The notes below the pieces were generated by a model. It worked only from the letters and a program-made list of their open reading frames with translations. It made no database searches and was not told the DNA's origin. The position numbers and the translations under genes are program-made. Below, piece after piece: positions 1-64,000 of a stretch of 64,000 nucleotides of DNA. The stretch is from Methylohalobius crimeensis 10Ki. Its GTDB lineage: Bacteria; Pseudomonadota; Gammaproteobacteria; Methylococcales; Methylothermaceae. Where the stretch lies: positions 930,001 to 994,000 of the forward strand of contig NZ_ATXB01000001.1 of assembly GCF_000421465.1 (NCBI RefSeq), written 5' to 3'. Numbering within the stretch: position 1 is the first letter of the stretch; every line of letters begins with the position of its first letter.

Positions 1-422
1 TGGGGGTACAGGTACCCATCGTTTCCCAGGTATACCTCCTATTCGGCACCTTGTTGTTTCTCGGTCTGGACGGTCATCTACTTTTGATCGATTTGTTGGC
101 GGGAAGCTTCCAGACTTTGCCGGTGAGGCTGTCGGGGTTCGATCGCGACGATATTTGGACGCTTATCGGTTGGAGCAGCAATGTCTTCGTCGGTGGTGTG
201 CTTTTGTCGCTGCCTATCGTGATCGCGCTGCTTTTCGTGAATATCGCCCTGGGAGTTGCGACCCGGGCGGCTCCGCAGCTCAACATTTTTTCGGTGGGTT
301 TTCCCATCACCCTGGGCTTGGGGTTGGGATTGATCTGGGTGACTTTTCCTCTGGTACTCGAACAGTTCGCCGGAGAACTGCCGGCCGTCTACGAGCTGAT
401 CCGAAAATTGCTCAGGATCTAG
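1..422 (+). CDS. fliR: Flagellar export protein FliR, C-terminal part (runs off window start)
   Basis: The reading frame is open from base 3 and ends at the TAG at 420-422, leaving about 139 residues. Several hydrophobic segments are visible, including VVLLSLPIVIALLF-like and LGLGLIWVTFPLVLEQF-like stretches, as expected for the membrane export-gate protein FliR. FliR forms the FliPQR entry channel of the flagellar type III secretion apparatus in the inner membrane. The identification relies mainly on position: flhB starts two bases after the stop, as in the conserved fliR-flhB order. The 5' end lies outside the window, so no start can be chosen. Confidence 0.9.
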   Translation, partial: GVQVPIVSQVYLLFGTLLFLGLDGHLLLIDLLAGSFQTLPVRLSGFDRDDIWTLIGWSSNVFVGGVLLSLPIVIALLFVNIALGVATRAAPQLNIFSVGFPITLGLGLGLIWVTFPLVLEQFAGELPAVYELIRKLLRI

Positions 423-423
423 G

Positions 424-1554
424 ATGGCCGAGGAAAGCGGACAAGAACGTACCGAGGAACCGACCCAGAAACGGTTGGACGACGCACGCCGGAAAGGGCA
501 GATTCCCCGTTCGCGAGAACTCAATACTTTCGTCGTTCTGATGGCGGGAATACTCGGATGCGGCGTGTTCGGCGGCTATATGGCCAAGGGGCTGGCTCAG
601 GTAATGACCACCAATTTCCGCCTCCCCCGGGAAACCCTGTTTCAACCCGGCGCCGTGCTGGAACACGCCATGGCGGCTCTGTTGGATGCCTTGCTGCTGC
701 TGACGCCGTTGTTGGCAATCATGGTGGTTGCCGCCGTGGCCGCGCCTCTCCTCTTGGGCGGTTGGCTGTTCAGCTGGGAAAGTCTGCAGCCGAAATTCAG
801 CAAATTCAATCCTGCGGAAGGATTGAAACGCATGTTCGGCGTGCGCGGTTTGATGGAGTTGGCCAAGTCGCTGCTCAAGATGCTCTTGCTGGGGTCGGTC
901 GCTTACGGAATCCTGCGGATCCTCGAGGCGGATGTTTTGGCTTTGGCGGGGGAGGATCTGGCGGCGGCGGTCGCCGACGGGTTGAAGGATTTATGGTGGT
1001 CGACCCTCTTGCTCGGCGCTTCGCTGGCGGTGTTGGCCGGCATCGACGTCCCCTATCAGCTTTGGGATCATCGCCGCAAGCTCAAAATGACCTTGCAGGA
1101 GATCAAGGATGAGATGAAGGAGTCGGAGGGCCGTCCCGAGGTGAAGTCAAAAATCCGACAACTTCAGCGCGAGCGTTCCCAGCAGCGCATGATGGAGGAA
1201 GTCCCCGAGGCCGACGTGGTGGTCACCAACCCGACCCATTACGCGGTCGCGCTCCGATACGACCAGACCCGCGGCGGGGCGCCGCGGGTGGTGGCCAAGG
1301 GGGTCGATCTGATTGCCGCGCAAATCCGCAACAAGGCGGTATCCGCCGGCGTTCCCCTGGTGGCTGCGCCGCCGTTGGCACGGGCTTTGTATCACAGTAC
1401 CGAGTTGGAGCGAGAGATCCCCGAAGCCCTCTATCTGGCAGTGGCTCAAGTATTGGCTTATGTATACCAGCTGAAGACGGCTCGAACGCCCCACGAATCA
1501 CCTGCACCGCCGTCCGATTTGCCCGTGCCGGAAGAATATCTACAGGAAAATTGA
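424..1554 (+). CDS. flhB: Flagellar export gate switch protein FlhB
   Basis: A 376-residue protein of normal FlhB length. The N terminus (AEESGQERTEEPTQKRLDDA) is the typical family start, followed by four hydrophobic segments and a cytoplasmic domain. The self-cleavage motif NPTH sits at residues 269-272 (N269/P270), so autocleavage and switching from rod/hook to filament export substrates should be intact. It starts two bases after the fliR stop and its 3' end abuts flhA, consistent with one transcript. A second, stand-alone copy of the cytoplasmic domain (fhlB) lies at 27369-27683. Confidence 0.97.
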   Translation: MAEESGQERTEEPTQKRLDDARRKGQIPRSRELNTFVVLMAGILGCGVFGGYMAKGLAQVMTTNFRLPRETLFQPGAVLEHAMAALLDALLLLTPLLAIMVVAAVAAPLLLGGWLFSWESLQPKFSKFNPAEGLKRMFGVRGLMELAKSLLKMLLLGSVAYGILRILEADVLALAGEDLAAAVADGLKDLWWSTLLLGASLAVLAGIDVPYQLWDHRRKLKMTLQEIKDEMKESEGRPEVKSKIRQLQRERSQQRMMEEVPEADVVVTNPTHYAVALRYDQTRGGAPRVVAKGVDLIAAQIRNKAVSAGVPLVAAPPLARALYHSTELEREIPEALYLAVAQVLAYVYQLKTARTPHESPAPPSDLPVPEEYLQEN

Positions 1555-1571
1555 CCAGGGAGACTGAACAC

Positions 1572-3659
1572 ATGAATCCATCCGCGATTATGCGCCGGCT
1601 CAAAGGGATCGGCGGTCTCGGCCTAGGTGCGCCGATCCTGGTTCTGCTGATGCTGATGCTGCTGGTGCTGCCCCTGCCGGCGTTCGTATTGGATTTGTTT
1701 TTTACCTTTAACATCGCCTTTTCGCTGATCATTTTGCTGGTGGTGATCTACACCGCCCGCCCCCTGGATTTCGCGGTGTTTCCGACGGTTCTATTGGTGG
1801 CGACATTGCTCCGCTTGGGGTTGAACGTGGCCTCGACCCGGGTGGTGTTGCTGGAGGGGCATACCAGCCCGGATGCCGCCGGCAGGGTGATCGAGGCGTT
1901 CGGCGCTTTTGTCATCGGAGGCAATTTCGCCGTGGGGCTGGTGGTATTCGCGATTCTAGTGATCATCAATTTCGTGGTGATTACCAAGGGGGCCGGCCGG
2001 GTATCGGAAGTCAGCGCCCGCTTCACCTTGGATGCCATGCCCGGGAAACAGATGGCCATCGACGCCGATCTCAACGCCGGTTTGCTTTCCCAGGACGAGG
2101 CCCGGGTCCGGCGGGCGGAGGTTGCGCAGGAGGCGGATTTCTACGGCGCCATGGATGGGGCGAGCAAATTCGTGCGCGGCGACGCCGTCGCCGGCATCTT
2201 GATCCTCTTCATCAACATCATCGGGGGGCTGGTGGTGGGCATGGCCCAGCACGAAATGTCCATCACCGAGTCGCTGCAGCGCTACGTTCTGCTGACCATC
2301 GGCGATGGGCTGGTGGCGCAGATTCCTTCCTTGTTGCTGTCGGTGGCCTCGGCCATTTTGGTGACGCGGGTTACCAATAGCGACGAAGACGTGGGCCGGC
2401 AATTCAGCGCCCAGTTCCTCGATCACCCCAAACCCCTGGCCATCAGCGCCGGCGTCATCGGTTCCTTGGGGCTGATTCCCGGGATGCCCAATCTGCCGTT
2501 CCTGATCTTGGCCTCGATACTGGGGGGGAGCGCCTGGTATTTAACCCAGCGCGGCCGCCGGCAGGCCAGCGAGGACCTGGAGGCCGAGTCGTCTCCGCCG
2601 GAACCGGAAGTGCGGGATCTGAGTTGGGAAGATGTCATGCCGGTGGATCGGGTCGGACTGCAAGTCGGCTATCGCTTGATTCCCCTGGTGGATAAGCAAC
2701 AAGGCGGGCAGCTCATGAGCCGGATCAAAGGGGTGCGCAAAAAGCTGTCGCAGGAGCTCGGTTTTCTGATTCCGTCGGTGCATATTCGCGACAATTTGGA
2801 TTTGGCGCCCAATGCCTATCGGCTACAGGTTCTGGGCGTAACGGCGGGGGAAGCCGAGATTCATCCGGATCGGGAAATGGCCATCAATCCGGGACAGGTG
2901 TTCGGCTCGATTCAAGGGGTGGAAGGGAAGGATCCGGCCTTCGGTCTGGATGCGGTGTGGATCGACTCGGCGCAAAAAGACCACGCCCAGGCTCTGGGTT
3001 ACACGGTGGTCGATTCGGAAACGGTGGTCGCCACCCACTTGAGCCAGGTGCTTCAGGACCACGCCCACCAGTTGTTCGGCCATGAAGAGGGGCAGCAATG
3101 GCTCGACAACTTGGCCAAAGTGGCGCCCAAGCTGGCGGAACTGCTGGTGCCTCAAATCATTCCCCTCACCGTGTTGGTAAAAGTCCTACAACGGCTCCTC
3201 AAGGAGAAGATATCCATCCGCGACATGATCACCATTGCCGAAACTTTGGCGGAGCACGGCGGTATCAGTCAGGATTCCGACGCTCTCACCGCCGCGGTGC
3301 GGACTGCCTTGGGACGGGCCATCGTTCAGAAAATCAATGGTTTGGAGTATGAATTGCCGGTGATCACGCTGGATCCGGAGTTGGAACAGTTGTTGCAGAA
3401 AACTTTACAGAACGCCGGCGCCGAAGGAGCGGGCATCGAGCCGGGCCTGGCTCAACGCATGCACCAACTGTTGGAACAGCAGGCCCAAAGCTTGGAGGCA
3501 ACCGGCAAGCCGGCGGTATTGTTGGTATCGGCGTTGTTGCGGGCTTGGTTCTCGCGTTTCGTTCGCCACAGTATCCCGGGGCTTCATGTACTGGCCTATA
3601 ACGAAGTGCCCGAAGACCAACAAATCAAGGTGGTCGGTGTGGTCGGCCAGCAAACTTGA
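1572..3659 (+). CDS. flhA: Flagellar export apparatus protein FlhA
   Basis: About 695 residues. An N-terminal membrane half (roughly residues 15-335) carries multiple transmembrane segments and the FHIPEP signature region around RFTLDAMPGKQMAIDADL. The C-terminal cytoplasmic half docks chaperones and substrates. FlhA conducts protons and forms the export-gate ring. I chose ATG 1572 because AGGGAG lies about ten bases upstream. A TTG at 1551 is possible but overlaps flhB and has no better ribosome site. It sits between flhB and flhF in the usual order. Confidence 0.97.
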   Translation: MNPSAIMRRLKGIGGLGLGAPILVLLMLMLLVLPLPAFVLDLFFTFNIAFSLIILLVVIYTARPLDFAVFPTVLLVATLLRLGLNVASTRVVLLEGHTSPDAAGRVIEAFGAFVIGGNFAVGLVVFAILVIINFVVITKGAGRVSEVSARFTLDAMPGKQMAIDADLNAGLLSQDEARVRRAEVAQEADFYGAMDGASKFVRGDAVAGILILFINIIGGLVVGMAQHEMSITESLQRYVLLTIGDGLVAQIPSLLLSVASAILVTRVTNSDEDVGRQFSAQFLDHPKPLAISAGVIGSLGLIPGMPNLPFLILASILGGSAWYLTQRGRRQASEDLEAESSPPEPEVRDLSWEDVMPVDRVGLQVGYRLIPLVDKQQGGQLMSRIKGVRKKLSQELGFLIPSVHIRDNLDLAPNAYRLQVLGVTAGEAEIHPDREMAINPGQVFGSIQGVEGKDPAFGLDAVWIDSAQKDHAQALGYTVVDSETVVATHLSQVLQDHAHQLFGHEEGQQWLDNLAKVAPKLAELLVPQIIPLTVLVKVLQRLLKEKISIRDMITIAETLAEHGGISQDSDALTAAVRTALGRAIVQKINGLEYELPVITLDPELEQLLQKTLQNAGAEGAGIEPGLAQRMHQLLEQQAQSLEATGKPAVLLVSALLRAWFSRFVRHSIPGLHVLAYNEVPEDQQIKVVGVVGQQT

Positions 3660-3679
3660 AACGATGAGGTGGAAAAGGG

Positions 3680-5035
3680 ATGAAGATCAAGCGTTTTCTA
3701 GCGCCGGATACTCGGCAGGCGCTGCAACAAGTGAAGGAGGCATTGGGTTCGGATGCGGTCATTTTATCCAACCGCAGGACCGATCAGGGTGTGGAGATCA
3801 TCGCCACCCTGGATTTCGATATGGAAACGGTCGCCCAAGACAGGTCGGCATCCCGCGAATCCAAACCCTCCGTCGAGACGCCGCCGAGATCGCCCGTCAC
3901 TCCCCAACCAGCTTTCTCCGCCCGAGGGTATGGGGCGGTAGCCGATGCCACCGGCCGGGACAAAATTCGTCGCCGACCAGCGCCCGCCTCATCTACGCCG
4001 CGGTCGGCAAAGACACCGAGGGAAAGTTCTTCCGCGCCTGCGGCGACCGGGATGGAAAGGCGGCCCGCCGGGGGAAGGATCGAGCCCCCTGGCAGTGAGC
4101 CGGCGGCCGAATCCTTTGCTTCGCTCCGGCGCGAATTGCAACAAATGCGCCGTCTGCTGGATCGCCATCTTTCCCGCGAAGCTTGGCGCGAGGCGATGGG
4201 CGACCATCCCACTCGGCTCGACCTTCTGCGCGCCCTCAACGAACTCGGGTTCGCCCGATCTTTGGCGCTGGATTTGGCCAAGCGTGCGGGAACTCACGAG
4301 GACTTGGAAGACGCCTTAGGTCGGGTGAGGCAGATGCTGGCCGAACAGGTGGCGGTTTACGACGATCCGCTTTTGGAATACGGTGGCATCGCCGCCTTGG
4401 TGGGACCGACCGGCGTCGGGAAAACCACCACCATCGCCAAATTGGCCGCTCGCTGCCGGCTGAAACACGGTCCTCGCCAAATTGCCCTGGTGACGACCGA
4501 CAATTATCGCATCGCCGCCCACGAACAGCTCAGCACCTATGCCCGGATTCTCGGCGTGCCGATTCGTGTCGCCGGCAACTCCGAAGAACTGCAGTCGATT
4601 TTGCGCGGCTTCCTGGATAAAAAACTGATCTTGATCGACACCTCGGGAATGAGTCCGCGAGATCTTCGCTTGGCGGAACGCTTCGCTTTGCTGCGTGATA
4701 CGGACATGGCGATCGAAACCTACCTCGTTTTGTCGGCCACCGCCCAGTCGTCCAGCCTGTATGAAGCGATCGATGCCTTTGCCGGATGCCGACCCCGGGC
4801 CTGTATTTTGACTAAGCTTGATGAAACGGGTTGCCTGGGTCCGGCCTTGTCAGCCCTGATTGAAAGAGGCATGCCGGCGGCATTTTTCACCGACGGTCAA
4901 CAGGTGCCGGAAGATTTGCATCCGGCGAGATCGGAGACCCTGATTCGCCGATGTTTCGATGCCGCTCGGTTTTCTCTGCAAGCTGCCGATATGGATTTTG
5001 ATGTTGAGGATTGGATCGCCCATGCAAGCGCATAA
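3680..5035 (+). CDS. flhF: Flagellar placement GTPase FlhF
   Basis: A 451-residue SRP-type GTPase. A family-typical N terminus (MKIKRFLAPDTRQALQQVKE) is followed by a poorly conserved, Pro/Ser/Arg-rich B region (about 60-150). The NG domain has the P-loop GPTGVGKTTTIAKL near residue 240 and later nucleotide-contacting motifs (LIDTSGMSPRD, LTKLDET). FlhF recruits the first flagellar ring components to the cell pole, and its GTPase is stimulated by FlhG, encoded immediately downstream and overlapping by 14 bases. The AGGTGGAAAAGGG stretch before the ATG is a good ribosome site. Confidence 0.96.
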   Translation: MKIKRFLAPDTRQALQQVKEALGSDAVILSNRRTDQGVEIIATLDFDMETVAQDRSASRESKPSVETPPRSPVTPQPAFSARGYGAVADATGRDKIRRRPAPASSTPRSAKTPRESSSAPAATGMERRPAGGRIEPPGSEPAAESFASLRRELQQMRRLLDRHLSREAWREAMGDHPTRLDLLRALNELGFARSLALDLAKRAGTHEDLEDALGRVRQMLAEQVAVYDDPLLEYGGIAALVGPTGVGKTTTIAKLAARCRLKHGPRQIALVTTDNYRIAAHEQLSTYARILGVPIRVAGNSEELQSILRGFLDKKLILIDTSGMSPRDLRLAERFALLRDTDMAIETYLVLSATAQSSSLYEAIDAFAGCRPRACILTKLDETGCLGPALSALIERGMPAAFFTDGQQVPEDLHPARSETLIRRCFDAARFSLQAADMDFDVEDWIAHASA

Positions 5036-5894
5036 TTCGGATCAAGCCGCCGGAATTCGGCGTATGAGTCTTCCGCAGCCCGTGCGAGTATTTGCGGTGG
5101 CCAGCGGCAAGGGGGGGGTCGGCAAAACCAACGTTGCCGTCAATTTGGGGGTGGCCTTGGCCCAGCAAGGCCGGGCGACGGCGCTGTTGGACGCCGACAT
5201 GGGGCTTGCCAACGTGGATATTTTGTTGGGATTGCATCCCCGCCATAATTTGTCCCATGTGATCGACGGTATGCTCACCTTGGATGAAATTTTGGTGGAC
5301 GGGCCGGCCGGTCTCAAAATCGTACCGGCGGCTTCCGGACTGCAGCGGATGGCGGAACTGTCGGCTGCCGAGCAGGCGGGGTTGATCCGTGCCTTCAGTG
5401 AGTTGCGCGTCCCCTTGGAGGTATTGATCGTCGATACCGCCGCGGGCATTTCCGGCCCGGTGGTCAACTTCGCGCGCGCCTGCCAGGAAGTGGTCGTGGT
5501 CGTCTGCGACGAACCCGCTTCCCTTGCCGACGCCTATGCTTTCATCAAATTGCTCAGCCGGGATTACCGCTTATTCCGCTTTCAGATCTTGTGCAACCAG
5601 GTGCGGACGGCCTCCCAGGGGCGGATGCTGTACGAGAAATTATATCGGGTGACCGAAAGGTATCTGGATGTCAGCTTGAATTATTTCGGCGCCGTGCCCA
5701 AGGACGAAGCCGTGAGCAAATCGGTTCAGATACAACAACCGGTCCTCAGCGCTTTCCCTTCCAGCCCTGCCGCTTTGGCATTGAAATCCTTGGCGCGCAA
5801 GGTGGAACAGTGGCCGGTGGCAAATACCCCTTCGGGGCAACTGGAGTTTTTTGTCGAACGGATGATTCACTACAGTGCGGAAGAATGGGCGTGA
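5022..5894 (+). CDS. flhG: Flagellar number regulator FlhG (FleN), MinD-like ATPase
   Basis: About 290 residues of MinD/ParA type. A deviant Walker A (SGKGGVGKTN) lies near residue 30, with the LLDADMGLANVDILLG switch region and VDTAAGISG Walker B following. The short N-terminal tail (MQAHNSDQAAGIRRM) fits the activator helix that stimulates the FlhF GTPase. FlhG limits flagellar number and restrains the master activator FleQ/FlrA, which is not in this window. ATG 5022 overlaps the end of flhF. ATG 5064 is an alternative but would remove the activator tail. Confidence 0.95.
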   Translation: MQAHNSDQAAGIRRMSLPQPVRVFAVASGKGGVGKTNVAVNLGVALAQQGRATALLDADMGLANVDILLGLHPRHNLSHVIDGMLTLDEILVDGPAGLKIVPAASGLQRMAELSAAEQAGLIRAFSELRVPLEVLIVDTAAGISGPVVNFARACQEVVVVVCDEPASLADAYAFIKLLSRDYRLFRFQILCNQVRTASQGRMLYEKLYRVTERYLDVSLNYFGAVPKDEAVSKSVQIQQPVLSAFPSSPAALALKSLARKVEQWPVANTPSGQLEFFVERMIHYSAEEWA

Positions 5895-6616
5895 AAGGAG
5901 TGGCGGCCTACGCGGCGCAAGCATTGGATCTGGGTGCGGTGGTGCAACAGTACGCGCCCTTGGTACAACGCATCGCCCATCATCTGAAAGGCCGTCTGCC
6001 GGCGAACGTCCAACTCGACGACCTCGTCCAGGCAGGCATGGTGGGATTGTTGGAGGCCGTGCGCCAATACGATTCCAATCAGGGGGCCAGCTTCGAAACT
6101 TATGCCGGCATTCGCGTTCGGGGCGCGATGTTGGACGAATTGCGGCGTTACGATTGGACGCCCCGCTCGGTGCACCGCAAGGCCCGCGAAATTTCCGAGG
6201 CCATGTATCGCATCGAGCGGCGCGTCGGACGCGATGCCCGGGATACTGAAGTGGCGGCGGAGTTGGGCATGACTCAGGAGGAATACCATCGAGCCCTGCA
6301 GGATGCGGCCGGATGTCGCTTGTTCAGTGTGGAGGAGCTTGCCGAGCAAGGGGATGCCTTTTGGGAGGGGCACGACGACGGAAAAACCGGCCCGGTCGAT
6401 TTACTTTCCCAGGAGTGCTTCAAGGAGGCTTTGACCGACGCCATTGCCGGCTTGCCGGAACGCGAGCGCTTGGTCATCTCCTTGTATTACGAGGAAGAGA
6501 TGAATCTGCGCGAGATCGGAGAAGTATTGGGGGTGAGCGAATCCCGGATTTGCCAAATCAACAGCCAGGCGATGTTGCGTCTGCGCGCCCGAATGCGCGA
6601 TTGGCTGACTGGTTGA
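5885..6616 (+). CDS. fliA: Flagellar sigma factor sigma-28 (FliA)
   Basis: About 243 residues with sigma regions 2 (LVQRIAHHLKGRLP through VRGAMLDELRRYDW), 3 and 4 (LPERERLVISLYYEEEMNLR then a helix-turn-helix, REIGEVLGVSESRICQI). FliA directs transcription of late flagellar and chemotaxis genes and is held by the anti-sigma factor FlgM until hook completion. The start is uncertain: ATG 5885 overlaps the flhG stop, and GTG 5891 is also possible. The position between flhG and cheY is conserved in polar flagellates. Confidence 0.96.
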   Translation: MGVKGVAAYAAQALDLGAVVQQYAPLVQRIAHHLKGRLPANVQLDDLVQAGMVGLLEAVRQYDSNQGASFETYAGIRVRGAMLDELRRYDWTPRSVHRKAREISEAMYRIERRVGRDARDTEVAAELGMTQEEYHRALQDAAGCRLFSVEELAEQGDAFWEGHDDGKTGPVDLLSQECFKEALTDAIAGLPERERLVISLYYEEEMNLREIGEVLGVSESRICQINSQAMLRLRARMRDWLTG

Positions 6617-6666
6617 TTGACTATAGTTATAAGAACGAGAGGATAACGGATGAGTGAGGTTGTGTT

Positions 6667-7053
6667 TTGGATAAAAACATGAAAATTCTGGTGGTGGACG
6701 ATTTCGCCACCATGCGGAGGATCATCAAAAACTTGCTGCGCGAACTGGGCTTCAGCCACATCGCCGAAGCGGAAGAGGGGCAGGCGGCGTTGACGAAACT
6801 CCAGGCCGGAGAGTTCGATCTTCTCGTCACCGATTGGAATATGCCCGGCATGGCCGGCATCGATTTGCTCAAGGCGGTGCGAGCGGACGAAAAATTGGCC
6901 GAGCTGCCGGTGCTCATGGTGACCGCCGAAGCCCGCCGCGATCAGATCGTCATGGCCGCCCAAGCGGGGGTCAACGGCTATATCATCAAACCCTTCACCG
7001 CGGCGACGCTGGAGGAAAAACTGGAAAAAATGTTTGAGCGCTTACAAGCCTAA
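6667..7053 (+). CDS. cheY: Chemotaxis response regulator CheY
   Basis: A 128-residue single receiver domain. The acidic pair and phospho-acceptor (VVDDF near residue 12 and TDWNMPG near residue 57), the switch Thr (VTAEA) and the Lys (IIKPF) are all present. Phosphorylated by CheA, it binds FliM to switch motor rotation. TTG 6667 is preferred because AGTGAGG lies seven bases upstream and it gives the family-typical [14 protein letters not shown] terminus. ATG 6679 would leave the ribosome site too far away. cheZ follows 14 bases later. Confidence 0.96.
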
Positions 7054-7067
7054 GAAGGGGGGGAAAA

Positions 7068-7847
7068 GTGGCCGATCATCATGACGATTCCCTGGAGGCG
7101 CGCCTGCAACAGGCCCGCGCCGTCGTTGCCGCCCTGGAACGGGGGGACGAAGCGGAAGCCGACCGCATTCTGGATGAGGAAATCGGGCGGCTGCGCGAGA
7201 GCAAAATGTTTCAGGAAATATGCCGGCTTACCCGGCAACTGCACGATGCCATGGCCGGTTTCATGACGGATTCCAAATTGTCCGATTTGACCGAAAACGA
7301 TATTCCCGATGCCCGCGAAAGGCTGCGTTATGTGATCTCGATGACCGAACAAGCGGCCACCACGACGCTCAACGCGGCGGACGAGATTCTGCCGATGGCT
7401 GCGGATTTGGGGACCAAGACCAAAACCTTGTCCAGCCAATGGGACAGGTTCTTGCAGCGTGAAATGCCCTATGAGGAGTTCAAGGAACTCAGCCGCGAAA
7501 TCACCGTATTTCTGCAAGACCTGAATCAGGGCATGCAGCAATTTCAGGGACAACTCAACGAGGTGGTGATGGCGCAGAGTTTCCAAGATCTGACCGGGCA
7601 AATCATCCGCCGGGTGATCGACCTGGTCCAGCAGATCGAGGGCAGCTTGATTCAGCTGATCCGCTTCTCCGCCCTGAGCGAGGGGGCGATGCAGTTGCAA
7701 ACCGCCACTCAGCAAAAGTCGGCTCCCGAAAAGCTCGCTCAAGAATCTGCGACCGACGCGCAAGGACCGGTGGTTCCCGGAGTGGACCGGACCGCCGTCA
7801 CCAGTCAGGACGATGTGGACGATCTCCTTTCGAGTCTCGGATTTTAG
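7068..7847 (+). CDS. cheZ: CheY-P phosphatase CheZ
   Basis: A 259-residue, mostly helical protein. The catalytic Gln region is seen in VVMAQSFQDLTGQIIRRV around residue 168. The extreme C terminus, SQDDVDDLLSSLGF, is the conserved CheY-P-binding tail, joined to the helical core by a flexible linker. CheZ dephosphorylates CheY-P in the cytoplasm. Translation starts at GTG 7068 behind a purine-rich AAGAAGGGGGGGAAAA stretch. It lies between cheY and cheA in a tight operon. Confidence 0.96.
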   Translation: MADHHDDSLEARLQQARAVVAALERGDEAEADRILDEEIGRLRESKMFQEICRLTRQLHDAMAGFMTDSKLSDLTENDIPDARERLRYVISMTEQAATTTLNAADEILPMAADLGTKTKTLSSQWDRFLQREMPYEEFKELSREITVFLQDLNQGMQQFQGQLNEVVMAQSFQDLTGQIIRRVIDLVQQIEGSLIQLIRFSALSEGAMQLQTATQQKSAPEKLAQESATDAQGPVVPGVDRTAVTSQDDVDDLLSSLGF

Positions 7848-7855
7848 GAACGCCC

Positions 7856-9982
7856 ATGGCAATCGATCCCAACGACGAAATTCTCCAAGATTTCCTCATC
7901 GAGGCCGGCGAAATTCTGGAACAGATGGGGGAACAATTGGTGGCCCTGGAGGACACGCCGGAGGACGCGGATCTGCTCAATACGATCTTTCGCGGCTTTC
8001 ATACCGTCAAGGGCGGAGCGGGTTTTCTGGGGATTACGCCGCTGGTGGATTTGTGCCATCGAGCCGAGGACGTATTCAACGTCTTGCGCCAAGGCGAGCG
8101 CAAGGTCGATCCGGATTTGATGGATGCGGTGCTCAAAGCCTTGGACGGGGTCAATGCGATGCTGGAAGGCATCCGGGCAGGCGAAGAACCCGCGCCTGCC
8201 GATCCGGATCTTTTGGCGGCCTTGCAGCGACTCGTGGCGACCGATGCCGCCGACTTTCCCGGCGGGGGAGAGGATGGCGCGACAAGCGAGGGAACCTACG
8301 ATCCACCAGGGGAAGAAAACAAAGTCCCTACCGACTCGGGAGGAGATCAGGAAGAAGATCCGGTGGAGGCTGAATTCGAGGCGCTTTTGCAAGGCGCCGA
8401 TGGTGGGGAAGGCGACGAACTTTCAGATGCGAATAAGCCCCATCAAGAGACGGTCGACGACAGCGCTTCCGACCAGGAAGAGCATATCACCGAGGAGGAA
8501 TTCGAAAAGCTTTTGGATGTCCTCCACGGCCCCAGCGGGGCGCCGGGCAAAAAATCGGCTGCGCCGACGGAGGCGGCCGATACGAGCGAGGAAGCGGCGG
8601 GCGAGCATATCACCGACGAGGAGTTCGACGCACTTCTCGATCAGCTCCACGGTCCCGGCCAACATCGGGGCGTTCCCATCCAGCCGTTGGCATCGGATGG
8701 CAAGGATATTGCCCCAAGCGTATCGGGGAAGGGAGAGATTCAGACGCAAGCCAAACCGGCATTGAAAGCGGTGTCCGGCGACCAGGGGAAGCCCTCGGCG
8801 GATTCCAGGCCTTCCCGGGTGGATTCCACGGTGAGGGTGGATACCCAACGCCTGGACGAGATCATGAACATGGTCGGCGAGCTGGTGTTGGTGCGCAATC
8901 GATTCAAAACCTTGCGGTCCGCCCTGGATAATGAGGATATCGCCAAGGCGGTGGCCAGCCTGGATGTGGTCACATCCGATCTTCAATTAGCGGTGATGAA
9001 GACCCGGATGCAGCCGATCAAGCGCGTGTTCGGCCGGTTTCCGCGGGTGGTGCGCGACCTGGCCCGCAATCTGGATAAAGAAGTCCGGTTGGAGATGCGG
9101 GGAGAAGAGACCGATCTGGATAAGAATTTGGTCGAAGCATTGGCCGACCCCCTCGTCCATTTGGTGCGCAATTCGGTGGATCACGGCATTGAAACTCCCG
9201 AGGAACGCGAGCAGATGGGTAAAGCTCGAGAAGGGCTGGTGATCCTCAGTGCCGCCCAGCAAGGGGATCGGATCGAGCTGACCATAGAGGACGACGGCAA
9301 AGGGATGGATCCCGATGTGCTGCGTCGAAAGGCGGTGGAAAAAGGGCTGATGGATGCGGAAACCGCAGCGCGTCTGGACCAGCGGGAGTGTTGTCAACTG
9401 ATTTTTATGCCCGGTTTTTCCACCAAGTCCGAAATTTCCGATATCTCCGGTCGCGGGGTCGGCATGGATGTGGTCAAAACCCGGATCAATCAGATGAACG
9501 GCACGGTGGAGATCGATTCGGTCAAGGGCAAGGGAAGCAAGATCACCATCAAGGTGCCTTTGACTCTGGCGATCATGCCCACCTTGATGGTCAAGTTGGA
9601 TAACCAGCCTTTTGCGCTGCCTTTGTCCAGTGTGGTCGAAATCATGGACTTGGATTTGAAGAAAACCAATGTGGTGGATGGGCAGGAAGTGGTGATCGTC
9701 CGGGATCGTACCTTGCCCTTGTTTTATCTGAAGGATTGGTTGATCCAAGGAGATCGCCGCTTGAACGAGGATGAATCGGGACATGTGGTGGTGGTGAATG
9801 TCGGTGGACGTTACGTGGGCTTCGTGGTGGATCACTTGGTCGGCCAGGAAGAAGTGGTGATCAAGGCCTTGGGTGCCAAACTCCACGGCTTGCACGGTTT
9901 GGCCGGGGCTACCATCACCGGCGACGGGATGATCGCCCTGATTCTGGATGTGCCCGGTCTGATGCAAAAGTATGCGGCCTGA
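7856..9982 (+). CDS. cheA: Chemotaxis histidine kinase CheA with repeated linker motifs
   Basis: A 708-residue kinase. The P1 phosphotransfer domain has its phospho-His in FHTVKGGAG (H49). Residues about 120-320 form an acidic low-complexity linker without an obvious P2 fold. It carries three copies of an E-F-x-x-LL motif (near residues 168-178, 210-225 and 251-266; for example ITDEEFDALLDQLHG). P3 dimerisation starts near STVRVDTQRLDEIMNMVGEL (about 323). The P4 ATPase has its N box (NSVDHGIETP), DDGKGMD and GRGVGMDVV. The P5 CheW-like domain starts near residue 577. Known polar-flagellate CheA proteins use related linker elements to bind ParP, which is encoded downstream. Confidence 0.97.
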   Translation: MAIDPNDEILQDFLIEAGEILEQMGEQLVALEDTPEDADLLNTIFRGFHTVKGGAGFLGITPLVDLCHRAEDVFNVLRQGERKVDPDLMDAVLKALDGVNAMLEGIRAGEEPAPADPDLLAALQRLVATDAADFPGGGEDGATSEGTYDPPGEENKVPTDSGGDQEEDPVEAEFEALLQGADGGEGDELSDANKPHQETVDDSASDQEEHITEEEFEKLLDVLHGPSGAPGKKSAAPTEAADTSEEAAGEHITDEEFDALLDQLHGPGQHRGVPIQPLASDGKDIAPSVSGKGEIQTQAKPALKAVSGDQGKPSADSRPSRVDSTVRVDTQRLDEIMNMVGELVLVRNRFKTLRSALDNEDIAKAVASLDVVTSDLQLAVMKTRMQPIKRVFGRFPRVVRDLARNLDKEVRLEMRGEETDLDKNLVEALADPLVHLVRNSVDHGIETPEEREQMGKAREGLVILSAAQQGDRIELTIEDDGKGMDPDVLRRKAVEKGLMDAETAARLDQRECCQLIFMPGFSTKSEISDISGRGVGMDVVKTRINQMNGTVEIDSVKGKGSKITIKVPLTLAIMPTLMVKLDNQPFALPLSSVVEIMDLDLKKTNVVDGQEVVIVRDRTLPLFYLKDWLIQGDRRLNEDESGHVVVVNVGGRYVGFVVDHLVGQEEVVIKALGAKLHGLHGLAGATITGDGMIALILDVPGLMQKYAA

Positions 9983-9992
9983 TGGACGTCCG

Positions 9993-11030
9993 ATGACCGT
10001 GAAAGTTTTGGTGGTGGACGATTCCGCCTTCATGCGTCGGCGCATCGCCGAGATTCTGGAGGAAGATCGGGATATCGAAGTGGTGGAGGTGGCGCGGGAC
10101 GGCGCGGAGGCGGTACGCAAAGCAGTGACCGTTCAGCCGGATGTGATCACCATGGACGTGGAAATGCCGGTCATGGACGGCATACAAGCGGTCAGACAGA
10201 TCATGCGGCGGCGTCCTACCCCGATCCTGATGTTGTCGGCGCTCACCCGGGCCGGCGCCCAGGCCACCCTGGCGGCTCTGGAAGCGGGCGCGATGGATTT
10301 CATCCCCAAGCGGCTGGAGGATATCCATAATGACCGCCAGGCGGCCAAAATGGTCTTGCGCCACCGGGTGCGGGTGCTGGGCTCCCAAGTTCGTCGGTCC
10401 GCCGTTCCCGCAGTCAATCCGAAAGCATCTAGCCCCCGCCAGGAGCCGCGATCGGCACTGGAGTCCCAGGCAAAGCAAGTGCAGCTGTTGGTCATCGCCG
10501 CTTCCACCGGCGGTCCCCTGGCGTTACAGAAAATCCTGCCGAAATTGCCGGCCTCGGTGAGGTTTCCGATTTTGCTGGTCCAGCATATGCCGGGCCATTT
10601 CACCCCCAGCTTTGCCGAACGCTTGAATCAATTGTCCGCGATCCAGGTTCGGCAGGCGGTGGACGGAGATTGGCTTCGGCCGGGGGTGGCGCTGTTGGCG
10701 CCGGGCGGTTTGCAGATGGAATTGATCTCGGGCAAACGCATCCTGATTCGTCCGGGCCATCCAGGGGAGACCTACAAACCCAGCGCGGACGTCACGTTTT
10801 CCTCCGTGGCCGAGCATTTCCGTGGCCGGGTTTTGGGGGTGGTGATGACCGGAATGGGCATGGACGGGACGCTGGGTGCCCAGCGTTTGAAAGCCGTCCG
10901 GGGCCAGATTTGGGCCCAGGACGAGGCCAGTTGCACGATTTACGGAATGCCCAAGGCGGTGGTGGAAGCGGGGGTGGTGGATCAGGTGCTCTCCCTGGAG
11001 ACCATCGCCGGTTTATTCGGAGCGATGTAG
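9993..11030 (+). CDS. cheB: Chemoreceptor methylesterase/deamidase CheB
   Basis: About 345 residues: a receiver domain (VVDDSAFMRRR, phospho-acceptor Asp in VITMDVEMPVMDG) followed by a linker and the methylesterase domain. The catalytic triad is visible as Ser in AASTGGPLAL, His in VQHMPGHFTPSFAERL and Asp in MTGMGMDGTLGA. CheB removes methyl groups from chemoreceptors for adaptation. ATG 9993 gives the family-like start MTVKVLVVDD. ATG 9972 overlaps cheA and adds only seven residues. No cheR is present in this window. Confidence 0.95.
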   Translation: MTVKVLVVDDSAFMRRRIAEILEEDRDIEVVEVARDGAEAVRKAVTVQPDVITMDVEMPVMDGIQAVRQIMRRRPTPILMLSALTRAGAQATLAALEAGAMDFIPKRLEDIHNDRQAAKMVLRHRVRVLGSQVRRSAVPAVNPKASSPRQEPRSALESQAKQVQLLVIAASTGGPLALQKILPKLPASVRFPILLVQHMPGHFTPSFAERLNQLSAIQVRQAVDGDWLRPGVALLAPGGLQMELISGKRILIRPGHPGETYKPSADVTFSSVAEHFRGRVLGVVMTGMGMDGTLGAQRLKAVRGQIWAQDEASCTIYGMPKAVVEAGVVDQVLSLETIAGLFGAM

Positions 11031-11033
11031 CTT

Positions 11034-11774
11034 GTGGATCCCCTGAGCTTGGTCGGGTTGTTGTTGGGCGTGGGTGCCATTATCGGTGGCAACCTGCTGG
11101 AGGGTGGCAATCTCGCCTTCTTACTCAACGGACCGGCGATATTGATCGTATTGGGGGGGACGCTGGGGGCGGCATTGCTGCAAACGCCGCCGCATTTGTT
11201 TTGGCGTGCGCTGAAAAGAGTCAAACAGGTGATGGTGCCCCCTAAAATCGATCTGGAAAAGCGGATTCGCAAGATCGCGCAATGGAGCGCCTTGGCCAGA
11301 AGAGAAGGCTTGCTGGGGTTGGAAGACGAGCTCGATCGCGAACCGGACGGCTTTGTCCGCAAAGGGCTCCAGCTTTTAGTGGATGGCAATGAACCCGAAG
11401 TGATTCGCGACGCGATGGAATTGGAGATGGATGCCAAGGAACAGCAGGAGGTGCATGCGGCCAAGGTGTTCGAAGCCATGGGCGGGTATGCGCCTACTTT
11501 GGGCATCCTGGGTGCGGTATTGGGGCTCATCCAGGTGATGCAGAATTTGACCGATCCGGAAAGACTGGGGCAAGGGATCGCCACCGCCTTCGTCGCGACC
11601 ATATACGGGGTGGGGGTGGCCAATTTGGTGTTCCTGCCCATTGCCAATAAGCTCAAGGCCCATGTGCGTGCCGTGACGCTGGGCAGAATTTTGATCATCG
11701 AAGGAATCATCGCCATTGCCGAAGGGGAAAATCCCCGCAACATCGAAATCAAACTGAGCGGATTTTTGGAATGA
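11034..11774 (+). CDS. motC: Flagellar motor stator protein, MotA/MotC type
   Basis: A 246-residue stator subunit of the MotA/PomA/MotC family. It has two N-terminal hydrophobic segments, a cytoplasmic loop with charged residues (LARREGLLGLEDEL), and two C-terminal segments (TLGILGAVLGLIQVM and GIATAFVATIYGVGVANL). Position after cheB and before a MotB-like gene matches the motCD pair of Pseudomonas-type polar flagellates. It starts at GTG 11034, four bases after cheB. It pairs with the next gene, whose ATGA start overlaps its stop. Ion specificity cannot be read safely. Confidence 0.93.
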   Translation: MDPLSLVGLLLGVGAIIGGNLLEGGNLAFLLNGPAILIVLGGTLGAALLQTPPHLFWRALKRVKQVMVPPKIDLEKRIRKIAQWSALARREGLLGLEDELDREPDGFVRKGLQLLVDGNEPEVIRDAMELEMDAKEQQEVHAAKVFEAMGGYAPTLGILGAVLGLIQVMQNLTDPERLGQGIATAFVATIYGVGVANLVFLPIANKLKAHVRAVTLGRILIIEGIIAIAEGENPRNIEIKLSGFLE

Positions 11775-12583
11775 GTTTGCGTAGCTTACGACGGCGACGG
11801 CTGGAAGAAGCATCGGATTCCCCTGAGCGCTGGGTGATCTCCTATGCCGACTTCATTACTTTGCTGTTCGCTTTTTTTGTGGTCATGTATGCCATTTCCG
11901 TGGTGAACGTAGGTAAGTACAAAGTATTGTCCGAGTCGCTGGAAAAAGTATTCAAGGACCGAAAAGCGTCGGTGCGGAAAGTGCCGGATCCAATCCAGGT
12001 GGGAGAAATTCCGCGCACCAGCGATCCCATTCAGGTGGATGGTGTGTCGGAATCGGCCAACCTACAGCGATTGGCGAAGCAGATCGAGGAGGTCTTGGCT
12101 CCCTATATCGATGACGATCTGGTCACGGTGGAGCGCGATGAATATTGGATCGCGGTGGAAATGAAAAGCGGGATTTTGTTTCCCAGCGGGAGTGCGGAGC
12201 TTTCCGACGAAGCCGATCCGGTGTTGACCAAGCTGGCCGAGATCGTTCGCCAGATGCCGGCCAATCCCATTTATATCGAAGGCCACACCGATAACGTTCC
12301 CATTCATACCCGAGCATTTCCGTCTAATTGGGAATTGTCGGCGGCGCGCGCGGCCAGTGTGGTAAGGCGATTGGCCGATTACGGGATCGTTTCCCGCCGT
12401 ATGGCGGCAATCGGGTACGGGGAAAATCATCCGGTGGCCGGTAATGCGACGGCAGCGGGGCGCTATCGCAACCGACGTGTGGTGATGGTGCTGCAAGCCA
12501 AAAACTTGGCGCGTTATCAAGTGACGGCCGGAGAACGGGGGCGATTATTGGCGGCGAGCGCGCCGCAGCAAACAAGCGAATGA
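11771..12583 (+). CDS. motD: Flagellar motor stator protein, MotB/MotD type
   Basis: A 270-residue protein. A short cytoplasmic tail (MSLRSLRRRRLEEASDSPE) precedes a single transmembrane helix carrying the essential ion-binding Asp (WVISYADFITLLFAFFVVMY). The periplasmic part ends in an OmpA-type peptidoglycan-binding domain (IYIEGHTDNVPI, NWELSAARAASVVRRL). It anchors the stator to the cell wall. It overlaps the motC stop by four bases and reaches the start of parC. Confidence 0.95.
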   Translation: MSLRSLRRRRLEEASDSPERWVISYADFITLLFAFFVVMYAISVVNVGKYKVLSESLEKVFKDRKASVRKVPDPIQVGEIPRTSDPIQVDGVSESANLQRLAKQIEEVLAPYIDDDLVTVERDEYWIAVEMKSGILFPSGSAELSDEADPVLTKLAEIVRQMPANPIYIEGHTDNVPIHTRAFPSNWELSAARAASVVRRLADYGIVSRRMAAIGYGENHPVAGNATAAGRYRNRRVVMVLQAKNLARYQVTAGERGRLLAASAPQQTSE

Positions 12584-12591
12584 GGCGATCG

Positions 12592-13467
12592 ATGCACGTA
12601 TGGGCGATTTCGAATCAAAAAGGCGGGGTCGGCAAGACCACGACCACGGCAAGCCTGGCCGGATTGCTGACCGCACGCGGCCTGCGGACGCTGGTGGTGG
12701 ATTTGGATCCCCACGGTTCTCTGACCAGCTATTTCGGCATCTCGCTGGAAAGCGCCGGCGCGGGCGTCTACGAGCTTTTTCAGGACGTGGCCGCGGGTAA
12801 GCCGCCCGATCCGACGGCCCGCCTGCAATCCACATCGGTGGAGAAGCTGGATCTGCTGCCCGCGGTGATGACGTTGGCCACCGTCGAACGTCAGGCGGGA
12901 ACGGTGGAAGGATTCGGCCTGGTGATTCGCCAGGCCGTGCTCAGACTGGTGGATCATTACGACTATGTATTGATCGACAGTCCGCCGATGCTGGGGGTGT
13001 TGATGGTCAATGCGCTGGCCGCGTGTAACCGTTTGATCATCCCGGTGATGGCCGACTTTCTCTCCCTGCGGGGCTTGGAACGTATGCAGAGGACACTGGC
13101 AATGATCGGACGATCGCGCAAGCAGCCGCTTCCCTTTACCATCGTCCCCACCTTGTACGACCGGCGGCCCAAGGTTTCCGCGGATAGTCTGCAGGCCCTG
13201 AAGGATCGCTACGGAGAAAATGTCTGGGGTGGCGTCATCCCCCTCGATACCAAAGTGCGAGAGGCCAGTCAGGCGCATTTGCCGGTTTCTTTATATCGTT
13301 CCTCATGTCGGGCGGCGAAGGCGTATGGCGACTTGTTGGAATCCTTATTGCGATTGGATGACAGTGACAGCGAGGAGACTGGCTTGAAAAAGCATGGGGG
13401 GAGGCAGGAGAAGAAAGGCATGGGCTCGAAACGCTATGGAGAACAAACTGGGACCCTATCGATATGA
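12592..13467 (+). CDS. parC: ParA-like ATPase, probable chemosensory array positioner ParC
   Basis: About 291 residues with a ParA Walker A (NQKGGVGKTTTT), the LVVDLDPHGSLTSYFG switch and a Walker B-like VLIDSPPMLG. In polar flagellates the ParA homologue encoded between the stator or cheB genes and two CheW-domain genes is ParC, which targets chemosensory arrays to the pole. The exact match in gene order, with parP and cheW following, supports that role over plasmid or chromosome partitioning. ATG 12592 is preferred because GAGG lies six bases upstream. The C-terminal tail (about 270-291) is basic and poorly conserved. Confidence 0.88.
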   Translation: MHVWAISNQKGGVGKTTTTASLAGLLTARGLRTLVVDLDPHGSLTSYFGISLESAGAGVYELFQDVAAGKPPDPTARLQSTSVEKLDLLPAVMTLATVERQAGTVEGFGLVIRQAVLRLVDHYDYVLIDSPPMLGVLMVNALAACNRLIIPVMADFLSLRGLERMQRTLAMIGRSRKQPLPFTIVPTLYDRRPKVSADSLQALKDRYGENVWGGVIPLDTKVREASQAHLPVSLYRSSCRAAKAYGDLLESLLRLDDSDSEETGLKKHGGRQEKKGMGSKRYGEQTGTLSI

Positions 13468-14009
13468 AGATGGAAGAGCAAGTATTGGCCGACTATCTTG
13501 AAGGTTTGCTGACCGAAACGGACTCCCGGCCGCTGCAGGTCTCTCCCGCCTTACCGGAAGGATGCCCCGATTGGATACGAGAAGAATTTTCGGTCCAGTT
13601 GTTCCGGCTGGGAAATGTACGTTTCGCCGTGCCGAAGCAGCAGCTTAGAGATGCGATTGAATGGGAAGGTGAGATCGAGACTCAAGCCGAGGGGCCCGAT
13701 TGGTCGATGGGGCGGGTGAGTGTCGGCGAGCGCGAGATGTGGGCGGTGGATCCGGCGGAATGGATCTTGCCGGGTAAATCCATCGGCGGACCGTATGGGG
13801 GGCTATTGTTTCCTACCGTGGGCGATATGGTTCTGGTCTGCCGGAAAGTAGAAGAGCTCTCCGTTTGGTTGCCGGCGGGAGTGCGTTGGCGCGCCGACCG
13901 AAATCGTCGCCCCTGGTTGCTGGGGATGACGTTGAAAGAGCCATGTCCCCTGATCGATTTGACAAGATTAGTGCAAGATTTGCAGTCCGGACGAGGTGGA
14001 GGTACCTGA
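13464..14009 (+). CDS. parP: CheW-domain protein, probable ParP (AIF domain) array protein
   Basis: A 181-residue protein with a short N-terminal tail and a divergent CheW-like fold (residues about 45-170: FSVQLFRLGNVRFAVPKQQL and the closing LLGMTLKEPCPLIDLTRL). It overlaps parC by four bases and is followed directly by a canonical CheW. In Vibrio-type clusters this gene is parP, whose CheW-like AIF domain links ParC to CheA and receptors at the pole. It lacks the long proline-rich N-terminal region seen in some ParP proteins. An alternative reading is a second CheW adaptor. Confidence 0.8.
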   Translation: MKMEEQVLADYLEGLLTETDSRPLQVSPALPEGCPDWIREEFSVQLFRLGNVRFAVPKQQLRDAIEWEGEIETQAEGPDWSMGRVSVGEREMWAVDPAEWILPGKSIGGPYGGLLFPTVGDMVLVCRKVEELSVWLPAGVRWRADRNRRPWLLGMTLKEPCPLIDLTRLVQDLQSGRGGGT

Positions 14010-14010
14010 G

Positions 14011-14508
14011 ATGGCAGATGCAGCGGAACATAAGAGAAATGGCGGAGAAAAAAACGAAGACGAGCTGCTCCAATGGGTGACGTTCCGACTAGGGAACGAA
14101 ACCTATGGCATCAACGTGATGCAAGTGAAGGAAGTGCTTCGGGTCAGTGAGATCGCGCCGGTTCCTGGGGCGCCGGATTATGTGATCGGGATCATCAATC
14201 TGCGCGGCAACGTGGTGACCGTGGTAGATACTCGGAGTCGTTTCGGTTTGCCGCCCAAGCCCAGCGATGGAATGTCCCGGATCGTCATTATCGAGTCCGC
14301 CGAACAGGTCATCGGCATCTTGGTGGACAGTGTAGCCGAGGTGGTGGAGCTGCGCGCCACGGAGATCGAGACCGCTCCCAATGTCGGTAATGAAGACAGC
14401 GCGCGGTATATTCAAGGCGTTACCAGTCGGGGTGGGAATCTTTTGATCCTGGTGGACTTGAATAAATTCCTGACCGAAGAGGAAATCGCCGAGCTGGAAA
14501 CTTTTTAA
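14011..14508 (+). CDS. cheW: Chemotaxis adaptor CheW
   Basis: A 165-residue CheW. A charged, lysine-rich N-terminal stretch precedes the conserved fold: LLQWVTFRLGNETYGINVMQVKEVLR, then IIGVIxLRGNVV-like VIGIINLRGNVVTVVD and VDSVAEVVEL. It couples CheA to receptors. ATG 14011 has GAGGTGGAGG upstream. It is the last gene of the operon and ends nine bases before the converging protease gene, with no room for its own terminator. Confidence 0.96.
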   Translation: MADAAEHKRNGGEKNEDELLQWVTFRLGNETYGINVMQVKEVLRVSEIAPVPGAPDYVIGIINLRGNVVTVVDTRSRFGLPPKPSDGMSRIVIIESAEQVIGILVDSVAEVVELRATEIETAPNVGNEDSARYIQGVTSRGGNLLILVDLNKFLTEEEIAELETF

Positions 14509-14517
14509 CGAATTGCT

Positions 14518-17500
14518 CTAGCGAAACCAGGCGGTTACACTTCTTTTGGCTGTCATCTCGACGCTACAGGTATGTTGCGTGCCGCTGCAGGTCCCTAGCC
14601 ACAGGACTTCTTTTCCTGCGGCGGGATCCGCCGTTAGAGTCACAAAAGTATTGGCGGGATAAGTTTCCATACAGTCTTCTGGACAATCGATACCGGCAGG
14701 TTCGCTGATTACCCTGCCCGTACCAATAATCCGTACCGCCAGAAGGTGGCCTATTTGCTTGCTATCAACCGTAGTGGCTTCGGTCGCGCTGTTATTGTCT
14801 GGGATCGGATCTGGTTGGTCGGCGGTTGCAGTGGCGCTCACGCTGATGCCGCCGGCATTGGTGGGAGTGGTAATGAGGGTGATTGTGGCTTGCTCTCCGG
14901 TCGCTATGTTTCCTAATATACAGGAGGTGTTTATTTCGCCTGTGCAATTGCCTTGGCTGGTAGATATTTCCACTGGCTCCAGCTGACTTGGCAATGAAAG
15001 GGAAGCGGTCACGCCGGTGGCAGCATCGGGTCCGTGATTAACGACCGTCGCCGTGTAGGTTAGTATTTCACCTATGCTTGCGGGATCGGGCTCATCTGTC
15101 AGAGTCATGGAGAGGTCGGCTTCCTCGGTAGGAGGTGGCGGTGCGCCAGAATCTGAACCATAGAGATTAAGGCGCCAGGCTTGGAAGGTGCCGGTGTTTC
15201 CGCTCGCCAGATCCCGAACCTCGAGCGTCCAGGTACCCCAAGAGGATTCGCCTAAATGGCGGACGGAGGTAAAGCGCCAGTTGGAGTAATGGGAGGTGTT
15301 ACTGCCCGAGTCATGTTGCTCGGCTAGCACGCTAACGGTGCCGGCGGGCGAAATCAGGCGAATATCCAAATCCCCCCATTGAGGATGGTCGTCCGCATTG
15401 AAAATCACTTCCGCCGATTCGACCCGAATATCTTGGGAGATTTCCACATGGGAACTGACACCGCCGGGGTTGTCGTCGGGTATCGGAATATTCGGTGACG
15501 CATTCTCATTTAATGTGATTTCATCTCCCAGGAGGGGCCAGTTGCGAGCGGTTTCCACCGCTGCGGCGATGTCGATCCGACCGAAGCCGAATTGATGATT
15601 AATGGGATAACCGGCGCCGTTCTCCGTCCAATCTGGATCTTGAGGGTCATTTTGTATGGCGGTTGTGGCCAGGATGTGTTGAACATCCCTCCAACTTAAA
15701 TTGGGGTTGGCTTCCAGCAAGAGAGCCAGCGCACCGCATGCGAGAGGGCTGGTGGCGGAAGTGCCGCCAAATGCGTCGGTATAGTTGCCGAAATCGTAGC
15801 CCGAAAATCCGGATCGGTCGGTGGAGGTGATCGCTAAAGTGCCTCCGCTGGAAGGCGTGTTAACAAGCAGGTTGGCGCCTTTTTCGGAATAAAATGCCCG
15901 TGTCCCCTCGTTGGTGGAAGCGGCGACCGCTATGGTGTAGCGTAAATTGGCGTATCCGTCGTAGTTGGAATTGTCGTTGTCTCCACCGTTGCCGCCCGCC
16001 CAGCAGTAAACGATACCTTTGCCATTCCGGCCGTTGGTGGCTCCGTCGGCGATGGCCGTCTCAGTGAGGGGGCCGGGTCCCGCCAGTAGTTCACCTCCGT
16101 CCGGCGGTCCCCAGCTGTTATTGGATAGATCGACGATGTCAGGGCGATAATTCAATGCAGCAGCCTCATTGGTGTCGCTGGTCGCGCCGAGTAATCTTAG
16201 CCCGATAAGATCGGCGTTAGGGGCGGTGCCAACGATTCCCAGTCCGTTATCGCCGTTGGCGGCGGCGATTCCGGCCACAGCAGTCCCATGTTTACCGGCA
16301 GTGGGATCTCCGTCGTTTCCCACATAGTCATAATGGGGCGCGGAAGCTGTATTGGCCTTGAGATCTTCGTGATTAATTTCCAAACCGTCGTCGACGATGG
16401 TGATTTGTGTGCCCTCGCCGGTAAGCCCTTCGGCCCAAGCTGGCGTGATATGGATATCGGCCCCGGGCATTCCTCCGCCTTGGCCGGTGTTGTCCAGGTG
16501 CCATTGGTCCTGGAATAGAGGGTCGTTCCAGCTTGCTTCGTCGTTGTCCTCGCCGGGGGGAACCGAAGTCGTGATCGTGGCAGCGTTATTGGCCGGATTG
16601 GGGTCGTTACCAATGGCTGATATCTGAGCCGTATTGGTAATTTCCTTGCTTGCTGTCGGAATGACCTGCAGGCTTATCGTGGCAGTTCCGCCATTTTTCA
16701 AAAAACCGATAGTGCACTCAACGGTGACCGAGCCGGAGCAAAAGCCATTGGAAGCGGTTGCCGATATGAACGTCGTGCTTGACGGAAGTGTATCCGTTAT
16801 ATGAATGTTTCTGGCGGTATCGGGGCCGTTGTTCTTTATCGTAATTAAATAGGTTAGCGGTTGTCCTTGAACTGCGATTTTCGGCGTGGCGGTTTTTTCG
16901 ATTTGCAAATCAGCATTAAAGACAAGGCGTGTTTGGCGAGGGCGAAGCCAATTCGGGTAGGCATAACGCACCGAGGAGTCCTGCTCGTATATTTGCCGAG
17001 ATTTCCTTATGCAGTCCAGGCCGGTGCAGGAAAAGAGGAAGGTATTATTCGGCAATAATTTGCGTTTGAGTGACAAGTCATAATTTTTTCCCCAGCGTTT
17101 AACTTCCTTGGCAGATTTCGAAGAAGTAAATTGAACGATGACTTCCGGTAGGAGGACAAAACCCCACTTCCTAGTTTCAGGAGACGGATGAAACACAGGG
17201 GCAATCCGTTCGATTTCAGAGGATGGACTCTGCTTGAGCAGCCGGTCGAATTCTTTTCGAATCAATGGTTTTGACAGGTGAATTCGTGCATAGAGTTCAT
17301 TTGCTTCGATCAGACTTGCATCTGGAAAAACCTGTATTAACCGAGGCCACTCTTCTGGTTGGATGTGTCGTGTTTTAGAGAAAACAGCGATTTCACTGGA
17401 GGCAAGCCAGAATGTACGTCTCTGGTTGCCGTCATACCAAATCCATCGGTGGGATGTCGAATAAGCCGGGGAACTGATCGTGGAGGAATTCCTTGAATCT

Positions 17501-17580
17501 TTCGCCTGAATGGGAATGTTAAAAAAGATTGCCAGAATCCATATGGCAGTAAGTATAACGCTAGGATGTGAGAAACTCAT
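14518..17580 (-). CDS. Secreted S8 (subtilisin-like) protease with DUF11, P and B-repeat domains
   Basis: A 1020-residue exported protein. In order: a signal peptide (about 1-26), a ~190-residue pro-region, a DUF11 domain (about 218-337), and a subtilisin catalytic domain with Asp (VDDGLEI, ~396), His (KHGTAVAGIAA, ~431) and Ser (GGTSATSPLACGA, ~608). Next come a proprotein-convertase P domain (about 690-805, QWGDLDIRLISPAG), a second DUF11 (about 820-935), and a C-terminal cysteine-paired repeat (about 945-1020, GIDCPEDC and GTCSGTQHTC). DUF11 before the catalytic core is unusual for S8 enzymes. AGGAAAA precedes the ATG. Its substrate is unknown; neighbouring exported proteins are candidates. 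Confidence 0.92.
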   Translation of the reverse strand: MSFSHPSVILTAIWILAIFFNIPIQAKDSRNSSTISSPAYSTSHRWIWYDGNQRRTFWLASSEIAVFSKTRHIQPEEWPRLIQVFPDASLIEANELYARIHLSKPLIRKEFDRLLKQSPSSEIERIAPVFHPSPETRKWGFVLLPEVIVQFTSSKSAKEVKRWGKNYDLSLKRKLLPNNTFLFSCTGLDCIRKSRQIYEQDSSVRYAYPNWLRPRQTRLVFNADLQIEKTATPKIAVQGQPLTYLITIKNNGPDTARNIHITDTLPSSTTFISATASNGFCSGSVTVECTIGFLKNGGTATISLQVIPTASKEITNTAQISAIGNDPNPANNAATITTSVPPGEDNDEASWNDPLFQDQWHLDNTGQGGGMPGADIHITPAWAEGLTGEGTQITIVDDGLEINHEDLKANTASAPHYDYVGNDGDPTAGKHGTAVAGIAAANGDNGLGIVGTAPNADLIGLRLLGATSDTNEAAALNYRPDIVDLSNNSWGPPDGGELLAGPGPLTETAIADGATNGRNGKGIVYCWAGGNGGDNDNSNYDGYANLRYTIAVAASTNEGTRAFYSEKGANLLVNTPSSGGTLAITSTDRSGFSGYDFGNYTDAFGGTSATSPLACGALALLLEANPNLSWRDVQHILATTAIQNDPQDPDWTENGAGYPINHQFGFGRIDIAAAVETARNWPLLGDEITLNENASPNIPIPDDNPGGVSSHVEISQDIRVESAEVIFNADDHPQWGDLDIRLISPAGTVSVLAEQHDSGSNTSHYSNWRFTSVRHLGESSWGTWTLEVRDLASGNTGTFQAWRLNLYGSDSGAPPPPTEEADLSMTLTDEPDPASIGEILTYTATVVNHGPDAATGVTASLSLPSQLEPVEISTSQGNCTGEINTSCILGNIATGEQATITLITTPTNAGGISVSATATADQPDPIPDNNSATEATTVDSKQIGHLLAVRIIGTGRVISEPAGIDCPEDCMETYPANTFVTLTADPAAGKEVLWLGTCSGTQHTCSVEMTAKRSVTAWFR

Positions 17581-17636
17581 TACAGTTTTCCTGTAAATTT
17601 GAGTGTTTATCCGTTTAAGTCGTTATTTAGGAAAAT

Positions 17637-17673
17637 AGCACAAAAAAGCAGGGACTACCTGCTTTTTTGTGCT
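17637..17673 (-). terminator. Perfect 16-bp hairpin terminator
   Basis: Two perfect 16-base arms (17637-17652 and 17658-17673, AGCACAAAAAAGCAGG and its complement) enclose a five-base loop. The A-run in one arm gives a U-run on the opposite strand, so it can terminate in either direction. It lies 27 bases downstream of the small Ser/Cys-rich protein gene and upstream of the protease gene on the same strand, so it most likely ends the former. Confidence 0.8.
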
Positions 17674-17699
17674 GGATTTTGTAATGGCAACAGTGTTTA

Positions 17700-18113
17700 T
17701 TATGGAAGTTTGCAGATTATATTCATGGGATTTCCGGAAGTAAAAGCGCATTGGCTGGAATCGATTTCCTCAAGGAAATTCGTGCATGGGTTTCCGATTT
17801 CATTTTCTAGAACCGTTTGGGTGTCTTGGGACACATTGGGCCCGAATTCCATCGCCGTGATTCGGCTCGGTGTCGGGGCACTTGCGCTTCCGGCACTGCT
17901 TGAGCAGCTACTGGAACCTTCCCCTGAAGAAGAACAAGATCCCGAAGTAGAATCTGTAGAGGCTACGGGCTTGCACACCGCCATTATGACGCCCTGTGCG
18001 CTAGGTGTGCTTCCGCCTCCTCCGCCTATCGGTGGAAGTGTCAATGCCTGGGAAGGCATGGACCAAAAAGAGCCAAGGGTCAGAGAGAGCAAAAGAAGAT
18101 GTTTATGTCTCAT
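17700..18113 (-). CDS. Small exported Ser/Gly/Cys-rich protein of unknown function
   Basis: A 137-residue protein that I do not recognise. A lipid-free signal peptide (MRHKHLLLLSLTLGSFWSMP, cleavage near SQA) is followed by a glycine run (PPIGGGGGS) and a Ser/Cys-rich low-complexity section (SGSCSSSGEGSSSCSSSAG). The C-terminal half is more ordered, with three further Cys. The start is set by GGAGG five bases before ATG 18113; an ATG four codons upstream overlaps that site. Even numbers of spaced Cys and export suggest disulfide bonds. It is flanked by the S8 protease and the AT-rich control region. Confidence 0.7.
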   Translation of the reverse strand: MRHKHLLLLSLTLGSFWSMPSQALTLPPIGGGGGSTPSAQGVIMAVCKPVASTDSTSGSCSSSGEGSSSCSSSAGSASAPTPSRITAMEFGPNVSQDTQTVLENEIGNPCTNFLEEIDSSQCAFTSGNPMNIICKLP

Positions 18114-18200
18114 GGATTCCTCCATATCAATCGAGTTTCGGTTGCTGGCTAATTATTTAGCTCGGCCAAGTAGTTTGCTTGTAATGTAGGCACGAATTAC

Positions 18201-18327
18201 GGGGTAGAAGGTTGATGGCAATAAAGTTGATATTTCCCGCTTTCGGAGCCGGTAAGGCGGGTAGAAGCTCATAACCTTATTTGCGAAAGCGTCATGTCGA
18301 TCAGACGCTTCAAAAAATGACTACCCC
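18201..18327. other. Possible structured RNA or multi-stem element
   Basis: An outer pair, GGGGTAG (18201-18207) and CTACCCC (18321-18327), encloses CGCTTTCG (18238-18245) pairing with CGAAAGCG (18284-18291), and AAGCGTC (18288-18294) pairing with GACGCTT (18304-18310). The last two stems share bases, so they would be alternative folds. On the minus strand this would be leader RNA of the gene starting at 18113. I could not match it to a known riboswitch class. Confidence 0.35.
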
Positions 18328-18563
18328 TCCCTTTTTGTAAAAGCAAATATCAAGCCAAGTCGAAGTTTTTCTTTTGTCGAGGTTTTAGTAAAGAGCTTGG
18401 CCGATGCTATTAGTTATGGGGGGTTGTCTAATGGGTTTAATAAAGTTGTTTTTTTAACTTTTTGGCTTGCGAAGTTGTTTAAAAATTCTATGTAAAAAAA
18501 ACAGACAAGGAGTGGGGAAAACGTTTTGAATTATTTCTTTTTAAGAAAAAATGGGGATATATG

Positions 18564-18581
18564 TGTAAGCAATTGCTTACA
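18564..18581. promoter_or_regulatory. 18-bp perfect palindrome, candidate regulator site
   Basis: TGTAAGCAATTGCTTACA is a perfect dyad in an AT-rich intergenic stretch, typical of a homodimeric regulator operator. It lies about 430 bases upstream of the sigma-54-type promoter at 18998, so an enhancer role is possible but the distance is longer than usual. No regulator gene is next to it. Confidence 0.5.
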
Positions 18582-18997
18582 GTGTCAGAATTAATTTATA
18601 GCTGTTTTTGTCTTGGGCTATATTTTGAATCCATTAAAATCAAAGGCTTGTATTAAGAGTATCGATATAAGGGTAGAAATTGATTTATATCAAAAATTGA
18701 AATCACATCTTCCGATGTCATTTTTTTTTACAGATTACAGTAGGTATTTGACCAAAGTCTTTGGTTGGGTTTTATGAGAAAATCCAGTTAAATCAATGTG
18801 TTGATTTTTATTGTTTAATTTTGATAAATAATTATTGTTTGGCGCTGCAAGCATGTATTCCGTTAGAGATATGTCAGGGTTTTTTACATAGCTATAAGCA
18901 TGATTGTAGAAATTTCTTAAAAAAAGACTCTGTTGATATGGATTATAGGTGTATTTTCTTTTAAAAAAACAGTAAGTTACAGTTTGGGTGAAAATTA

Positions 18998-19015
18998 TTG
19001 GCATGCAGTATGCAA
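18998..19015 (+). promoter_or_regulatory. Sigma-54-type promoter upstream of the small exported proteins
   Basis: TTGGCATGCAGTATGCAA fits the -24/-12 consensus (TGGCAC...TTGC). The GG at 19000-19001 and the GC at 19012-19013 are separated by exactly ten bases. Transcription would start near 19025, giving a leader of about 90 bases before ATG 19118. A second promoter of the same type drives the gene at 26625. Confidence 0.65.
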
Positions 19016-19117
19016 GATTATTTGATGAAGGGCATCCCATCGTCTCTGGGAGATAGAAATGGAGATAGAAATAAAGATGTCAAAAATATCATGTTTTTCT
19101 GTTATCCGAGGTTTGCC

Positions 19118-19567
19118 ATGAATAAAGTCTTAGCTTTAGGTGCAGGTGCTGGATTAATAGCGTCTGCTGCAATGGCCGATCCTATAGGGCCAACCTTATT
19201 GACAGGTGCTGAGATGGACCGGATTAGTGCTGGAGGCGTGGCGGTGGTCACTGCAAACGCGACGGCCACCTCTCCCATTATTGCGCTCACTAACACTAAT
19301 ACCGCTGCGGTGTCGAGCGTTTCCAACCCGGACTCAGGGATCTCCGGATCTGCGGTAGGGGCAGGCGGAGGGGCCATTGCCGTCGGAATAGGCGAAGGCT
19401 CCACGACCGAAACTTCGGTCGAACCGATAGTTCATGCGAACAATTCCGGATCCAAGGACGGCACCATGACGATCTCGCTGGGTTCGACCACCGAAGTCGG
19501 TTTTCTTGAAATAAGTTCGGGGGCAGCCGTAGAAGTCGGAATCGTCGGGCTGGGCTACTTCCCGTAA
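19118..19567 (+). CDS. Small exported protein 1 with E-M-D-x-I-S-A-G-G motif
   Basis: A 149-residue protein. A Sec signal peptide (MNKVLALGAGAGLIASAAMA) is followed by L-T-G-A-E-M-D-R-I-S-A-G-G, then a Thr/Ala/Asn-rich segment, a glycine-rich middle (VGAGGGAIAVGIGEG) and a more mixed C terminus. ATG 19118 has GAGG six bases upstream. It is the first of three related genes and the only one with a true Gly-Gly in the motif. The motif resembles double-glycine leaders cut by C39 peptidases, one of which is encoded at 23071. Function unknown; amyloid-like or peptide cargo is inferred. Confidence 0.75.
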   Translation: MNKVLALGAGAGLIASAAMADPIGPTLLTGAEMDRISAGGVAVVTANATATSPIIALTNTNTAAVSSVSNPDSGISGSAVGAGGGAIAVGIGEGSTTETSVEPIVHANNSGSKDGTMTISLGSTTEVGFLEISSGAAVEVGIVGLGYFP

Positions 19568-19677
19568 TCAGAATCTGCAGCCCTCCAGCCGGGTGGCTGG
19601 GCGGCTTCAGGTCTCCGGTCCTTATATGCCAGGACCGGATGTGTCTAACCTTCAATCCTTATCAGGAGGAAATTGAG

Positions 19678-19968
19678 ATGAAAAAGCAAATGGTAAGCAG
19701 TGTTGTTTCAGGCGCGATGCTGGCCGCTGCCGGCGCTGTATCGGCAAGTGAGCCGGTAGCGTTGGATGCATCCCAAATGGATAAGGTGACTGCTGCAGGT
19801 AGTGCCGCTGCCACTGCTGCAGCAACAGCAGTTGGTCAGATTCTCGCGGCCACCTCTACTTCCACTATCGCTTATGTGGTGGCTTTGCCCGCCATCCCCA
19901 CCCAAGGGGGGCAACTGCTGCCGACAGTGTCTGTTGCGGCCGCAGCTTCGGCTTCGGCATCGCAGTAA
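19678..19968 (+). CDS. Small exported protein 2, Ala/Ser/Thr-rich, Q-M-D motif
   Basis: A 96-residue protein with a signal peptide ending at VSA, then EPVALDASQMDKVTAAG, an alanine-rich run, and ATSTSTIAYVVAL. The last element is closely matched in protein 3 (ATSTSTTTYVFAL), so the two are paralogues. The C terminus is Ala/Ser-rich. AGGAGG stands eight bases before ATG 19678, a strong ribosome site that suggests abundant synthesis. Low complexity, export and beta-prone Thr/Val/Tyr stretches fit a surface polymer subunit or secreted peptide precursor. This is inference, as no characterised family is recognised. Confidence 0.75.
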   Translation: MKKQMVSSVVSGAMLAAAGAVSASEPVALDASQMDKVTAAGSAAATAAATAVGQILAATSTSTIAYVVALPAIPTQGGQLLPTVSVAAAASASASQ

Positions 19969-20018
19969 CGGCGCTTTGAAGCGAACATTTAATCTGAATT
20001 AATACAGGAGAATCGAAA

Positions 20019-20366
20019 ATGAAGACTGTAACTTCTCTCGTGGCGGGAGCTTCTGTGCTGGCAATTGCCGGAGGCGTGAATGCTCAACCCCTGGCGTTAA
20101 GCGATACCCAGATGGATGGCATCACAGCGGGTGCCACCGTCCTGCCTATTGCGGTAGCTGCCGCCTCGGCCCTGGGGGCCGCATCGGGTAGCGTTTTGAG
20201 TGCTACCTCGGCTATTGCTGCGACGTCCACTTCCACTACCACCTATGTCTTCGCATTAGGTCAATCTAGTGATACCAGCATTGGTATCTCCGCCGTAACC
20301 GGTGCGGGGGGAACAGGCGGTGCAGCAGCAACTTCTGCCAGCGGAGCCGCTGCTGCTGTCAATTGA
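20019..20366 (+). CDS. Small exported protein 3, Ala/Ser/Thr/Gly-rich, Q-M-D motif
   Basis: A 115-residue protein with a signal peptide (cleavage near GGVNA), then PLALSDTQMDGITAG. That segment aligns position by position with the L-S-x-x-E-L-x-x-I-x-G-G double-glycine leader consensus, apart from Q for E, M for L and A for the first G. It is followed by an Ala-rich helix-like run, ATSTSTTTYVFAL, and a Gly/Ala tail. ACAGGAGAA precedes the ATG. It closes the three-gene group; a 24-base repeat and a terminator follow directly. Confidence 0.75.
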   Translation: MKTVTSLVAGASVLAIAGGVNAQPLALSDTQMDGITAGATVLPIAVAAASALGAASGSVLSATSAIAATSTSTTTYVFALGQSSDTSIGISAVTGAGGTGGAAATSASGAAAAVN

Positions 20367-20367
20367 A

Positions 20368-20391
20368 CTCTAGGACGATAGAGTTACGCCC
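20368..20391. repeat. 24-bp direct repeat, copy 1, with CTCTA/TAGAG hairpin
   Basis: CTCTAGGACGATAGAG plus TTACGCCC. The arms CTCTA and TAGAG present a GGACGA loop. An identical copy lies at 20464-20487, on the other side of a terminator. The loop contains A-x-GGA-like sequence as in CsrA/RsmA sites, which is only a suggestion. Copy 1 begins two bases after the stop codon of exported protein 3. Confidence 0.6.
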
Positions 20392-20412
20392 TTAAGCAGT
20401 GTGGAGGGCAAG

Positions 20413-20445
20413 ACCTCGCCGCAGGATCACTGCGGCGAGGTTTTT
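20413..20445 (+). terminator. Strong rho-independent terminator after the small exported proteins
   Basis: ACCTCGCCGCA (20413-20423) pairs perfectly with TGCGGCGAGGT (20431-20441) around a seven-base loop, followed by a T run. It should end or attenuate transcription of the three small genes before the sulfotransferase gene, allowing high expression of the small proteins relative to the downstream machinery. Confidence 0.85.
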
Positions 20446-20463
20446 AAAGCCAAAGGCTAAATG

Positions 20464-20487
20464 CTCTAGGACGATAGAGTTACGCCC
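20464..20487. repeat. 24-bp direct repeat, copy 2
   Basis: Identical over 24 bases to 20368-20391 and able to form the same short hairpin. It lies about 40 bases before the start of the sulfotransferase gene, in what would be its 5' leader, where no good ribosome site is seen. Confidence 0.6.
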
Positions 20488-20527
20488 CCCACATCAAAAA
20501 GTATAGACGCAAAAATCGGTTTTGCTT

Positions 20528-23074
20528 ATGAAAATGGATCATCAACATACGTTTGACAAGCCGGCGGTAACCCAGGATCCGGAAGCAATACTTAAGCAGG
20601 CCGGACAATTGCTTGATCATGGGCAGCTTGAAGAAGCCCAGATCTTGTATCGACAGGTCTTGGCGCAATGTCCAGACCATCCGGTAGCGTTTCATTTTAT
20701 CGGGGTGGTTGCTTCGCGACAGGGCGATCATCGAGCAGCGGTGGAATGGATTGCCAAGGCCTTGTCTGTCCAGCCAGATTACCCGGATGCGCGCAATAAC
20801 TTGGGGATCGTTTTTTTGAACCAAGGGTGCCTTGAGGAGGCTGGCGAATGTTTTCGAAAGGTCCTCGAACTGGATCCGGATCACATTAACGCGCTTAACA
20901 ATCTGGGCGTGATTCTGCTAGGTCAAGGACGACTTGCGGAGGCGGAAGATTGTTTTCGGCAAGTGCTGGCAAACCAGCCTGAGCACGTCGATGCTGGTAA
21001 TAATCTCGGTATTATCTTGATGAATCAAGGTCGCTTGATGGAGGCCGGTGAACAGTTTCAGCAAGTATTGTCCATCAAACCTAAGCATGCCGATGCCCAA
21101 ACCAACTCGGGAATCATTCATATGGCTCAAGGCGACCTCGAAAAAGCGGCAGAATTCCTTTCTCGAGCGTTAGCGATTAACCCAAACCATCCCGAAGCTC
21201 TGGTCAATATGGGATTCATCCACCAGCATAAGGGGCGTATGGTAGAAGCCGGTGGATGTTTCCGTCAATCGTTAGCAGTCAAACCTACCAATCCTGAAGT
21301 ACTCAACAATCTGGGGGTTATTTCCCTTAATGAAGGGAAATTGAAGGAAGCGACCGATTATTTTCGCAAAGCATTAGCCCTCCGTCCCGATTACGCCGAT
21401 GCCTATAACAATCTGGGGAGTGTGGCGATGCGTCAAGGCTTACCCGAAGAAGCCGTGGAGCATTTCCGGAAAGCCTTGGCGATTAATCCGGATCACGCCG
21501 ATGCCAATAACAACATGGGCGGCTTGTTGTTCAAGGATTCCCGGTTGGCCGAGGCGGTCCAATATCTGGAGCGGGCATTGACTGTCAAGCCTGACTCCTC
21601 CGAGGCGCTCAACAACCTTGGCCAGATTTACTTAAGCTACAATCAATTCGAGGATGCGCGGGAATGCTTCCGCAAAGCATTGGCCATCCATCCCCGGTTT
21701 GTCGAGGCCATCAATAATGTGGGTACGACCTACCTGAATGATGGGCAATTGGTTGAAGCAGAAGAGTATTTTCGCCAGGCGTTGGCCATAAATGCAGATC
21801 ACGCGGATACATACAATAACTTGGGGGCGGTATACCTCAATAGAGGCCAGCCAGAGGAGGCGGTGAATTATTTTCGCCAGGCATTAGAACTCAATCCTGA
21901 CCATCCAAGCGCCCACAGTAATTTGGGGGTGGTGCTGCAACAGCAGGGGAAGATGACCGAGGCAGCAAAATGTTTTAAAGAAGCGATCCGCATTCTGCCC
22001 AAACAGGGAGAAGCCTATCGGCATTTGGTTAATTGCTACAAGATCAAGGCCGAGGGCGAGGAAATCCAGCAGATCGAGTCCTTGTTGCAGGACCCGAATG
22101 TATTGCCTATTCAGCGCATTCCCCTGCATTTTGCCTTGGGTAAGTCATATGATGACATCGGCGATTTCGATCGAGCATTCATGAATTATGCCGAAGCCAA
22201 TCGCTTATGGAGAGCGGATTTGGATTCCCGCAATAAAGCCCTTGACATGGATCAATTTTCAAAATACGTCGACAATATCATAGAAGCCTTTCCACAAGGT
22301 TTTTTCTCTGGCGACGTGCCGCGGGCAAGTGAGTCCGAGGTTCCGGTTTTCATCGTAGGCATGTTTCGCTCAGGCACTACCCTGGTAGAGCAAATCATCG
22401 CCAGCCATTCCCGTGCTTTCGGCGCCGGCGAGCTCAAAAAGATCAGCCAGATCGTAGCTAAGCTTCAAGAACGGCTGGGGTGTGGCCTCTATCCTGAAGG
22501 AATATCCCGGTTGGATCACGAAATGGTAAAAGGTGCGGCCAATGAGTATTTGGACTACGTTACCCATTTGGCTGGGCCGACGGAGCGGATCACCGACAAA
22601 ATGCCCAACAATATCTGGCAATTGGGTCTGATCGCGATGATGTTCCCAAATGCCAAGATCATCTACTGCCGGCGCGATCCCAAGGATATCTGTCTATCCT
22701 GTTTCTTTCAAAGATTCACGGATGAAGTTCCGTACTCTACTGATCTCAGAGATTCAGGAAAATTTTACCTGGAGACAGAACGAATCGCTCGTCATTGGAA
22801 ATCCGTCCTTCCCATGCCGATATTGGAGGTCGAATACGAGCGTCTAGTGGACACTCCGCAACGGGAAAGCCGTCGTATCATCGACTTCATCGGCCTCGAG
22901 TGGGAGGATAATTGCCTAAATTTCCACAAAACCCGACGCAATGTTTCCACTGCCAGTGTCTGGCAAGTTCGCCAACCCATCTATACCAAGTCGGTGAAAC
23001 GGTGGCAGCGGTATGCCAAACATATCAAGCCATTACTAGAAGTTTTGAATACCGATTCGAACAAACCGTCATGA
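20528..23074 (+). CDS. TPR-repeat sulfotransferase
   Basis: About 848 residues. Fourteen consecutive TPR units (residues about 15-500; recurring NQGRLxEA and ALxINPDHADAxNNLG patterns) are followed by a spacer and a sulfotransferase domain (about 600-840). The PAPS 5'-phosphosulfate loop is FRSGTTLVEQIIASHS, and a 3'-phosphate-binding-like segment is IIYCRRDPKDICLSCFF. It has no signal peptide, so it should act in the cytoplasm. The TPRs probably bind a protein or peptide acceptor. ATG 20528 is chosen, although TTG 20522 and ATG 20534 are possible and no clear ribosome site exists. It overlaps the C39 peptidase start, so the two are translationally coupled. Confidence 0.9.
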   Translation: MKMDHQHTFDKPAVTQDPEAILKQAGQLLDHGQLEEAQILYRQVLAQCPDHPVAFHFIGVVASRQGDHRAAVEWIAKALSVQPDYPDARNNLGIVFLNQGCLEEAGECFRKVLELDPDHINALNNLGVILLGQGRLAEAEDCFRQVLANQPEHVDAGNNLGIILMNQGRLMEAGEQFQQVLSIKPKHADAQTNSGIIHMAQGDLEKAAEFLSRALAINPNHPEALVNMGFIHQHKGRMVEAGGCFRQSLAVKPTNPEVLNNLGVISLNEGKLKEATDYFRKALALRPDYADAYNNLGSVAMRQGLPEEAVEHFRKALAINPDHADANNNMGGLLFKDSRLAEAVQYLERALTVKPDSSEALNNLGQIYLSYNQFEDARECFRKALAIHPRFVEAINNVGTTYLNDGQLVEAEEYFRQALAINADHADTYNNLGAVYLNRGQPEEAVNYFRQALELNPDHPSAHSNLGVVLQQQGKMTEAAKCFKEAIRILPKQGEAYRHLVNCYKIKAEGEEIQQIESLLQDPNVLPIQRIPLHFALGKSYDDIGDFDRAFMNYAEANRLWRADLDSRNKALDMDQFSKYVDNIIEAFPQGFFSGDVPRASESEVPVFIVGMFRSGTTLVEQIIASHSRAFGAGELKKISQIVAKLQERLGCGLYPEGISRLDHEMVKGAANEYLDYVTHLAGPTERITDKMPNNIWQLGLIAMMFPNAKIIYCRRDPKDICLSCFFQRFTDEVPYSTDLRDSGKFYLETERIARHWKSVLPMPILEVEYERLVDTPQRESRRIIDFIGLEWEDNCLNFHKTRRNVSTASVWQVRQPIYTKSVKRWQRYAKHIKPLLEVLNTDSNKPS

Positions 23075-23703
23075 AAAAGCGTCTCTTTAGCGATTGGGGA
23101 TGGCGAGGAGTTGTTGTTTGGTTGGCTCTGTTAATGTGGACTTTGCCCGGACAGGGACGTACGGTCAAGTCCTTGCTGGAAATGCGTCATGAGCATGTAG
23201 TCATTCAAAAATGGGACTTGAGCTGTGGTGCCGCAACCTTGGCGACCTTGCTCAATTATCAGTATGGAGACTCGGTATCGGAAAAAGAAGTTGCAAAAGG
23301 TTTGATTAAACGGGAAATATATTTGAAAAATCCGCGCCTGGTTCAGATCCGCCAGGGTTTTTCCCTGTTGGATTTGAAGCGCTATGTGGATGCCCGTGGT
23401 TATAAAGGCGTCGGTTACGGTAAACTGGATCTAGAAGGGCTGCTCAAAAAGGCTCCAATGATCGTTCCTCTCAATCTGCACGGCTATAATCATTTTGTGG
23501 TTTTTCGTGGAATGCGAGGGAATCGAGTATTATTGGCCGATCCCGCTTGGGGAAATCGAACCATGACCGTCCGTCGCTTCGTGGATGCGTGGATTGATTA
23601 CCCTCAATTCGGACAGGTAGGCTTTATGGTGCAAAGAGAGGATGGGGGGGATCCGCCCAATCAGTTGGCGCCGCGCCCTGAAGATTTCGTGATGCTGAGA
23701 TAA
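23071..23703 (+). CDS. Exported C39-type cysteine peptidase, FapD-like
   Basis: A 210-residue protein with an N-terminal signal or membrane segment (VVVWLALLMWTLPGQG). The C39 catalytic residues are Cys (QKWDLSCGAATLATLL, about residue 52), His (GYNHFVVF) and Asp (LLADPAWGN). C39 peptidases normally remove double-glycine leaders. The stand-alone exported version in functional amyloid operons is FapD. It overlaps the sulfotransferase stop by four bases and is followed after 15 bases by a FapF-like barrel gene, the same order as fapD-(E)-F. No ABC transporter is fused or adjacent, which argues against a classical bacteriocin exporter. Confidence 0.85.
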   Translation: MKKRLFSDWGWRGVVVWLALLMWTLPGQGRTVKSLLEMRHEHVVIQKWDLSCGAATLATLLNYQYGDSVSEKEVAKGLIKREIYLKNPRLVQIRQGFSLLDLKRYVDARGYKGVGYGKLDLEGLLKKAPMIVPLNLHGYNHFVVFRGMRGNRVLLADPAWGNRTMTVRRFVDAWIDYPQFGQVGFMVQREDGGDPPNQLAPRPEDFVMLR

Positions 23704-23718
23704 AAGGAATGAAAAATC

Positions 23719-24915
23719 GTGAAAAAATTGAGGAAGCTGGCAGGAGCGGGGATATTGGCTTGCTTCACATTTTCCGCATGGGGGGTGGATCATTCCGATC
23801 CCCCCGTAAAAACGCTGTTGGAGAAGCTGGAAGAACGTGACCGATTAATTTCTGATTTGCAGCGCCGGGTGACCCATCTGGAGAAACTGGTTGGTGAAAA
23901 AGCGAGAAAGGATTCACCCCCAACCGAGCAAGCCCGCCGCCATCAGGAGGTTGAGAAGAAACCAGCCACGGACCATAAAGTAGCCCAAGCGACACCGCCG
24001 CCGAAGCCAAAAAAACAAAAAGGGGGAGCAGGCTCGTTTGAAGTCGATGAAGAGGCGGCGGAACATGCCTTGGAGCGTACCTTGACCCAGGTCGGGGCGC
24101 TGCTATTGCCTTTCGGCCGTGCTGAAATCCAGCCTTTTTTCGTGTATACACGTCAGGAATTTGATCGTCCCATCTTGTTTGTCAATGAGGAGGGACAGTT
24201 GCAGGGGGTGGGGAGCCGAGAAATCAAGCAAGATCGGTTTAATTCAGGTATCTTTTCTCGTTTGGGATTGCCCATGGATGCTCAGCTAGAGCTGAGTATT
24301 CCTTATACCATAGTGGATCGGACCCTTACTAATACACCGAGTTTCAATACGAGGCAATCTACCGAACGCAAAGACTCGGCCTCCCACTTGGGCGATATTC
24401 AGGTCGGTATCGCCAAGACTCTGTTTCGAGAAAGAAAATGGCGACCGGATCTGATCGCGCGTTTGACCTGGTTCGCACCAACCGGCAGACGAATCCACGA
24501 CGGCGTGGAGTTGGGGGGCGGTTTTCACCGTCTAAGAGGTTCGTTAACCGCCTTGAAGCGTCAGGATCCTTTAGCCTTTACGGGTAGTTTTTTCTATGAG
24601 GGGGCGTTTGACGAAAACAACAATAATCCCGGAGATCGGTTTGGGTTTTCAGTGGGAGCGCTTTTGGCGGCTAGTCCCGAAACGTCCCTGAGTATCTCCA
24701 TAGAACAGAGCTTTATCGATGAAGTTAAATTGAATGGCCGCACCATTAAGGGAAGCGATCGGGTTTCCAGTTCTTTCGTGTTCGGAGCTTCGTCGATTCT
24801 TGGAAGAGGATTTTTGCTTTCCGTCTTCGGTGGCATCGGTTTGACGGAAGACGCCCCGGATTATTTCATCAACGTATCAGTGCCGCTGCGATTCAACATG
24901 CCTTTTGTAAGATAG
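23719..24915 (+). CDS. Outer-membrane beta-barrel with N-terminal coiled coil, FapF-like
   Basis: A 398-residue protein. A signal peptide (about 1-22) is followed by a heptad-patterned coiled coil (VKTLLEKLEERDRLISDLQR..., about 30-58), a Lys/Pro-rich linker, then from about residue 110 a barrel of alternating hydrophobic strands (VGALLLPFGRAEIQPFFVY onward). Coiled coil plus barrel is the layout of FapF, the trimeric channel that exports Fap amyloid subunits. The GTG start has GGAATG upstream. The barrel would naturally end at VSVPLRF; six further residues run into the convergent neighbour. The FapF assignment is by architecture and neighbourhood. Confidence 0.8.
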   Translation: MKKLRKLAGAGILACFTFSAWGVDHSDPPVKTLLEKLEERDRLISDLQRRVTHLEKLVGEKARKDSPPTEQARRHQEVEKKPATDHKVAQATPPPKPKKQKGGAGSFEVDEEAAEHALERTLTQVGALLLPFGRAEIQPFFVYTRQEFDRPILFVNEEGQLQGVGSREIKQDRFNSGIFSRLGLPMDAQLELSIPYTIVDRTLTNTPSFNTRQSTERKDSASHLGDIQVGIAKTLFRERKWRPDLIARLTWFAPTGRRIHDGVELGGGFHRLRGSLTALKRQDPLAFTGSFFYEGAFDENNNNPGDRFGFSVGALLAASPETSLSISIEQSFIDEVKLNGRTIKGSDRVSSSFVFGASSILGRGFLLSVFGGIGLTEDAPDYFINVSVPLRFNMPFVR

Positions 24916-26625
24916 ACGTCGATTTTTGAAGAGGACGAGCAGGCCGATGAGGAGCAGCATCAACGGCGCAGGTGCCGGCACCTGTGCGAGACCGGCGAAA
25001 GAGAGAAATACTTTGCCGGGTTGGTCGAAGGCCTCTTCCCACAGGTCTTCATCGGTGAAATCCAGGCCGACGAAAAGTTCCGGAATCAGATCGGAATCCG
25101 GGGTCAGTTCGCTTAGGAATTCGTCCAGCCAGTCTGATTGACCTGTTTGGGCTTGTTCGATATTTAGAATCGGCCCGAACAGGTTGAAGCCTTGTTCGTC
25201 CCCCAAGGTATCTTCATATACCAAGGTGGGCAGAGTGGTTTGCAGCAGCAAGTTTCCGTCCTTGTCGAAAATACGCAGCTCGTCCCCGGTGAAATATTCC
25301 CGGCCATCATGGTTGGTGAAGCGGAGCAAGGGATCGATTTCCAGGGTGCCGCCGTTCAAGGGGTCGTTTCGGTAGCGAGGGCTGACGGTATTTCGAGGTC
25401 CGCCAGTTAAAACATTGATCGGTACCGGGTCGAAGGAAAGGAGATTGGTGTTCGGATTCCAATGAATATTGGGTCCCGAGCTAGAGGTTGGAGGGATGTA
25501 GCCAGCCTTTTCGGCAACTTGAGGGACCGCTCTTGGCGGAGCCTCGTAGGAGCCCTCGGTATGGGTGTTCTGAATGCTCACCACGGTGCTGTTTTGGGGA
25601 TTGCAAGGGTCCATCAGAACGACTGGAACGTTGAGTGGAGAAGAGCCGCCGTTCAGGCTTACCCCTTCCTCGGATTGGCTCAGGTTCTGCTGAAACCAAT
25701 CTTCAATGCTTTGATGGCTGTTCGGCGAACCGATGGGAATCCGGGTCGTTTCGCCGTTTTCCACATAAATGACAAACCCCACTGTGTTGATGGAGACTTG
25801 ATCTCCAACCTGCTGAATCACGTTCACCGTATCCCTCATAATGGCGAACGCGACGGTAGGATGGGCCTGGAGATCCAATTGATGGGCATTCCAAGCGATA
25901 TTCAGCAAAGTATTGGTATCCGTCTCCGGTTGGCAGGTGGCGTCGGTCTGAATGCCGATCCCCGTGACCGCTCCTTGACTACCGGTCACCGCTTTCGCGA
26001 TGAGGGGTTCGCTGGCGTTTGCGAATGCATTGGTGTTATGGCTATTTGAGATGGTGGCGATATTGACCCCGCCGTTGTAAAGAAAGGGAGTGGGTGAGAC
26101 GTCGACCGAGCTGCCACCAGTGGCGATGTGAGCGTTCGGAGCGATTGGGTTGGAGAAATTCGCAGCGATCGCGTTCGTATGGGAAAAGGTTTGAGCGGTG
26201 GAAAAAACCCCCGAATAATCCAGGTAAAGTCTATTTTGAGGGTTCTGTAATGTGGCCAGGATGGTAAAAGCGGATTCCGTGCTGGCTGCCGGTGCTAAAT
26301 CATCGAGCGCCGCTTCTTGAAAACTTCCGTCGGATACGAAAAAAATCGATCCATCGGAAACCGCTTCCGGAGGCAAGGTCGTATCTATCTCCCATTGTGT
26401 GGTTTCAAGTTGTCTATTCGGGGTTAGGGGGGGACGAGCAAAAACATCCGCGATTAAGCGCTTTTCCGGCTCATCGAGAATCGGAGCGGCCCACAGCGTT
26501 AATGAGGCTAGGATAATCGGTTGGATAAAAAGCCTAGCCGGAAAACTGGATTTGCAGAATGTATTACACTTATCAAAGGCATCGTTGCGATGCATCGCAT
26601 GATGATTTGCTGATGGTGCTTTCAT
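24877..26625 (-). CDS. PEP-CTERM-like exported surface protein
   Basis: About 582 residues. A long N-terminal region contains a signal segment (LFIQPIILASLTLWAAP). The body is Asn/Thr/Ser-rich and predicted extracellular. The C-terminal sorting-type tail consists of VPAPAP, a hydrophobic helix (LMLLLIGLLVLF) and KNRR. That tripartite tail matches PEP-CTERM proteins processed by exosortases, although the motif is P-A-P rather than P-E-P. Twelve extra residues follow the RR and overlap the 3' end of the barrel gene. A sigma-54-type promoter lies 36-53 bases upstream of the ATG. No ribosome site is evident, so the start could be further in. No exosortase is encoded in this window. Confidence 0.75.
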   Translation of the reverse strand: MKAPSANHHAMHRNDAFDKCNTFCKSSFPARLFIQPIILASLTLWAAPILDEPEKRLIADVFARPPLTPNRQLETTQWEIDTTLPPEAVSDGSIFFVSDGSFQEAALDDLAPAASTESAFTILATLQNPQNRLYLDYSGVFSTAQTFSHTNAIAANFSNPIAPNAHIATGGSSVDVSPTPFLYNGGVNIATISNSHNTNAFANASEPLIAKAVTGSQGAVTGIGIQTDATCQPETDTNTLLNIAWNAHQLDLQAHPTVAFAIMRDTVNVIQQVGDQVSINTVGFVIYVENGETTRIPIGSPNSHQSIEDWFQQNLSQSEEGVSLNGGSSPLNVPVVLMDPCNPQNSTVVSIQNTHTEGSYEAPPRAVPQVAEKAGYIPPTSSSGPNIHWNPNTNLLSFDPVPINVLTGGPRNTVSPRYRNDPLNGGTLEIDPLLRFTNHDGREYFTGDELRIFDKDGNLLLQTTLPTLVYEDTLGDEQGFNLFGPILNIEQAQTGQSDWLDEFLSELTPDSDLIPELFVGLDFTDEDLWEEAFDQPGKVFLSFAGLAQVPAPAPLMLLLIGLLVLFKNRRLSYKRHVESQRH

Positions 26626-26660
26626 GATCTGTCACTGAAGAATTTATTGTTATTTATCAA

Positions 26661-26678
26661 AGCATAACTCGTGCCATA
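26661..26678 (-). promoter_or_regulatory. Sigma-54-type promoter for the PEP-CTERM-like gene
   Basis: Read on the minus strand, TGGCACGAGTTATGCT has the -24 GG and -12 GC separated by ten bases and matches the TGGCACG half exactly. Transcription would begin near 26651, about 26 bases before the start codon. An inverted repeat TGTCAA-N5-TTGACA at 26751-26767 lies about 75 bases further upstream and could be an activator site. Confidence 0.7.
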
Positions 26679-26749
26679 TATCTTATCTTTTTGATATAAC
26701 ATGTTTTTTTGAAAGATATAGCTGGGGTGGGAAATGATTATGATCGCCC

Positions 26750-26965
26750 ATGTCAAAAAAATTGACACTTCTGACCATGTCGCCGGTTAAACCGTTGGAA
26801 AAAACCGCCCCGATCGGGCATATTGATTCTCACGATAGATCGCGATCTAGAACGCCCGATGATCGTCCCGATCCGGTGATCGATCCGTCGGGGACTCAAC
26901 CGGGAGAACAAAGCCCAGCAGTCCAAGAAGATGGCGAGTCTCCTCATGTTGATGAATATGCTTGA
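26750..26965 (+). CDS. Small Pro/Asp-rich hypothetical protein upstream of DUF2802 gene
   Basis: A 71-residue frame (MSKKLTLLTMSPVKPLEK...) rich in Pro, Asp, Ser and Arg, with no signal or membrane segment. Its TGA overlaps the start of the DUF2802 gene in a TTGATG arrangement, which suggests translational coupling. No strong ribosome site is seen. ATG 26777 (MSPVKPLEKTAPI) is an equally likely start and would free the inverted repeat at 26751. I do not recognise the family. Confidence 0.4.
   Translation: MSKKLTLLTMSPVKPLEKTAPIGHIDSHDRSRSRTPDDRPDPVIDPSGTQPGEQSPAVQEDGESPHVDEYA
26751..26767. promoter_or_regulatory. Inverted repeat TGTCAA-N5-TTGACA, candidate activator site
   Basis: Two perfect six-base arms (26751-26756 and 26762-26767) lie at an enhancer-like distance upstream of the minus-strand sigma-54-type promoter. 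The same bases overlap the first codons of the small plus-strand frame at 26750, which weakens either reading. Confidence 0.4.
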
Positions 26966-27384
26966 TGGATGGGCCCATTTTTTACCTAGCGTTGGGGATC
27001 TTAAGTTGTGCCGTGCTCAGCCTGGCCGGAATCTTGATCGGATTATGGCGACGCCAGAGCCGTTTGGTACGGCGAGTCGATCAGTGGCAAAAAAACCAGG
27101 AGCGGCTTCAGCGTGATCTGGCCGGTCTGTGTGCGGCGGCGGTGAGGATGGACGAACGGTTTCTGGAGTTGTCCGGACGTCTGGAAGGGATTCAGCAATG
27201 GACTCAGGAGGCGGGTCATGAACAAGGATCGACCTATCAAACCGCCATCGAGCGCATTCGCGAGGGCGCGGATGTGGAAGAGCTGGTGAGCGAGTGGGGC
27301 TTTAGCCGCGAAGAAGCGGAATTGTTGATTCGAATGCACCGTGCCGACGGGGTTGCCGGCAAAGGCAGCTATTCGGATGCTTGA
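26962..27384 (+). CDS. DUF2802 membrane-anchored coiled-coil protein
   Basis: About 140 residues. One N-terminal transmembrane helix (FYLALGILSCAVLSLAGILIGLW) is followed by a basic turn, a coiled-coil helix (VRRVDQWQKNQERLQRDLAG...) and a C-terminal helix-turn-helix-like end (IREGADVEELVSEWGFSREEAELLIRMHR) typical of DUF2802. Members are commonly encoded beside cheW in flagellar/chemotaxis clusters. Here the gene is separated from cheW by the 12-kb accessory island. It starts at TTG 26962 or ATG 26965 and overlaps the end of fhlB by 16 bases on the opposite strand. Function unknown. Confidence 0.8.
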   Translation: MMDGPIFYLALGILSCAVLSLAGILIGLWRRQSRLVRRVDQWQKNQERLQRDLAGLCAAAVRMDERFLELSGRLEGIQQWTQEAGHEQGSTYQTAIERIREGADVEELVSEWGFSREEAELLIRMHRADGVAGKGSYSDA

Positions 27385-27683
27385 TCCCGCGCGCTGGTTT
27401 TCTTCTGCAAAGTCTCCTTTCCGCTGAGCCAATAGGCGAATGCGATCACTTCCGCTACCGCGAGGTAAAGTTCGCGCGGGATTTCATCTCCCAATGGAAC
27501 TTGGGCCAAAACGCTCGCCAACCGAGGGTCGGCATGTAACGGGACCTGATGTTCCTCGGCCGTCTCGGTAATCCGTTCGGCTGTCTCGCCGCGGCCCTTG
27601 GCGACGACGCGCGGCGCTGAAGTCCCGTCATAGCGTAAGGCGACGGCAATGTCGCGTGGATTAAACAAGCGTTTGTCGCTCAT
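27369..27683 (-). CDS. fhlB: FhlB, stand-alone FlhB C-terminal domain homologue
   Basis: A 104-residue protein aligning with the part of FlhB after the NPTH cleavage site: PRDIAVALRYDGTSAPRVVAKGRG and IPRELYLAVAEVIAFAYWL mirror HYAVALRYDQTRGGAPRVVAKG and IPEALYLAVAQVLAYVYQL of the FlhB encoded at 424. It has no membrane part. Such proteins can replace the FlhB C-terminal fragment in the export gate and are usually encoded beside fliK, as here, where its ATG overlaps the fliK stop. Confidence 0.92.
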   Translation of the reverse strand: MSDKRLFNPRDIAVALRYDGTSAPRVVAKGRGETAERITETAEEHQVPLHADPRLASVLAQVPLGDEIPRELYLAVAEVIAFAYWLSGKETLQKKTSARDQASE

Positions 27684-28822
27684 ATCTTTTCATCCAATAG
27701 GGGGCCTTTAATAATCGCCTCCGAAATCGGTTGAGCCTCAATTTCAGCGAGGGTCTGCAAACGCTCCGGTTGGAGGCCGGCGGAACGAAAACGTTGCGCC
27801 AAGGTATCCATATGGCGTTCGAGCAAGCGGGCGGTATGCACTTGTTCTCCCCACCAATAGCTGCTGATGTTTTCCCCTTGCAGCACCAGTTTTACCCGAA
27901 TGCGTCCCAGGCCGGGTGGCTCCATTTCCAGGTCGACGGCCCAAGGCGCCTTCTCGCGAGGATCCTTGGAGGCCGTCTTATCTCCGTGGACGGTCAAACG
28001 AAGCGTATCGACGAATTCGCCCGTCCGAAACGGAATTTCGAAATGCCAGGTGAGCGTCGGGTTATCCGGCTTGGGCAGCGAGGCGAGCTGATCCAGTACG
28101 ATCCGCGCCAGGGCTCCGGAGACCTTTTCCCCCAATTCCGCCAATAATTCCGACTGAGCGGTTGGCGATGGAGGCCCGGAAGGCGGCCCCTTGAGTTGAC
28201 CGGCAACGGGTGAAGCGGTGTCGGTTTGCGTGACGTGGCCGCTGATTTTGACGGCCAATTGAAGTAAATGGCTTTTCAGATCGCCGCTGCCGGTGGACGG
28301 CGAGTGCGGCGAGGCGGCCAAGGTTTCCGCCCACAGACCGCTTCGTCGGATGGCCGCTTGCAGGGTATCGGCTTGAGTGAGGGCGGTTAGCCGAGGAAGG
28401 GAGTGCATCAGGGTTTTGAGCTGGCTGTGCAGCGAAGAGGGGAGCAAGCTTTGGGATTGGGGACGATCGAATATCTCTTTTAGGTTTTGCAGCGCCCGAT
28501 CCAGCGGTATTTGTCGGGGCAAGGCATGGCGCAGCGCCGATTTATCGGTCCATTCGGGGCGGTGGTGAGCCAGGACTTTTAAATGCGGCTGGGGACCTGC
28601 GCGAACCACCTCCAGGCGTAATTGATCCCCCGGGCGTAACAGCAGGTTGGTTTCGGCCTGGAGACGGCGACCTCCCACCTCCAGAAGCAATTGCCGGGGA
28701 GAGGATTGGGCCAGGACCCGAGCTTCCAGGCGCTCACCGGCTCTCAGGCCTATCGCGGAAAGCTTTAAGGCACCGGGGTCGGGCGTCTGGGTCAGGGTGA
28801 TTCGAGGCAACCCGATATTCAC
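27680..28822 (-). CDS. fliK: Flagellar hook-length control protein FliK-like
   Basis: A 380-residue protein. The N-terminal half is variable (LEARVLAQSSPRQLLLEVGG, a beta-rich segment), the middle is Pro/Ser-rich, and the C-terminal Flg_hook domain (about 250-345: WHFEIPFRTGEFVDTLRLTVHG and LGRIRVKLVLQGENIS) is recognisable. FliK measures hook length and triggers the FlhB substrate switch. Its partner-type gene fhlB overlaps downstream. Sequence identity to model FliK proteins is low in this class, so the call rests on the domain and context. Confidence 0.88.
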   Translation of the reverse strand: MNIGLPRITLTQTPDPGALKLSAIGLRAGERLEARVLAQSSPRQLLLEVGGRRLQAETNLLLRPGDQLRLEVVRAGPQPHLKVLAHHRPEWTDKSALRHALPRQIPLDRALQNLKEIFDRPQSQSLLPSSLHSQLKTLMHSLPRLTALTQADTLQAAIRRSGLWAETLAASPHSPSTGSGDLKSHLLQLAVKISGHVTQTDTASPVAGQLKGPPSGPPSPTAQSELLAELGEKVSGALARIVLDQLASLPKPDNPTLTWHFEIPFRTGEFVDTLRLTVHGDKTASKDPREKAPWAVDLEMEPPGLGRIRVKLVLQGENISSYWWGEQVHTARLLERHMDTLAQRFRSAGLQPERLQTLAEIEAQPISEAIIKGPLLDEKI

Positions 28823-28825
28823 GGA

Positions 28826-29728
28826 TCAAACCGATAACATGTTCTGAATCTGCCAGATTTCTTCCTTGGCCAATTCCAGGATATTGAGGCTGGTTTCGGC
28901 ATCCAGGCGTCCGGCCAGGAGCTTGCGATAGGCCGGGATTTCATCGATGCGGGGATATTGATGGAGCCTCGGGGTCCCCACGAAGCTGTGCAATTGGGAG
29001 ACGAGCACCAAATCCACGTAATCCGGCTGCGGTATATTGTCGCGAGACCAATCCTCGCACGCCACGGTGACCGCTTCGAAATCCTCCGGAAACCCCCATT
29101 TTCGCATAATGGCCGACCCGACAGGGCCGCGCAGTTTGTCAATCGTATAAGCCAGCTCCTCGGTGTTTTCCAGCAAGTCCATGTGCTTATCGGCGAAGGT
29201 GAGGACCGGCACCGCCCCGATATCGTGAATCAAGCCGGCCAGCATGGCCCGATCCGGATCGAAGCCGGGCGTCTTGTGCGCCAGTACGGCGCAGATGGCG
29301 GCCACATAACTGCTGTGCTGCCACAATTCCTGCATGCGCTTTTGGACGACACGGCTTTTAGCCTTGAAAACCGCCTTGAGGGCAAAGCTGGTAATCAGGC
29401 GCTGGGCAACTTTCAGCCCGAGCCGGGTAAGCGCTTGAGGACAACTCTCGATGCGCCGCCGTCCTCGATAGAGGGGGCTGTTGGAAATTTGGATCAGCCG
29501 CGCCGTGATGACCGGATCCATCTGCACGACCCGGGCGATTCTGGCGTTGTTGGCCTTGGGGTCGTTGATGGCTCGGCGTATTTTGATGGAAATATCCGGA
29601 ATGGTCGGGAGGACCAGTTGATTTTCCTTCAGTGCTCGATAGCAATGCCGCAGGAAGCGGTCGGAAACGGCGGGAGAGGTCCCCTCGGACATGGCGAAAG
29701 GATCTGTCGATGAGACCATGGACATCAA
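28826..29728 (-). CDS. HDOD domain signalling protein
   Basis: About 300 residues, mainly one HDOD domain (residues 35-240: LPTIPDISIKIRRAINDP, VVQMDPVITARLIQISNSP, LGLKVAQRLITSFALK, AGLIHDIGAVPVL). HDOD proteins are non-catalytic relatives of HD hydrolases and act in signalling or motility control. The gene ends three bases before fliK and is probably co-transcribed with fliK-fhlB. Several in-frame ATGs lie in the first 13 codons, so the precise start is uncertain. Confidence 0.9.
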   Translation of the reverse strand: MMSMVSSTDPFAMSEGTSPAVSDRFLRHCYRALKENQLVLPTIPDISIKIRRAINDPKANNARIARVVQMDPVITARLIQISNSPLYRGRRRIESCPQALTRLGLKVAQRLITSFALKAVFKAKSRVVQKRMQELWQHSSYVAAICAVLAHKTPGFDPDRAMLAGLIHDIGAVPVLTFADKHMDLLENTEELAYTIDKLRGPVGSAIMRKWGFPEDFEAVTVACEDWSRDNIPQPDYVDLVLVSQLHSFVGTPRLHQYPRIDEIPAYRKLLAGRLDAETSLNILELAKEEIWQIQNMLSV

Positions 29729-29824
29729 GCGAATAGAGCAGGCATGGGTGATTGCATAAAACCGAGTTTAGTTGAGATACCCCTGTAATTGAATTCGGCC
29801 ATGGCGGCTCAGACTTTATCAAAA

Positions 29825-29860
29825 TTTAAAGTCAGGGCACCTTGCCAAGGTGCCCTGACT
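29825..29860 (-). terminator. Hairpin terminator of lysS
   Basis: Fourteen-base perfect arms (AGTCAGGGCACCTT at 29830-29843 and its complement at 29847-29860) with a three-base centre. Read on the minus strand the hairpin is followed by TTTAAATTTT, directly downstream of lysS. It also insulates the HDOD-fliK-fhlB transcript. Confidence 0.85.
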
Positions 29861-29874
29861 CCCAAAGCGCGGCG

Positions 29875-31389
29875 TTATTCCGTTTGATCCGACGATGGGC
29901 TGGACGCTTTGGGCCGCATGTGCGGGAAAAGCAGCACGTCGCGGATGGAGGGGGCGTTGGCGAACAGCATCACCAACCGGTCGATGCCGATGCCTTCCCC
30001 GGCGGTGGGCGGCATTCCGTGTTCCAGCGCGGTGATGTAATCTTCGTCGAAGTGCATCGCTTCCTCGTCTCCCGCGGCACGGGCTTCGAGCTGGCTGCGG
30101 AAGCGCTCGGCCTGTTCCTCCGGGTCGTTGAGCTCGGTGAAACCGTTGGCGATTTCGCGGCCGGCGATGAACAGCTCGAAGCGATCGGTGACCTCCGGAT
30201 TTTTGTCGTTGCGACGGGCCAGCGGAGAAACCTCCACCGGATACTCGGTGATGAAGGTGGGGTCGAGCAGTTTCGGCTCCACCGTTTTCTCGAAGATTTC
30301 GGTTTGGATTTTGCCCAAACCGAAGCCCGGCAGAATGGGGATCTCCAATTTTTCCGCCACTCGGCGGGCCGACTCCAGGTTGTCCACGTCCTCGGAGGCC
30401 AGGCCCGGATTGAAGCGAATCAAGGACTCGAGCAAGGTAAACCGCTGGAAGGATTTGCCGAAATCGATTTCCTGGTCCTGATAGACGATTCTTTCGCTGC
30501 CCAGCACCGTCTCCGCCAGATCCCGGAACATCACTTCGGTCAGATCCATCAAGTCCTTGTATTCGGCATAGGCCTGATAGAATTCCAGCATGGTGAATTC
30601 CGGATTGTGCTGGGTGGAAAGTCCTTCGTTGCGGAAATTCCGGTTGATTTCGAATACCCGCTCGAATCCTCCCGCCACCAGGCGCTTCAAGTAGAGCTCG
30701 GGCGCGATACGCAGATACAGCTGCATGTCGAGGGTGTTGTGATAGGTGACGAACGGCCGGGCGGCGGCGCCTCCCGGGATCACCTGCATCATCGGCGTTT
30801 CCACCTCCAAGAAATCGCGTTCGATCAGAAATCTGCGCATCTCTTGCACCAGCTGGGAGCGGATTTGGAACGTCCGGCGCGTCACCTCGTTCATGATGAG
30901 ATCGAGGTAGCGCTGGCGGTAGCGCATTTCCTGGTCGGTCAGACCGTGATATTTCTCCGGTAAAGGACGAAGGCACTTGGCCAGAAGGCGGATTTCATCC
31001 ACCTTGACGCTCAGCTCGCCGGTTTTGGTTTTGAACAGAACCCCTTCGGCACCGACGATATCGCCGATATCCCATTTCTTGAATTCCCGGTAAAGGCCTT
31101 CCGGCAGTCCGTCCCGGGTGACGTAGAGTTGCATTTGTCCGGAGTAATCCCGGAGGTGGCAGAAACTGGCCTTGCCCATGATCCGGCGGGTCATCATGCG
31201 CCCGGCGACCCGTACCCGCAAAGGGGTCTGATCGAAGAGCTCGGGCGCTTCTTCGCCGTATCTGGCGTGAAGCTCGGCGGCGACGCTGTCGCGCCGGAAG
31301 TCGGTAGGATAAGCGATGCCCGCTTCACGTAAAGCGGCGAGCTTGGCTCTGCGTTGCGCGGTCAAATCTTGCGTACTTTTATCAGTCAT
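29875..31389 (-). CDS. lysS: Lysyl-tRNA synthetase, class II
   Basis: A 504-residue enzyme. The N-terminal OB-fold ([20 protein letters not shown]) binds the tRNA anticodon. The class II catalytic core has motif 2 ([20 protein letters not shown]) and motif 3 ([15 protein letters not shown]). It attaches lysine to tRNA-Lys. It follows prfB after 18 bases on the same strand, the conserved prfB-lysS pair, and ends at the hairpin at 29860. Confidence 0.98.
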
Positions 31390-31407
31390 GTCGTCGATGG
31401 TTTGAGG

Positions 31408-32512
31408 TTACAGTCCGCTTTTGAGGCTGGCTTCGATGAAGGCGTCCAGGTCGCCGTCCAACACCGCTTGGGTATTGCCGATTTCCACGCCGGTGCGCAG
31501 GTCCTTGATTCTGGACTGGTCGAGGACGTAGGATCGAATTTGGCTCCCCCAACCGATATCGGCCTTGGACTCTTCCAACTGCTGCTGCTCGGACCGTTGC
31601 TTTTGCATTTCCAGTTCATACAGTTTGGCGCGAAGCTGCTGCATGGCGGTGGCCTTGTTCTTGTGCTGGGAGCGGTCGTTTTGGCATTGGACCACGATGC
31701 CGGTGGGCTGGTGGGTGATCCGGACCGCCGATTCGGTGCGGTTGACGTGCTGGCCGCCCGCGCCCGAAGCGCGATACACATCGATTCTGAGATCCGCCGG
31801 ATTGATGTCGATGTCGATGTCTTCCTCCACTTCCGGGGAGATGAATACCGCCGCGAAGGACGTATGGCGACGATTCCCCGAATCGAACGGGGACTTGCGC
31901 ACCAGCCGATGAACCCCGGTTTCGGTGCGCAGCCAGCCGTAGCCGTAGGAACCTTCCACCTTGAGGGTGGCGCTCTTGATGCCGGCGACCTCCCCCGGCG
32001 ACAGTTCGATGATTTCGGCTTGGAAGCCTTTGCGTTCGGCCCAGCGCAGATACATGCGCATCAACATATCGGCCCAGTCCTGCGCCTCGGTGCCGCCTGA
32101 GCCGGCTTGAATATCCAGAAAAGCGTTGTTGGGATCCATTTCCCCGGAAAACATCCGCCGGAATTCCAGCTCGGCAACGGTTTTCTCGTAGTTCTCCAAG
32201 TCTCCGGCGATGCTGGCCACGGTGTCTTCGTCGGCTTCATCCAGGGCCATTTCCAACAGCTCGCCGGCGTCTTCGAGCCCTTGGGTCAGATGGTCGACGG
32301 TCTGGACGATTTCATCCAGTTGCGCTCTTTCCTTCCCCAACGCTTGGGCCCGGTCGGGATCGCTCCAGACTTCGGGGTCTTCGAGCTCCCTTAGCACTTC
32401 CTCAAGGCGTTCTTTTCTTTCCTCGTAGTCAAAGATACCCCCTCAGGGCATCGGTCCGGCCCTGGAGGTCTTCGATTTTGCGGGTCAAGGTATTGATTTC
32501 CAGTGTTTCCAT
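31408..32512 (-). CDS. prfB: Peptide chain release factor 2, with programmed +1 frameshift
   Basis: A 367-residue RF2 when the frameshift is made. Translation starts at ATG 32512 ([18 protein letters not shown]...) and reads 27 codons to CTT (32434-32432), followed by in-frame TGA (32431-32429). An internal Shine-Dalgarno AGGGGG precedes TAT-CTT-TGA-C, the classic RF2 autoregulatory site. Skipping base 32431 continues as GAC-TAC-GAG to 31408. The peptidyl-hydrolysis GGQ is seen in [17 protein letters not shown]. The stop-codon-reading SPF is in [16 protein letters not shown]. Low RF2 leads to frameshifting and more RF2. Confidence 0.97.
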
Positions 32513-32611
32513 GAAATCTCCAAAAAATTAAATTCTGAAATTCTACCTTAATTGACGGGTTTGGCGGCGGTAAGTTTTATTATAACGGGGCTTGTCTTAG
32601 AGGAGCGGAAT

Positions 32612-33130
32612 GTGAGTCAGATCGATAGCGCGCAAATGGCGGCGGTCTATGAACGTTTGGGCGAACTTTTGGCGATTGCCGCCAGACGTTTCCAGTGGCG
32701 GATCCTGCCCGGATTCGAGGTCGGGTTCGATCTCAAGGGGCAGGCCGCCGGCCAGATGCAAATACGCCAGGGGAAAGTCCGTTTGCGTTTCAATGCCGTC
32801 TTGATGCGCGATAACCGCGAACACTTCCTGCGGGTGACCGTGGCCCACGAACTGGCGCACGCGGTGGCGTATTGGGTGTACGGCAAGAAGATCCAACCCC
32901 ATGGAGAGGAATGGCAATCGATCATGGCCTTATTCGGCCTTGAACCTCGTCGCTGTCACGATTACGATGTGACTCATGCCCAAGTGCGGCGCCTGCAACG
33001 GTTCACTTATCGCTGCGGCTGCCGGGAGCATGATCTCACCAGTATCCGGCACCGGCGCATCCAAGAAGGCGAGCGGACCTATGTTTGCAAGCATTGCCGG
33101 GAAAAACTGGAATGGGTGGTTGAATCATGA
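32612..33130 (+). CDS. sprT: SprT-like zinc metalloprotease domain protein
   Basis: A 172-residue protein. The zinc-binding H-E-x-x-H is in VAHELAHAVAYWVYG, with the third His in HGEEWQSIM. A C-terminal zinc ribbon has Cys pairs (YRCGCREHD and YVCKHCREK). SprT-family proteins resemble the eukaryotic DNA-protein crosslink protease Spartan, but the role in bacteria is not settled. GTG 32612 is chosen because AGGAGCGG lies directly upstream; an upstream extension is unlikely. The CHAD gene overlaps its end by four bases. Confidence 0.88.
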   Translation: MSQIDSAQMAAVYERLGELLAIAARRFQWRILPGFEVGFDLKGQAAGQMQIRQGKVRLRFNAVLMRDNREHFLRVTVAHELAHAVAYWVYGKKIQPHGEEWQSIMALFGLEPRRCHDYDVTHAQVRRLQRFTYRCGCREHDLTSIRHRRIQEGERTYVCKHCREKLEWVVES

Positions 33131-34035
33131 AGTCTTATGTTTCCGTGGGGGAGGCGGTGCGCCGCTATCTGGACGGCCAATATCGGGCGTTGACGGCCCG
33201 GGAAACGGATCTTTCGGAGAATCGGGATCCCGAGTGCCTGCATAAGTTCCGCGTGGCTCTGCGCCGCAGCCGGGCGCTTCTGGGAGAGATGCGCGATTAT
33301 CTGTTGGAGGACTTGGCGGCGCTGCGCGAGGACATGGCGGAAGTTGCCCGGGCCACCAACCCGGCGCGCGATGCCGACGTGTTTCTCGCGGATCTGGCGA
33401 CCTACCGGACCTGGCTGCCGGCATTCCTGCAGCCGGGTTTGGAAGGTATTCGCAAGGACCTGGAAGGTCGCCGGCTTCAGGCGCACGAAGAAGTGTCGGC
33501 GCTGCTTGCCGCTCCGACCTACCGAAAGCTCAAGTCCGATTGGGAGCACTGGTTGGTTGCGGATTCAGTCGATCTGGCCGCCGATTCAGGCTTTTCGGAA
33601 AAGGGGCGGAAAGACAGGGCTCTGGAATCGGCGATTGAGCGAAAAGTTGAACGCCGAATAGGCAAAGTATTGAAGCGCGCCCGAAAAATCACCGCCAAGA
33701 GTTCGCCGCAAGAAATGCACCGGCTGCGCATCGCCTGCAAAAAGCTGCGCTACCTGCTGGAATTTGCGCAACAAGAAACCGACGATCCACGGGCCAAGGA
33801 GGCGATTGGTGGCCTCAAGAAAATACAGACCCTCCTGGGCGACTACAACGATGCGGCGGTGCAAATGCACCGCTTGCGGGATTATCTGGAAACCCAAGAG
33901 AAGCGCTCCAAGCACACCGCGGCGGTGATCGGTTATCTGCTTCGCCTATTGGAGCGGCGGCAGGAGAAACTGCGGCGCAAATTCCTCAAGAAGTCAAAAC
34001 GGCTGGACCGCTTGGGAGAATTCTGGATTAAGTAG
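33127..34035 (+). CDS. CHAD domain protein
   Basis: A 302-residue, almost wholly helical protein with conserved His/Arg/Lys-rich repeats of the CHAD domain (LHKFRVALRRSRALL near residue 38 and MHRLRIACKKLRYLLEF near 197). CHAD domains bind inorganic polyphosphate. There is no attached CYTH triphosphatase domain here. The basic C terminus (LRRKFLKKSKRLDR) agrees with polyanion binding. The start overlaps the sprT stop. Its stop codon lies inside the palindromic repeat at 34032. Confidence 0.9.
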   Translation: MKSYVSVGEAVRRYLDGQYRALTARETDLSENRDPECLHKFRVALRRSRALLGEMRDYLLEDLAALREDMAEVARATNPARDADVFLADLATYRTWLPAFLQPGLEGIRKDLEGRRLQAHEEVSALLAAPTYRKLKSDWEHWLVADSVDLAADSGFSEKGRKDRALESAIERKVERRIGKVLKRARKITAKSSPQEMHRLRIACKKLRYLLEFAQQETDDPRAKEAIGGLKKIQTLLGDYNDAAVQMHRLRDYLETQEKRSKHTAAVIGYLLRLLERRQEKLRRKFLKKSKRLDRLGEFWIK

Positions 34036-34059
34036 GGGCGACCGGCCGGTCGCCCCTAC
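34032..34059. repeat. 28-bp REP-like palindrome, copy 1
   Basis: GTAGGGGCGACCGG and its perfect complement form a 28-base palindrome overlapping the CHAD stop codon. An identical palindrome follows the chemoreceptor gene at 63646. The placement directly after genes suggests a REP-type repeat that may act as a terminator or mRNA stabiliser. Confidence 0.8.
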
Positions 34060-34210
34060 ATTCGCCCATCCTCGGAGACCGAAGGAGCGATCAAAAAGCC
34101 TTGCCAAACAGATCGGCATGGAGTACGGTCGCTATTGAGATGGACGGGAAGAAAACGTTGCAATTCCTGTCCATTTTAGTCGGCTTTTCCGTTAGGGGAG
34201 GTGGGCAACC

Positions 34211-37200
34211 ATGCAAGTCACACGGCGCCAGTTTTTCAAACTGAGTGCCGCAACGCTCGGAGGTTCCACGCTGGCGGCCTTGGGTTTTTCGCCGGGGGAA
34301 GCGCTGGCGGAAGTGCGCGCATTCAAGCTGACGCGCACCACGGAAACCCGCAATACCTGCCCGTATTGCTCGGTGGCTTGCGGCCTCATCATGTACAGCC
34401 TCGGCGACAAGGCGAAAAACGCCAAGGCCGACATCATCCACATCGAGGGTGACCCGGACCATCCGGTGAGCCGCGGCAGCCTGTGCCCCAAGGGCTCGGG
34501 ACTCCTGGATTTCGTGCACAGCCCCTCGCGCCTGCGCTACCCCGAATACCGCGCCCCCGGAAGCGATGAATGGAAACGGGTCTCCTGGGATTGGGCCATG
34601 GGGCGCATCGCCGAGCGGGTCAAAGAGGACCGGGATCGCAATTTCATCGCCAGGAATGCACAAGGCCAGACGGTCAACCGCTGGGCTTCCGTCGGCTTTC
34701 TAGCGGCCTCGGCGGCGTCCAACGAAACCGGCTATCTGACCGGCAAGATCGCGCGCGCCTTGGGGATCGTGATGCTGGACAGTCAGGCGCGCATCTGCCA
34801 TGCGCCGTCGGTATCGGCCCTGGCCTCCAGTTTCGGTCGGGGCGCCATGACCAATACCTGGATGGACATCAAGAACGCCGATGTGATCATCGCCATGGGC
34901 GGCAATCCGGCGGAAGCCCATCCGGTGGGCTTCAAATGGGCGGTGGAGGCCAAGGCGAAGAACCAGGCCAAGCTCATCGTCGTGGACCCGCGCTTCACGC
35001 GCACGGCGGCGGTCGCCGATTTGTACGTGCCCATTCGGGCCGGTACCGATATCGCATTCCTCAACGGTGTGATCCGTCATCTGCTGGAAAAGGATGCCGT
35101 CAACCACGCCTACGTAAAGGCCTATACCAACGCCGCCTTCATCGTGCGCGAGGATTTCCGTTTCGAGGATGGCTTGTTCAGCGGCTACGAGCCTGACAAT
35201 CCCGAGGCGCGCTACGACCGCACGACCTGGGCCTACGAGCTTGACGAAAACGGTTTCGCCCGGGTGGACGAGACCCTGCAGCACCCCCGCTGCGTGTTCA
35301 ATCTGCTAAAAGCCCATGTGGACCGCTACACGCCGGAAGTGGTTACCGACATCACCGGCACGCCCACGGACGCCTTCCTCAAGGTTTGCGAATGGGTCGC
35401 TTCCACCGCCGTCACCGATCGCACCCTGACCAGTCTCTACGCGCTGGGCTGGACCCATCACTCGGTGGGCGTGCAGAACATTCGTGTCATGGCCATGATC
35501 CAGCTTTTGCTGGGCAATATCGGCATGTCCGGCGGCGGCGTCAACGCCTTGCGCGGCCATTCCAACATCCAGGGCCTGAGCGACCTGGGACTGCTGTCCG
35601 AGATGTTGCCGGGCTACATGACCCTTCCGCGCGATCACGAAACCACCAGGGCCGCCTATCTGGAAAAGCGGACCCTCGAACCGCTGCGTCCGGACCAATT
35701 GAGCTCTTGGTCCAACACGCCCAAGTTCCACACCAGCCTTATGAAAGCCTGGTTCGGCAGGGCGGCGACACAGGACAACGACTATTGCTACGATTGGATG
35801 CCGAAGCTGGACAAGCCTTACGACAGCCTGCGCATGTTCGATCTCATGGCCCGGGGTCAGGTCAACGGCTTCCTCTGCCAGGGCTTCAATCCCCTGGCCT
35901 CCTATCCGAACAAGGACAAAGTCGCGGAAGCTCTGACCAAGTTGAAATTCCTGGTGATCATGGACCCGCTGGCCACCGACACGTCCGAATTCTGGCGGAA
36001 CCACGGCGAATATCATGACGTGAATCCCGCGGAAATTCAGACCGAAGTGTTCCGCCTGCCGACCACCTGTTTCGCCGAGGAAAACGGCGCTTTGGTCAAC
36101 AGTTCGCGCTGGCTGCAGTGGCACTGGAAAGGGGCCGAGCCGCCGGGGGAAGCCCGCAACGATATCCGGATCATGTCCGATCTCTACTTGCGGCTGAAGG
36201 CCATGTATCGCGCCGAAGGCGGCGCGTTTCCCGATCCCGTCCTGAACTTGCACTGGCCCTACCGGCGACCGGAGGAACCGATGCCGGAGGAGCTGGCCAG
36301 GGAATACAACGGCTACGCGATCGACGATATCGCCGATCCCGAGGATCCGGGAAAGGTCTTGATCAAGGCCGGCCAGCAACTGTCCGGTTTTGCCCAGCTG
36401 CGGGACGACGGCAGCACCGCTTGCGGCAACTGGATCTTCAGCGGTGCCTGGACCGAGGAAGGCAACCAGATGGCGCGTCGCGAGACCGCCGACCCGGCCG
36501 GGATGGGCATCGCGCCGGGCTGGACGTGGTCGTGGCCGGACAACCGCCGGATACTCTACAACCGCGCATCCTGCGACCCGACCGGCAAGCCCTGGAACGA
36601 ATCCCGCAAGATCATCGAATGGGACGGCAGCCGATGGCGCGGCCTGGACGTTCCGGATTACAAGGCGGACGTTCCGCCCGGCAGCGACATGATGCCTTTC
36701 GTCATGATCCCGGAAGGCGTGGGCCGGCTATTTGCCGTCGACGCCTTGGCCGACGGGCCGTTTCCCGAGCATTACGAACCGTTCGAGAGCCCCGTGGGGT
36801 CCAATCGCTTGCATCCCGAGGTGATCAGCAATCCGGTGGCCCGGGTGTTCCCGGAAGACAGAGCGATGCTCGGCACGAAGGAGGAATACCCCGTCGTCGC
36901 GACCACCTATCGCATCACCGAACTTTTCAACACCTGGACCGACCACGTGCGCATCAACGCCTCGCTGCAGCCGGAACAGTTCGTGGAAATCGGCGAGGCC
37001 CTCGCCCGGGAGCTCGGCGTGGCCAATGGCGAAGCCGTCGTGGTGCGCTCCAAGCGGGGCTTCGTCAAAGCCGTGGCCGTGGTCACCAAGCGCATCCAAC
37101 CCTTGACCGTCGCCGGGCGGACCTTGCATCAGATCGGCATTCCGGTCCACTGGGGCATCATTGGCCTGACCCGCAAGGGGTTTTTCTGCAACAACCTGAC

Positions 37201-37405
37201 CCCCTATCTGGGCGATGCCAACACCCAGACGCCGGAGTTCAAGGCGTTTCTGGTCAAGGTGGAAAAAGCCTCGAGTACGCCGTTGCCCCCAATCCCAGCG
37301 CCGGACGAACAGCCCGGGGAACGACCGGAAGCCGAAAAGGGGCCGGGCGCGATGCCCCGGACCTCCTGGCTGATGCGCGTACTGAAAGGCAGCACGGAGG
37401 TATAG
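34211..37405 (+). CDS. fdoG: Formate dehydrogenase major (catalytic) subunit, Tat-exported, cysteine type
   Basis: A 1064-residue molybdopterin oxidoreductase of the FdnG/FdoG type. The N-terminal twin-arginine signal ([15 protein letters not shown]) indicates export across the inner membrane. A 4Fe-4S site (CPYCSVAC and later SLCPKGSG) follows. The active-site residue, selenocysteine in E. coli, is Cys196 here ([12 protein letters not shown]), encoded by TGC at 34796. Formate is oxidised to CO2 in the periplasm and electrons pass to the next subunit. The Pro/Glu-rich C-terminal tail makes it somewhat longer than FdnG. GGGGAGG precedes the ATG. Confidence 0.96.
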
Positions 37406-37409
37406 CATC

Positions 37410-38276
37410 ATGGCACTGCAATCGTTGGACATCGTCCGCCGCTCCGCCACCACCACACCCAGTCCGCAGCAGCGGCAGATGACGGAGGTGGCCAAGCTCA
37501 TCGACGTCAGCAAGTGCATCGGCTGCAAGGCCTGCCAGTCGGCCTGCCAGGAATGGAACGATGTGCGCGAGGAAATCGGCACCAACGTCGGCTCCTATCA
37601 GAATCCCCACGATCTCACCGAAAACAGCTGGACCTTGATGCGCTTTACCGAGACCGAACAGAACGGCACCCTGGAATGGCTGATCCGCAAGGACGGCTGC
37701 ATGCACTGCGCCGATCCCGGCTGCCTGAAAGCTTGTCCTTCGCCCGGCGCCATCATTCAGTACAGCAACGGCATCGTCGATTTCCACCAGGAAAACTGCA
37801 TCGGCTGCGGTTACTGCATCGCCGGCTGCCCGTTCGATATCCCGCGTTTGTCGAAAACCGACAGCAAGGTCTACAAGTGCACCTTGTGTTCGGACCGCGT
37901 AGCGATCGGGCTGGAACCGGCTTGCATCAAGGCTTGTCCGACCCAGGCCCTGGTCTTCGGCAGCAAGGAAGACATGATCCACCACGCCAACGAGCGTATC
38001 GACGATCTCAAGGAGCGGGGGTTCGAAAACGCCGGGCTCTACGATCCGGAAGGCGTGGGCGGCACCCACGTCATGTATGTGCTGCAGCACGCGGACAAGC
38101 CGGAACTCTACAACGAGTTGCCCAAGAATCCGACCATCAGCGCGATGGTCGGCCTGTGGAAAGGCATCTTCAAGCCGCTGGCCACCGCCGCGATGTGCTT
38201 CACGATCCTGGCCGGGTTCTTCCACTACGTCACCGTCGGTCCCAACGAAACCGAGGAAGAGGATGACCAGCCATGA
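37410..38276 (+). CDS. fdoH: Formate dehydrogenase iron-sulfur (beta) subunit
   Basis: A 288-residue electron-transfer subunit with four ferredoxin-type Cys clusters ([46 protein letters not shown]...ACIKAC). A C-terminal membrane helix ([19 protein letters not shown]) anchors it at the periplasmic face. It passes electrons from the catalytic subunit to cytochrome b. It starts five bases after fdoG and overlaps fdoI by four. Confidence 0.97.
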
Positions 38277-38914
38277 GCGGTCAGCATTCCTCCAATTTGA
38301 TCCAGCGCTACACGCCGCTGCAGCGATTCAATCACTGGGTCACGGCCATCACCTTCATTCTGCTGAGCCTTTCCGGGCTGGCGCTGTTTCATCCGTCCAT
38401 GTTCTGGTTCACCCAGTTCTTCGGCGGGCCGACCTGGACGCGCATTCTGCACCCCTACATCGGCATCGTGATGTTCGTCTCCTTCGCGGGGCTGGCGCTG
38501 CAGTTCTGGCATCACAACTTCCTGACTCACGACGACTTCGGCTGGCTGAAGCGCATCAAGGATGTGCTCAGAAATCGCGAGGACCGGCTGCCGGAGGTGG
38601 ATCGCTACAACGCCGGCCAGAAAGTGCTTTTCTGGGCCATGGTCGTCACCATTCCGGTGCTGCTGGTCACCGGCATCGTCATCTGGCGCCCCTGGTTCGC
38701 CGGCTACTTCGCCATCGACATCGTACGCATCGCCGTGCTGCTGCACGCCGTCTCGGCCTTCATCATCATGACCGGCATTATCGTCCACATCTACGCCGCC
38801 ATCTGGATAAAGGGCAGCGTCGGGGCGATGGTCCGCGGCACCGTCACCCGGGCCTGGGCCGCTAAGCACCATCGGGGTTGGTACAAGCGGGTGATGAAGG
38901 GAGAGGGGCGTTGA
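38273..38914 (+). CDS. fdoI: Formate dehydrogenase cytochrome b556 (gamma) subunit
   Basis: A 213-residue membrane protein with four transmembrane helices and heme-ligating His residues ([59 protein letters not shown]). It passes electrons to the quinone pool, conserving energy from formate oxidation. It overlaps fdoH at its start and fdhE at its end by four bases. Confidence 0.96.
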
Positions 38915-39789
38915 ATTCCTTGGCAAGTCCGGCCCCGGAAATCCCTTCCATCCATTTGCATTTGCCTACGCCGCAAACCCTGTTCCGCGCCCGCGCCGAC
39001 CGATTGCGGCAGCTCGCCACAAACCATCCCTCCCTGGCCGGTTATCTGACGCTGATGGCGGAGCTGTCGGATTTGCAGCACGGTCAAGTCGAGGAATCGT
39101 CCCTGACGCCCCCGCCGGATGTGTCCGCCCGCACATGCCCCCTGGACATCGCGAACCGGTCCCACGGCCCGGCCTGGCGGGCGGTATTGCGCGCCATCGC
39201 CGGAGGGCTCGCCCCCAATGACGAGCCGCTCGCCGCGATACGCGATCGTCTCCGCGCGGCTTCGGACGAGGTGTTGGAAGGTTGGGCGGAACGGCTTTTA
39301 AGCGCCGACTTCGAAAATCTCGATTCCGGGCTCGCCCCGTTCGTGGCTGCGGCCCTGCAGGTCCGATGGACCGTGCTGGCGGGCCGGATCGATGGGCGAG
39401 GCATCGGCCCGGGAGAATTCGCCCATCTCTGTCCGGTTTGCAGCTCCCTGCCGGTGGCCAGCGTGCTCCGAAGCGGCGGCGATGTGCAGGGTTTGCGCTA
39501 TCTCTGCTGCGGTCTGTGCGGCACCCAATGGAACCGGCCCCGCATCCAGTGCGTCAACTGCGGTTCCGGTAAAGATGTGGCGTATTACGGCATCGAAGGT
39601 TCGGACGAGGCCGTCAAGGCGGAAGCCTGCACCGAATGCAAAACCTACCTCAAGATGATGAACCGGGAAAAGCAGCCGCCGATCGATCCCCTTGCCGACG
39701 ATCTCGCCACGCTTTCCTTGGACATCCTCATGGCCGAGGAGGGTTATGAACGGATCGGATTTAATTGCTTCCTCATACCGGACGCCTGA
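38911..39789 (+). CDS. fdhE: Formate dehydrogenase accessory protein FdhE
   Basis: About 292 residues. The C-terminal half holds four Cys-x-x-Cys rubredoxin-like pairs (CPVCSSLP, CCGLCGTQW, CVNCGSGK, CTECKTYL), the FdhE signature. FdhE is needed for maturation of Tat-exported formate dehydrogenases before export. TTG 38911 overlaps the fdoI stop and has GGGAGAGGGG upstream. fdhD, also needed for activity, is not in the window. Confidence 0.95.
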   Translation: MNSLASPAPEIPSIHLHLPTPQTLFRARADRLRQLATNHPSLAGYLTLMAELSDLQHGQVEESSLTPPPDVSARTCPLDIANRSHGPAWRAVLRAIAGGLAPNDEPLAAIRDRLRAASDEVLEGWAERLLSADFENLDSGLAPFVAAALQVRWTVLAGRIDGRGIGPGEFAHLCPVCSSLPVASVLRSGGDVQGLRYLCCGLCGTQWNRPRIQCVNCGSGKDVAYYGIEGSDEAVKAEACTECKTYLKMMNREKQPPIDPLADDLATLSLDILMAEEGYERIGFNCFLIPDA

Positions 39790-39859
39790 CCCGAGTGCCA
39801 CAAGCACTACGCCGGATGGTTTTGGCGCAACCCATCGAGGATGGCGTCGTCGAGACTCA

Positions 39860-40180
39860 CTAATCCCAGCGGTCGTCGCGCACCTGGATGACGCCGTTTT
39901 CCACTTGTACGGGGAAGGTGTGGATATCCTCGTAGGCGGGGGGAGATAGAACTTCGCCGGTTTTGATGCAGAATCGCGCGCCGTGGCGGGGACAGACGAT
40001 CACGTCCGCTTCCAATTCCCCGCTGGCGACTTCGGCGCCGTCGTGGGTGCAGACGTCCTCGATGGCGTAGAATTGACCGTCGAGATTGAATACCGCCACT
40101 TCCGTGCCTTCCAGATCCACGACGGCGTGTTCGTCCGGTTTCAACGCATCGGCTTGGCATACATCGACCCAATCGGACAT
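39860..40180 (-). CDS. Rieske [2Fe-2S] ferredoxin
   Basis: A 106-residue single-domain Rieske protein. The cluster ligands are C-T-H (EDVCTHDGAEV) and C-P-R-H (IVCPRHGARF). It resembles ferredoxin components of non-heme dioxygenases, but no oxygenase is nearby. It is the last gene of the suf operon, five bases after sufU, and such proteins are often encoded there. GGAG precedes the ATG at 40180. Confidence 0.92.
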   Translation of the reverse strand: MSDWVDVCQADALKPDEHAVVDLEGTEVAVFNLDGQFYAIEDVCTHDGAEVASGELEADVIVCPRHGARFCIKTGEVLSPPAYEDIHTFPVQVENGVIQVRDDRWD

Positions 40181-40185
40181 GCTTT

Positions 40186-40638
40186 CTACTCCGTACTGAC
40201 CGATTTTGCCTCGCCTGTCAAGGCCGACTCCAGGGAGTGCCAAGCCAAGGTGGCGCATTTGATTCGCGAAGGATACTGGCGCACGCCCGCCAGCACCGCC
40301 AGTTTGCCCAGCCCTTCCAGCTTGAGGTCGTCGCTCTGGCCGGTGACGATTTTGTGGAAGGCATCGAACAGTTTTTCCGCTTCCGCCAGGGTTTTCCCCT
40401 TGACGATCTCGGTCATCAGGGAGGCCGAAGCGGTGGAGATGGCGCAGCCCTGCCCCTGAAAGCTGATGTCGGCGATGGTGTCGCCGTCCAGCTTGATGTA
40501 GAGGGTGAGCCGGTCGCCGCAGAGGGGATTGTAGCCCTCGATTTTATGGTCGGCGTCCTCGATTACCCGAAAATTGCGGGGGTTGCGATTGTGATCGAAG
40601 ACCACTTCCTGATAAAGATCTCTCAATTCGTCCAGCAT
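40186..40638 (-). CDS. sufU: Fe-S assembly protein SufU
   Basis: A 150-residue IscU/SufU-type protein starting MLDELRDLYQEVVFDHNRNP. The three conserved Cys are in NPLCGDRL, GQGCAISTASASLM and IKCATLAWHSL. The insertion between the second and third Cys marks it as SufU rather than IscU. It accepts sulfur from SufS. The ATG overlaps the sufS stop by one base. Confidence 0.95.
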   Translation of the reverse strand: MLDELRDLYQEVVFDHNRNPRNFRVIEDADHKIEGYNPLCGDRLTLYIKLDGDTIADISFQGQGCAISTASASLMTEIVKGKTLAEAEKLFDAFHKIVTGQSDDLKLEGLGKLAVLAGVRQYPSRIKCATLAWHSLESALTGEAKSVSTE

Positions 40639-41888
40639 TAACCGAATACCTTGATGATTTCCTTGATGGCGTAGATAAGTTGATCTGCTTCCTCGTGCGT
40701 ATTGTACAGAGCGAACGACGCCCGCGCGGTGGCCGGTACCTGGAAGAAATCCATCACCGGCATGGCGCAATGATGGCCGGCCCGGACCGCCACCCCGAAG
40801 TGGTCGAGAAAGGTGCCGATATCGTGGGGATGGACCCGGTCCAGGGTAAAGGAAAGGACCGACTCTTTATGGGCGGCGGTGCCGACCACTCTCAGCCCCG
40901 GAATTTCGAGAGCTCTTTCGGTGGCGTATCGGAGCAGTTCTTGCTCGTGGGCGACGATGGCGGCATGGCCGATGCTATCCATGTAATCGATCGCCGCGCC
41001 CAAGCCGACGGCTTCGGCGATCGCCGGCGTGCCGGCCTCGAACTTGTAGGGCAGGGCCTTATATTCGGTTTCCTCGAAGGTCACCTTGCGGATCATCTCC
41101 CCGCCCCCTTGCCACGGCGGCATGGCCTCGAGCAGTTCGCACTTGCCGTAGAGGACGCCGATGCCGGTGGGACCGTAAAGCTTATGCCCGGAGAATGCGT
41201 AGAAGTCGCAGTCTAAAGCCTGGACATCCACCGGCGGTATATGCGGCGCCGCTTGAGCCCCATCCAATAGGACCACGGCGCCGTGGGCGTGGGCCATTGC
41301 GATGATTTCCTCCACCGGATTGACGGTGCCCAGGGCGTTGGACATATGGCTGACCGCCACCACCCGGGTGCGCGGTCCCAGCAATTTTTCGAATTCGTCC
41401 AGAATCAACTCGCCCTGGTCGTTGATGGGGGCGACCTTGAGCTTGGCGCCGGTTTGCCGGCAGACCATCTGCCACGGGACGATGTTGGAATGGTGCTCCA
41501 TGGCGGTGATCAGCACCTCATCGCCGGCTTTCAGATTCGTCCGGCCGTAGCTTTGCGCCACCAGGTTGATGGCCTCGGTGGTGCCGCGCACGAAGACGAT
41601 CTCTTCCATCCGGGCGGCATTCAGAAACCCCCGGACCTTGTCGCGCGCGCCCTCGTAGCGGGCGGTGGCGCGTTCGCTCAGGGTGTGGACGCCGCGGTGG
41701 ACGTTGGCGAAATCCCGGGCGTAGAACTCGGCCAGGGTGTCGATCACCTGACGCGGCTTTTGCGCGCTGGCGGCATTATCCAGGTAAACCAGCGGTTTGC
41801 CGTGCACTTCTTGATGCAAGGCGGGGAAATCGGCGCGGATGCGCTCGATCGGATAAGCCGGGGTTACGTGGGGTGCGGTTTGGTTCAT
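40638..41888 (-). CDS. sufS: Cysteine desulfurase SufS
   Basis: A 416-residue PLP enzyme. The PLP lysine is in FSGHKLYGPTGIGVLYG, the catalytic Cys loop is near RAGHHCAMPVMDF, and the N-terminal VYLDNAASAQKPRQVID is typical. It supplies sulfur from cysteine for Fe-S cluster assembly with SufU and the SufBCD scaffold. It overlaps sufD by four bases. Confidence 0.97.
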   Translation of the reverse strand: MNQTAPHVTPAYPIERIRADFPALHQEVHGKPLVYLDNAASAQKPRQVIDTLAEFYARDFANVHRGVHTLSERATARYEGARDKVRGFLNAARMEEIVFVRGTTEAINLVAQSYGRTNLKAGDEVLITAMEHHSNIVPWQMVCRQTGAKLKVAPINDQGELILDEFEKLLGPRTRVVAVSHMSNALGTVNPVEEIIAMAHAHGAVVLLDGAQAAPHIPPVDVQALDCDFYAFSGHKLYGPTGIGVLYGKCELLEAMPPWQGGGEMIRKVTFEETEYKALPYKFEAGTPAIAEAVGLGAAIDYMDSIGHAAIVAHEQELLRYATERALEIPGLRVVGTAAHKESVLSFTLDRVHPHDIGTFLDHFGVAVRAGHHCAMPVMDFFQVPATARASFALYNTHEEADQLIYAIKEIIKVFG

Positions 41889-43180
41889 AGCGGGTTTTTC
41901 AAATCGATGGCGTTGAATTGAGGGTCCAGCTGTCGATGCAAGTATGCGCGCAAGGGCATCACCGGCACCGCTTCGATCAGCTCGTTGACGAAGCCGTAGA
42001 TCAGAAGCTGTCGCGCCGCGTCCGCATCGAGACCGCGAGTCTCGAGATAGAACAGGGCGTCGTCATCCAATTGACCGACGGTGACGCCGTGAGCGCACTG
42101 AACATCGTCGGCATAGATTTCCAGCTGGGGTTTGCTGTCCACCTCGGCTTTGTCGGAAAGAATCAGATTCCGATTATGCATCGCCGAATCGGTTTTTTGG
42201 GCATGGGGCTGGACCAGAATCCGGCCTTGAAAGACGCTGTGGCCCGAGTCATCCGCCAGGGCCTTGTAATTTTCCCGGCTGGTGCCGTTAGGGGCGGCAT
42301 GAACGATCCGAGTATGGCTGTCCAGATGCCGGCGGCCGCGAGCCCAGTGTAGCCCGTCCAGATGACATGCGCTGCCCTCGTCCAGGGTGACGTGGATTTC
42401 GCTGCGGGCGAGAAAACCTCCCAGGGCGAATTGATTTTGCGTCAGGTGCGAATGGGGGGCTTGCTTCACGTACAGACCGCCGAAGTGAAAGCTTCGCTCG
42501 GCTTCCTCCTGGATCTTGAAATGCTGCAGGTGGGCTTCCTTCTCCAGCAGTACTTCGCCGATGTGGGCGGTGAGGCCGGCATCCGAACCGGCGTAGGTTT
42601 CGATCACCGTGGCCTCGGCGCCTTCTTCCAGGAGTATCAAATGCCGGCTCGCTGCCGCGGCGGCTTGGGTCTGGAGGTGGAGGATTTGGATCGGCTTTTC
42701 CAACCGGGCGCCGGCGCTCAGATGAATGAATGCGCCTCCCTGAAACAGGGCGGTATTGAAATCGATGAAGCCGTGGTCGACGTCCACCGCCCGTCCGAAC
42801 CCTTGGGTCAGCCATTCGCTATGCCGATCCAATGCCTCGTTGAAATCGCAAATGACCGTTTCTCCGGTCCGCTCCGGCAGGGAAGAAAGATCGCGGGCAA
42901 AGTGGCCGTCGATCAATACCAGATGCCAGCAATCGGGCAAGAGCTTGTCTTGCGCCCACGCCGGGTCGACCTGGCCCGGCGCTTCCGCCAAGGGGAAGCG
43001 CTTGCGCTCGATGGGGGCCACATTGGTGTATTTCCATTCCTCTTCGCGAAGGGAAGGGAATCCTTGCTCGGCGAACCGGGCCAATGCCCCGCGGCGCAGC
43101 TTGGCCAGCCAGTCGGGGCTGCTTGCCGCCAGGGACTCGGCGCGGCTTTGGTAAGGCGTGACGGATGCGGGCATGGTCAT
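41885..43180 (-). CDS. sufD: Fe-S assembly scaffold protein SufD
   Basis: A 431-residue beta-helical protein. The C-terminal SufBD core contains VQPHAQKTDSAMHNRNLILS and VQCAHGVTVGQLDDDALFYLETRGL. It pairs with SufB on the SufC ATPase to build clusters. ATG 43180 overlaps the sufC stop (ATGA). Confidence 0.97.
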   Translation of the reverse strand: MTMPASVTPYQSRAESLAASSPDWLAKLRRGALARFAEQGFPSLREEEWKYTNVAPIERKRFPLAEAPGQVDPAWAQDKLLPDCWHLVLIDGHFARDLSSLPERTGETVICDFNEALDRHSEWLTQGFGRAVDVDHGFIDFNTALFQGGAFIHLSAGARLEKPIQILHLQTQAAAAASRHLILLEEGAEATVIETYAGSDAGLTAHIGEVLLEKEAHLQHFKIQEEAERSFHFGGLYVKQAPHSHLTQNQFALGGFLARSEIHVTLDEGSACHLDGLHWARGRRHLDSHTRIVHAAPNGTSRENYKALADDSGHSVFQGRILVQPHAQKTDSAMHNRNLILSDKAEVDSKPQLEIYADDVQCAHGVTVGQLDDDALFYLETRGLDADAARQLLIYGFVNELIEAVPVMPLRAYLHRQLDPQFNAIDLKNPL

Positions 43181-43953
43181 GACGGAAGCGCCTCCGTGGG
43201 TTGTTCGATCCAGCCGTAGCCTTCGGCTTCCAGTTCCCGGGCCAGCTCCGGACCGCCGGATTTGACGATGCGGCCGCCGGAGAAAACGTGGACCACGTCC
43301 GGCTGGACGTAATCGAGCAGCCGTTGATAGTGGGTCACCATGAGGAAGCCGCGCTCGGGGGAGCGCAGGGCGTTGATGCCTTGGGAGACGATTTTGAGGG
43401 CGTCGATGTCGAGACCGGAGTCGATCTCGTCGAGGATGCAAAGGGCCGGTTCCAACACCAGCATCTGCAGGATCTCGTTGCGTTTTTTCTCGCCTCCGGA
43501 GAACCCCTCGTTGATGGCGCGGTACAGGAACTGTTCCTCCATATCCATCAACCGCATCTTTTCCTTCACCAGCTGGAGGAAATCCATCGCATCCACTTCC
43601 GGTTCCCCGCGATATTTTCGGACCGCGTTGAGGGCGGCCTTGAGGAAATAGATGTTGCTGACCCCGGGGATTTCCACCGGATACTGGAATCCCAGAAAGG
43701 TCCCTTGGCGGGCCCGCTCCTCGGCGGGCATGGCCAGCAGGTCTTTCCCTTGATACCACACTTGGCCCCCGGTGACCTCGATACCTTCGCGCCCGGCCAA
43801 TACCTTGGCCAAGGTGCTTTTGCCGGAGCCGTTCGGGCCCATGATGGCGTGCACTTCTCCGGAGTCGACGGTCAAGTCGATGCCCTTCAGGATGGGTTTG
43901 CCTCCCACGGAGGCGTGAAGATTTTCGATTTTCAAAAGGGGATTGTTGCTCAT
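43177..43953 (-). CDS. sufC: Fe-S assembly ATPase SufC
   Basis: A 258-residue ABC-type ATPase: Walker A GPNGSGKSTLAKVLAG, signature FSGGEKKRNEILQM, Walker B LCILDEIDSGLD and the switch His in MVTHYQRLL. It drives SufBCD. It starts only four bases after the toxin gene that interrupts the operon. Confidence 0.98.
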   Translation of the reverse strand: MSNNPLLKIENLHASVGGKPILKGIDLTVDSGEVHAIMGPNGSGKSTLAKVLAGREGIEVTGGQVWYQGKDLLAMPAEERARQGTFLGFQYPVEIPGVSNIYFLKAALNAVRKYRGEPEVDAMDFLQLVKEKMRLMDMEEQFLYRAINEGFSGGEKKRNEILQMLVLEPALCILDEIDSGLDIDALKIVSQGINALRSPERGFLMVTHYQRLLDYVQPDVVHVFSGGRIVKSGGPELARELEAEGYGWIEQPTEALPS

Positions 43954-43957
43954 GAGT

Positions 43958-44236
43958 TCAATGCTTCAGAAATTGTTCGAGAATTTTCTCATAGTCTGCA
44001 TGGGAACCTATCCAGAACCAGATCATTTCATCATTCTGTTGAATTCCCACTGCCCGGTAATTTTTAGTGATGCGCACCGAATAGATCGATTTTTTCGAGT
44101 GGACCCGCTTGAAACGCAATCCCGGATAATAGGGATCATCTTGAAATCGGAAATAGGCTTCCTTCGCCTGTCTTCGAATCTCGGCAGGCAATTCGGCCAG
44201 CAATTGGCGAAATTTTTTCGTGGTCCGGGATTTCAC
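43958..44236 (-). CDS. RelE/ParE-family toxin inside the suf operon
   Basis: A 92-residue protein (VKSRTTKKFRQLLAELPAEI ...) with the RelE/ParE fold pattern: basic central strands (LRFKRVHSKKSIYSVRITKNYRAVGI) and a C-terminal WIGSHADYEKIL. The GTG start overlaps the antitoxin stop by four bases (GTGA), typical of antitoxin-toxin coupling. Members inhibit translation or gyrase; which applies here cannot be read. Confidence 0.88.
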   Translation of the reverse strand: MKSRTTKKFRQLLAELPAEIRRQAKEAYFRFQDDPYYPGLRFKRVHSKKSIYSVRITKNYRAVGIQQNDEMIWFWIGSHADYEKILEQFLKH

Positions 44237-44451
44237 AGTCGATCGGGATCCAGTAGTTCGGTGATGCCTTGTTCGTGTTCGGCAAGGGCTTCTTCCGCCA
44301 ATTTCGCCAGGGCATCTTCCGATTCCGCGAAAGTGACCTCCCATTTTTTTTCGGCCAGCACCTCCTCGATCAGCCAGTGAGCCAGAGCATTCTGTTCCAA
44401 CTCCGGCAATTTCGACGCTTCTGCGAATGCTTTTTCCAAAAGTTTGGTCAT
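44233..44451 (-). CDS. Antitoxin partner of the RelE/ParE toxin
   Basis: A 72-residue acidic protein (MTKLLEKAFAEASKLPELEQ ... ITELLDPDRL), helical and without an obvious DNA-binding motif. Its small size, acidity and coupling to the downstream toxin identify it as the antitoxin. It begins 23 bases after sufB on the same strand. I recognise the pattern from other chromosomal pairs but cannot name a family. Confidence 0.85.
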   Translation of the reverse strand: MTKLLEKAFAEASKLPELEQNALAHWLIEEVLAEKKWEVTFAESEDALAKLAEEALAEHEQGITELLDPDRL

Positions 44452-44474
44452 GGTGCTACCTCAGAGCCTGTTTT

Positions 44475-45926
44475 TTATCCAACACTCCCTTCCAAACTGA
44501 CGCCCAACAACGCCTGGGCCTCGACCGCGAATTCCATCGGCAGCTCCTTGAAGACCTCTTTGCAGAAACCGTTGACGATCATCGAGACCGCGTCTTCGGC
44601 GGAGATGCCGCGCTGCTGACAGTAGAACAATTGGTCCTCGCTGATCCTCGAGGTGGTGGCCTCGTGCTCCATCACCGCGCTGGGTTGTTTCACCTCGATG
44701 TAGGGGAAGGTATGAGCGCCGCAGCGATCCCCGATCAGGAGCGAATCGCACTGGGTATAGTTGCGCGCGCCTTGTGCGTTTTTGAGGATTTTAACCAGTC
44801 CCCGGTAAGTGTTCTGGGCGCGGCCGGCGGAAATCCCCTTGGAGATGATGGTGCTTTTGGTGCGCTTGCCGATGTGGATCATCTTGGTCCCGGTGTCGGC
44901 CTGTTGATAGTTGTTGGCGACCGCCACCGAATAGAATTCGCCCACCGAATCATCGCCGCGGAGGATGCAGCTGGGATATTTCCAGGTGATGGCCGAGCCG
45001 GTTTCCACCTGGGTCCAGGAGATCTTGGACCGGTCGCCTCGGCAGTCTCCCCGTTTGGTGACGAAATTGTAGATGCCGCCGCGGCCTTCCTCGTCGCCCG
45101 GATACCAATTCTGCACCGTGGAATACTTGATCTGGGCGTCCTCGAGAGCGATCAATTCGACCACCGCCGCGTGGAGCTGGTTTTCGTCGCGCATGGGCGC
45201 GGTGCATCCCTCCAGATAGGAAACGTGGGAGCCTTCCTCGGCGATGATCAGGGTGCGTTCGAACTGCCCGGTTTTGGCGGCGTTGATGCGGAAATAGGTG
45301 GACAGCTCCATGGGGCAGCGCACCCCTTTGGGAATGTAGACGAAGGAACCGTCCGAAAACACCGCCGAGTTGAGGGCGGCGAAGAAATTGTCCCCGGCGG
45401 GCACCACCGTGCCCAGGTATTGGCGCACCAGGTCCGGGTGTTTCTGGATCGCTTCGGAAATGGAGCAAAAGATGACCCCCGCCTTTTCCAGGGTGCCCTT
45501 GAAGGTCGTGGCCACCGAGACGCTGTCGAAGACCGCGTCCACCGCCACTCCCGCCAGCTTTTCCCGCTCGTGCAGCGGGATGCCGAGTTTTTCGAAGGTC
45601 TCCAGCAGTTTGGGATCGACCTCGTCCAGGCTTTTGGGGGCATCGTCGGGGGACTTGGGCGCCGCATAGTAGCTGAGGGACTGATAATCCACCGGCTCAT
45701 AGCTGACGTGCGCCCAATGATGGGGTTCGACCATCTTCAGCCAATTGCGATAGGCTTCGAGGCGCCAGTCCAACATCCATTCCGGTTCGCGTTTCTTGGC
45801 CGACAAGGCGCGAATGATATCCTCGTTCAGTCCGGGGGGCAGGCTTTCTTCCTCCACGTCGGTAATGAAGCCTTCCTTGTATTCCCGGCGGATCAGTTTT
45901 TCCAGTTCGGTGCTGTTTGCTGCCAT
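44475..45926 (-). CDS. sufB: Fe-S assembly scaffold protein SufB
   Basis: A 483-residue scaffold on which clusters form. Family sequences include [40 protein letters not shown] and the C-terminal [24 protein letters not shown] 45926 gives [20 protein letters not shown]. It is the first structural gene after sufR (20 bases apart). Confidence 0.97.
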
Positions 45927-45946
45927 GGGTACTCTCCAAAAATGAA

Positions 45947-46399
45947 TCAGCGGACGTTGGCGCGAAGGCCGCTGAGGGAAATAGGCATCTCCCGCGGGGC
46001 GGGCTTGACCATGTCCGCCAGGGTGACCGTTTCCAGCGCGGTGCGGATGGCCCGGTTGATGAGCGTCCAATTGCCGCGAATATCGCAGTCATCCGATTGC
46101 TGGCAGTGGTTTTCCGCCAAGCTGCATTCGGTCAGGCCGATCGGGCCCTCCAGGGCGGCGATGATTTGCGCGATGTGGATGTCTTCCGGTCGCCGGGCCA
46201 AGCGATAACCGCCGTGGGCGCCGCGTTCGGATCGGAAAATTTCCGCGCGGCCCAGGTGTTTCAAAACCTTTTGCACCGTGGGCAAAGCGATATTGACGGT
46301 CTCGGCGACTTCCGCCGCCGTGTAGGTTCGCTCCGGCTCCCGGGCGCTGTGGCTGGCGATCACGATGGCGTAATCGGCGAGTTTGCTCAGGCGTAACAT
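45947..46399 (-). CDS. sufR: Rrf2-family regulator of the suf operon
   Basis: A 150-residue Rrf2 protein with an N-terminal winged helix ([37 protein letters not shown]). Three Cys in [16 protein letters not shown] are placed to ligate an Fe-S cluster, as in IscR. It probably represses the operon when its cluster is loaded. A dyad operator lies 22 bases upstream of its start. Confidence 0.94.
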
Positions 46400-46420
46400 G
46401 GTTTCAAGTAATTTTTAATT

Positions 46421-46437
46421 AGGACTATTCTAGTCCT
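46421..46437. promoter_or_regulatory. sufR: Rrf2-type operator of the suf operon
   Basis: AGGACTA-TTC-TAGTCCT is a perfect seven-base inverted repeat just upstream of sufR. It resembles IscR-type sites (GACT...AGTC core). It is flanked by ATT and AAT, extending the symmetry. This placement suits autorepression. Confidence 0.75.
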
Positions 46438-46531
46438 GAATAATTCCCAAGTAAAGCACTTGGTTTAAGTTTCTCGGCTATCCTTAAGCAATATCATCGG
46501 CTTGGCGGAGTTTGCTGGGAGCTTATTTGTC

Positions 46532-47008
46532 ATGGAATCCATCGAATTGAATCACTTGTGCGACACCTATGGACTGAAGGAAAGCGACATCTATTTTCTG
46601 GATTTGATCCCTCTGGTGGAGATGATTTGGGCGGATGGCCACAATCAACGGGAAGAGTTGCGCATCCTGTCCGATTTTGCCTTGGACCATATGGAGGAGT
46701 TGAACGAGATTGTGGGGGCGGAAGTGGTCACCCCGGCGGATTTGAAGGATTTCCTGAGGCGTTATGGAGAACAAAGGCCGCCTCGGGATTTATTGGCGTC
46801 CCTGCGCGAAATCGCCTGTCGGCGAATGCATCGGCGCTCCGAATCCCAAGATAAGGGGCAAGCGGTATTTATGTGTTGTCTGGATATTGCCGCGGCGTGT
46901 GTGGACCGCTATCCCTATGGGATGCGGCAGCGGATTATGGAGCGGGAGCGGCAGTTGCTGCTGGCGTTGATGCCGCTGTTGCGGGAACAAGGTATGGCTG
47001 GGATCTAG
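46532..47008 (+). CDS. TerB-like hypothetical protein
   Basis: A 158-residue helical protein. The segment DLIPLVEMIWADGHNQREEL is reminiscent of the acidic metal-binding helix of TerB-like proteins, although the rest is not clearly conserved. No signal or membrane segment. GGGAG ten bases before ATG 46532 supports the start; a TTG at 46502 is possible. It diverges from sufR. Confidence 0.65.
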   Translation: MESIELNHLCDTYGLKESDIYFLDLIPLVEMIWADGHNQREELRILSDFALDHMEELNEIVGAEVVTPADLKDFLRRYGEQRPPRDLLASLREIACRRMHRRSESQDKGQAVFMCCLDIAAACVDRYPYGMRQRIMERERQLLLALMPLLREQGMAGI

Positions 47009-47162
47009 AAACGGAGAAATATTTTGAATTGCAGCCTATATCTACATGGTTGGTCTTGCATTCGAGTAATGCCGGAGCGATCCAAGGCGGGTGGATCAGG
47101 AATCCTGGAGTAAGTTTCGAGTCCAAATCAAAGTCTTTGGAAAGAGCCACGGGGGATTGCTG

Positions 47163-47342
47163 ATGTTCGGACGCGTGCTTACGTCCTTGATGCTCTTGGT
47201 GGCCAGCTGCTTTCTGATGGTTCTGGTGGACCATACACCGGGCCGGGTAGGCTGGCCGGAAGCATTGGTTGCGCCGGTGATCGTCTATGCCGGTTGGCAG
47301 GCGGCGAGGGAATTGATGGAGTGGTATCGGCGGGAAGGGTAA
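47163..47342 (+). CDS. Small two-helix membrane protein
   Basis: A 59-residue protein with two hydrophobic helices (VLTSLMLLVASCFLMVLV and WPEALVAPVIVYAGWQ) and a charged C terminus (ELMEWYRREG). GGGGG precedes the ATG. It ends ten bases before the degenerate distal CRISPR repeat. No family recognised. Confidence 0.55.
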   Translation: MFGRVLTSLMLLVASCFLMVLVDHTPGRVGWPEALVAPVIVYAGWQAARELMEWYRREG

Positions 47343-47352
47343 GTGTAATTAG

Positions 47353-49770
47353 CCCTCCATCCCCGCGCCCACGGGGGCGCGACCTCGATCTGGATGGCAC
47401 GTTCTGCTGAAATGCAGCGTTTCAATCCACGCGCCCGCGTGGGGCGCGACATATCACCCGGACGCAGCTATCCAAGTGATTGACGTTTCAATCCACGCGC
47501 CCGCGTGGGGCGCGACAGGCGAGATTGAGGAGACCTTGGCGCGCGTGCAAGTTTCAATCCACGCGCCCGCGTGGGGCGCGACCGGTTTCAAGGCCATGCT
47601 CAGCCACCAATAGCTCGTTTCAATCCACGCGCCCGCGTGGGGCGCGACCTCAATAGGTTGCATTTCTCCGTCCAGTATTGGCGGTTTCAATCCACGCGCC
47701 CGCGTGGGGCGCGACCCGGTCACAATGCCCGCTGCCGCTCCCGCTTGAGTTTCAATCCACGCGCCCGCGTGGGGCGCGACGTGGACAGGGGAGGAGGTAG
47801 ACAACTCCAGGCGGTTTCAATCCACGCGCCCGCGTGGGGCGCGACCGTCTGCCTCGCCGCTACGGCTCGCCGGCTCGGTGTTTCAATCCACGCGCCCGCG
47901 TGGGGCGCGACGTGGCAATTCGAATACGCTGGATGACTATGAAGTTTCAATCCACGCGCCCGCGTGGGGCGCGACTCCGGCTCACGTCCAAGTGCGACAG
48001 ATCCTGAACGTTTCAATCCACGCGCCCGCGTGGGGCGCGACAGGCGTTGCTTGAGGAAGCCGCCGGGATGGAGTTCGTTTCAATCCACGCGCCCGCGTGG
48101 GGCGCGACCAGATGCTGCTGATGCGATTGGCGACCTCAGCCGAGTTTCAATCCACGCGCCCGCGTGGGGCGCGACTCGTAATGCAGGATTGTGCCGACCA
48201 CCAGCACATCGTTTCAATCCACGCGCCCGCGTGGGGCGCGACGGAATTAGCGCGCCCGCGACCGCACCAATGTACCAGTTTCAATCCACGCGCCCGCGTG
48301 GGGCGCGACTTGGGAAAGGCCGCCTTCGTGGGCAAGGATGCCTGTTTCAATCCACGCGCCCGCGTGGGGCGCGACGTGGTGGCAAGCTGCTGTTCGATTT
48401 CCTCTGCCGGTTTCAATCCACGCGCCCGCGTGGGGCGCGACCGGAACGAGTTATTCGCTCGATGTGACAGCGTTCGGTTTCAATCCACGCGCCCGCGTGG
48501 GGCGCGACTCCGATAGCGGACCGGCGGGGGCTTGGGTCGGGGCGTTTCAATCCACGCGCCCGCGTGGGGCGCGACTCAACGCTGGAGGACCTCCAGCGCG
48601 CGATCCGAGTTTCAATCCACGCGCCCGCGTGGGGCGCGACCCCAACGACTAGGAGCTAATCCATGACCAAGAAAGTTTCAATCCACGCGCCCGCGTGGGG
48701 CGCGACAGGAGTCGGCCGAGCGCGCCGCGGCGTCCGCCAAGTTTCAATCCACGCGCCCGCGTGGGGCGCGACCCCCAGGACTCGATCCCGACATTCTGTT
48801 TCACGGCGGTTTCAATCCACGCGCCCGCGTGGGGCGCGACTATCTAAAAATCGGAAAGGTTGTCTTTTGTAAAGGGTTTCAATCCACGCGCCCGCGTGGG
48901 GCGCGACGGGCGTAGGGGTCAGCAAAGATGGTATTTATCTGTGTTTCAATCCACGCGCCCGCGTGGGGCGCGACCGATCGCTCGGTGATTTCCAGCCGTA
49001 ACGTAAGAGGTTTCAATCCACGCGCCCGCGTGGGGCGCGACAAATAATCGTCACCTCGCCGAAAAACAAGGCGGTGTTTCAATCCACGCGCCCGCGTGGG
49101 GCGCGACTGTTTTCGGCTCGGTAAACCGGAACAGACTCTCCGTTTCAATCCACGCGCCCGCGTGGGGCGCGACTGAGCAGCGGGCTGACGCTGGGAGCAC
49201 TAAGAGCTGTTTCAATCCACGCGCCCGCGTGGGGCGCGACCGATGTGAGGCATTCGGCCGGCTCGATCATGTAGTGTTTCAATCCACGCGCCCGCGTGGG
49301 GCGCGACGTTCGTAACGACGACGGCTTTAATCAGGTAGTAGGTTTCAATCCACGCGCCCGCGTGGGGCGCGACCTTATGAACTCCTAACGGGTGACTGGA
49401 GCAAGGTGTTTCAATCCACGCGCCCGCGTGGGGCGCGACGGATTACGACCGATTCCTGGATGACGTGGACGGAGTTTCAATCCACGCGCCCGCGTGGGGC
49501 GCGACTAACGTAGTGCTATTTATAAGCCTCCCAGTAAAAGTTTCAATCCACGCGCCCGCGTGGGGCGCGACCCGCCATGGTGATGACCACGCCAAAGAAA
49601 TAATTGTTTCAATCCACGCGCCCGCGTGGGGCGCGACCGGGATTTAGCTTCATGCATATACTCCCATTAAGCCGTTTCAATCCACGCGCCCGCGTGGGGC
49701 GCGACCAGTGCTGCCGCGAGAAACGATCGCGACGGTATGTTTCAATCCACGCGCCCGCGTGGGGCGCGAC
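47353..49770 (-). CRISPR. Type I-C CRISPR array, 36 intact repeats plus a degenerate distal repeat
   Basis: Thirty-six identical 32-base repeats run from 47419-47450 to 49739-49770, with spacers of about 33-36 bases. On the minus strand each repeat begins GTCGCGCCCC and ends GTGGATTGAAAC, with a CCACGC/GCGTGG stem, the usual type I-C form. The repeat at 47353-47383 is degenerate and one base short, marking the leader-distal end. Acquisition should occur at the 49770 end, next to the leader and cas2. Confidence 0.98.
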
Positions 49771-49946
49771 CGTTCAATTCTAACCTTCTGAATAAGAAAA
49801 TAAAAAAGGCTTTGGAGCGCTAAACTCAGGTTTCCAAGTTGTTAAAGAGCGAATGGACGAATATTGATTTCTAAAACCTTTTATATTCAACTGATTACAG
49901 TGTCGCTAACCTTCCTGGAAGGACATGAGAACCGATGGTTAGCGCG
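49771..49946 (-). promoter_or_regulatory. CRISPR leader
   Basis: A 176-base AT-rich stretch between cas2 and the first repeat. Read on the minus strand it contains CTCTTTAACAACTTGG and a poly-T stretch. Next to cas2, CGCTAACC (49904-49911) pairs with GGTTAGCG (49937-49944), a hairpin that may separate cas and array transcripts. Confidence 0.85.
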
Positions 49947-50240
49947 TTATAAAATCAATGCATCGCCAATCGGATCCTGAACAACTTTGGCGCCAACGTG
50001 CTCGACTTTGTTGCGTCCTTTCTTGCCGAGAAAATAGAACCTCAAACTGTCAAGTTCGGGATCGAATATTTCCATGAGCTTGGTTTTCAGAACGGTAAAC
50101 TCCGCAGGCGTCACCTCACATTCGAACACAGAATTCTGTACACGCATCCCGTAATCCAGACAGACCTTCGCAATCTGACGTAGGCGTTTTTGACCGGTTT
50201 CACTGGTAACGTTGACGTCGTAAGTGACCAGTACCAACAT
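49947..50240 (-). CDS. cas2: CRISPR adaptation endoribonuclease Cas2
   Basis: A 97-residue Cas2 with the N-terminal VLVTYDVNV strand carrying the conserved Asp, and LRFYFLGKK later. It dimerises with Cas1 to integrate spacers. Last gene of the cas operon, three bases after cas1. Confidence 0.97.
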   Translation of the reverse strand: MLVLVTYDVNVTSETGQKRLRQIAKVCLDYGMRVQNSVFECEVTPAEFTVLKTKLMEIFDPELDSLRFYFLGKKGRNKVEHVGAKVVQDPIGDALIL

Positions 50241-50243
50241 GGC

Positions 50244-51260
50244 TTATTTCACCAGATAAGGTGGATAATATCGCGTATCTCCCCGGACATGCCGCGCCAG
50301 CAGCATTGCCTGACAATGCGGCAACAGGCCGATAGGTACCTTCTCATGTAGATAAGGGTGCATAATTTCCGTCTGCTTGCGTTCCTGATAAGCGACGAGC
50401 AGCTCTTTCCGCGCTTTCTCGGTGAGACGAACAGCGCCGCCGGCTTCTGTTTCGAAGTCCTCCGGACAAACTTGGCGGCGGTTTATCAGCGTCAGGACGA
50501 ATCGATCCGCCCACGAAGCACGAAATTCCTCCACCAGATCGAGTGCAAGGCTGAGGCGTCCCGGCCGGTCGCTGTGAAGAAAACCCACGTAGGGATCGAG
50601 CCCGACGCCAAGCAGGGCGGAAACGCATTCCTGGGTCACCAGGGAGTAGGCGAAAGAGAGCAGGGCATTAACCGGATCGGTGGGCGGCCGGCGTATGCGT
50701 CCGTCGAATCTAAAATGACTGCCACGCAGGCGTTCATTGAATACGGAAAAATAGCTGTTTGCCGCCTCCCCCTCTATGCCCCTGGTTGTTTCTACGCTGT
50801 GGGCGCTTTGGACTTGGCGCAAACTGACCGCAAGCTTTTTGGCCGCCTGTTTGAGGGATGAGTTTTCGCCATGATTACGTAAATCCCGCAGTAACACCGA
50901 TCGGCAGTTGGCGATCTTGGCGGCCACCATTAAACGAGCTACGTCGGTAGCTTTGTCGGGATCATCCGCCCAGCGGTACTGGGTGCGCCGAAGAAGTACG
51001 TTGCCTGTCGGCTTCCCCTGGACGCGGGCAAGAAAGCGTCCGTATTCCGTGTAAAACGCCAAGCCGATTCCCTGCTCAGCGCAGTAGCCCATCAGAAATG
51101 GGGAAACGGAGATTTGGCCGAAACAGAAGATGTTGCCGATGGCAAGTGCCGGAAATTGAGCCAGTTTGTCGGGGCCATTCTTGATGACGATGGTTTCCCG
51201 TTCTTTATGGAGATAGCTTTCTTGCCGGGTCACGTAGAGCGTATTCAGGAGTTTCTTCAT
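50244..51260 (-). CDS. cas1: CRISPR integrase Cas1, type I-C
   Basis: A 338-residue Cas1 of the I-C group, with LLSFAYSLVTQECVSALLGVGLDPYVGFLH (broken here: LLSFAYSLVTQEC, GLDPYVGFLHSDRPG) containing the metal-binding His, and LALDLVEEFR following. It integrates new spacers at the leader end with Cas2 and Cas4. It overlaps cas4 by four bases. Confidence 0.97.
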   Translation of the reverse strand: MKKLLNTLYVTRQESYLHKERETIVIKNGPDKLAQFPALAIGNIFCFGQISVSPFLMGYCAEQGIGLAFYTEYGRFLARVQGKPTGNVLLRRTQYRWADDPDKATDVARLMVAAKIANCRSVLLRDLRNHGENSSLKQAAKKLAVSLRQVQSAHSVETTRGIEGEAANSYFSVFNERLRGSHFRFDGRIRRPPTDPVNALLSFAYSLVTQECVSALLGVGLDPYVGFLHSDRPGRLSLALDLVEEFRASWADRFVLTLINRRQVCPEDFETEAGGAVRLTEKARKELLVAYQERKQTEIMHPYLHEKVPIGLLPHCQAMLLARHVRGDTRYYPPYLVK

Positions 51261-51925
51261 TCCTGGCTATCCTCGCTGGGGTCGTCCGACTCCTGAAAGA
51301 TCGCATTGACATAGGATACGGAGCGATCGCGGGCAAACGCTTTGGGGTTGCATAGTTCCGCCAGGGAACACGCTTTGCATCGACGTCGCTCATCGATCGG
51401 TGGAGGCGTTTCACCGGATAGGAGCATTCTCCTTGCGGCTTCGATGACGTCCAAAGTGGTTTGTCGCAAGGCTGCGTCGATGATGACCGGCTTGCGCCTC
51501 CGAACCTGCCAATACCAGATCGCCCCTTCGGTCACCTGCGTATTTCGCATTTCCTCGATGCAAAGTGCTTGAGCGCATAGCTGAATGCGGTCCCAGTCCT
51601 CGATTTTCGGTCGGCCGCGTTTGTATTCGACCGGGAAATACCGGGGTGACTCCTGTTTGCCCTCATTTGGCGAGTGAACTTCGATCAAGTCCGCTTTTCC
51701 GGTCAACCCCAGTTGATGAGAGACCAATAAAACACCGCGCTCGTAGCGCACACCGCGCCGTTGTTCCGCATATCCTGCATCGACTCGTTCGTGCAAGAGT
51801 CTGCCTTCCGCTGTCAACCGATTCTCCGACCATGCCTGTTCGATATGGATTAGGGCGAATTGGCGAGGGCAGTAGGCGTAATGCTGCAGGGCGGAGATGG
51901 CGAGATAATCGTCCACACGCTTCAA
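51257..51925 (-). CDS. cas4: CRISPR adaptation nuclease Cas4
   Basis: A 222-residue RecB-like nuclease. Four Cys suited to a 4Fe-4S cluster: HYAYCPRQFAL at the N terminus and CKACSLAELCNP at the C terminus. Catalytic motifs are seen in GKADLIEVH and FPVEYKRGRPK. Cas4 trims prespacers and selects PAM-bearing ends. It overlaps cas7 and cas1. Confidence 0.96.
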   Translation of the reverse strand: MKRVDDYLAISALQHYAYCPRQFALIHIEQAWSENRLTAEGRLLHERVDAGYAEQRRGVRYERGVLLVSHQLGLTGKADLIEVHSPNEGKQESPRYFPVEYKRGRPKIEDWDRIQLCAQALCIEEMRNTQVTEGAIWYWQVRRRKPVIIDAALRQTTLDVIEAARRMLLSGETPPPIDERRRCKACSLAELCNPKAFARDRSVSYVNAIFQESDDPSEDSQE

Positions 51926-52800
51926 AGACGTTCGATTAACTCCACGCCAGATGGAATGGCTGCCCTATCAATAATGACTTGGTAGTCTCCGAAGTTGCGC
52001 GCTGGCGTGTCCGGCTCACCGCTGCTGCGTTCAACCTTAACGCTGTCGAACAAGATATGGGCTGGCGCGTTACCCATGGCGTTCTCATGCTTAAAAATAA
52101 GTAGCTTGCGTGCCGCCATCTCTCCGCGCGCAGCGGAACGGTCGTGCTCGAACATATTGATCAGGGCGTTCCAAAGAAGCTCCAGGTCGTCTTCAGAAAA
52201 TCCGGTGCGTTCGGCGAGCTTGGCGGAAACAAAACCGTGGGCGCGGTAGAGGCCATACGGGACGATGTGTTTGCGGCCCATTTCACCTTCTTCTTTATCC
52301 ACATCGGTAACGCGAGTAATGGACACCTCGAGCGGGACAATTGGATCGATACTATTGGCAAAGCCAAATTGAATTGGACCCCGTATCTGTCCTGCATTAG
52401 GTCCCGTCGACATAACGGCACCGAAAGTTCGGACATCATAATATTTATTACATAGCCAACGTTGCAGATCTCCAATGTCTTTAGCAGAACGGCTTTTAGC
52501 TTTGTCCTTATCCCAGCTTCCATTTTTCTTTTTGAAACTCGGTTGCTCTTTCGCCTCACATGCCTCTGCGATCAATGGGTTTAATGGACGCTTCTCTTGG
52601 ATAAAGATATCCTGACCCCCTTCGCCGATTAATTGCACAAAATTCCTTATCTTCCGCTTTAGACAAACATCTGTAACAAGTCCGCAATTAGTTTCCGGAT
52701 CCAATCTGGGCAGATTGCCGGCATCCGGGTCACCGTTGGGGTTGCCGTTGGTGACATCGAACAAGTAAACGAATTCATAGCGGTGGTTGATGGGATTCAT
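51922..52800 (-). CDS. cas7: Cascade backbone protein Cas7 (Csd2), type I-C
   Basis: A 292-residue Csd2 with the family start MNPINHRYEFVYLFDVTNGN and central SIDPIVPLEVSITRVT. It polymerises along the crRNA in the I-C Cascade. Thirteen bases separate it from cas8c/cas11. Confidence 0.97.
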   Translation of the reverse strand: MNPINHRYEFVYLFDVTNGNPNGDPDAGNLPRLDPETNCGLVTDVCLKRKIRNFVQLIGEGGQDIFIQEKRPLNPLIAEACEAKEQPSFKKKNGSWDKDKAKSRSAKDIGDLQRWLCNKYYDVRTFGAVMSTGPNAGQIRGPIQFGFANSIDPIVPLEVSITRVTDVDKEEGEMGRKHIVPYGLYRAHGFVSAKLAERTGFSEDDLELLWNALINMFEHDRSAARGEMAARKLLIFKHENAMGNAPAHILFDSVKVERSSGEPDTPARNFGDYQVIIDRAAIPSGVELIERL

Positions 52801-52812
52801 CGTTGGGTCTCC

Positions 52813-55322
<2,510 letters not shown>

Positions 55323-55332
55323 TCAAACCGTC

Positions 55333-57552
55333 TCAGAAAACCAGCTTTTCCGCACGGATAAACACGGGATCATCCCAGGTCAGTCCCACCCGTTTATCGT
55401 AAAGAGATTCATTGACGAGTCGCATGAATTGTTCGCCGAATTTGGCCTCGGCCACTGGCTGAATCGCGCCCGCCATTCGTAGGGCGTCGTAGCCTTGGCG
55501 GGGCAGTTGGACGATATAGGGTTGCAAATCTCGTGCGATGGCCCCAGCGTGTTCGGCGTACTCCAAATCGCGTAATGCCGTCCGGGCGGTCTGGTCGAAC
55601 GGAACGACAACGGGCATTTGCGTGTTCTCAATCATTCGGAATTTGCTGGCGACGGTTTCGAAGGGCAGGCCGTCAATGTTGCCTTCCTTGAATCGCCCGA
55701 GCAAATCGTGTCCGTCCAATGCCTGCTCGCCTTTCTGCCAATAGAGCATTTGGAAATAGTTTTCCACCGCCTGCAAGGAAAGCGGACCATCGGCGTGGTG
55801 TCGGAATATTTCCCGTCCCGCCTGAGCGAATTGTTTGAGCTCCAAAGGAGGCTTCCATTCATCTCCGGTCGAAAAGATCAATACTTCGCTGGTTTCCACG
55901 GGGCGCTTGCCTTCGCGGTTACAGCGCCCGGCCGCCTGGGCGATGGAGTCCAGCCCCGCCTCCGCGCGCAATACGGTGGGAAAATCCACGTCCACGCCTG
56001 CTTCGATGAGGGAGGTTGCGACAAGCCGGCATGGTTTGCCTTGAACGAGTTTTCGCTTGATTTCCGAAAGCACTTGGCTACGGTGTTTGGCGCACATCAA
56101 AGTCGTGAGATGGTAAGTACCGGCAAGGTCCGAGATGGATTCATAGAGTGCTCTCGCGTGGCGGCGGTTGTTGACGATGCACAGCACCTGCTCGTGGTCG
56201 GCCATTGCTTCGGCTAATTCAGCATCGCTCTTCAGCCCGACATGTCGCACCTGTACGCGCTCGAGGCGACGGAATATCCGCTCCGGTTCCGGTGCCAGTT
56301 CATGCACTTCCTCGAAGCCGTCTTTGAACTTGGGGGATTTCAACGCGGGTTGGGTGGCGGTGCAGAGCACGATGCTGGTGTGGTAGTTGCAGGCGAGTTC
56401 GTCGAGGGCGGTCACGCATGGACGCAGCAGTTTCAAGGGAAGCACCTGGGCTTCATCCAAAATCACGACACTGCCCGCAATGTTATGCAGTTTGCGGCAT
56501 TTTGCCGGCCGGTCCGCGAATAAACTCTCAAAGAATTGAACCGCGGTCGTCACCACGATCGGCGCATCCCAGTTTTCCATGGCCAGTTTGAGCTTTTCTC
56601 GGGACTCCGGCTTTTTTCTATCGTCATCGATAAAGGCACTGTGATGTTCGAGCACTGCCTGTTCACCGAGTTCGCCGAGCGCTTCGCGGAAAACGGCGGC
56701 GTTTTGCTCCACAATGCTGGTAAACGGAATGACATAGATGACCCTGCGCAATCCATGTCGAATCGCATGATCCAGCGCGAAAGCAAGGGAGGTTAGCGTC
56801 TTGCCGCCGCCGGTGGGGACAGTCAGAGAGAAAATGCCGGGTTCGAGGATGGCGTTGGCTTGAACGTGCCGAAGAATGTCAGCGCGAATTTCGTTAACGG
56901 CCGTATCGGGTTTGAATTGGGAAAGGTGGTGTTTCAATGCCTCCCGCAGTTCAGTTAGATCCGGGACTTCTACATCGCGAAGGTTCCTTTTGCCGTCGAG
57001 TTTTCGATAAAACGCTTCGGTATCGAGAAAGTCCGCGTCTACCAGGCAGGAGAAAATCATCCTGGTCAAGAAAGCCAGTTGGAAAATCTGGCGTTTTCGG
57101 TGAGGTCGGAATCCCTTCGGCGAAAGCAAGGAATCGGCGGATGGCAATTCGATTTCCTGCTGCCAGTCCGGCAATAATTCCGGGAGCCCCTTGGCTTTCA
57201 GGCGTTCGGCGAGTGAGCCACGTTTGCCCGATTCGCGTCCGTCCGCCAGTCCGGCATGATGACCAGCGATACTGTAGGCGAGCAGTTTTCCGATCTGGTC
57301 ATAGCGCTGGCAGGCGACACACGCTCCCCATGTGGAGTGATCGACTTTCGGAAAGTCGCCGGTCAGTCGTTTCTGGAATGCTTCTGTATATTTTCCCAGA
57401 TCGTGCAATAGACCAGCGATACGCGCATAGTCAGCGGCTCCGAATCTTTCCGCTTTTTCGGCGGCGAGTTTTCCGACTGCTGTTAGGTGGGAAGACAGGG
57501 GTTGCCAGTCCGATTGGTCGACATTATCCGTTGAATGGGCGAAGAATTTCAT
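55333..57552 (-). CDS. cas3: CRISPR helicase-nuclease Cas3
   Basis: About 739 residues. The N-terminal HD nuclease (AHSTDNVDQSDWQPLSSHL, LLHDLGKYTEAFQ, GHHAGLADG) is followed by a superfamily 2 helicase: Walker A VPTGGGKTLTSLAFAL, DEAQ box VVILDEAQVL and motif VI QAAGRCNREG. It degrades DNA marked by Cascade. ATG 57552 or the adjacent GTG starts it. First gene of the operon in canonical I-C order. Confidence 0.97.
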   Translation of the reverse strand: MKFFAHSTDNVDQSDWQPLSSHLTAVGKLAAEKAERFGAADYARIAGLLHDLGKYTEAFQKRLTGDFPKVDHSTWGACVACQRYDQIGKLLAYSIAGHHAGLADGRESGKRGSLAERLKAKGLPELLPDWQQEIELPSADSLLSPKGFRPHRKRQIFQLAFLTRMIFSCLVDADFLDTEAFYRKLDGKRNLRDVEVPDLTELREALKHHLSQFKPDTAVNEIRADILRHVQANAILEPGIFSLTVPTGGGKTLTSLAFALDHAIRHGLRRVIYVIPFTSIVEQNAAVFREALGELGEQAVLEHHSAFIDDDRKKPESREKLKLAMENWDAPIVVTTAVQFFESLFADRPAKCRKLHNIAGSVVILDEAQVLPLKLLRPCVTALDELACNYHTSIVLCTATQPALKSPKFKDGFEEVHELAPEPERIFRRLERVQVRHVGLKSDAELAEAMADHEQVLCIVNNRRHARALYESISDLAGTYHLTTLMCAKHRSQVLSEIKRKLVQGKPCRLVATSLIEAGVDVDFPTVLRAEAGLDSIAQAAGRCNREGKRPVETSEVLIFSTGDEWKPPLELKQFAQAGREIFRHHADGPLSLQAVENYFQMLYWQKGEQALDGHDLLGRFKEGNIDGLPFETVASKFRMIENTQMPVVVPFDQTARTALRDLEYAEHAGAIARDLQPYIVQLPRQGYDALRMAGAIQPVAEAKFGEQFMRLVNESLYDKRVGLTWDDPVFIRAEKLVF

Positions 57553-57622
57553 CACGTGCGGGTTTCAAACACTCCGGCATAAAATTTTCTATTCCTTGCA
57601 GTATAAATGTAGCAACTTTCTT

Positions 57623-57885
57623 CTAGTCGAGCGGGGTCATTCCAAGCGCCTTGACTGCTCGAGTAAGCTGGCCATCAAATACGGCTACTCGGAAATCCAC
57701 TCCAGGCAGGGTGCGCCAGATCGCTTTTGACGCGGCTAAATGAATACTGTCGTAGCCCGCAGAGAGAATTGTTCGTCCAAGTCGCCGGCACGCCGGATGA
57801 CGAAATCGTCCGCGTGCAAAAAATCGGACTCCGCTTCCTGGACATAGAGCTTGAGGTAGGCGGATGTATCGAGGTATAGAATCAC
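57623..57885 (-). pseudogene. VapC-like PIN toxin remnant, frameshifted and shortened
   Basis: The N-terminal PIN motif (VILYLDTSAYLKLYVQEAES) starts at GTG 57885, overlapping the antitoxin stop. The reading frame breaks near 57756, where one missing base separates DEQFSLRA from YDSIHLAASKAIWRT in the next frame; the second part runs to 57623. Even when repaired the protein would be about 87 residues, against about 130 for VapC, so an internal segment is also lost. It is probably inactive. Confidence 0.8.
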
Positions 57886-58169
57886 TCCCTTTCTTCCGCG
57901 ACGATTTCGGACAATGGCTTTTGGTCTTCCGGCCAGGCAATAGGCCGATCCGATCCTCGTACTGCCCCTCGTTTTTCGGCCTTGATCCACGGCAATGCAT
58001 CCAGGCGAGCGACAGCTTCGTTTTCAAGTTGCTCGGGTTTCGGAGAGAGGATTGGAGTGAGGCGCGCCACAGGTTTGCCGCGCACTTTGACAGTCACTTC
58101 TTCGCCTTCTGCAACGCGGCGAAGGTACTCGGAAAGATGGGCTTTGAGTTCCCGGACCGATGTTTCCAT
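57882..58169 (-). CDS. Phd/VapB-type antitoxin
   Basis: A 95-residue protein with the Phd/YefM-like N terminus (METSVRELKAHLSEYLRRV, KVRGKPVARLTPI), which binds DNA. The C-terminal tail would wrap its toxin. The cognate VapC downstream is broken, so this antitoxin appears orphaned. Confidence 0.88.
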   Translation of the reverse strand: METSVRELKAHLSEYLRRVAEGEEVTVKVRGKPVARLTPILSPKPEQLENEAVARLDALPWIKAEKRGAVRGSDRPIAWPEDQKPLSEIVAEERE

Positions 58170-58326
58170 GAGAGTCTCTAATGTGGTTTCAACACTATTG
58201 TAGTCATTACAGCTAGGTCGAAAATATCGATTCTACCAAATATGATGAGCCGACTAGGGCAGGCTAAAAACAATCATGTCACAGACTGCATCAGCGTCGA
58301 CGATGGCAAGGTATTAGGGAAGGATA

Positions 58327-58348
58327 GGCGGCATCGGCCGATGCCGCC
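58327..58348 (-). terminator. 22-bp palindromic hairpin after metE
   Basis: GGCGGCATCGG and its perfect complement form a 22-base dyad ten bases beyond the metE stop. It lacks a clear U-run on the minus strand, so it may be a weak terminator or an mRNA 3' stabiliser. Confidence 0.5.
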
Positions 58349-58358
58349 CGGTCAAGAT

Positions 58359-60638
58359 TTAAGAATATTTGCGCCGCAGAATGCGCGCCGCTTCCACCAT
58401 ATTGCCCAGGGCAGCATCCACTTCCGGCCACTGGCGGGTCTTGAGGCCGCAGTCGGGATTGACCCAGAGGCGTTCCAGCGGGATTTTCCCGGCGGCCAGT
58501 TCCAGCAGGGTGGCCATTTCCTCGGCGCTGGGAACGTTGGGGGAGTGAATATCGTAAACGCCCGGTCCGATTTCGTTGGGGTATTCGAAGCCGGCGAAGG
58601 CGTCCAGAAGGTCCATTTTCGAGCGGGTCGCTTCTATCGTGATGACGTCGGCGTCGAGGGCGGCGATGCTTTCGATGATGTCGTTGAATTCGGCATAGCA
58701 CATATGGGTGTGGATCTGAGTCTCGTCGCGCACGCCCGAGGAGGCGATGCGGAAGCAGCCTACCGACCAGTCGAGATAGGCCGGCCAATCTTTACGCCGA
58801 AGAGGCAATCCTTCGCGCAGGGCCGGCTCGTCGATCTGGATCACCCCGATGCCGGCCGCTTCCAGATCGGCCACTTCGTCCCGCAAGCTCAAGGCGATCT
58901 GCAGGCAGGTGTCCCGGCGCGGCAGGTCGTCGCGCACGAACGACCACTGCAGCATGGTCACAGGCCCCGTCAGCATGCCTTTCATGGGTTTGGGGGTCAG
59001 GGATTGGGCGTAACGGATCCAGTCCACCGTCATCGGCCGCGGGCGGGAGACGTCGCCGTAAATGATCGGCGGTTTGACGCAGCGCGATCCGTAGGATTGT
59101 ACCCAGCCGTTGCGGGTGAAGGCGAAACCCTCCAACTGTTCGCCGAAATATTCCACCATGTCGTTGCGTTCCGGTTCCCCGTGAGCCAAGACGTCCAATC
59201 CGTATGCTTCTTGTTTTTGCACGCAGAAGGCGATCTGTTTCTTTAGAAAGGCGGTGTAATCGTCCGCGCTGATTTCACCCTGCTTGAAATCCCGGCGCCG
59301 GGCTCGGATTTCCGGGGTTTGGGGAAATGAGCCGATGGTGGTGGTGGGCAGCAGGGGCAGATCGAGCTTGGCCCGTTGCGCTTCGCGTCGGACCGGATAG
59401 GGGTTGGCACGCCGTTCTGCGGCCGGGGTGATTTCCGCCTGCCGCCGACGGACCGCCGGATCGGTGACCCGTTTGGAGGCCCGCCGGGAAGCAATGGCCC
59501 GGCGACTTGCTTCCAATGGGTCGGCGACGATTTCCGGACCGTGGTCCAATGCCTGTTTGAGGAGCGTCAGTTCTTCCAGTTTCTGCACCGCGAAAGCGAG
59601 CCAGGTTTTCAGCTCGGCGTCGATCCCGGTTTCCGCGTCCAGATCCACGGGGGTATGGAGCAGGGAGCAGGAAGGCGCCAGCCACAACTCCCGGCGATCG
59701 TGGAGAGAAGCCAAGGCCTCCAGGGCCTCGTCCAAATCGCTGCGCCAAACGTTGCGGCCGTCGACGATCCCCACCGACAGGACTTTGTGCGCCGGCAGCC
59801 AATCGGCGACCCGGCTCAGTTCCTCCGGCGCCCGCACCGCATCCACGTGGAGCCCGGCTACCGGTAGGCTGCAGGCGGTTTTCAGGTTCCCCGCCAAGGG
59901 GCCGAAGTAGACGGCAAGCAGGAGGTTCAGCCCTTTGATCTGCAGTTGGTGATAGCTCTGCTCGAAGGCGGTCAGCCACGAAGGGGGCAGGTCCAACGCC
60001 AGGATCGGTTCGTCGATTTGAATCCATTGAGCGCCCTGATCCTTGAGCCGTTGGAGGATTTCGCCATAGACGGGCAATAGGCGCGGTAACAGGGTGAGTT
60101 TGTCGAAGGACTCGGCGTGGCATTTGCCCAGCCACAACCAAGACAACGGTCCCAGGAGCACCGGTTTGGCTTTATCCCCCAGAATTTCCCGGGCTTCGGC
60201 GAATTCCTCGAACAGTTTCTCCGAGGACAAGGAAAACGCTTGATCCGGGGTCGGTTCCGGCACCAGGTAGTGATAATTGGTATCGAACCATTTGGTCATT
60301 TCGCACGCCGGCCGGGGTTGTCCGCTGGGCGCGCGGCCGCGGGCCATGCGGAAATAAGTGTCCAGAGCCACCGCGCCGCCGGGATGCGCGAAGCGTTCGG
60401 GCACACAGCCCAACAAACAACTGGTGTCCAGCACATGGTCGTACCAGGAAAAATCCCCCACCGGAATCCAATCGATGCCCGCCTGTTGTTGAATCTCCCA
60501 GTGGTGTCGGCGGAGGTCTCGGCCGGTGCGCGCCAGTTGGTCGGCGTTTATGGTGCCTTGCCAATAGGCCTCGACGGCTTTTTTCATTTCCCGCCTGAGC
60601 CCGAGGCGGGGGAAACCGAGATTGTGGGTGGTGGTCAT
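58359..60638 (-). CDS. metE: Cobalamin-independent methionine synthase MetE
   Basis: About 759 residues, two barrel halves. The C-terminal catalytic half has the zinc ligands His/Cys in [12 protein letters not shown] and Cys in [15 protein letters not shown], and the substrate loop [14 protein letters not shown]. It transfers a methyl group from methyltetrahydrofolate polyglutamate to homocysteine. ATG 60638 has GAGGAGC six bases upstream. It is divergent from metR. Confidence 0.98.
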
Positions 60639-60711
60639 ATAATGCTCCTCGAAAGTGGCAAAAAAAGATAAATTCAACATTAAAGAGCAAAAGTATGGCC
60701 AGATAAGTTTA

Positions 60712-60724
60712 TGAACTCAATTGA
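60712..60724. promoter_or_regulatory. Candidate MetR-binding site
   Basis: TGAACTCAATTGA matches the MetR consensus TGAA-N5-TTCA with one mismatch. It sits in the 116-base gap between divergent metE and metR, as expected for homocysteine-responsive activation of metE and autocontrol of metR. Confidence 0.55.
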
Positions 60725-60754
60725 TAGTTTCTCAGTATAAATTGATAAATATTC

Positions 60755-61693
60755 ATGTATATCGAAATCAAACATTTACGCACTTTAAAAATGCTTCAAC
60801 AGACCGGCAGCCTGGTGGCCGCCGCCCGGCGCCTGCATCTCACTCAATCGGCCTTGTCGCACCAGCTCAAGGCGCTGGAGGATTGGGTGGGGACGGCGCT
60901 GGTCATCCGCAAAAGCCGTCCCCTCACGTTCACGCCTGCCGGTCAGCGCCTATTGATCTTGGCGGATCAGGTGTTGCCGGCGATGCAGGCGGCCGAACGG
61001 GATTTGGCCCGTCTCAGCGGCGGTCAGGCGGGAAGGCTGTTCATCGTCATCGAGTGTCACAGCTGTTTCGAATGGCTCTTGCCCACCATGGACGTCTATC
61101 GGGAAAGCTGGCCGGACGTGGAAATGGACCTTACTTTGGGGTTCAGCTTCGAACCATTGCCGGCATTGGTTAGAGGGGACGTGGATTTGGTCATCACCTC
61201 CGATCCCCAGCCCATCGCCGGCATCGCATACATACCCTTATTCGCTTTTCAGGCGATGCTGGCGATGGCCAAAAACCATCCTTTGGCGGCCAAGCGTTGG
61301 ATCGAACCTCGGGATCTGAGCGAGCAAACCTTGATTACCTATCCGGTGGAAAAGGAGCGCCTGGATGTCTTCTCCAAGTTCCTGGACCCCGCCGGTGGGC
61401 AGCCGGCCGGTCAGCGAACCTGCGAGTTGACCGCGATGATGTTGCAACTGGTGGCCAGTCGCCGCGGAGTGTGCGTGTTGCCCAATTGGGCCTTGGCCGA
61501 ATACCTGGCCCGAGATTATGTAGCGGCAAGGCCGCTGGGGCCGGAGCCGATTTGGGGGACGCTCTATGCGGCCTTAAGGGAAAAAGAAGGGGATCTGGCC
61601 TATTTGAAGGAATTTTTGGAAACCGCGCGCCAAGTGTCGTTTCAGAGTCTGAAAGGGATTCGGGTGGCGGATTCCAAGACCCCTGAGGAATAA
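60755..61693 (+). CDS. metR: LysR-family regulator MetR
   Basis: A 312-residue LysR protein. N-terminal helix-turn-helix (LKMLQQTGSLVAAARRLHLTQ, ALSHQLKALEDWVG) and a periplasmic-binding-like effector domain. The divergent position to metE identifies it as MetR, activating metE in response to homocysteine. No strong ribosome site precedes ATG 60755. Confidence 0.93.
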   Translation: MYIEIKHLRTLKMLQQTGSLVAAARRLHLTQSALSHQLKALEDWVGTALVIRKSRPLTFTPAGQRLLILADQVLPAMQAAERDLARLSGGQAGRLFIVIECHSCFEWLLPTMDVYRESWPDVEMDLTLGFSFEPLPALVRGDVDLVITSDPQPIAGIAYIPLFAFQAMLAMAKNHPLAAKRWIEPRDLSEQTLITYPVEKERLDVFSKFLDPAGGQPAGQRTCELTAMMLQLVASRRGVCVLPNWALAEYLARDYVAARPLGPEPIWGTLYAALREKEGDLAYLKEFLETARQVSFQSLKGIRVADSKTPEE

Positions 61694-61906
61694 AGCCAAG
61701 GTGATTCCTGACAAATTGGCCGGAAATGAATTTGGAGGCTGCGCGCCCGATAGGCAGCAGGTGGTGGTTTCTCATCGACTATATACCGACTCTTTGCTCC
61801 TAACCGGTAAAGGAAAAAAAACTTGGGCTATAGTTTGTAACAGACTTAACACATTTATATATGAACTAGAGCCGGAAGATACCGGTTTAAGAAAGGAGGA
61901 GAGGTT

Positions 61907-63646
61907 ATGAACTGGAATTCCGTGGGCATGCGTTTGGTATGGGTGGTGGCAGGCCTCCTGCTGCTGGGAGCGGCAGGGTTGCTTTGGGCTTATGCCTATC
62001 AGCAACATTCTACGGCGATCGAGGCCGAGGTGCGGAAGGCCAGAAATGTGCTCATGATCGCCGAATCGGTACGCAATGAAATGGCCACTCAATGGGAGGT
62101 GGGGACATTCACTCCCGAGATGTTGCGCGAGTTTAAGACCCTGCCGGAGGCCGAGGCGAGGGCGAAGATTCTATCCACGGTCCCGGTGGTGATGTCTTGG
62201 CATGTGATTCAATCCAGGGCGGAGGAAAACGGCATCGAGCTGCGTACACCGCGCGAGAATCCGCGCAACCCAAAAAACGTTCCAGACGCGCTGGAAGCAG
62301 AGGCCTTGCAATACTTCACCCGTCATCCCGAAGCGACCGAATACCAGGTGCTCGACGAGCGAACCGAAGCTCTGCGATATTTTAGGCCGGTGCGTTTACA
62401 GCAACAATGTCTGATTTGTCACGGGGATCCGAGGAACTCGCAAAATCTGTGGGGCCGAAACGACGGGCGGGACATCCTCGGCTATCCCATGGACGGCAAA
62501 AAAGCCGGCGATTTGCATGGGGCTTTCGAGGTGATCTCTTCCATGGAAGAGACCGATAGTATCATCGCCGCCAATGTATTCAAGGGGGCGGGCTTGATCT
62601 TTATGGTCGTCTTGATCGTTGCCGGCGGTTTGTTTTTCGCCACCAAACGGATGGTGGTCGACCCCTTGACCGTTTTGGGCTTGAGGTTGCAGGACTTCGC
62701 CCAAGGCGAGGGAGATTTGACCGCCCGCTTGGAAGTCAAAGGCAAGAACGAATTCGCCTGGGTGGCGCATAGCTTCAATCAGTTCGTCAAGAAGCTGCGC
62801 AAGATGATGCTGACCCTGAAGGACAGCAGTCAGTATCTCGCCCAGGAAACCGAAAATTTGAATCGCTTGGCCACGGTCACCGAGGAAGGGGCGGCCAGTC
62901 AACGGAACGAACTCAGTCATGTGGCCGCCACCATGCAGCAGATGGCGGTGGCGGTGCAGGAAATCGCCAGCAGTACGACCAAGGCGGCGGATGCGTCCCA
63001 ATCCACCGATACGGAGGCCAAGTCGGGGCAGGAGGTGGTGCAGACGGCGATCGGCAAGATCGACCGGCTGACCTCGGAAGTGGACAAGGCGGCGCAAGTG
63101 CTCAAGGAATTGGAAGGCGATAGCGACAGCATCGGCGAAGTGCTGAAGATTATCGGCGACATTGCCGATCAGACCAATCTTTTGGCCTTGAACGCCGCCA
63201 TCGAAGCGGCCCGGGCCGGAGAGCAAGGACGCGGATTCGCGGTGGTGGCCGAGGAGGTCCGTACCCTGGCTTCCCGGACTCAGGAGTCCACCGCCGAGAT
63301 CCAGCAGACCATCGAGCGTCTGCGCAACCGATCGCGCCAGGCGGTGGAGGTGATCACCGAAAGCAAGGAGCAGGCGCATGCGAGCAGGGAAGAGGCCCAC
63401 AGCGTCAACACGGTGCTCGAAAATATCACCGGCATGATCGACGAAGTCAAGCAAATGAACGCGCAAATCGCCAGCGCGGTGGAAGAGCAGAGCATGGTCG
63501 GCGAGGAGGTCAACCAAAACGTCGCCCGGGTCAACGAAGGCGTGGAGTCGGCCTATGCCAAGATGGAAGAGACCCGTCAGGCCGTCACCTTGCTCCAGGA
63601 ACAGGCCGGCAAGCTTGCCGAGATTGTCGGGCAGTTCAAGACCTAG
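61907..63646 (+). CDS. Methyl-accepting chemotaxis protein with c-type-heme DUF3365 sensor
   Basis: A 579-residue chemoreceptor. A transmembrane helix ([20 protein letters not shown]) leads to a periplasmic DUF3365 (Tll0287-like) domain with a C-x-x-C-H motif (CLICHGDPR, Cys168-Cys171-His172). A second helix ([16 protein letters not shown]), a HAMP domain and a cytoplasmic signalling helix pair with the conserved tip ([20 protein letters not shown]) follow. It probably senses redox state or a gas through covalent heme. There is no CheR/CheB tether pentapeptide at the C terminus. AAAGGAGGAGAGG is a strong ribosome site. Confidence 0.94.
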
Positions 63647-63703
63647 TAGGGGCGACCGGCCGGTCGCCCCTACCAATCACCGGCCGGTCGCCCCTACCAA
63701 TCA
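63646..63703. repeat. REP-like palindrome, copy 2, plus a tandem partial unit
   Basis: The 28-base palindrome at 63646-63673 is identical to the one at 34032 and again overlaps a stop codon. A 24-base unit (CCGGCCGGTCGCCCC then TACCAATCA) occurs in tandem at 63656-63679 and 63680-63703. Confidence 0.8.
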
Positions 63704-63717
63704 GGCGCCTTAGATAA

Positions 63718-64000
63718 TCAGAACCGGCTGCGCGGCAGCCGGTTCAGTTCTTCCAGAAGGTCCAGCACCAAAGCTGCGCCGACGGGATTGACTCCCAGAT
63801 CCCGCTCCAAGCGTAGCGCGATCCTGAGTCGCTGAAAGGCGGCGGCGTCGAAGCGCCACTCGGAAGGTTGGAGTCCTTCCGCCTCGATCACCCCTTCGTT
63901 GACCAGTTCGATCACCGTTTCAGGTTGGATTTCGCAAACCCGGCAGATTTCCACCAGCGTCAGGCGGAAATGCTCGTCCAGCACCACGCCGGACAGTACC
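63718..64000 (-). CDS. cbpM: Chaperone modulator CbpM-like protein (start outside window)
   Basis: At least 94 residues, open to the window edge (VLSGVVLDEHFRLTLVEICR...). The MerR-like helix-turn-helix (VCEIQPETVIELVNEGVIEA) and coiled C-terminal helix match CbpM, which inhibits the DnaJ-like co-chaperone CbpA, usually encoded just upstream. A GTG at 63987 could start it, but family members usually have a few more residues, so it is treated as partial. Confidence 0.82.
   Translation of the reverse strand, partial: VLSGVVLDEHFRLTLVEICRVCEIQPETVIELVNEGVIEAEGLQPSEWRFDAAAFQRLRIALRLERDLGVNPVGAALVLDLLEELNRLPRSRF

Follow-up and report, generated by a model that had tools for sequence, protein, structure and literature searches.

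The closest known systems to the locus described here are Fap of Pseudomonas, encoded by fapABCDEF, and the nap island of Neisseria. Secretion by Fap needs FapF and a catalytically active periplasmic FapD (PMC5557850). Papers of 2017 and 2018 describe the substrate of FapD as unresolved (PMC5557850, PMC6173800), and fapD-fapF pairs are stated in a review to occur in five further phyla (PMC5557850, PMC6173800). The nap island holds, in one locus, a C39 peptidase (NapP), a FapF homologue (NapF) and small proteins with a GG motif, described as autolysis-promoting peptides (PMC11798529).

We found a gene set related to both in Methylohalobius crimeensis 10Ki. We analyzed 64,000 nucleotides of its genome (contig NZ_ATXB01000001.1, positions 930,001 to 994,000; called the window, and numbered from its first base). 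The block at 19118-24915, all on the + strand, encodes three small exported proteins (here called cargo), a TPR protein with a C-terminal sulfotransferase domain, a C39 peptidase and a beta-barrel protein. With Fap it shares a FapF-type channel and, apparently, Sec-exported subunits and an exported C39 peptidase; with the nap island it shares, by gene content, a C39 peptidase, a FapF homologue and small double-glycine-type proteins. Signal peptides in the block were assigned by eye. We selected the start codons ourselves: ATG at 19118 for cargo 1, then 19678 and 20019 for the other two, and 23071 for the peptidase. A previous reading of this DNA, made from the sequence only, had located all of these features correctly, and one start was changed: the upstream TTG at 18998 proposed for cargo 1 was replaced by the ATG at 19118.

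The surroundings of the block are as follows. Upstream of the cargo genes are ~900 bases of AT-rich DNA (18200-19117; GC 33%, versus 57% for the window), in which we saw no convincing gene by eye. A subtilase with DUF11 repeats and a P-domain adjoins the block (14518-17580, - strand). Downstream, a gene on the - strand (24877-26625) overlaps the end of the barrel gene. It encodes an exported protein of 582 amino acids that is possibly associated with the system and ends in a weakly PEP-CTERM-like tail (E 0.31, under the cut-off). Homologues of this protein are near C39 in 5 of 42 other loci (L032, L034, L043, L057 and L063).

The barrel protein (23719-24915, +) is a homologue of FapF. The single sequence matched the NCBIfam FapF model at 5.5e-14, below the cut-off, and a profile built from 35 barrels matched FapF in the PDB (E 3.6e-24). 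An AF2 model (pLDDT 86) contained an N-terminal helix at residues 28-65 (coiled coil), a linker, a helix at residues 111-125 that is a candidate plug, and a beta-barrel at residues 134-393. When this model was searched with Foldseek, the first 18 matches were all FapF chains (TMt 0.76-0.82) and the next two were COG4313. The sequence-only reading had proposed a Fap-like module with an exported C39 peptidase and a FapF-type barrel, and the profile and structure matches bear this out.

The C39 cysteine peptidase (23071-23703, +; exported, as judged by eye) is a stand-alone protein of 210 amino acids. Unlike the peptidases of type I double-glycine exporters (PCAT type), it is not fused to an ABC transporter. 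It matched PF03412 above the cut-off (E 4e-13), and no second PF03412 match was found in the genome at E 0.001. The best NCBIfam match was to FilB (5.9e-31), with FapD at 1.4e-28. Both are under the curated cut-offs, and on the FapD model the protein scored 99.7 bits, far short of the cut-off of 330, which is one difference from Fap. The barrel also matched FilC weakly (7e-4), so there is some likeness to the putative pilus system Fil; however, the FilB and FilC matches are both below curated cut-offs, and no other Fil-named model was among the matches listed. A profile of 45 C39 sequences matched the double-glycine protease domain 6mpz (sequence E 2.7e-8, stretch E 1e-5). Q46, C52, H141 and D157, which we take to be the catalytic residues, are invariant in these 45 sequences.

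Each of the three cargo has a Sec-like signal and, just after it, the motif L-x3-(Q/E)-MD-x-(V/I)-(T/S)-A-(G/A). The motif reads LTGAEMDRISAG in cargo 1 (19118-19567, +), LDASQMDKVTAA in cargo 2 (19678-19968, +) and LSDTQMDGITAG in cargo 3 (20019-20366, +). It is followed by 110 residues rich in Ser, Thr, Gly, Ala and Val in cargo 1, by 56 residues in cargo 2 and by 77 residues in cargo 3. Double-glycine leaders have the consensus L at -12, S/T at -11, E/Q at -8, L/M at -7, I/V at -4, G/A at -2 and G at -1, and the register of the cargo motif fits it. Thus, two earlier proposals held up: that three small Sec-exported proteins share a motif, and that this motif is a double-glycine-like leader placed after a Sec-like signal. 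This explicit pro-peptide on the cargo is another difference from Fap.

The same motif was found next to C39 genes in many other genomes. In a search of 61 genomes (that of M. crimeensis and 60 relatives), 11 had C39 matches. Four of the other genomes, with C39 homologues of 63-70% identity, had two or three motif proteins, the peptidase and the barrel in one cluster; the motif was absent from nine weaker C39 loci and their flanks (a set taken without its two weakest members, G060 and G010). Scanning species genomes yielded 53 C39 loci. We classed 42 of them (L032-L073) as close to the window's C39 and L074-L083 as divergent; L084 was dropped as unrelated. There were 101 open reading frames (ORFs) with the motif in 37 of the 42 close loci, several of which are truncated by contig ends, compared with 0-1 per dinucleotide shuffle (10 shuffles); counts over the 42 loci are not independent, because they include close relatives (L044/L048/L072, L067/L070, L049/L051 and L071/L073) and because the genomes of the order survey overlap with them. 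No motif ORF was found in 19 divergent loci (L074-L083 and L023-L031). The median distance from a motif ORF to C39 was 1.0 kb, and 96 of the 101 were within 3 kb. Some of the 37 loci are from named Methylobacter, Nitrosospira and Nitrosomonas strains.

Five close loci fell outside the 37. One (L047) has a variant cargo, one (L035, contig G127:C194) is from a genome with dispersed cargo, and in one (L062) the available sequence starts inside C39. We found no recognisable cargo at the remaining two, L067 and L070. Just beyond the close group, the Caldimonas locus (L075) has the variant leader MTNAQLDEVVAG. In a tree of C39 sequences, from which L029 was left out, the 44 close rows (40 from cargo loci and 4 not) were separated from the rest by a branch supported at 88/82, under the usual mark. 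On account of its variant cargo, L047 was scored there among the cargo loci. The four cargo-less rows sit inside the group, so four changes of the cargo label are needed in the tree. Separately, one locus has a second, divergent C39 with other small proteins downstream of the barrel (L041:11975-13972), and this locus possibly holds two modules in tandem.

We also surveyed sampled genomes of the order and the phylum. Among 201 genomes of the order, 46 had a C39 match, and a wide gap divided them: 14 were at 1e-95 or better and 32 at 1e-35 or worse. A strict DNA pattern for the motif was present in 9 of the 14 genomes with a close C39 compared with 3 of the 187 without (p 3e-10), and the reversed control of the pattern was present in 1 of 201. 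On inspection, all 14 genomes with a close C39 had cargo, either adjoining C39 or dispersed; the 187 were checked by the strict pattern only. One match among the 187 is real: a genome without a C39 match (G142) has two cargo genes (L102) next to what resembles, by eye, a transposase gene, and this pair is possibly a decayed locus. The other two were chance matches. Two genomes (G127 and G128) had no cargo beside C39 and had single cargo genes far away. Lone cargo genes (L096, L097, L098 and L111) were seen in two genomes in which the C39-barrel pair has no adjacent cargo. Dispersed single genes of this kind suggest that the machinery acts in trans. Among 398 sampled genomes of the phylum, only that of M. 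crimeensis had a close C39. The strict pattern occurred in four of the 398 (control, 1), and the three matches besides that in the window were not in small exported ORFs. Pattern matches in G132, G140, G202, G345 and G514 were outside small exported ORFs and were taken as chance. The joint occurrence of cargo, C39 and barrel in different genomes, which the earlier reading had expected, is real and conserved.

The leader is also conserved by position. Among 104 cargo (the 101 plus the three in the window), L is at -12 in 104 of 104, with three registers permitted by the search, and T or S is at -11 in 81. A is at -2 in 99 and G at -1 in 97; motifs were counted with a regular expression, and positions -8 to -1 were thus selected by the search, because that expression was derived from the first loci. 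Motif variants, for example ASMD and GELD, also occurred and were left out of the counts. With a crude A-x-A rule for the signal-peptidase site, the pro-peptide is 14-18 residues long in 67 of the 104.

The cargo fall into three classes, which were assigned by eye ahead of alignment. Class A aligns cargo 1 with 13 relatives from other loci at 25-33% identity, the relatives having been picked by length, gene order and motif. Class B aligns cargo 2 with 12 relatives (36-50% identity), and 12 of its 13 members have 56 amino acids after the motif. Class C aligns cargo 3 with 11 relatives (34-42% identity). Nine other loci have all three classes, in the order A-B-C, as in the window, in eight and B-C-A in one. 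A fourth, larger class with the leader LNEAMLDSVTAG was seen downstream of the barrel at three loci (L040:12009-12593, L049:5807-6415 and L051:11853-12458).

The cargo have no clear amyloid signature by profiles, a curlin scan or a low-confidence model. No Pfam family matched the window cargo, and NCBIfam gave just two matches (E 0.13 and 0.3), both far below cut-off. In contrast to FapB and FapC, which have Asn/Gln-rich repeats, they match no Fap-named NCBIfam model and contain few Asn and Gln residues (6, 4 and 2 after the motif in cargo 1, 2 and 3). FapA and FapE were not matched in the NCBIfam scan of the window proteins, a library that may not include such models. Curlin-repeat matches in 2 of 10 other cargo scanned were below cut-off (E 0.004 and 0.24), and curlin-type repeats were dropped as a description of the cargo. 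A structure model of the cargo (pLDDT 52, low confidence) showed a beta-rich tendency and a helical leader, and we read it no further.

Genes, folds, leader motif, conserved linkage and a related cargo trio are directly established. Based on these we infer, and consider it probable, that the block is a secretion module, related to Fap, for a family of small extracellular proteins of low complexity. Using the assigned signal peptides, these would cross the inner membrane by Sec. Signal peptidase would then leave a pro-peptide of ~15 residues that ends in the double-glycine-like motif (L at -12, T/S at -11, Q/E at -8, M/L at -7, D at -6, V/I at -4, T/S at -3, A at -2 and G at -1). The periplasmic C39 peptidase would recognise this motif and cut after A-G, G-G or A-A. 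The clipped, unfolded cargo would leave through the FapF-type channel and probably assemble outside as structural, amyloid-like surface material. Counterpoints to this reading are the lack of a clear amyloid signature in the cargo, the selection of motif positions -8 to -1 by the search, the close loci without recognisable cargo (L067 and L070) and the genome with cargo and no C39 match (G142).

It is possible, and in our judgment unlikely, that the system is instead nap-like, with cargo that are bacteriocin- or autolysis-type peptides, freed by C39 and the FapF-type channel, that act on cells and do not form a matrix. The nap island itself speaks for this, and a few cargo weakly match double-glycine peptide families (CTB family bacteriocin, 3 of 59; VP1 pheromone, 1 of 59; E 0.0008 or worse), matches that are unspecific because the commonest weak match was to an acid-shock protein (4 of 59). 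However, NapA-C are described as cationic (PMC11798529), whereas the cargo here are mostly neutral to acidic: net charge after the motif is 0 or less in 72 of the 101 cargo of other loci and +3 or more in 14, and by residue counts the window cargo are not positively charged. Entry into the periplasm also appears to differ. The authors of the nap study suggest that a holin-like protein might carry NapA-C across the inner membrane, and the terms 'signal peptide', 'signal sequence', 'Sec-dependent' and 'Sec pathway' are absent from the main text of that paper (PMC11798529); the cargo here have Sec-like signals. In addition, no immunity or holin gene was recognised among the selected neighbours scanned, and the ordered cargo trio, with a nearly fixed length of class B, looks structural.

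A second alternative concerns the TPR-sulfotransferase (20528-23074, +), a protein without a signal peptide (by eye) whose stop codon overlaps the C39 start at 23071-23074. That is, the system would export sulfated peptides, with the cargo modified by this enzyme before export. The sulfotransferase domain (Sulfotransfer_3, 1.2e-41) is nearest, among solved structures, to protein-tyrosine sulfotransferases (2e-9), and a single Tyr follows the motif in each window cargo. RaxX, RaxST and RaxB provide a precedent: raxX-raxSTAB of Xanthomonas likewise has a sulfotransferase and a small double-glycine protein that is processed before secretion (PMC6637879). In that system RaxB is in a type I secretion complex (PMC6637879), whereas the C39 peptidase here is separate and exported and has no conserved link to the sulfotransferase. 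We did not find the enzyme in the available DNA of the other 42 close-C39 loci, and in the order survey sulfotransferase homologues were not linked to close C39 (4 of 14 genomes with it and 64 of 187 without). The Tyr residues are not distinctive, since Tyr is also present in many related cargo whose loci lack the enzyme. We therefore regard export of sulfated peptides as quite improbable. The sequence-only reading had made the sulfotransferase part of the system; we reject it as a core component, and sulfation as a general feature of the module is not supported. By its distribution, the enzyme appears to be an optional, locus-specific modifier.

Other accessory enzymes were seen near C39 at six other loci, giving four lineages when the window sulfotransferase is counted; further ones may exist, because only selected neighbours were scanned. 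One locus (L060) has a TPR-GT41 protein beside a cargo gene, ~1.8 kb from C39. Three close relatives (L044, L048 and L072) have an ATP-grasp protein nearby; among NCBIfam models it best matches a ribosomal peptide maturase (2e-21, 3e-21 and 1e-22, all far under the cut-off). The close relatives L067 and L070 have a TPR protein directly before C39, with a weak best match to an oxygenase (E 0.053). A common modifying role for these enzymes is speculation. We consider it doubtful that cytoplasmic enzymes particular to single lineages (TPR-sulfotransferase, TPR-GT41 glycosyltransferase, ATP-grasp ligase and 2OG-oxygenase-like TPR protein) modify the structural subunits before export by Sec, C39 and the FapF channel. 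If they do, this would be a RiPP-like logic, modify and then clip, on an amyloid-type exporter.

Least probable, and very doubtful in our view, is that the motif is a docking or retention signal for C39 rather than a cleavage site, and that C39 serves as a chaperone or has a different cleavage target, for example the linker of the barrel: according to one paper, FapE and FapF may be targets of FapD, and some C39-like domains are inactive and act as chaperones (PMC5557850), but the presumed catalytic residues are invariant here and the motif matches double-glycine leaders position by position, ending in A-G, G-G or A-A.

The cargo genes and the machinery genes are separated by a structured region (20364-20500, +). 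It has a fold z of -8.5 and contains a GC-rich, terminator-like stem (by eye) that runs into a U-run, between two identical short hairpins, CTCTAGGACGATAGAG. The flanking hairpin repeat has two copies in the genome, both in this region. There was no Rfam match in 20364-20500, and a simple terminator scan did not call the hairpin. It is possible that this region is an attenuator between cargo and machinery or a site of post-transcriptional control, and it may enable the cell to produce an excess of cargo. That the hairpins are of the CsrA type is an idea only. A promoter scan was uninformative (10 sites, 10.1 expected). At other loci, a family related to one LuxR-type regulator (L033) was found within 8 kb of C39 at 17 of 43 loci, and the window is not one of the 17.

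We found no description of the Sec-plus-leader cargo family in the open-licence literature. As far as that literature was searched, the locus is an undescribed, conserved form of the Fap-type secretion module and carries a putative recognition site for its peptidase. The defined cargo family offers the FapD-like class of C39 peptidases a position-conserved candidate cleavage site, and thus a candidate substrate, at 37 of 42 loci. The gene set is present in a methane-oxidising bacterium and in a range of other bacteria, and its role in export is probable. If the proposed mechanism is true, it would explain the re-use in the periplasm of a peptidase that is familiar from cytoplasmic ABC exporters.
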